Positions 1 to 24,423 of a stretch of 24,423 nt of DNA are shown in pieces (the stretch's first letter is position 1; each line of letters starts with the position of its first letter). This stretch comes from a virus, in the IMG/VR virus record IMGVR_UViG_3300032322_001134, positions 1 through 24,423 of that record; one strand, written 5' to 3'. Position numbers and translations under genes: made by a program. Below the pieces are notes generated by a model. The model worked only from the letters and a program-made list of their open reading frames with translations. It made no database searches and was not told the DNA's origin.

Positions 1-282
1 AAGACGACCAGTAGCGTCAGAATAACGTAGGGATGAACCTGCTAGGGTATCACCTGGGTTATATGTGGTATTTCCAGATGATTGTTGCATGAATGCGTAA
101 GATCCAACATCACCAGCAGCAGCATTTGCGTTAACTGCAGCAGTGATTGAAACGTTTGTAATTCCGTTAATCCTTTGATTAGCGTCAACTGTTATTTGGG
201 CTACTTGTGTAGAAGATCCATAGGTACCAGCAGTAGCACCCGTGGTCTTAGTAACGTTCAACCCGTCTCCGTATAAAGCCAT
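1..282 (-). CDS. Tail fibre-like structural protein, N-terminal part (cut by window edge)
   Basis: The ATG at 282 is preceded by a good Shine-Dalgarno (AAGGAG, about 10 bases upstream) and a late box. The first 94 codons are open and run off the left edge, so the C-terminus is unseen. The start of the protein (MALYGDGLNVTKTTG) is followed by a segment containing QITVDANQRINGITNVSI. This resembles the short beta element (V-x-x-I-T-V-D-A-x-x-R-I-x-x-x-x-N-V-x-I) seen in many phage tail-fibre proteins. The composition is rich in Ala, Gly, Thr, Ser and Asn, with no Cys and no hydrophobic segment, as expected for a fibrous virion protein. It lies next after two fibre genes in transcription order and probably belongs to the same distal fibre or adhesin set. 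The exact role is unknown. Confidence 0.75.
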   Translation of the reverse strand, partial: MALYGDGLNVTKTTGATAGTYGSSTQVAQITVDANQRINGITNVSITAAVNANAAAGDVGSYAFMQQSSGNTTYNPGDTLAGSSLRYSDATGRL

Positions 283-302
283 TTTGATTTAATCTCCTTG
301 TT

Positions 303-310
303 TATTTATG
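303..310 (-). promoter_or_regulatory. T4-type late promoter box CATAAATA
   Basis: The minus strand reads CATAAATA, 7 of 8 matches to the T4-like late consensus TATAAATA. It lies 20 bases upstream of the ATG at 282, in the gap after the stop codon of the preceding fibre gene, with a Shine-Dalgarno between box and start. T4-like late promoters need only this -10 element, plus gp55 and gp33 with the sliding clamp. Similar boxes stand before four other fibre-region genes here. Confidence 0.6.
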
Positions 311-319
311 CTTTACAAA

Positions 320-1975
320 TCAAACTTCTTCAAGAACGAAGCGGAATTTCTTACCACTTCTTCTGTTAATAATATATAGATGCTCTTCACCTTCTTGTAC
401 TAGGTATGAACCCCAAGTACCATCAACACTATTAACGCTTCCTTCGTTCGATAAGTCTAAGTCGTTTGAATAGACGTTTGCCCAACGAGTTGAAGATGAA
501 CCAAGGCTAACTGTATTGTTTGCGTTTGGTACTAAATCACCAGAAATTGTAGCAGCACCGATTGTTTTGTTGGTTAAAGTTACCGTATTAGAAGTTGTTA
601 CAATCTGAACACCTTCGACGCTAATTTGACCAGCAGATGTTCTGGTGATAGAAGTATCACTTGCGTGACCAAGTTCAATAGAACCTACACCTAAACCAAT
701 AGTGGTTGATGAAGTAATACCTGTAATAGGTAGTCCAGTAATATTTGAACCAGAACCAGAGAACGAAGATGCAGTAACAATGCCAGATACTGTTAGATTT
801 CCTAAAGTGCCTACACTAGTTAATGAAGAATTGACGACACCAGATCCAAGTGTTGTAGAACTTAAAACTGAAGTACCATTGATTTCATATTGCTTACCTG
901 TAAGAAGGTTGAAATCTTCCGAAGAAGTCCATGCATCAGTAGCATCTACCCAGTTCAGGGTCTTGTCAGTTGATCCCTTCAATGTAATTCCACCACCATC
1001 AGCAGTTGCATCTGAAGGAGAAGCAGTTGAACCTAGTTCAATGTTCTTATCATCAACTGTAAGAGTTGTTGAGTTAATTGTAACAGTTGTACCATTTACA
1101 GTAAGATCACCAGAAACTACTAAGTTTCCACCAACAGTAGCACCAGCAGATACATTTACTGTAGTTGCTTGTAGGAATGCTGCTGTAGAAACGCCAGAAG
1201 AATTGATGTTGCCTGTAACATTACCAATTACATTGCCTGTTACATTTCCTGTAACGTTTCCTGTAACAGCACCAACGAAACCAGAAGTTGAAGTGGTAAC
1301 ACCAGTTACAACTACACCTGAAGTATTAGTATCAAATGCAGCAGCATTAACTTCACCTGTCACGTTTCCTGTAACGTTTCCTGTAACGTTTCCTGTAATA
1401 GCACCAACGAACGAAGAAGCAGTAACTATACCAGTAGCAACAAATCCAGCAGCACGTAATGTATTTGAGTTTGCATCAAAAGTTAAATCTCCATCAGTAG
1501 CAGATGCCGTCATTGTTCCAGTAGTTTGTCCAGTAACAACTACTCTTTGAACACCTGACGCTGCACTTAAAGTTGATCCAGTGTTGGTAAGATTTGTACC
1601 ATCTCCAACAAAAGATGTTGCAGAAATAATACCAGAAGCATTAACGTTTGTTGCTTGTAGGAATGCAACAGTAGAAATACCAGTTGCATTAATATTGCCA
1701 GTAACTCCTTTTGAAGCGGTTAGGATACCAGCAATAGAAGCATTTCTAGTAACATTTAGATCTGCTGTTGTAGAAACACCAAGGATCTTTGAGTTTGTAG
1801 CAGTTGTTTCATCATATGAAAGATCGCCAGTAACGTTTAAATTACCAACAACACTAAGGTCTTCTAACATGAAGACATCTGAGGCGAAAGTAGATACGCC
1901 AACAAAACTGGATACACCAGCGATTACTTGTTGACCTGCTCCACCTAACTTCGCCAGTTCTCTGGCTCTAGACAT
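320..1975 (-). CDS. Tail fibre / adhesin-like protein with GNVTG repeats and shared C-terminal domain
   Basis: 551 residues, almost entirely low-complexity beta repeats. They include GIVTASSFVG-type units, GISTVAFLQATNVN-type units and runs of GNVTG. In the middle is a segment with VDDKNIELGS and DGGGITLKGS, a module I know from many marine phage fibre proteins. The last 61 residues form a distinct domain (SNEGSVNSVDGTWGS, QEGE, N-R-x-S-G-K-K). The same domain, of identical length and about 35 of 61 identical residues, ends the neighbouring protein at 2012-3322. No catalytic motif is visible. The likely role is an extended trimeric fibre with a C-terminal trimerisation or receptor-contact head; this is inference from composition and context. 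No clear Shine-Dalgarno precedes the ATG at 1975. A late-type box lies 28 bases upstream. Confidence 0.85.
   Translation of the reverse strand: MSRARELAKLGGAGQQVIAGVSSFVGVSTFASDVFMLEDLSVVGNLNVTGDLSYDETTATNSKILGVSTTADLNVTRNASIAGILTASKGVTGNINATGISTVAFLQATNVNASGIISATSFVGDGTNLTNTGSTLSAASGVQRVVVTGQTTGTMTASATDGDLTFDANSNTLRAAGFVATGIVTASSFVGAITGNVTGNVTGNVTGEVNAAAFDTNTSGVVVTGVTTSTSGFVGAVTGNVTGNVTGNVIGNVTGNINSSGVSTAAFLQATTVNVSAGATVGGNLVVSGDLTVNGTTVTINSTTLTVDDKNIELGSTASPSDATADGGGITLKGSTDKTLNWVDATDAWTSSEDFNLLTGKQYEINGTSVLSSTTLGSGVVNSSLTSVGTLGNLTVSGIVTASSFSGSGSNITGLPITGITSSTTIGLGVGSIELGHASDTSITRTSAGQISVEGVQIVTTSNTVTLTNKTIGAATISGDLVPNANNTVSLGSSSTRWANVYSNDLDLSNEGSVNSVDGTWGSYLVQEGEEHLYIINRRSGKKFRFVLEEV
1362..1397 (-). 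repeat. Three perfect 12-bp tandem units encoding GNVT runs
   Basis: On the plus strand the unit acgtttcctgta occurs three times head to tail without mismatch. Another perfect copy lies at 1254-1265, flanked by diverged copies. In the fibre gene they encode Gly-Asn-Val-Thr repeats in frame, so gain or loss of a unit would change fibre length without breaking the frame. Confidence 0.85.
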
Positions 1976-2003
1976 AGTAGGTTATTTTTTTAGACTACAA
2001 GAA

Positions 2004-2011
2004 TATTTATC
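2004..2011 (-). promoter_or_regulatory. T4-type late promoter box GATAAATA
   Basis: The minus strand reads GATAAATA, 7 of 8 to TATAAATA. It ends directly before the stop codon of the upstream gene (2012-2014) and lies 28 bases before the ATG at 1975. The same octamer stands in the equivalent place at 6350-6357. Confidence 0.5.
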
Positions 2012-3322
2012 TTATACTTCTGTTAGGTTAATTTTATAACGTTTTCCTGTTCTATTGTTAAGCATATAAAGATCATGTTCACCCTCTTGTAGTGTCCAAC
2101 TTCCCCACGTTCCATCTACACTATTACTAGATCCCTCATTACTAAAATGCATGTCAGCAGAATAAATATTATTCCAACGCATGAGTGGAGCACCAAGATC
2201 ATACGAAGTATCTGCTGATGGTAAAATCGTTTTTGATGTAACAAATCCAACAACAATATCTGGAGTTCCTGTTAATCCAGAAGAATTACCTGAAATTGAT
2301 CCACTAAAAGAAGAAGCAGTTATAATTCCAGTAATACTAATCGTGTCACCTTTAAGTTGTTGAATTGTGGAAATTCCAGATGCAGAATTAATAGAAGAAA
2401 CTTGTAATGTTCCTAAAGTAGAAATGCCAGAAGAATTAATGTGCCCGTTTATATCTCCTGTAACATTACCAGTTAAGTTTCCTACAAATCCGCCTGATGC
2501 AGTAACAATCCCACTAGAATTTATTGTAGAAGATATTAACTGAGCAATAGTAGAAATTCCAGTCGCATTAACATTACCAGTTATATTACCAGTTACAGTA
2601 GCATTTAATGTAGTAAATGTTGAAATTCCACTAACAGTTAAATTTCTTGTTACTGATACGTCTTGAAGTGCATTAAATCTTCCTGTGACAGTTGCAGCGG
2701 ATCCAACATTTACAGTTGTTGCTTGTAAAAACGCTGCGGTAGAAATTCCAGTTGAGTATAATGGTCCAGTAAATCCTAATGAACTTCCAGTAGCAACAAA
2801 TCCTCCAGTTGCGGTGACAACTCCAACATGTCTTGCTTCTACAACACGATGTACAGTGCCAGTTGTCCCAAAGCGATAAATTTCCTCATTTCCTGCTACA
2901 ACAAGACTACCAGCATAATCTCTAATTAACTGCGGATCTAAATCTTCTGGTGCAGTTATTCTTTGTGGCAACAAATTATTAAAAGCCTGAGTTCTAATTC
3001 TTCCAAAACTTGAAATAGTTGTTAAACCAACAACTAATCCTTGAAATACAGTTCCTACACCAATTGAAGCAACCCCAGCAACACTACTAGTAAGGGACAA
3101 GCCAGTTCCAATTACAATGGTCGTAATACCAGTTATATCAGTGGAATTCCGAAGTGTTATTGTTCCCTGAACGCCCGTCAAAGAAATTCCACTTCCTACA
3201 AATGAAGTTGCAGTTACAACACCAGAAACAACAATGCCATTTGTAACGCCAATACCAAAGGGAAAAATAACTTTATCCGTATTAGTTCTATTTACAACCG
3301 TATTAACACGAATTTTTGACAT
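2012..3322 (-). CDS. Tail fibre / adhesin-like protein, paralogue of the next fibre gene
   Basis: 436 residues. The N-terminus (KIRVNTVVNRTNTDKVIFPF) resembles the starts of other cyanophage fibre proteins and may be the part that docks to the virion. Residues from about 25 to 370 are beta repeats of the GVVTATSFVG, GISTAAFLQATTVNV and GNVTG types, interrupted near residue 110-165 by a non-repetitive section (RIRTQAFNN, NEEIYRFGTTG). The last 61 residues are the SNEGS-NSVDGTWGS-QEGE domain shared with the downstream protein at 320-1975. The start has a fair Shine-Dalgarno (AGGA) and a late box 34 bases upstream. Repeats and tail domain suggest that the two genes arose by duplication or exchange of modules. 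The receptor is unknown. Confidence 0.85.
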   Translation of the reverse strand: MSKIRVNTVVNRTNTDKVIFPFGIGVTNGIVVSGVVTATSFVGSGISLTGVQGTITLRNSTDITGITTIVIGTGLSLTSSVAGVASIGVGTVFQGLVVGLTTISSFGRIRTQAFNNLLPQRITAPEDLDPQLIRDYAGSLVVAGNEEIYRFGTTGTVHRVVEARHVGVVTATGGFVATGSSLGFTGPLYSTGISTAAFLQATTVNVGSAATVTGRFNALQDVSVTRNLTVSGISTFTTLNATVTGNITGNVNATGISTIAQLISSTINSSGIVTASGGFVGNLTGNVTGDINGHINSSGISTLGTLQVSSINSASGISTIQQLKGDTISITGIITASSFSGSISGNSSGLTGTPDIVVGFVTSKTILPSADTSYDLGAPLMRWNNIYSADMHFSNEGSSNSVDGTWGSWTLQEGEHDLYMLNNRTGKRYKINLTEV

Positions 3323-3356
3323 TATAAGGTCCTAAAAATTTCTACTTTGCTTGTTT

Positions 3357-3364
3357 TATTTATG
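3357..3364 (-). promoter_or_regulatory. T4-type late promoter box CATAAATA
   Basis: The minus strand reads CATAAATA, followed by AAACAAG, similar to the sequence downstream of the box at 303-310. It lies 34 bases upstream of the ATG at 3322 and one base from the stop codon of the upstream gene. Confidence 0.55.
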
Positions 3365-3365
3365 A

Positions 3366-3947
3366 TCACAAACTATCAAGATTTAAGATATCTATAGTAA
3401 AAATTCTACCGTCTCCTATTACCAATTCATCGCCTTCATTAAGAACTAATGTTTCATAAATTGACCACGCACGTTCTGCATTTGGAATTGTTGTAGCATC
3501 TATGGTTATAGACCCACCAAGACCAACTTCAGAATTTAAATACTCTGCAACTCCAGGATTTGATCCAGTGATAACAGAACCAATACCAATTTGTTCTTGA
3601 GGTAACCCAATTACAACAGTTGCAACACCAACATCTGATCCAGATATATTTCTTAATGTTTGAGTAACACTAACACCAGCACCAACAAAGTTTATAACTG
3701 TAATGGATCCTGCAAATCCTACTGGAGTTATGCCCTCATCTTCTACTGTAATACCATTTAAAGACCCTGAAGGTACATTTGGTCCCCAATAGCGGACACC
3801 ATTTATATCACTATAAAGAACATAATTATTATTAGATGGACTTCCTAAATTAGGTTCTACTTCTTGTAGTCCAATAAAAGAATATCTATCCGTTGTTAAA
3901 CCAGAAAAACTGGTTAATCCTACTCTACCAGAAAGAAGTCTAGGCAT
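3366..3947 (-). CDS. Small virion structural protein, probably fibre-associated
   Basis: 193 residues, not assigned to a named family. The N-terminus (MPRLLSGRVG) leads into a section with NYVLYSDINGVRYWGPNVPS, a Y-x-D-x-x-G-x-x-Y-W-G-P pattern that I associate with cyanophage structural proteins. The rest is Gly/Val/Ile/Thr-rich beta sequence with no Cys and no membrane segment. The C-terminus (NEGDELVIGDGRIFTIDIL) has the same sense, a level or limit phrase, as the end of the neighbouring 112-residue protein (LETGDILKIQGD). This may indicate a common small fold. Its start overlaps the stop of the upstream gene as TAATG, with GGAG upstream, so the two are translationally coupled. A role in fibre or baseplate decoration is inferred from context only. 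Confidence 0.7.
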   Translation of the reverse strand: MPRLLSGRVGLTSFSGLTTDRYSFIGLQEVEPNLGSPSNNNYVLYSDINGVRYWGPNVPSGSLNGITVEDEGITPVGFAGSITVINFVGAGVSVTQTLRNISGSDVGVATVVIGLPQEQIGIGSVITGSNPGVAEYLNSEVGLGGSITIDATTIPNAERAWSIYETLVLNEGDELVIGDGRIFTIDILNLDSL

Positions 3948-4285
3948 TACTTAGCGTTCTCCAATACACTAATAATACATTTCATGGTGTTGGCAAAATC
4001 ACCTTGAATTTTTAATATATCTCCTGTTTCAAGAACAAGTCTACCATCAATAAATGTCATTGCATCTTGACTAGGAATTCTAGCTAATTCAATAATTGGG
4101 GTATCAACGCTATCTCTACTATGATAAACAGTAAATTGAGTTATTGACGATCCTGAACCTACGTTTGCAACGTTCCCATAAATTACAAGTGCTGCAACAC
4201 CAGGAGGACATGTATAAATGCCAACCGCTGATGTATTAAGCGTATGTGTGATTGTTCTAAATCTGTTTAATGGAATTGCAGCCAT
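3947..4285 (-). CDS. Small virion structural protein (112 aa)
   Basis: 112 residues, function not recognised. The sequence alternates hydrophobic and polar residues as in a compact beta sandwich (ALVIYGNVANVG, ITQFTVYHSRD, GRLVLETGDILKIQG). This pattern resembles small phage proteins that bind or cap fibres. It has two Cys (in YTCPPG and MKCIIS), no signal peptide and no transmembrane segment. A Shine-Dalgarno (AAGGAT) precedes the ATG at 4285, only four bases after the stop of the 677-residue gene. The next start overlaps its own stop. The three genes 6323 to 3366 therefore form one transcription unit, probably driven by the late box at 6350. Confidence 0.7.
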   Translation of the reverse strand: MAAIPLNRFRTITHTLNTSAVGIYTCPPGVAALVIYGNVANVGSGSSITQFTVYHSRDSVDTPIIELARIPSQDAMTFIDGRLVLETGDILKIQGDFANTMKCIISVLENAK

Positions 4286-4289
4286 GTGA

Positions 4290-6323
4290 TTATCCTTGTC
4301 CTAGTGCGATAATAAGTGGTGTTAGAGTTGCTTGAATACTCTTATTGAAAGCATCTCCAGTAATTGTTCCTGTTTGTTGATTGATTGTAAATCCATCACC
4401 AATTCTGAAATTTCCCTTTTCATCTGTTGATGTATAGACTACAATTCCGCCATTTTCAGAAATCACCATATTTTCTGGAATTGATACACCTCCAGTAGAA
4501 GGAAAAGATGTAGCAATTGTAGTACCAGAACCAATGTATTCAAATGTATATGAAGATGCTAAGATTAATGATTGCTTAGCAAACGGAACTGTAGATCCAA
4601 CTCCAATATTTGATGGTAAATTTTGATCAAGAGTAATTGTAGATACGCCAGCAGTAGGCGTTGTAGCACTATTTATAGTGAAATATGCTGGTCCAATTTC
4701 CGCAATAGCAGTTGCAGTTGCAAGTCCAACATTAGGTGCTGCAATAGTAACTACTGGAGGAGTTCTGTATTGATTACCTGTTGAAACAAGATCAACCGCA
4801 GTAACAGAACCAAATCCACTAACAACTGCTACCGCTTCAGCAGTAATTCCACCAGGTCCACTTGGAGACCCAACAGTAACTCTAGGAGGATTTGCAGAAG
4901 TATACCCAGCACCAGATGATGTTACAGTTATTCTTGTAACTGTATTAAATAATTCACCAATATATAAGACTTGTCCAGTAAATGGTCTTTCAGATCCCAA
5001 ACCAGAAACTTCAATAACATTGTTTTCAGCAACAGCAGCAGTTGTTAAAATACCAGTATAACGAACTGTACCAATTCCAGAAGCGATTAATCCAACATTT
5101 CCAAATGATGCGTTTGAATTATTCAAATCACAAGATCCACCAGAGTAACAAGAAATAGCTCTATCACAACAAATTGTAAAGATAGAAACTAACTGTGCGT
5201 ATCCATCATTTGTAATAGAAACACCAATGCCACCTTGATTGTATTGAGTATAACTATCACAGACCATGGATTTTGTTCCCTCAGCATGTCTACCATTAAT
5301 TTTCATTCCAATACTATTTGGAACAAAATTAGTACAGTTTCTAATATATGGAGACTGGGTAATAATGCCAGTATTTGATGCTGGATTAAATGCAATCATT
5401 GCACCAGTATTTGCTGCTCCAACAAAAGACATATTCTGCAGCAAATTGCCATTATCGACATAAAATAAATCTTGTCCAATATTTGTTGGTATAATTTGAG
5501 TATGTCTTAGATCATCACCATCAATTGTAATATTTTTTGGTATAATAATAGGATTATTTTCTGGATATACGCCAGCAGTAACACGAATTACTTGTCCAGC
5601 AGTTGCAATACCACAAGCTGCTTTAATTGTTCTTTTTGCTGATGTTGGAGATCTTCCATTATTACTATCACTGCCATCTTGTGTTACAAAAATTACATTA
5701 AATTCACTTGATCCTACTCCTGTCCAAACAAGTTCACCAGCAGCATTTGCACCAAGAACAGAACTAGCACTACCAACAGAACCAGAAGCATCTAAGAAAG
5801 TTCCACCAATTTGAACATATCCATTACTACTATCATCTCTTGGACGTTTTACTTGGAATAAGTATTCTGGTACAGATGTTCCAATACCGACACGATTTGT
5901 TGTTGGATTATAATAAAGTTGATTAGCTCCTCCAAACTTTCCATCAGTCTTTCTATATTGAATTTGAAAGTCTGTGCCTGCAGCATTAACTTGTATTTCT
6001 GCAAGATCGGTCCAAGAAACAGCGGTCCCAACACTTTTTAAAACTTGTCCGTTAGTTCCAGAAGTGTTGTTTACATCATACAATTCTTCATAAAATTGAA
6101 CAGATCCACGAAAATCAGCATCTCTTACTGGTTGTGTGCTACCAATACCAATTTGTCCAGCAGCAACAATACCATCAAAATTTGCAGTAAGAGCAACATC
6201 CAATCCATAAGAAGGATCGGTTTTACCTACACCAGTTCTATTATTATCGGCATCTACAAAAAGAGCCTGATCTCCAACTTCGAGACCTTTTTCTACTGAA
6301 AATCTCTTATTGACAGATGCCAT
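4290..6323 (-). CDS. Beta-helix (pectin-lyase-like) tail structural protein, 677 aa
   Basis: The N-terminal 220 residues carry fibre-type motifs (NRTGVGKTDPSYGLDV, NRVGIGTSVPEYLFQV), which are short anchor repeats in phage fibres. From about residue 220 a right-handed beta-helix is suggested by VTQDGSDSNNGRSPTSAKRT and by IRVTAGVYPENNPIIIPKNI, the usual opening of pectin-lyase-like phage proteins. Residues about 450-560 hold two G-x-G-Y / P-P-x-V-T beta repeats. The C-terminal part (YTFEYIGSGT, GGIVVYTSTDEKGNFRIGDG) has clear counterparts in the 1819-residue neighbour, so the two are paralogous in modules. No obvious catalytic Asp/Glu triad can be asserted. It is probably a tail-side structural or receptor-contact protein. 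An AAGGAG Shine-Dalgarno precedes the ATG. Confidence 0.8.
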   Translation of the reverse strand: MASVNKRFSVEKGLEVGDQALFVDADNNRTGVGKTDPSYGLDVALTANFDGIVAAGQIGIGSTQPVRDADFRGSVQFYEELYDVNNTSGTNGQVLKSVGTAVSWTDLAEIQVNAAGTDFQIQYRKTDGKFGGANQLYYNPTTNRVGIGTSVPEYLFQVKRPRDDSSNGYVQIGGTFLDASGSVGSASSVLGANAAGELVWTGVGSSEFNVIFVTQDGSDSNNGRSPTSAKRTIKAACGIATAGQVIRVTAGVYPENNPIIIPKNITIDGDDLRHTQIIPTNIGQDLFYVDNGNLLQNMSFVGAANTGAMIAFNPASNTGIITQSPYIRNCTNFVPNSIGMKINGRHAEGTKSMVCDSYTQYNQGGIGVSITNDGYAQLVSIFTICCDRAISCYSGGSCDLNNSNASFGNVGLIASGIGTVRYTGILTTAAVAENNVIEVSGLGSERPFTGQVLYIGELFNTVTRITVTSSGAGYTSANPPRVTVGSPSGPGGITAEAVAVVSGFGSVTAVDLVSTGNQYRTPPVVTIAAPNVGLATATAIAEIGPAYFTINSATTPTAGVSTITLDQNLPSNIGVGSTVPFAKQSLILASSYTFEYIGSGTTIATSFPSTGGVSIPENMVISENGGIVVYTSTDEKGNFRIGDGFTINQQTGTITGDAFNKSIQATLTPLIIALGQG

Positions 6324-6349
6324 CTAATACCACGCTCCTTTGTTATCAA

Positions 6350-6357
6350 TATTTATC
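6350..6357 (-). promoter_or_regulatory. T4-type late promoter box GATAAATA
   Basis: The minus strand reads GATAAATA, overlapping the stop codon of the 1819-residue gene. It lies 26 bases upstream of the ATG at 6323, with an AAGGAG Shine-Dalgarno between. It would serve the three-gene unit 6323-3366. Confidence 0.5.
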
Positions 6358-9300
6358 ACAAAATTCTCATAATATATGCAAGAGCATAATATGGTGGTCT
6401 GTTTTCATGCGATTGCCCACCACCAGTATTGTTTACTGTTACTGAGTGTGAGTGATCTCCAGCACTATCGATGGATAGTGAGTGTGAGTGATCTCCAGCA
6501 CCGCTAATGGATATTGAGTGTGCGTGATCTCCGACACTGTTAATACTAATTCCAGTCGTTTGACTGTTTGTATTTCCAACAAAATTGCCAGGATCTATTA
6601 CGAAATCTCTATTTCCACCAGCTCCAGCACCAACATTATCACTACTTTCTAATGTATGGAAGTGTCCAGGATCATTTATACTATGACTGTGACCGCCAGC
6701 AGAACCAGTAGATCCACTATGCCCATGGCTTCCTGCACTACCAGTAGACCCAGAGTGACTATGATTTCCTGCAGTATTTGTAGACGCTGAGTGATTATGT
6801 GATGGAATTTGATCAGTGGTTAATGTTACCGAATTAGATCCACCAGTGTTTCCAACTGAATATCCACTACCAGCTCCAACAATAAATCTATCTCTTAAAT
6901 CTGGAGTTCCACTTGAACCATTACAAAGTGCCCATCCTGTAGGAATGGACGCAATTGCTCCAGACCACATAATAATTCCACCAATAGGAATTGTTCCAAA
7001 TCCATCAAATTTATAAGCAGTAGAAATTCCAGTTACATCAGTATTTCCAGTAGTTTTAGTATCGCCAACAACTTCAAATTTATAAGCATTATTGACATAT
7101 GTTACACCAATGCCAACTTTATCATATACATAATGATCGCTTGTACATTCTTGAGAAATTTTACCCCATCTCTTCCATGCACTTGCAATATTTGGTTCAT
7201 TAGTTTTTACCCATCCAATGTATCCACCTCTAGTAAATGAGGTTCTGAATAGAATGGTATCATTTGCACTATTTGGACAAGTATCTCCACCTCTAATGCC
7301 AACATAAACTGTTTGTCCAATATTTCCAGATCTATTTCCAAGTAAAGCTAAGTCTACTACTTCGGTATTTCCTTTACTATACAAATTGTTATTAACTGTG
7401 AGATCATCAACAGTTAATGAGGTAAGTATATTTCTAAAAGTAGCAGACCCTTCGCCAAATAATCCTGCAGCTCCAAGACCAGTTACACTATTAATTTTAC
7501 TCTTACCAATATAGAAATCACCACTATCATTCATACCAGTATAAACAACCAATCCACCTCTGGTTTGAACTGATTGAGAAAGTAAAGTTGCATTTTCATC
7601 AAGAACTCTATCTTGAGTTTGTGGCATAGCAGTTGAATAATTACCAGGACCATATCCAAGATATTCAAATGTATGTCCAGAAGCACGGAGAATAGAATAT
7701 CTTCTATTTTCTACAGGAAGAACTTTTATCCTTCTAACTGCAACATTAGCATCGTGAGGAACTGCGTTAGTTCCTAACATTCCTCTGAGGAAAGAAGTGC
7801 CAGTTTTATTGGCAACTCTTACAATTTCATCTTCAATTAATAGATAATCTCCACGCTTCAACAATGAGGTACTGCTGATACCGATTGATGTTGTTGTAGT
7901 TGTTATTCCAGAAGTTATTTTTCCTGTAAATCCGCCGTAGATTGGAATTCCTCTACTTCTACCGCGAATTGATATGCCTGTTCCATGTGCTGTAGCAACT
8001 CCAGTAAGCACTGGAGCATCACTAGTAGAACCAATATTAACTAGCAACGAAGAACCATATCCCACTCGTTCACTAATAAAGTGTGACCCATTATAAATTG
8101 TCGAAAGTCCAGTGCATCCAGAAATAACTATTTGATCACCAGTTCTTAGTCCAATATCGGACGTTAATAGAACAGTAGCAATTCCACTTAATGCATCATG
8201 ACTAATGCTTACAATGTTAGTTGAAACGCCAACATGATATAAAAATCCTCCAGTAGAAACACCACTGGCGGTTCCCTTATATTCAATTGTTTTTGAATTT
8301 GGTACATTACTTATTCTATAAAGACCATTATAAGATGTGCTTCCAACGCCAACTACCTGAATTATGTCTCCAATTTTGTTATCAATTGTAGTAACAGTAA
8401 TGGTAGAATTTGTTCCAGACGCATAACGAGGTACACCAGCAATAGTCAATACATCACCAACAGAATATCCAGACCCATGATCTATGATAGATACATCGAC
8501 GATAGCACCGATAGATGAAACCGTGACACTTGCAGTTGCTCCTTTTCCACTACCTCCAGTTAGTCTAATATTATAATAATATTCAACACCACCACTGTTT
8601 GTCCCATAATTAGTACCACCAACAAGTGATCCTAAACTTAAAATTCCATTTAAGTTGTGCTCTACATTAGTATTGACAATTAATGTTGATCCAGAAACAG
8701 AAGCTCCTGTTATTCCAATACCAATACCAGTTTGTTCAAATAATGAAAATAATGCTTCTTTTGAAATACTATCAGAAGGATCACTACTTTCTACCTGTCC
8801 AGGCAAATCACGTAAAGCATAACTGGTTGTAGCGTTAGGATCATCATTAGAATTATCTTTTCCAACAGAAGGAATTAAATCATTTAAATTTTGAGCAAAT
8901 CTATTTGAAGATGTTGAAAACGGATAAACATCTGGAGTTTTTAAATATCCTAAAATTACTAAATTATAAATTCCATCCTGAATATCTTTCTTATATTTTT
9001 GTTTTTCAATTGTATTGTAAATTTGATAAGAAGGTCCAAAATCTTTTTTAACAAAATATGGATTAAATGTTCTTCCAGAACCTACTATAGATTGATCAAA
9101 TAATGTGTAAGGAGAATTTGCGGTAATCGTTGAAATTGTTCCTGGATTTGTGTTTAATCCGATAGTAAATGTTTTACTATCTGTAATTGCTAAAACTGTG
9201 TATAATCCATTAAACCCAGAATTTTTTTCTCCTGAAGTATTGTTTGCACTCTTAAGTCTGTTAATTTCTACTAAGTGACCTTCTTTTAAAGTATGTGGAT

Positions 9301-11815
9301 ATTGTGTTGTAATAATACCAACATTTGAAGACCAAGAAGCGTCAATAATATTTGTTTTTGTTCTTAAACTTGTTCCAGAAGTTAACGTAGTATTGTCATT
9401 TTTATACGTATCATCATCAATTGCAGCACTACTTTCTTCTATTGAAAATCCATTTAAAGGTGGTGCTGCAATAGTTGCAGTATTTGGAATAACATATTTC
9501 AAACGATAGATTTTTTCTTCGTCTTTTCTATTATCAGGAAATCTATAAACAAAAGAATTGGCAGTTTTTGGTGTTATTTTTGCTTGATTTGCTACTATTG
9601 CAGATTTTAAACTATTAGCAACACCAACATTAATATACCATCCAGTACTATCGTATTGAATGGGATGTCCAGGATCTCCAGGATTTTTATCTACAACACT
9701 AGAAACAATGCGAAGAGTTCCGCCAAGATTATTAATACCAACTAATTCATCACCAGCAATTGCATTATTATATGTTGTTGCAATTTTAATTTGATCTGCA
9801 TTTAATGCATCTGTAATTGCATAATATACTGTTTTGTGTTCTATTCCATCAGGTAAAGATCCATTATCTGAATAAATCCTAATTGATTCCCCAGGAAATA
9901 GTCTATGATTTTGTTGTAGAGTAAAAACGTTTCCTGTAATTGAGTTAATGCCCGCAGATCTTCCTACATAATACTCTTTTTTTCCAGACGTTCTATTATT
10001 TACTGCCGTGCCTGGAACAGGCATTAATACGTCAGCACCATAAACAATATTATCAATATTACAATGTATAGTTTCGCCAACTTTTGCGCCTATTGTGTAC
10101 TCACCAGCATTTTTTGGTGGTATAGTATCTTTTTGATTGTACCCATAGAAATATAGTTTAGCATCTGTTGATAATCCAGCTGTTGTATCAACATCAAATG
10201 GTAAGTAGTTAATTTGTGATACTTTTGTAAAGTTTTTTTGAGCAGGAATAATTTCGGTTATATATCCTTGATCATCTTTAACAAATGCTTCTATTCTAAA
10301 CTTATCAGATTCTAATGCCTTTGCACCAAAGTTGGAGTTTGAGTTGGTGATTGACATATCACCACCAGATTCAGCCACAAAGTGAGAAGCATATCCAATC
10401 GCAAAAATAGAAACACATTGAATAAATGCGTTATTTGATGCTTTAATATGGAAGTTTTGCCAAGTTGGTTTATGCCTTGCTCTACTATCAGTATGTAATG
10501 ATACAGTAGTTCCTAAATCTGATTGATCTTGCCAAATTCCAGATGTTGTATTGTATTTGACATACGCATTATCATCTTTATTTAATGCAATACCAGTAAA
10601 CTGAGCGACAACCATGGATTTAAATCCAGTTGCCTTGTCACCATCTGCGTGCATACCACACAAACCATAAACCGATCTAATAGAGCAGTTGAATACATAT
10701 GGTGAACATGACGTTACCGTATCAGATTCTACAGTAACAATCGGATTTTTTCCGATTAAGCTAGGATTTGCTGTCGAAGATGGTGTTGATACTAAGGAAT
10801 ATGTAAATGTAGTGTCGTCAATAATCTGAGATACAATATAACTACCATCATATTCAGCATTTCCTACGCCAAAAATAAGGACAGGAGTTCCTACAGAAAA
10901 CTGATGATTTGTCCTTGTAACCACAGTAACTACTGGAGTTGCTATAGATGATGATGGATTAGAACCAGAGTAAATATCTTGGATTTCAATATCACCAATC
11001 TGAGAAATTGCACCTACAATTCTCGATTCGTCAACAGATGCTTGGAAATCATTATTTGCTGGATAATCTGGCAACTGTCTACCAGAATTAACACCATAAG
11101 CTAAAGTTAGCTTATGATAGTACATATCAAGATCTGTATTATTTTTTCCAGTAACAGTGTTTACACCATCAGCATACTCAAAGCACGTAAGTTTATGGTG
11201 TGAATAATTTGGAGAATATACTGATTTTGTAAAATCTCTATAAACTCTATCCCCTGGATCAGCATCAAAAAAACTAAATCCAAAGAAAAAACATCCACCA
11301 GTTACTCTAAAAATTGCAGATCTAGGAATGTTATCATTAGATGGCTCTGGTACATATTTTGGTCTAATTTTTGTTTTTCTTAGATCCTGACCAACAATGG
11401 AAGTACCACGAGGTAGAATTACACCACCATGAATTGAGTTAAAAAGATACAGAACATTGTCTGGATCTTGAATATCAAAATTAGTTCCTACAGAAAATTG
11501 ATTAATTGATGCCGCAGATCCATTTACATCGGTTAAATTGCCATTATTATCAATTGCAAGTCCTGGTCTATTGTCAATATAGTGAACCCCAGGAGATACT
11601 AAGATTGTAGTCTTATCAAATCTATCGTTATTTTGTCCAGATTGATAAGAAAATCTAGCACTTTCTAAAAGAGCACGTTGAATAGTCTTAAAAGGACGTG
11701 TTCTTGAGTTGCCAGTGTTACTAATATCATCTGTTGCGTCAAGTTCTTCAGGATTGACGTATATTACATTTCCTTGAACGTTTTTGAGGAAATTTTCTAA
11801 TCTACTTAATGGCAT
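6356..11815 (-). CDS. Giant beta-helix tail protein with C-terminal tail-collar domain and His-x-His arrays
   Basis: 1819 residues, the largest gene here. The N-terminus has VIYVNPEELDATDD and SRTRPFKTIQRALLES, then ILVSPGVHYIDNRPG, the opening of a pectin-lyase-like beta-helix. A central part (about residue 370-520) shares SIFAIGY and SITNSNSNFG with the 677-residue protein, and about residue 1360-1460 shares HTFEYLGYG and GGLVVYTGMNDSGDFYIG. From about residue 1605 there is a phage tail-collar domain (IPIGGIIMWSGAI, PTGWALCNGSSGTPDLRDRF), as in T4 gp12 and related fibres. The last 150 residues carry eight H-x-H motifs in two arrays and end ENRPPYYALAYIMRIL, a typical collar-family ending. 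Metal binding by H-x-H pairs is known from T4 gp12 and gp37; here it is inferred. It is probably a long host-contact tail structure. A perfect late box lies 33 bases upstream. Confidence 0.85.
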   Translation of the reverse strand: MPLSRLENFLKNVQGNVIYVNPEELDATDDISNTGNSRTRPFKTIQRALLESARFSYQSGQNNDRFDKTTILVSPGVHYIDNRPGLAIDNNGNLTDVNGSAASINQFSVGTNFDIQDPDNVLYLFNSIHGGVILPRGTSIVGQDLRKTKIRPKYVPEPSNDNIPRSAIFRVTGGCFFFGFSFFDADPGDRVYRDFTKSVYSPNYSHHKLTCFEYADGVNTVTGKNNTDLDMYYHKLTLAYGVNSGRQLPDYPANNDFQASVDESRIVGAISQIGDIEIQDIYSGSNPSSSIATPVVTVVTRTNHQFSVGTPVLIFGVGNAEYDGSYIVSQIIDDTTFTYSLVSTPSSTANPSLIGKNPIVTVESDTVTSCSPYVFNCSIRSVYGLCGMHADGDKATGFKSMVVAQFTGIALNKDDNAYVKYNTTSGIWQDQSDLGTTVSLHTDSRARHKPTWQNFHIKASNNAFIQCVSIFAIGYASHFVAESGGDMSITNSNSNFGAKALESDKFRIEAFVKDDQGYITEIIPAQKNFTKVSQINYLPFDVDTTAGLSTDAKLYFYGYNQKDTIPPKNAGEYTIGAKVGETIHCNIDNIVYGADVLMPVPGTAVNNRTSGKKEYYVGRSAGINSITGNVFTLQQNHRLFPGESIRIYSDNGSLPDGIEHKTVYYAITDALNADQIKIATTYNNAIAGDELVGINNLGGTLRIVSSVVDKNPGDPGHPIQYDSTGWYINVGVANSLKSAIVANQAKITPKTANSFVYRFPDNRKDEEKIYRLKYVIPNTATIAAPPLNGFSIEESSAAIDDDTYKNDNTTLTSGTSLRTKTNIIDASWSSNVGIITTQYPHTLKEGHLVEINRLKSANNTSGEKNSGFNGLYTVLAITDSKTFTIGLNTNPGTISTITANSPYTLFDQSIVGSGRTFNPYFVKKDFGPSYQIYNTIEKQKYKKDIQDGIYNLVILGYLKTPDVYPFSTSSNRFAQNLNDLIPSVGKDNSNDDPNATTSYALRDLPGQVESSDPSDSISKEALFSLFEQTGIGIGITGASVSGSTLIVNTNVEHNLNGILSLGSLVGGTNYGTNSGGVEYYYNIRLTGGSGKGATASVTVSSIGAIVDVSIIDHGSGYSVGDVLTIAGVPRYASGTNSTITVTTIDNKIGDIIQVVGVGSTSYNGLYRISNVPNSKTIEYKGTASGVSTGGFLYHVGVSTNIVSISHDALSGIATVLLTSDIGLRTGDQIVISGCTGLSTIYNGSHFISERVGYGSSLLVNIGSTSDAPVLTGVATAHGTGISIRGRSRGIPIYGGFTGKITSGITTTTTSIGISSTSLLKRGDYLLIEDEIVRVANKTGTSFLRGMLGTNAVPHDANVAVRRIKVLPVENRRYSILRASGHTFEYLGYGPGNYSTAMPQTQDRVLDENATLLSQSVQTRGGLVVYTGMNDSGDFYIGKSKINSVTGLGAAGLFGEGSATFRNILTSLTVDDLTVNNNLYSKGNTEVVDLALLGNRSGNIGQTVYVGIRGGDTCPNSANDTILFRTSFTRGGYIGWVKTNEPNIASAWKRWGKISQECTSDHYVYDKVGIGVTYVNNAYKFEVVGDTKTTGNTDVTGISTAYKFDGFGTIPIGGIIMWSGAIASIPTGWALCNGSSGTPDLRDRFIVGAGSGYSVGNTGGSNSVTLTTDQIPSHNHSASTNTAGNHSHSGSTGSAGSHGHSGSTGSAGGHSHSINDPGHFHTLESSDNVGAGAGGNRDFVIDPGNFVGNTNSQTTGISINSVGDHAHSISISGAGDHSHSLSIDSAGDHSHSVTVNNTGGGQSHENRPPYYALAYIMRIL
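6440..6550 (-). repeat. 36-bp repeats encoding His-x-His 12-residue units
   Basis: The gagtgtgagtgatctccagc stretch at about 6444 recurs exactly 36 bases later, with a third, diverged copy following. Each 36-bp unit codes for a 12-residue block of the form D-H-S-H-S-x5-A-G. A second, more diverged array of the same period lies at about 6690-6800 in the same gene. Confidence 0.8.
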
Positions 11816-11819
11816 TACC

Positions 11820-11827
11820 TATAAATA
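11820..11827 (+). promoter_or_regulatory. Perfect T4-type late promoter TATAAATA (rightward)
   Basis: The plus strand reads CTATAAATACAG, a full match to the late consensus including the following C. It lies 31 bases upstream of the ATG at 11859 and supports that start over the upstream in-frame ATG at 11784, which lies within the opposite gene and before the promoter. Confidence 0.8.
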
Positions 11828-11848
11828 CAGAGACACCGTTCTTCTTTG

Positions 11849-11856
11849 TATTTATA
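11849..11856 (-). promoter_or_regulatory. Perfect T4-type late promoter TATAAATA (leftward)
   Basis: The minus strand reads GTATAAATAC, a full consensus match. It lies 33 bases upstream of the ATG at 11815 of the 1819-residue gene. It faces the rightward box at 11820-11827; the two form the ends of a 37-bp segment. Confidence 0.8.
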
Positions 11857-11858
11857 CT

Positions 11859-12578
11859 ATGGCAAGTGGTCCAAAGACAAATTATTTGATTTCGACTTAC
11901 AAGAAATCTGTTGAACAAGATAATACACAAAAAGAACAGCTTCAGAAAGTATTATCTGGGATTGAAATAAGAACAGATGATAATACAGATCCAGAATATA
12001 TTATTGAAGGATTGGATAAAAGAATAGATGCGTATAATCCATCCACAAGAGGACTAGATAAAAAAATTTTACAAATAAATCAGCAAATTAGATCTCAACA
12101 GCAACAAATTTTAATTCTTGGTCAAGAAGCTAATGTTCAAGGATGTGGAATTACCATAAGTCCAGATATTCAAGAAGTTGTGGGAGATGAAGTAACGTTA
12201 TATTCTTGGTCTTTTTCTGGCAATAATCCTTTTGTTGAAAGCTCACAAGTTCTATCAGAATCTAATATTGGATTTGGAACTTATACTGGAATAACTACAA
12301 TAAGTCTTGGAACATACATGGAGTTTGATCCATCAGGAATTTGTGCTGGATATGCAAATTCAATAACAACAATATTAAATGGATTAACTACTTTTAGAAC
12401 TGAAAGAAATAATATTATTAATCAACTTAATCTTATAAAAGAAGCTAGATCTGTATTAGAACTTCAGCGATATGGATACACAAATTTACAAGATCAACTA
12501 AATGCTGAGATACAAAAAAAGAACACTATAATAAGTGTTCTTGAAAATCCAATTAATCAACAATATTTTGAAGAATAA
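11859..12578 (+). CDS. Coiled-coil virion-associated protein, unknown function
   Basis: 239 residues from the ATG at 11859 (MASGPKTNYLISTYKKSVEQ). The frame is open back to 11784, but that start precedes the late promoter. Two helical, Gln/Lys/Glu-rich sections (about residues 10-90, with LDKKILQINQQIRSQQQQIL, and about 175-230, with NNIINQLNLIKEARSVLELQ) look like coiled coils. They flank a beta-rich centre (about 95-165) with NVQGCGITISPDIQEVVGD and GFGTYTGITTISLGTYMEFD. A coiled coil, beta domain, coiled coil arrangement suits a fibrous or bundle-forming virion protein. It is one of only two plus-strand genes, has no evident Shine-Dalgarno, and ends with its stop codon abutting the stop of the convergent gene. 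Function not recognised. Confidence 0.75.
   Translation: MASGPKTNYLISTYKKSVEQDNTQKEQLQKVLSGIEIRTDDNTDPEYIIEGLDKRIDAYNPSTRGLDKKILQINQQIRSQQQQILILGQEANVQGCGITISPDIQEVVGDEVTLYSWSFSGNNPFVESSQVLSESNIGFGTYTGITTISLGTYMEFDPSGICAGYANSITTILNGLTTFRTERNNIINQLNLIKEARSVLELQRYGYTNLQDQLNAEIQKKNTIISVLENPINQQYFEE
12514..12542 (-). terminator. Intrinsic terminator for the leftward islet transcript
   Basis: A perfect 9-bp inverted repeat (12519-12527 with 12534-12542, 6-base loop) is followed on the minus strand by a run of seven T (12520-12514). It lies 37 bases beyond the stop codon of the minus gene ending at 12579, and inside the 3' coding end of the plus-strand gene. On the plus strand no T-run follows, so it should act leftward only. 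Confidence 0.8.
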
Positions 12579-13460
12579 TTATGAAGTGAGTTCAATTGCT
12601 TCACAATTATAAACTTTTCCAGTGCTCAAAACTTTGTAGTTCCATTTCCAGTCTGGATCACCACTAGAATAAACTTCTATTATTTGTATGTTAAAATCAA
12701 AGGAATTTTGTTCTATATATTGGTTAGCATCATTTGATGTATAAAATGCCATTGTATCTTCATCAACCCCAGGTTCAAACGTATTATTTTTACGTAACCA
12801 TTCAATACCATCAGATGTTTTTTTGTAAATTCGATAGTAAATATGCTTAGGAATTCCTACATCCCCAAATGCGCATTGTTCAATATCAACATCATTTCTT
12901 TGTACTTTAATTTCTCCAGTATGTGAGTAAATAGCTCCAGAATTTACTTTATACCAAAAAATAAAATCTGGTTCTCCAAAGTCATAAAATTCAAATATAT
13001 CTACTCCAACTGGTATATTTTTAAATGTTGATAAAAACTCTTCGGCTTTATCCTTATGGACGAATAAAGATGGTTTTTCTGGTATATTTGAGGTAAAACT
13101 ACCATCTAAATTTAACCAAGATACCCCAACAGGACAATGCAATTTTCCAATTCTATAATAAACTTTTTTATAAAGAGGAGTTTTTAATGTAGGAACTTCA
13201 ATAGGTTCAGATTTTTCATTGTATGGAAATGGAAGGTGATCTATTGCTTCCTTTGCCTTTTCTTTAGTTGAAAAATGATAAACATCTTCTGGAGCACAGT
13301 TTGAAAGAAAAGCAAAATTATCTTCATTATAAGTAAATGAATCTAAATTTGATGTCCCTTCTGGGCCTACTCCAGGAGTTGACATGTTATCATCGGACAA
13401 ATAATATAAATGTCCCTTTGCAGTTTTTACGCAAACACGATATACATTCTTATCAAACAT
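12579..13460 (-). CDS. Triple-repeat protein of unknown function
   Basis: 293 residues made of three related blocks, beginning near V6 (VYRVCVK), V100 (VYYRIGK) and I207 (IYYRIYK). Blocks 2 and 3 share W-L at the fifth strand, an acidic A/aromatic segment (DKAEEFL; NDANQYI), and the ending E-x-Y-x-x-G-[DE]-P-D-x-x-x-x-Y-K-V. Block 1 is diverged and shortened, keeping FSTKEKAKEAI. I know no family of this form. The repeats alternate predicted beta strands with one helix, as in small alpha/beta modules that bind a ligand or oligomerise. It lies between the tRNA genes and a terminator, so it belongs to the accessory islet rather than to the fibre operon. No good Shine-Dalgarno is seen before the ATG at 13460. 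Confidence 0.75.
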   Translation of the reverse strand: MFDKNVYRVCVKTAKGHLYYLSDDNMSTPGVGPEGTSNLDSFTYNEDNFAFLSNCAPEDVYHFSTKEKAKEAIDHLPFPYNEKSEPIEVPTLKTPLYKKVYYRIGKLHCPVGVSWLNLDGSFTSNIPEKPSLFVHKDKAEEFLSTFKNIPVGVDIFEFYDFGEPDFIFWYKVNSGAIYSHTGEIKVQRNDVDIEQCAFGDVGIPKHIYYRIYKKTSDGIEWLRKNNTFEPGVDEDTMAFYTSNDANQYIEQNSFDFNIQIIEVYSSGDPDWKWNYKVLSTGKVYNCEAIELTS

Positions 13461-13488
13461 TGGGATTGTAAATAATTTTCATAGTATA

Positions 13489-13573
13489 TAGGAACGGTCG
13501 GACTTGAACCGACAAGAACTTTACGTTCGGCAGATTTTAAGTCTGCTGTGTTTACCAATTTCACCACGCTCCC
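13489..13573 (-). tRNA. tRNA-Leu (UAA)
   Basis: 85 bases fold as a class II tRNA. The acceptor is GGGAGCG with CGTTCCT (G-U at the first and fifth pairs), followed by discriminator A. The anticodon stem is GCAGA/TCTGC with loop CTTAAAA, giving anticodon TAA. A long variable arm (about 16 bases) and the T-arm GTCGG/CCGAC with loop TTCAAGT complete it. No CCA is encoded. It is the last of three tandem tRNAs. Confidence 0.93.
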
Positions 13574-13577
13574 AAGG

Positions 13578-13649
13578 TGGGAAATGGTGGATTTGAACCA
13601 CCGACCTCCGCGTTATCAGCACGTTGCTCTACCACTGAGCTAATCTCCC
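13578..13649 (-). tRNA. tRNA-Ile (GAU)
   Basis: 72 bases. The acceptor is GGGAGAT/ATTTCCC with discriminator A. The D-arm contains TAGCTCAGTGGTAGAGC. The anticodon loop CTGATAA gives GAT. The anticodon stem ACGTG/CGCGG has one mismatch at its outer pair and one G-U. The T-arm is GGTGG/CCACC with TTCAAAT. CCA is not encoded. Four bases separate it from the tRNA-Leu and three from the tRNA-Ile (UAU). Confidence 0.92.
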
Positions 13650-13652
13650 TAG

Positions 13653-13724
13653 TAGGACCGCCGAGAATTGAACTCGGTTCTGCCGCTTATAAGGCGACGG
13701 CTTTAACCAATAAGCAACGGTCCC
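13653..13724 (-). tRNA. tRNA with anticodon UAU (Ile, AUA codons)
   Basis: 72 bases. The acceptor is GGGACCG/CGGTCCT (G-U at the first pair) with discriminator A. The D-stem is GCTT/AAGC. The anticodon stem is GTCGC/GCGGC with a seven-base loop CTTATAA, giving anticodon TAT. The T-arm is CCGAG/CTCGG with TTCAATT. No CCA is encoded. TAT would read AUA, which bacteria usually read with a lysidine-modified CAU tRNA. The identity rests on the loop alone. Confidence 0.88.
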
Positions 13725-13730
13725 AGAAAA

Positions 13731-13874
13731 TCAATGCTTAGGTTTTTTCTTTGAATTCTTTTTTGGATTGAATTTAAATTTGGTGTCTGCTTCTTGACAT
13801 CTTTTAATATGTGATCCAAATTCAATTTTTCCATTACATAGATGACCGCACATGGGGCATCTAATCTGAGACAT
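13731..13874 (-). CDS. Small putative zinc-binding protein (47 aa)
   Basis: A 47-residue frame from the ATG at 13874 to a TGA at 13731. It begins MSQIRCPMCGHLCNG, continues with GSHIKRC and ends in a very basic tail (FNPKKNSKKKPKH). C6-x2-C9 and H22-x3/4-C26 could form a C2HC zinc site, with C13 as an alternative ligand. The Lys-rich tail suits nucleic-acid binding. Its start lies 14 bases inside the upstream 63-residue gene, in another frame, and its stop is seven bases before the tRNA-Ile (UAU). All belong to the unit of the sigma70 promoter at 14074. It may modify host transcription or translation, but this is a guess. A Shine-Dalgarno is weak or absent. Confidence 0.65.
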   Translation of the reverse strand: MSQIRCPMCGHLCNGKIEFGSHIKRCQEADTKFKFNPKKNSKKKPKH

Positions 13875-14052
13875 ACTTGATATTTACCCCACCCGAATGT
13901 GACTTTGTAAACTCAAGTACACTCAAGAATTGCTCTGGTGTTTCGCAACAAATTTCTTCATAAGACCCGTCGCTGCCATGAAGATAGAATGTTCTGCTAT
14001 TAATATTTATCGTAACACTATCAATGTATTCGTCAGTCAGGTGCAGGTCCAT
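13861..14052 (-). CDS. Small protein of unknown function (63 aa)
   Basis: 63 residues (MDLHLTDEYIDSVTININSR, then TFYLHGSDGSYEEICCETPEQ and a short helix FLSVLEFTK). It is acidic, with a vicinal Cys pair, no signal peptide and no membrane segment. The sequence reads as two beta strands, a turn, then a helix, the form of a small alpha/beta phage protein. It is the first gene after a near-consensus sigma70 promoter, whose predicted start point lies about 15 bases before the ATG, so the leader is very short. It overlaps the putative zinc-finger gene by 14 bases. The early promoter and small size suggest an early, host-directed role rather than a virion role; this is inference. Confidence 0.65.
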   Translation of the reverse strand: MDLHLTDEYIDSVTININSRTFYLHGSDGSYEEICCETPEQFLSVLEFTKSHSGGVNIKYVSD

Positions 14053-14073
14053 AAGAGTTGCTCATCAAGTTTT

Positions 14074-14102
14074 ATCATAGCACAGGGATCAGGATCTGTC
14101 AA
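14074..14102 (-). promoter_or_regulatory. Sigma70-type promoter, TTGACA - 17 bp - TATGAT
   Basis: On the minus strand TTGACA (14102-14097, full consensus) is separated by exactly 17 bases from TATGAT (14079-14074, 5 of 6). The -35 box lies in the last codons of the 77-residue gene. It would start transcription near 14067 towards the 63- and 47-residue genes, the three tRNAs and the triple-repeat gene. Phage late genes do not use this form, so it marks the islet for early transcription by host polymerase. Confidence 0.8.
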
Positions 14103-14322
14103 GGGGTTGTGCTTGGACTAGGTAGTAGGCATTTATAGCACCACCACTAGAATTCCTGACTATAACTCTTGATCCCCATTCTATTCGATCGACAAACAAT
14201 TCTTGATAAAACTTAGTTGGAGTTAATTGAACTGTAATTGTTTCTTGTTTAATATCTCCCCTCCAATTTTCAGGAAGTTCAATAATTCCATCTACAGTAA
14301 CTTTTCCAGATGTTGAATACAT
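14089..14322 (-). CDS. Small tail-associated protein (77 aa)
   Basis: 77 residues. The sequence has VTVDGIIELPENWRGDIKQE, then ITVQLTPTK and IEWGSRVIVRN. The order 'x-V-x-L-P-x-W, then S/T-I-T-V-Q-L-T-P, then V-x-R/K-I' is one I know from the stretch just before the S74 chaperone in many marine-phage tail proteins. Here it stands alone, directly after an S74 chaperone gene (27-base gap), so it may be a detached module of that protein. No Cys, no signal peptide. The start has only a weak Shine-Dalgarno. Its 3' end carries the -35 box of the sigma70 promoter. It is the last gene of the hub operon. Confidence 0.7.
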   Translation of the reverse strand: MYSTSGKVTVDGIIELPENWRGDIKQETITVQLTPTKFYQELFVDRIEWGSRVIVRNSSGGAINAYYLVQAQPLDRS

Positions 14323-14349
14323 AATCTCAATTCATCTTTGTCAATCATA

Positions 14350-15195
14350 TCACGAGTTTTCTAATTCGTCAAGCCTTTTTTTCAAATCTTCTATTTGAGA
14401 TTGCTGCTCTTTCATTGCTTCAACTAAAAGTGCTACAAGATTTTCATATTTGACACCAATAACATCAATTCTATTGCCATCATTTCCATCAACTGTAGTA
14501 TTAATAATGACTTCGGGGACAATTTTTTGAACTTCCTGCGCAACAAATCCAATGTTTGTGCCTGGATATTTGCGCTTTTGCTCCCAATGTGTCCATTCAA
14601 AAGTTACGCCTTGAAGGTCTAAAATCTTAGAAAGAGCACTTCTAATTGGTTTGACATTGGTTTTTAATCGAGCATCAGAATGCGTATGTAAAAAAGATAA
14701 TGGCGTTCCATTATGCTTCCAATATCCATAAAGATCTCCATCTGGAGATGATAGATTTTGATCTAATGCTGCTGTTTGATTATTTGGTTCTGCGGCAGTT
14801 TTACCGCCAACTTCAACTGCACTACCAACACGGTTAAACAATCCCATCATGTTTTTTAATCCAATCGCATTCCACATTCCAGTGTTGTTGGAAGTGCCAA
14901 AAAAGTTACTCAAGGCAAAGTTATTCATGTAACCTATATGTTGAGTTCCTGCCGTAACTTCTAGTCCTAATGTAGGAATTACTGGACTAAATGGGGGAAT
15001 TGCTGGTCCAATACTTACAACTGCACGAGAAAATCCAATATTTGTTGGAGCTCCAAAAAATGCTGGTCCAACACAAGATAAAGTTCCTGAAAATGGATTA
15101 TTTTGATTTAATGTTAAAGTGGATTGATCTAATTTAACTGGTATTTCTGGTCCGATATAAAGTTTGCCTGTAGAAAGTTCTCCGCTAATTGCCAT
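14350..15195 (-). CDS. Tail protein with C-terminal S74 intramolecular chaperone (self-cleaving)
   Basis: 281 residues. Residues 1-165 are Gly/Asn-rich beta sequence (KLYIGPEIPVKLDQSTLTLN, FGTSNNTGMWNAIGLKNMMG). From about 170 the S74 chaperone starts with H172-S173-D174-A-R-L-K178, continues NIGFVAQEVQKIVPEV and ends in a coiled coil (LVEAMKEQQSQIEDLKKRLD). In this family the chaperone trimerises a beta structure and is cut off at the conserved Ser with help of the Lys; S173 and K178 fit that dyad. The mature product would be about 172 residues. Its Shine-Dalgarno (AGGAGG) is formed by the last two Gly codons of the needle gene, so the two are co-translated. It may form part of the central spike or a short fibre. 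Confidence 0.85.
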   Translation of the reverse strand: MAISGELSTGKLYIGPEIPVKLDQSTLTLNQNNPFSGTLSCVGPAFFGAPTNIGFSRAVVSIGPAIPPFSPVIPTLGLEVTAGTQHIGYMNNFALSNFFGTSNNTGMWNAIGLKNMMGLFNRVGSAVEVGGKTAAEPNNQTAALDQNLSSPDGDLYGYWKHNGTPLSFLHTHSDARLKTNVKPIRSALSKILDLQGVTFEWTHWEQKRKYPGTNIGFVAQEVQKIVPEVIINTTVDGNDGNRIDVIGVKYENLVALLVEAMKEQQSQIEDLKKRLDELENS

Positions 15196-15196
15196 A

Positions 15197-15739
15197 TTAT
15201 CCTCCTAGAACCAATTCTCCTAGTAAAGTATTTACAAGATCTGAAATTGTGGTTGGAACAAGTTTTGTTTTTCTTTCTAAGAAAAACACAGGATTGCCAG
15301 ATATAATATTCCAACCATCAGAGTGATGTAGCATATTATGAGATGCTTTAGTTGTTATATTTGTACCAATAATAGTAACATTATTATCAGCATCAAGTCT
15401 TATATTATGCTTTGAGTTTACAACAAAATCACCGTCATTACCTGTTGTCTCCATTATAATGTTCTTAGCCCGCATTGATAGATCACCTTTTGCTTCAATA
15501 TTGATATCCCCATCAGAAACAATATTGATAGGACCAGTTCCTTCTTGAATTAGGGTAGATCCTTTATCATTAGTCTTAGCCCATAGACACCATCCACCAT
15601 CCTTATAAATGTGCAGTGCTGCTCCAGATCCACCACCAAGTTGAACATGATGTTTTCTTAGGCACTTATCATCAGTTTCTTCCCCTATTTCCAGAAATCC
15701 ATGTTCTGGATTATTCACTATAATTGGTGGTGATGTCAT
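15197..15739 (-). CDS. Beta-helical needle protein, equivalent of the gp5 C-terminal spike
   Basis: 180 residues. From about residue 71 to 134 the sequence falls into eight-residue turns (INIVSDGD, INIEAKGD, LSMRAKNI, IMETTGND and so on), the period of the triple-stranded beta-helix that forms the T4 gp5 C-domain and the VgrG needle. The N-terminal 60 residues contain GGGSGAALHIYKDGGWCLWA, possibly a base that sits on gp5. The C-terminus (VPTTISDLVNTLLGELVLGG) is hydrophobic. Start and gp5 stop share ATGA. The needle is thus encoded apart from the OB-fold protein. Its likely role is the membrane-piercing tip of the baseplate hub. No PAAR-type cap gene is seen in the window. Confidence 0.75.
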   Translation of the reverse strand: MTSPPIIVNNPEHGFLEIGEETDDKCLRKHHVQLGGGSGAALHIYKDGGWCLWAKTNDKGSTLIQEGTGPINIVSDGDINIEAKGDLSMRAKNIIMETTGNDGDFVVNSKHNIRLDADNNVTIIGTNITTKASHNMLHHSDGWNIISGNPVFFLERKTKLVPTTISDLVNTLLGELVLGG

Positions 15740-17700
15740 TTACTTACACAATCTATAACTCGAATGACTTTTTCAGAAGGAACATCAATATTCAATTCAC
15801 TTCTTCTAACATATCTAATAACTGGTCTAATAATGGCTCCTACTCCAGTTAGACTATTTATTGACAAATCTGGAATTTTAGTTAATCCAATGGAGGAGGA
15901 TACAATATCCGCGCCAATAATTCTACCATCACGATCTAACTGTGGTTTTAAGGTGACGCTATTATCATCACTTTCGATTAAATCTTCATTGGTATATCCT
16001 ATACCAGTATTAACAATCTGAATGTCTTCAATGCTCCCAACAACATCTTCGCCTTGACTATCAGGTGTAACATCTGATGTTGGAATGTAACCACTACCAG
16101 GGTTATCAATGACAATGTTGGTTATTCGCCCATCCTGAACTATTGCTTCTCCTGTAGCACCATATCCATTATCACAATTATCGATAAACTGAACATATGG
16201 TTTGGCAGAATATCCAAGTCCAACATCAATCATATTAACACCAACAATTTGTCCAAAACTATTAACAACAGCTCGAGCTATTGCACCTGCACCGCCACCA
16301 CCAAAAATAAGAACTTCTGGAGGACCACAATTAATATTGTATGGATTGCATCCATCAACCAGTCCCTCAACAATTTCATCGCCAGTCTCATCTTTAGGAA
16401 ACCAAGCACCAAGAGTATTTTGAGTATCTTTGCTTAAATTGTTTATTCTAGCAGAAAGATTTATCGATCTTTGAAAATTTGATACTTCTTGTGGTGTAGA
16501 TCCAAAATTTACTGCCCAATTATATGGTGTTGGTTCACAAATTTCACCTTCACACTTTAAAAAGTTTAATCCGATTTGAGTATAATTAACTGCTTGATAA
16601 AGGTATCCCATGAAATTTCCTATTGGACCCAAAATCTGCTGAATGGAATTCATTGCAGGACCAATCAATTCTTGAATTTGATTGCCAATGCTTGAAGTAA
16701 GTCCAGCAATAAATTGCTCTGCTGCACATAAAGGTATACTAACAATTTTGCCAAGCATTTGCATCAAAAAATCAGAAATAAATTTTGTCAATCCTTTAAT
16801 GACATTTTCAATCAAACAAAAAATAGTGTCTATCGCTTTTTTAACCGCAATATCTTTTAGTAAACTATCTGGAAGAAGAAAATTTAATAAATCTTTCACT
16901 GCATTATAAATTTTTTGGAACATATATTTTCTCGCTAATCGAATTAACTGAGAAAATGCTCCAGAAATTAAAGATGCTGTTTGTCCTATTAAAGAAGATA
17001 TATTTACAATTTGGTTTAAAACTGGATCAATAAATCCATTTTTATATTCTATTAATCCCCTGGTTATTTTTATGAATGTTGCTAATGCACTTGCGACTTC
17101 CCACATGAAGCCTTTTCCGCCTTTGCATTTTTTAGCACGACCAACAATTATATCTTTTGCTTGATTGTTCTTTTTTCCTTGAATACTTTCTCTGCCATCA
17201 GCAGTTTTACCGCCACCAGGAACACCATTGCCTATAGGAGCACTTCCATCGGAAGGTTTAACTGCTGTAGAATAATTTAATTGTTTATTAAAATCAATAG
17301 GGTTAAACCCAGACGTTCCTTTTCTTATTGTATCATTCCATGCGATAAGATTTTTTTCGGCTTGTCCACTAAACAGCGCACCCATGATAACAGGTTGCTG
17401 CATATCATCACCATCTAGAAAAAATCCTAAGACAGTTTCACCGCCCTGTAATGCAAAACTAGTACCACCAAAGTTCTTTCCTGCACCAAGATTTGGTGGT
17501 ACTAGAAAATGTGCCCAAGGTAATTCGCTATCAGGAACTTCATTAGATGCTGGATGGCGTCCTAGAATTCTTACTTTGGCACGATATCCATATTTTGTAC
17601 TAAATTCTCGCCAATTAGGATCAACAGTTACCTGTCCGATGAACCAATGAAATCCATCTTCACCGATAAAGTTAATCTTTGATAGGCGCTGTTCTATCAT
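15736..17700 (-). CDS. 5: Baseplate hub gp5-like protein (OB-fold), without lysozyme domain
   Basis: 654 residues. The first 120 (FHWFIGQVTVDPNWREFST, KVRILGRHP, LPWAHFLVPPN, GGETVLGFFLDGDDMQQPVI) match the N-terminal OB-fold of T4 gp5 and VgrG-like hubs, which sits on the gp27 trimer. T4 gp5 then has a lysozyme; here residues about 195-400 are instead a long run of amphipathic, hydrophobic helices (LISGAFSQLIRLARKYMFQK, LLNFLLPDSLLKDIAVKKAI) without lysozyme motifs. Residues from about 465 carry G-x-G-A-x-A / G-x-G-Y beta repeats also present in two fibre-region proteins. The spike is made by the next gene. It follows the 70-residue gene by a TGATG junction. Gene number by motif and position after gp27. 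Confidence 0.88.
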   Translation of the reverse strand: MIEQRLSKINFIGEDGFHWFIGQVTVDPNWREFSTKYGYRAKVRILGRHPASNEVPDSELPWAHFLVPPNLGAGKNFGGTSFALQGGETVLGFFLDGDDMQQPVIMGALFSGQAEKNLIAWNDTIRKGTSGFNPIDFNKQLNYSTAVKPSDGSAPIGNGVPGGGKTADGRESIQGKKNNQAKDIIVGRAKKCKGGKGFMWEVASALATFIKITRGLIEYKNGFIDPVLNQIVNISSLIGQTASLISGAFSQLIRLARKYMFQKIYNAVKDLLNFLLPDSLLKDIAVKKAIDTIFCLIENVIKGLTKFISDFLMQMLGKIVSIPLCAAEQFIAGLTSSIGNQIQELIGPAMNSIQQILGPIGNFMGYLYQAVNYTQIGLNFLKCEGEICEPTPYNWAVNFGSTPQEVSNFQRSINLSARINNLSKDTQNTLGAWFPKDETGDEIVEGLVDGCNPYNINCGPPEVLIFGGGGAGAIARAVVNSFGQIVGVNMIDVGLGYSAKPYVQFIDNCDNGYGATGEAIVQDGRITNIVIDNPGSGYIPTSDVTPDSQGEDVVGSIEDIQIVNTGIGYTNEDLIESDDNSVTLKPQLDRDGRIIGADIVSSSIGLTKIPDLSINSLTGVGAIIRPVIRYVRRSELNIDVPSEKVIRVIDCVSK

Positions 17701-17912
17701 CAGTTTTCGTAAATTCTACATTCAAGTGCATCTGGATTTTGATCACAATACAACTCAAATGAAGTTGGGTCATGATTATCCCCAGGATGATTTGCCCGAT
17801 AAAGTTTTAAGTCTTCTAATTCTTGTTCTAGAAAACGGCGACGCTGTGAAGAAATACCAGGATCATAAAGATCTGTGATATCTTTTTCTATGTGATCTTC
17901 TATAGTTCTCAT
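17700..17912 (-). CDS. Small protein with CP12-like C-terminus, between gp27 and gp5
   Basis: 70 residues. The first half is a charged helix (MRTIEDHIEKDITDLYDPG; RRRFLEQELEDLKLYRANHP). The end, SFELYCDQNPDALECRIYEN, closely matches the C-terminal end of cyanobacterial CP12 (Y-C-D-x-[NH]-P-[DE]-x-x-E-C-R-[VI]-Y-[DE]), with the Cys pair (C56, C65) eight residues apart as in CP12. That end of CP12 forms a redox-controlled hairpin and binds GAPDH. The A-W-D-x-V-E-E-L motif of full CP12 is absent. The gene overlaps gp27 by ATGA and gp5 by TGATG, so it is made together with hub proteins. It may be a hub assembly factor, a GAPDH-targeting effector, or both; the sequence alone does not decide. Identity as a full CP12 is unlikely. 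Confidence 0.75.
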   Translation of the reverse strand: MRTIEDHIEKDITDLYDPGISSQRRRFLEQELEDLKLYRANHPGDNHDPTSFELYCDQNPDALECRIYEN

Positions 17913-19171
17913 GTTAGTTGTGCGTAGGAATCTCTTACTAAGGTCAACCCAGTAAAATCGCCTCTTGAAGAAAATTTATGTGCCAACGATTTAATCATAT
18001 AGTATCCCGAACTGGGATCGGATCCAAAATCTGATTCTTGCTTATTTATCTTAGAAAAGTTACAGAATATTACTTCTCCAACTCTTAAAGCAATATTCAT
18101 CGGCACAGTTATTGATAAAGTTTGAGAAAACAATGAAGCATATCTTGCAATTCCCTGAGATTGGAATAATGATTGATATTGTGGTGTGGTCAAATCACCT
18201 TTTGCAGATAATGTTCCAGTATCAACTATTCCCATTATAATTCTTGATGGATAAGTATCAATTTTATTAGGAATATTTTCAACTTCATTTGATAATGTTA
18301 ATTGGTTGTTTATGCTTTGTTTAAAATAATAATCTTGAAAGTCTGGCGATCTTGTGATGATATTATAGAACCAATTAGAAGATCTGTACATTCCTAGCCT
18401 TAGTTTTTCTAGGATATCGTGACTTTCTTTCCAAACTGGAGGCGAAACAAGTTTGTAATTATTATTTGGACTTAGTGCATCAACTGCTTCGTGATAATCG
18501 TATTTAAAGATTTTATCTTTATTTCTCTTTGCTTCGTTAAAAATATTATCAATACTTCTAAAATAATAACCATCAAGTGCTTCATAAAAAAAATATCCAG
18601 CAGTTCCAGAATTCTTTCCATTATTTACTAATGGAATAGATTTTGGGCATAACCAAGTGCAAGTAAATAAAGGTTTTTTATAGTTTCCCATAAAACTATA
18701 AGTGTTAGAAGTCTCTTCAATCCTTCTTACATTTGATGGACTAATATTTAAATCTTTTTCTAAAATTTTTCTAATGACTGTATCGAGTTTTCCTGTATAT
18801 TTTCGATACAATCTAGTAGTATGATTACTAAATGATCCTTGTGTTTCTAAGATTAAGGTATAAACTTCTCTTTTTGCTGTTGCTGTCCCTGTTTTAATAT
18901 TGCTAATAACTAATGGATTGTTTTGATTAAATCTTATTTCTCCTGAAGGGTGGGTAATCGTGAGATATACAATTGCACCACTTCTCACAGGTAATTTTGC
19001 TAACTTACCACTAGTATCTAATATATCAACTTCGAAATGAAGTGAGCTATCTGTAACATCTTCATAATAACTGATGAGACCAGATTGCAAACGAACATCT
19101 TCAAATCTATCCCCATTGGGAGAAGAAATAAGGAGTTCTGTTAATTTATGTCCTTTTAGAAAATTGGACAT
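17909..19171 (-). CDS. 27: Baseplate hub protein gp27
   Basis: 420 residues (T4 gp27 is 391). The N-terminal sequence KLTELLISSPNGDRFEDVRL, SGLISYYEDV, SSLHFEVDILDTSG and YLTITHPSGE has the pattern of gp27-like hub proteins in cyanophages. gp27 forms the trimeric ring at the tail axis that joins the tube to gp5. The next stretch (RLYRKYTGKLDTVIRKILEK) and the end (YYMIKSLAHKFSSRGDFTGLTLVRDSYAQL) fit the second tube-like domain. Its start overlaps the stop of the preceding gene (TAATG) and its stop overlaps the start of the next (ATGA). Position directly before gp5 fits hub assembly. No membrane segment. Confidence 0.88.
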   Translation of the reverse strand: MSNFLKGHKLTELLISSPNGDRFEDVRLQSGLISYYEDVTDSSLHFEVDILDTSGKLAKLPVRSGAIVYLTITHPSGEIRFNQNNPLVISNIKTGTATAKREVYTLILETQGSFSNHTTRLYRKYTGKLDTVIRKILEKDLNISPSNVRRIEETSNTYSFMGNYKKPLFTCTWLCPKSIPLVNNGKNSGTAGYFFYEALDGYYFRSIDNIFNEAKRNKDKIFKYDYHEAVDALSPNNNYKLVSPPVWKESHDILEKLRLGMYRSSNWFYNIITRSPDFQDYYFKQSINNQLTLSNEVENIPNKIDTYPSRIIMGIVDTGTLSAKGDLTTPQYQSLFQSQGIARYASLFSQTLSITVPMNIALRVGEVIFCNFSKINKQESDFGSDPSSGYYMIKSLAHKFSSRGDFTGLTLVRDSYAQLT

Positions 19172-20907
19172 TATACTGTTATCTGTGACATCATCTGAGC
19201 ATATTTAGCAGCAGCTTGATATGGTGTTGCTCCTGTACTGCTAATTATTTGTGTTCCACCACCTACAGGAACGGGTACAATTGTAGTATTTGGTTCTGCT
19301 AAAGCAACGACATTTGATCCTCCTATACTACTTTGAGGACCAACAGGAGAAACTTCTTCTTGCTCTAAGGTTTTCCTAATTTTCTTTAATTTTTTTACTT
19401 GGTTTTTTATCCCTTTCATCTCTTGTTTTTGAAAAAACTCTTCTGGTGTTGTTCTTTCTGCCTTAGAAGATGGTCTTCTAATAATAACTTGACCTTCTGG
19501 AGTATCAATAATTTCTTCAATTAATTCTTGGGACCTTCCTGTTTTAGGATCTTTAGGAATTTTTGGAGCACTTTTAGGTGCTGGACTTTCATTAAAAACA
19601 GATTCTATAATTCTTTGTGTTGTTGATTTTTCTTGTGGTGTTAGAGTTGAACGAATTTTACTAGGATCTATTGATGTTTTTGTTAGATTTTGTGTTGGTA
19701 ATACATTTTCTTTTTTTGGAATAACACGAACTTTACTAGGATCTAATATTGTTCTTAATGGACTTAAAGGTGGTGTTGGTACTTCTTCTTTTGGAATAAT
19801 ACGAACCTTACTAGGATCTAATATTGTTCTTAATGAACTTGAAGTTGGTGTTGGTACTTTTTCTTTTGATAAAATGCGGATTTTACTAGGATCTGTTTTT
19901 GCTGCTTTTGCAGCTTTTGGTACAAGGTCTGCAATAGCGCCAATTCTTTGAATTAATGGACCACCCTTTCCTCTTGTTAAAAATAGAATACCGCCAACAA
20001 GAGCAACTCCAGCAACAAATCCTGCAGCACCTCCTGCAGTGCCGCCATCTTTAATGCCCTTTGCATAACCTACATTATACGCTTCTTGAAGTTTATCTTT
20101 AGGAACTAAGATAGCGGCACTTCCTGGTTCTTCTATCCTTCCAGCACATGCACAAATGCCTCCAGGAAAAGATGAAAGTTTATCTAATGCGGCATTAAAG
20201 GTATCTAAAGCACTAGAGAAAGATGTTTTTATAATTGACGATCTGGTTTTCTTTTCCTCTTCTTGTATTCTTCTTTGTATTTCTACCTCTCCAGCATCAA
20301 CACCAGTAGTTCTATCAGCAATATTCCCTGCTGCCATTGCACCGATACCACCACCCACCAAAGTTCCTAATCCACCACCGATAGCAGTTCCCAATCCAGG
20401 AGCAATTAAAGTTCCAAGACCAGCTCCAATCTTAGCGCCTAAAGCAGCTCCAGCCATGCCGCCCGCAACACCAGCACCAGCGCCAATGCCTGCCTGTAAA
20501 TTAGATTGCCCTGCAGATCGACGTTGCATAAAATCAATGCCACCAAATAATACATTCAATCCAGCAACGCCACGACCAATTCTAGGTCCCCCTGATCTAG
20601 GTTTTGGTGATATAACACCAGTTCCTCCAGTTGGTGGTTTAGCACTTCTTAATCCTTTTGCTATCCCAGCAAGACCAAGAGTTCCAATAATTTTGTCTAA
20701 AATGCCTCCTTTTTTTTCTTGATCTTCTTGAGACTGTTTTATTGCAGAATAAGTTTTTTTTCTTGCTTCTAAAAGATCAATCTTCGCACGTATTTTTTGA
20801 GTTTCTATTTCATTTGTCGTAGTAACAGATTTTGCAAATAATTTTTCAAGATTGATGCTAGATTTTGTATTAGATTCAGCAATTACTAATATTCTTTCTA
20901 AGTTCAT
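19171..20907 (-). CDS. Gly-zipper, tandem-repeat tail protein; tape-measure candidate
   Basis: 578 residues, not recognised by name. Order: helical N-terminus with EIETQKIRAKIDLLEARKKT (about 1-65); a Gly/Ala zipper at about 137-196 (GAGAGVAGGMAGAALGAKIG); a Cys pair in ICACAG (251-255); a second hydrophobic Gly/Ala segment at 287-312; four 25-residue repeats beginning D-P-S-K-[IV]-R at 339, 364, 389 and 414; a basic helix (KNQVKKLKKIRKTLEQEE) and a Thr/Gln-rich end. T4 carries its tape-measure, gp29 (590 residues), in this gene neighbourhood. Similar length and membrane-active Gly zippers make this a candidate for that role or for a protein ejected with the DNA. Overlaps neighbours by ATGA and TAATG. 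The assignment is inference. Confidence 0.75.
   Translation of the reverse strand: MNLERILVIAESNTKSSINLEKLFAKSVTTTNEIETQKIRAKIDLLEARKKTYSAIKQSQEDQEKKGGILDKIIGTLGLAGIAKGLRSAKPPTGGTGVISPKPRSGGPRIGRGVAGLNVLFGGIDFMQRRSAGQSNLQAGIGAGAGVAGGMAGAALGAKIGAGLGTLIAPGLGTAIGGGLGTLVGGGIGAMAAGNIADRTTGVDAGEVEIQRRIQEEEKKTRSSIIKTSFSSALDTFNAALDKLSSFPGGICACAGRIEEPGSAAILVPKDKLQEAYNVGYAKGIKDGGTAGGAAGFVAGVALVGGILFLTRGKGGPLIQRIGAIADLVPKAAKAAKTDPSKIRILSKEKVPTPTSSSLRTILDPSKVRIIPKEEVPTPPLSPLRTILDPSKVRVIPKKENVLPTQNLTKTSIDPSKIRSTLTPQEKSTTQRIIESVFNESPAPKSAPKIPKDPKTGRSQELIEEIIDTPEGQVIIRRPSSKAERTTPEEFFQKQEMKGIKNQVKKLKKIRKTLEQEEVSPVGPQSSIGGSNVVALAEPNTTIVPVPVGGGTQIISSTGATPYQAAAKYAQMMSQITV
19594..19893 (-). repeat. Four 75-bp direct repeats encoding DPSK[IV]R units
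   Basis: Each unit begins with the codons of D-P-S-K-[IV]-R (seen on the plus strand as a conserved ttactaggatc). Starts are spaced exactly 75 bases (19893, 19818, 19743, 19668). Units 2 and 3 are the most alike at DNA level; the fourth keeps only the start of the motif. They are in frame, so copy-number change would lengthen or shorten the protein by 25 residues. Confidence 0.85.
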
Positions 20908-22601
20908 GCCCCATATACCCCTAAAATAAGATTGGAAGTAAATTTATCGACGCTTTCAAACGTTGTATTAAATGCAATTTCAGATGATGATGGAGAAGAT
21001 TTGGGTCCTTGTGGTTTAATAACTTTTTGTTGTCCAGGAATTGTAATTAAGGAGATATCAGAACTTGCAGGTTTCGAATATATTGCACTTTGTTCTTGAT
21101 ATTTTTTACCCATTCCAAATTCTTGAATGGATTTTTTTGTCTTTGGATCTACTTGTATTTGCTGTGTAGATTTTTTTGGTTTTGGACTTGTTTGAGTTTG
21201 TTGTGCTTCTCTAAGGTTTTGATTATAAATTTCTAAACTTTGCTGTAATGTTCTTTTTGTTTGTCCATAGAATGGTCCAAATCCCGCCCATTCCTTATTT
21301 AAAATTCCTAAATCTTCAGTTGTCAGTGGTTTTGATACATCAATTCCTCTCTTTTTCTTAGCAAGGAATAAAATCATTTTATTCTGCAATTCTGGAGTAA
21401 ATTTTTCTTTGCTGGGATCTAACCCCATTGCACTAACAACTCTTTCGGGTTCCATAAATTGTCCAGCACCAACTGCTGCAGATCTCCCGCCAGAATAATC
21501 ACCTCTACCTTCCGATAGGAATTTTCTTTGCAAATTTGCAACTTGATTTATTGTTAGTTTTGATAGATCTCCACCATATTGCGATCCGCGAAAAAATGTA
21601 TTATATCCTTGTTTGCCAGCAGTTCCTTCAACTTCTCTAACTGATGCAATAAATGCTTTTTCTTGTGGGGTATCTGCAATAACATCCGCCGCATTTACAT
21701 CACCAGTTATATTTCCGCCACCACCAGGATATTTTGGCGGACGTTGTTGCATTAAATCTTCTACCGCTACCTTTGGTTTTTCTTGTGCCTTTTCACCACC
21801 AACTTTTTGAGATAAAATTGCATCAAAACGAGTTACAGTTGCTTGAAATCTATCAATGTCTTCTGAACTAATATTGGCAGACCCATCTTGTCTTCTTATA
21901 AGTTCTTGTCTTCTTAGATCTGCAGCACCCATTGTAAGAGGAACTGCTGCGGCAAGACCTAGCATACCAAGTCTACCTGTTCCAGACATTCTTATGCCAG
22001 GACCACGAGCAATTGCACCACCTACAGCAGATCGTCCCATGCTGCCACCAAATGCCATTCTTGTTAAGACTATCCCAGAAGTAATATTGATGATTTCTGG
22101 CAGCATTGCAGTAACTGCAACGCCCGCATTAGCAGCAGCATCACCAAATCTACCTTCTAACAGTGCTTTACCAGCAAGAGCTGCAGATATTCCAGCAAAT
22201 TTTGATCTTAAATCGAAAAAAGACGCTCGTAAATTTGTCAGATTTTCTTCTTCTTTCTTATATAATTTTTTCTCTTCATCAAAATATTTTTTCTTGTCCC
22301 TAATATCCTGTCTAATTTGGGTTTGAATTGATGAAAGATTAGTGTTAACTTGTTCGAATTCTAGTATTAATTTTCCCAAAGTTCTAATTGTTTTTGGAGA
22401 AAGAGATCCTTCTCTTTCTTCCGCTTCCATAATTAACTTATCATAAGCCAATCCCATCCTACGACGCAACGGAGTAAGAGGTGGGGATTTCTTTTCTACA
22501 TTTATAATTCCTGGTACTATTGGTGTCTGTGCGCTTATACCAGTACTAGGTATATTGCGAGGAATTCCAAAACCAGATAGGGGGATATTACTAGTTGGCA
22601 T
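20904..22601 (-). CDS. Hub-associated protein with internal lambda-type lysozyme domain
   Basis: 565 residues. Part 1 (about 40-130) is a charged coiled coil (KKYFDEEKKLYKKEEENLTN). Part 2 (about 130-230) is Ala/Gly-rich and hydrophobic, possibly membrane-active. Part 3 (about 311-465) resembles the lambda R / GH104 transglycosylase: AFIASVREVEGT with E325 as the likely catalytic Glu, GYNTFF, AAVGAGQFM, then FTPELQNKMILFLAKKKRGI and LNKEWAGFG. In that family the enzyme cuts peptidoglycan glycan strands. It would open the wall for the tail tube, a job done by gp5 in T4, whose counterpart here lacks the domain. The Pro/Gln-rich tail follows. The start lies 11 bases inside the preceding gene. 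Whether it sits in the hub or tube is not known from sequence. Confidence 0.75.
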   Translation of the reverse strand: MPTSNIPLSGFGIPRNIPSTGISAQTPIVPGIINVEKKSPPLTPLRRRMGLAYDKLIMEAEEREGSLSPKTIRTLGKLILEFEQVNTNLSSIQTQIRQDIRDKKKYFDEEKKLYKKEEENLTNLRASFFDLRSKFAGISAALAGKALLEGRFGDAAANAGVAVTAMLPEIINITSGIVLTRMAFGGSMGRSAVGGAIARGPGIRMSGTGRLGMLGLAAAVPLTMGAADLRRQELIRRQDGSANISSEDIDRFQATVTRFDAILSQKVGGEKAQEKPKVAVEDLMQQRPPKYPGGGGNITGDVNAADVIADTPQEKAFIASVREVEGTAGKQGYNTFFRGSQYGGDLSKLTINQVANLQRKFLSEGRGDYSGGRSAAVGAGQFMEPERVVSAMGLDPSKEKFTPELQNKMILFLAKKKRGIDVSKPLTTEDLGILNKEWAGFGPFYGQTKRTLQQSLEIYNQNLREAQQTQTSPKPKKSTQQIQVDPKTKKSIQEFGMGKKYQEQSAIYSKPASSDISLITIPGQQKVIKPQGPKSSPSSSEIAFNTTFESVDKFTSNLILGVYGA

Positions 22602-22776
22602 TTGCTGCTTGTGCTGCCTCTAATTTTTTCTTCTCCAAATAATTCTCTAGATGAGTAACATAAATTTCCCTTTCCCATGGGATCAAATTCTCAAGATCAG
22701 ATAAACTCCATTTATGATAATGAATTAAGGCAAAATTATCTTCATAATATGAAGTCATATCTGTATGATATAGCAT
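22591..22776 (-). CDS. 51: gp51-like baseplate hub assembly protein
   Basis: 61 residues (T4 gp51 is longer, near 250). The core FALIHYHKWSLSDLENLIPW followed by EREIYVTHL has the H-x-x-W-S-x-x-D-[IL]-x-x-L-x-[PW]-x-E-R pattern of the short proteins annotated as gp51 in cyanophages. gp51 is an assembly catalyst of the hub and not part of the finished particle in T4. The C-terminal third is a Lys/Ala helix. It starts on the stop of gp26 (TAATG) and overlaps the next gene by 11 bases. The order 26 then 51 then hub genes is as in T4. Assignment rests on that order and the motif. Confidence 0.7.
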   Translation of the reverse strand: MLYHTDMTSYYEDNFALIHYHKWSLSDLENLIPWEREIYVTHLENYLEKKKLEAAQAANAN

Positions 22777-23516
22777 TATGCGAAAAAATTGATTAATCCC
22801 TCAATTAGGACATCAGTGTCAACGCCAGTATTAGGATTTGTTACTTTTGTAGAATATGATAACTTAGGCATGGTTTCAAAAAATTTTTCAATCATTTGAA
22901 ATTGTGAACTATCAAGTTGTTCAAGAAACTCAATCCATTCTTTTTCTGTATAATCTGAATAAGACCATGCTTCGTCATCATTATATACTTGATCAATACA
23001 TGAGATCACAGATTTAAAAGCCTTTTCAATTTTTTCAATATTAGTTCCTGCTTTTGAAACTGAAAAATTGTTTTCTACAAATTGTTGCATTGATGGATAT
23101 TTCATTTTCATGGATAATCCACCACCAAGATCAATTAATTCATTATGATCATCAGGAACAACCAATTTTACATCATTAATTTTTACTGTTAATGGAACTT
23201 GAACATTCTCATCATCAGTGCAAGTAACCAAAAGTTCTACACTTTCTCCAACAGATTTACTACGAATATTCAAGAAAAGATATTCAAGCTCAAAACTAGG
23301 AAGATCTTCTACTTTAATTCCACGAGTAAGAACACAAGATTTTAAAACATCTTTTACTGCATTTAAAATATCTTTTTCATTACCACTTTCAAGCGCAATT
23401 AAAAGAATTTTTTCTTCTTTTACAAGAAATGGACGATATTTAATTGTCTTACCAGTAGAAATGAGATCTAATTCAAATGTGGGAGTAACAACTTTAGGTA
23501 ACGGCATAAAATTCAC
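22776..23516 (-). CDS. 26: Baseplate hub protein gp26
   Basis: 246 residues (T4 gp26 is 208). The N-terminus PLPKVVTPTFELDLISTGKT, with RPFLVKEEKILLIALESGNE, ILNAVKDVLKSCV and LPSFELEYLFLNIRSKSVGE, is the recognisable core of the T4 baseplate gp26 family. The middle has paired Cys-Thr strands (LLVTCTDDENVQVPLTV), reminiscent of a small metal-binding or beta domain in related phages. The C-terminal half is helical. gp26 is needed for hub assembly in T4. It opens the tightly coupled run of hub genes. A possible late box (TCTAAATA) lies 11 bases upstream, within the end of the preceding gene. Confidence 0.88.
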   Translation of the reverse strand: MNFMPLPKVVTPTFELDLISTGKTIKYRPFLVKEEKILLIALESGNEKDILNAVKDVLKSCVLTRGIKVEDLPSFELEYLFLNIRSKSVGESVELLVTCTDDENVQVPLTVKINDVKLVVPDDHNELIDLGGGLSMKMKYPSMQQFVENNFSVSKAGTNIEKIEKAFKSVISCIDQVYNDDEAWSYSDYTEKEWIEFLEQLDSSQFQMIEKFFETMPKLSYSTKVTNPNTGVDTDVLIEGLINFFA

Positions 23517-23527
23517 ATCATTGTCTT

Positions 23528-23535
23528 TATTTAGA
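23528..23535 (-). promoter_or_regulatory. Possible late promoter box TCTAAATA
   Basis: The minus strand reads TCTAAATA, 7 of 8 to TATAAATA, overlapping the stop of the gene that ends at 23531 and 11 bases before the gp26 start. The short distance leaves little leader, so this is a weak call. The same octamer is seen on the plus strand at 24349-24356. Confidence 0.3.
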
Positions 23536-24349
23536 ATGGATTTCTAACGTTCTTTCCTGTGTCTGATCTTACAATAACATCTGTATCAAAACTTATAGAT
23601 GTTCTGTCAGTATAATAATAATCATATTTAAATGTAACTGCAGTCTTGATCAATTCAGCATCGCCATATGCTAATGGTGCAGCAACAATATTAATTGGAA
23701 ATGCTCTGATTAAATGATATGTAATACTATTAGAAATTCTAGCAGAACTTCTGTTAATTGGTTTTAATCTGCTGCTTTCTGGAAGCACATCACTACTAAA
23801 TGCAGTAATTTGAATATTACATTTGTAACTAAGAGGGTAATTTAGTTTTTTATACGCTCCAGTATCAGATATTCTTTGTCGAGTACTTGATCCATGTCCA
23901 CCAGATGATATTGTAGTTGGAGAAATATATTCCATCCAAGCATTAAAAACTTCATTTGTGAAATAATCTTTTTGAGAATAATATGTAAGAACAACTTCTG
24001 GAAATCGCCTATAAACAGCATAACTAGATGATACCCCCTGTCTCAATCCATCAACTTGAGAAGTTTGAATTTGAGATCCTGGAAGAACTGCTTCGGAACA
24101 AAACAATGCCAAATAATTTCCTGGATTTTCTGTGGCTTTATTCTCATAAAAATCATGCTGATTAATAAAATTCAGCAAGCTTTTACCACCTTGAGGTATA
24201 GCACTACCAAAATTAATCCAAACATCATAAAGATTATTAAATGCAGGAACAATACCAGATCCTGTTTTATTTGTACTAGATCGATAAAGTTCTGATGTAG
24301 GAAGATAAATCCTATTTTTTGTTACTTCTAAATTACTTTCTCTAGTCAT
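23531..24349 (-). CDS. Baseplate-tail tube junction protein (gp54/gp48/gp19-fold)
   Basis: 272 residues. NLYDVWINFGSAIP, FCSEAVLPGSQIQTSQVDGL, YRRFPEVVLTYYSQKDY and FFNAWMEYISP-like FNAWMEYISP form the pattern of the T4 tail-tube fold, shared by gp19, gp48 and gp54. The length is greater than tube protein gp19 (163) and less than gp54 (320) or gp48 (364). Together with its place at the head of the hub genes this points to the tube initiator gp54 or the cap gp48 rather than the tube itself. The C-terminal part (YKCNIQITAFSSDVLPES; ADPLAYGDAELIKTAV-like segment) carries the last strands. It is divergent from the gp4-like gene, with 29 bases between the starts. No good Shine-Dalgarno is visible. 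The choice between gp54 and gp48 is not settled. Confidence 0.75.
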   Translation of the reverse strand: MTRESNLEVTKNRIYLPTSELYRSSTNKTGSGIVPAFNNLYDVWINFGSAIPQGGKSLLNFINQHDFYENKATENPGNYLALFCSEAVLPGSQIQTSQVDGLRQGVSSSYAVYRRFPEVVLTYYSQKDYFTNEVFNAWMEYISPTTISSGGHGSSTRQRISDTGAYKKLNYPLSYKCNIQITAFSSDVLPESSRLKPINRSSARISNSITYHLIRAFPINIVAAPLAYGDAELIKTAVTFKYDYYYTDRTSISFDTDVIVRSDTGKNVRNPF

Positions 24350-24356
24350 CTAAATA
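24349..24356 (+). promoter_or_regulatory. Possible rightward late box TCTAAATA before gp4
   Basis: The plus strand reads TCTAAATAG, 22 bases before the ATG at 24379. On the other strand the same gap holds TATATAAA (24372-24365), which could serve the leftward gene. Both are imperfect and the gap is only 29 bases, so these are tentative. Confidence 0.3.
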
Positions 24357-24378
24357 GAAGACGTTTATATACTATGTA

Positions 24379-24423
24379 TGAGTTATAAGGGAAAGTTTCG
24401 ACCTTCCAACCCAAGCAAGTATA
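24379..24423 (+). CDS. 4: gp4-like head completion protein, N-terminal 15 codons only
   Basis: The plus strand from the ATG at 24379 reads MSYKGKFRPSNPSKY and runs off the window. The pattern Y-K/S-G-K-F/Y-x-P-x-N-P-x-K-Y is the start of T4 gp4 (head completion, endonuclease-like fold), which acts on the filled head before the tail joins. Only 15 residues are visible, so the call depends on this short but distinctive start. It is divergent from the tube-junction gene. An upstream ATG at 24375 is in another frame and meets a stop after four codons. Confidence 0.65.

Follow-up and report, generated by a model that had tools for sequence, protein, structure and literature searches.

The locus analysed here raises the question of why two late promoter boxes should point at each other between two divergent genes. 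The window, that is the whole stretch of 24,423 bases under analysis, is an uncultured viral record from a marine T4-like phage; it was scanned on both strands, and the sequence TATAAATAC was detected at 11820-11828 (+) and at 11856-11848 (-) and nowhere else. On the plus strand, the letters at 11820-11828 read TATAAATAC and those at 11848-11856 read GTATTTATA. The two late boxes are thus identical and aim inward, with 21 bp separating the octamers; the original prediction of two perfect boxes placed face to face at 11820 (+) and 11856 (-) is borne out in both coordinates and orientation. The pair sits exactly at the only place in the window where two genes diverge, a gap of 43 bases delimited by the ATG at 11815 (-) and the ATG at 11859 (+). 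The ATG of the tail fibre gene lies 4 bases outside the edge of the neighbouring box and the ATG of the plus-strand gene 2 bases outside the edge of the other. The box at 11848-11856 (-) is assigned to the tail fibre gene (11815-6356), whose ATG follows the end of the box after 33 nt, and the box at 11820-11828 (+) to the gene 11859-12578, for which this distance is 31 nt. In most of the other boxed genes of the window, the box is found 20-34 nt ahead of the ATG. Both boxes are perfect matches to the late box of the T4 type (TATAAATA, or NATAAATA in cyanophages), and their placement, with these short leaders before late (structural) genes, is that of late promoters.

The minus-strand gene (6356-11815) encodes a giant tail fibre protein of 1819 aa starting with MPLSRLENF. 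It displays DNA similarity to the tail fibre protein of S-CAM9 and a weak match to a collar domain, and its start resembles that of tail fibre genes of the Kyanoviridae, S-CAM9 being an example. The plus-strand gene (11859-12578) is a late gene of 239 aa, for which no family was recovered from Pfam and PHROG. The model of its product (pLDDT 83) consists of long helices (residues 5-33, 66-93 and 160-229) around a small beta part, and its fold match is an uncharacterised protein of S-CAM9 (TM 0.78). A profile of the plus-strand protein recovers the S-CAM9 homologue AOV60165.1 (E 2e-24), which is likely the same protein as the fold match; its gene lies within the gene run located just downstream of the baseplate hub gp5 in S-CAM9. 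A role in the virion or in tail assembly is plausible for the plus-strand gene. The homologue at locus L705 contains 440 aa, of which three stretches match the profile, as if the domain were repeated. On the other side, a gene of 293 aa (12579-13460, minus strand) converges on the plus-strand gene, the two stops being adjacent (12578/12579); it has no match in Pfam or PHROG, and the 80 nt that precede its ATG are free of late boxes.

The positions of the transcription starts were predicted from the geometry of T4 late promoters, where the box spans -13 to -6 (PMC1524935) and the DNA is melted from -12 to +2 (PMC7892883). With this spacing of the box, transcription would start at 11833 (+) and 11843 (-), both positions being an A, and the leaders would be of 26 and 28 nt, respectively. 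The two RNAs would overlap at their 5' ends over 11833-11843, that is 11 nt, close to the ten bases or so first proposed. Each box would be located at about +17 to +23 of the opposite start, beneath the other polymerase, so that joint open complexes on one DNA copy would be impossible. The mutual blocking of polymerases that had been suggested for this locus fits this geometry, and exclusion of one promoter by the other is expected, by analogy with T4, on a single DNA copy. Such exclusion on one copy does not imply a biological switch.

The reading that we favour, and which is very probably correct, is that of a compact bidirectional late promoter, in which two separate promoters of the T4 type (gp55-dependent) are interleaved face to face. 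The minus-strand promoter would serve the tail fibre gene and the plus-strand promoter the small coiled-coil gene, each box being placed inside the leader of the opposite gene. A late promoter needs only an 8-bp box and each gene a leader of about 25 nt; interleaved, the two take up 43 bp, as against some 72 bp otherwise. Only one promoter would be open at a time on one DNA copy; with many replicated copies, both genes would be expected to be expressed together late in infection. We infer that gp55-RNA polymerase recognises the boxes, and likewise infer both start sites, the overlap of 11 nt and the steric exclusion; the presence of gp55, gp33 and gp45 in this phage, of which the record covers a fragment of 24 kb, is presumed. 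Compaction accounts for the layout, to which a regulatory role may be added.

The relatives of this junction were fetched by protein and not by promoter. The plus-strand protein alone recovered no relatives among viral contigs, but an alignment of four such proteins led to eight loci in IMG/VR, in addition to the single-cell phage AG-345-D19. All the relatives found through this protein retain both boxes, while the spacer between them differs in sequence and in length (21, 20 and 18 bp). The loss of one box in close relatives, which the original prediction had named as a sign against itself, was not seen: the relatives with both genes keep the pair. In the AG-345-D19 type, the first letter of one box is A rather than T, and an A replaces the C that comes after the other, changes that are tolerated by the NATAAATA promoter, the first base of which is N. 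It is at such tolerated positions alone that the distant members depart from the consensus.

The N-terminus of the fibre protein was also searched in IMG/VR, and the leaders of 80 loci (66 distinct) were read, the homology of the divergent proteins being checked by profile. The fibre gene's own box is present in nearly all the fibre leaders of marine T4-like phages. The opposing late box is present in 16/16 of the distinct leaders with a divergent homologue of the plus-strand gene and in 0/50 of those without it, a contrast for which the P value of 1e-15 is too strong a measure, because the fibre tree displays only about three independent changes of layout. In close relatives without the plus-strand gene, the site of the box reads GGATTTATA, GGATTCATA, GGATTAATA and similar sequences, or is partly deleted. 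Judged from these leaders, the plus box looks like an element selected as the promoter of the divergent gene. The spacer (11829-11847) also contains GGTGT on the fibre strand, which is kept by most relatives, even those without the plus-strand gene, and which may represent an element of the fibre leader.

The 16 leaders with both genes are divided between two layouts. The facing layout is found in seven of them, with 40-43 nt between the ATGs. The nine others (L695, L701, L705, L708, L710, L711, L716, L719 and L722) all fall in one well-supported clade, where the boxes of the fibre leader abut back to back (TATTTATTGATAAATA) at a distance of two bases and the ATGs are 70-74 nt apart. The distance from the fibre promoter to its gene is constant across both packings, and only the arrangement differs. 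These longer gaps of the back-to-back relatives support compaction. Because this sister clade carries the same gene pair back to back, the facing layout would be a packing solution and not a required switch, and the sister clade constitutes the best evidence for that reading.

The same layout was detected elsewhere in the T4 superfamily. Among the IMG/VR matches listed, which were compared with matched controls, an ORF starts just outside both boxes in 36/86 distinct cases of perfect facing pairs, against 13/85 for a wider spacing, 11/82 for back-to-back pairs and 1/86 for scrambled boxes. Many of the perfect facing pairs in IMG/VR fall at the junction of gp4 (head closure). The starts of gp4 were also surveyed independently of any promoter pattern; of the 76 distinct junctions obtained, 53 contain facing boxes (0.07 expected by shuffling). 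Their spacing is comprised between 8 and 30 bp with a median of 20, and the helical phase that was sought in these spacings was not found (Rayleigh p about 0.8). In T4 itself (NC_000866), a relaxed scan of the divergent junctions revealed facing boxes at gene 4/gene 53 (76885-77975) and at inh/segE (111327-112674); those of gene 4/gene 53 are positioned at 77337/77385. The strict pattern gave pairs at 71917 and 144430, which were rejected as divergent promoters and are instead the segB and I-TevI hairpins. Overlapping outward late boxes are found at T4 26/51. One facing pair in a divergent junction was detected in each of Syn9, P-HM2, P-SSM4 and S-CAM9; the junction is annotated gp48/gp4 in Syn9, where a CTAAATA and an ATAAATA box face each other at 5141/5179, and gp4/hypothetical in P-HM2.

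It had also been proposed that the pair acts as a switch or ratio control, the mutual exclusion of clamp-bearing polymerases setting an inverse ratio between the fibre and the coiled-coil protein. The impossibility of joint occupancy described above agrees with this proposal, as does the persistence of the layout over a large divergence, both at the fibre junction and at the gp4 junctions. Bidirectional promoters of E. coli do compete when one direction is strongly activated, but show no competition that could be measured when they fire weakly (PMC12825309); clamp-aided late promoters may, by analogy, be active enough for it. Against a switch, the boxes of this gene pair stand back to back in the sister clade, where the gap exceeds that of the facing layout by about 30 bp, the spacing is loose (8 to 30 bp at the gp4 junctions) and free of helical phase, and the two boxes show no asymmetry, both being equally perfect. 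Moreover, the many genome copies present late in infection would average out the exclusion. The proposal is thus left unsupported, and we regard it as unlikely.

The main rival to compact packing is an RNA hairpin switch of the T4 type, as in genes e, soc, I-TevI and segB, where the box is the 5' arm and the 3' arm lies beside the start codon. Read-through RNA would then be untranslatable, late RNA starting inside the hairpin would be translated, and the second box would merely be the complementary arm. The window does contain an inverted repeat whose 14-bp left arm (11820-11833, plus strand) takes in one box and pairs with a right arm (11843-11856) that takes in the other, and a hairpin is possible in read-through RNA. 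The arms stop 2-4 nt short of the ATGs and the fold is strong: the 14-bp stem has a folding energy of -12.6 kcal/mol (z -5.5) and matches in strength the T4 stems of I-TevI (-11.6 kcal/mol) and segB (-13.2 kcal/mol), which are facing box pairs lying within a known hairpin and a proposed one, respectively (PMC3014915, PMC2988022). In addition, the two boxes carry the same base at -12 (A/A or C/C), and are thereby complementary at that position, in 45/53 of the gp4 junctions with facing boxes, whereas 27 are expected (L513-L592).

However, the stem decays in relatives to -8.8, -7.0, -4.1 and -1.6 kcal/mol while both boxes persist. The positions beside the box core show no excess of pairing at the gp4 junctions (32 vs 29; 13 vs 11.6), and we have set aside the covariation at -12 as stem pairing since the neighbouring positions show none. 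It more likely reflects a lineage-wide box preference, and the match may correspond to a phage-wide preference of gp55 for ATAAATA or CTAAATA. The second arm is absent from 50/50 fibre leaders without a divergent neighbour and is therefore not an element of the fibre leader. Finally, neither gene has a co-directional gene immediately upstream, the upstream neighbour of each running the opposite way. On the folds, the arm pairing and the dependence on the neighbouring gene, the hairpin was rejected as a conserved function, and as an explanation of the locus it is quite improbable; an added hairpin role may exist in this one phage.

A still bolder reading, which we consider very unlikely, treats the facing pair as a regulatory element of ancient origin in the T4 superfamily, in which fork direction and mutual exclusion together would set the ratio of divergent late genes. 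A promoter is served by the gp45 clamp only if the clamp has been loaded with one polarity (PMC7892883), so that facing boxes would need clamps of opposite polarities. If this reading were true, the direction of the replication fork would help to set the ratio of two divergent late genes.

A chance origin of the facing pair is excluded. In order-1 simulations of 24.4 kb, a facing 9-mer pair with an inner spacing of 10-30 was obtained in 0/3000 cases and a facing 8-mer pair in 6/3000, figures computed before counting the placement in the sole divergent junction. The alternative that one of the boxes matches by chance, with a single promoter in use, can be dismissed as extremely improbable, for although TATAAATA by itself occurs in the AT-rich window at chance frequency (3 seen, 3.35 expected), the 9-mer pair does not arise in the simulations and every relative of the facing clade with both genes retains both boxes.

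Interleaved facing promoters have thus been a repeated solution for divergent late junctions, from T4 to uncultured marine phages. Late gene pairs can be mined from genomes by a simple rule, the layout of facing boxes, and the junctions represent a natural system in which polymerase competition under clamp-activated transcription can be tested. They also carry a warning, as box pairs that resemble hairpins may be two promoters, and pairs that resemble two promoters may be hairpins.

Among known systems, the closest are the late promoters of the T4 type (gp55/gp33/gp45). They have the same box (TATAAATA at -13 to -6; PMC1524935) and the same distance to late genes, in the same phage superfamily, with the box variants NATAAATA in cyanophages and CTAAATA in Aeh1 (PMC2988020, PMC2984593, PMC1524935). 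The cited passages describe these promoters singly, whereas the present junction has a facing pair. Facing late boxes are likewise found in T4 between gene 4 and gene 53, that is between head-closure and baseplate genes and thus at other genes than here; no experiment on that pair was found in the searched literature, nor any description of face-to-face pairing at divergent junctions. The bidirectional promoters of bacteria (Warman and Grainger, PMC12825309, PMC10268837) also have opposite initiation sites and accept one polymerase at a time, but they are pseudo-symmetrical and take up polymerase in either orientation through shared elements, in contrast to the two separate full boxes about 20 bp apart observed here. 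In convergent promoters with transcriptional interference (e.g. PMC6593788), the promoters are likewise opposing and the polymerases collide or occlude each other, whereas here each RNA is predicted to serve as a productive mRNA for one of two adjacent divergent genes, with an overlap of only about 11 nt. The T4 hairpins at I-TevI, segB, e and soc share with this junction a late box that is an arm of an inverted repeat by a start codon, but they involve one gene and co-directional read-through, unlike the two divergent genes and the non-conserved stem of the present locus. As a promoter architecture, the facing pair is genuine, under selection and recurrent, and it combines ordinary parts in a layout of which the searched literature gave no description.
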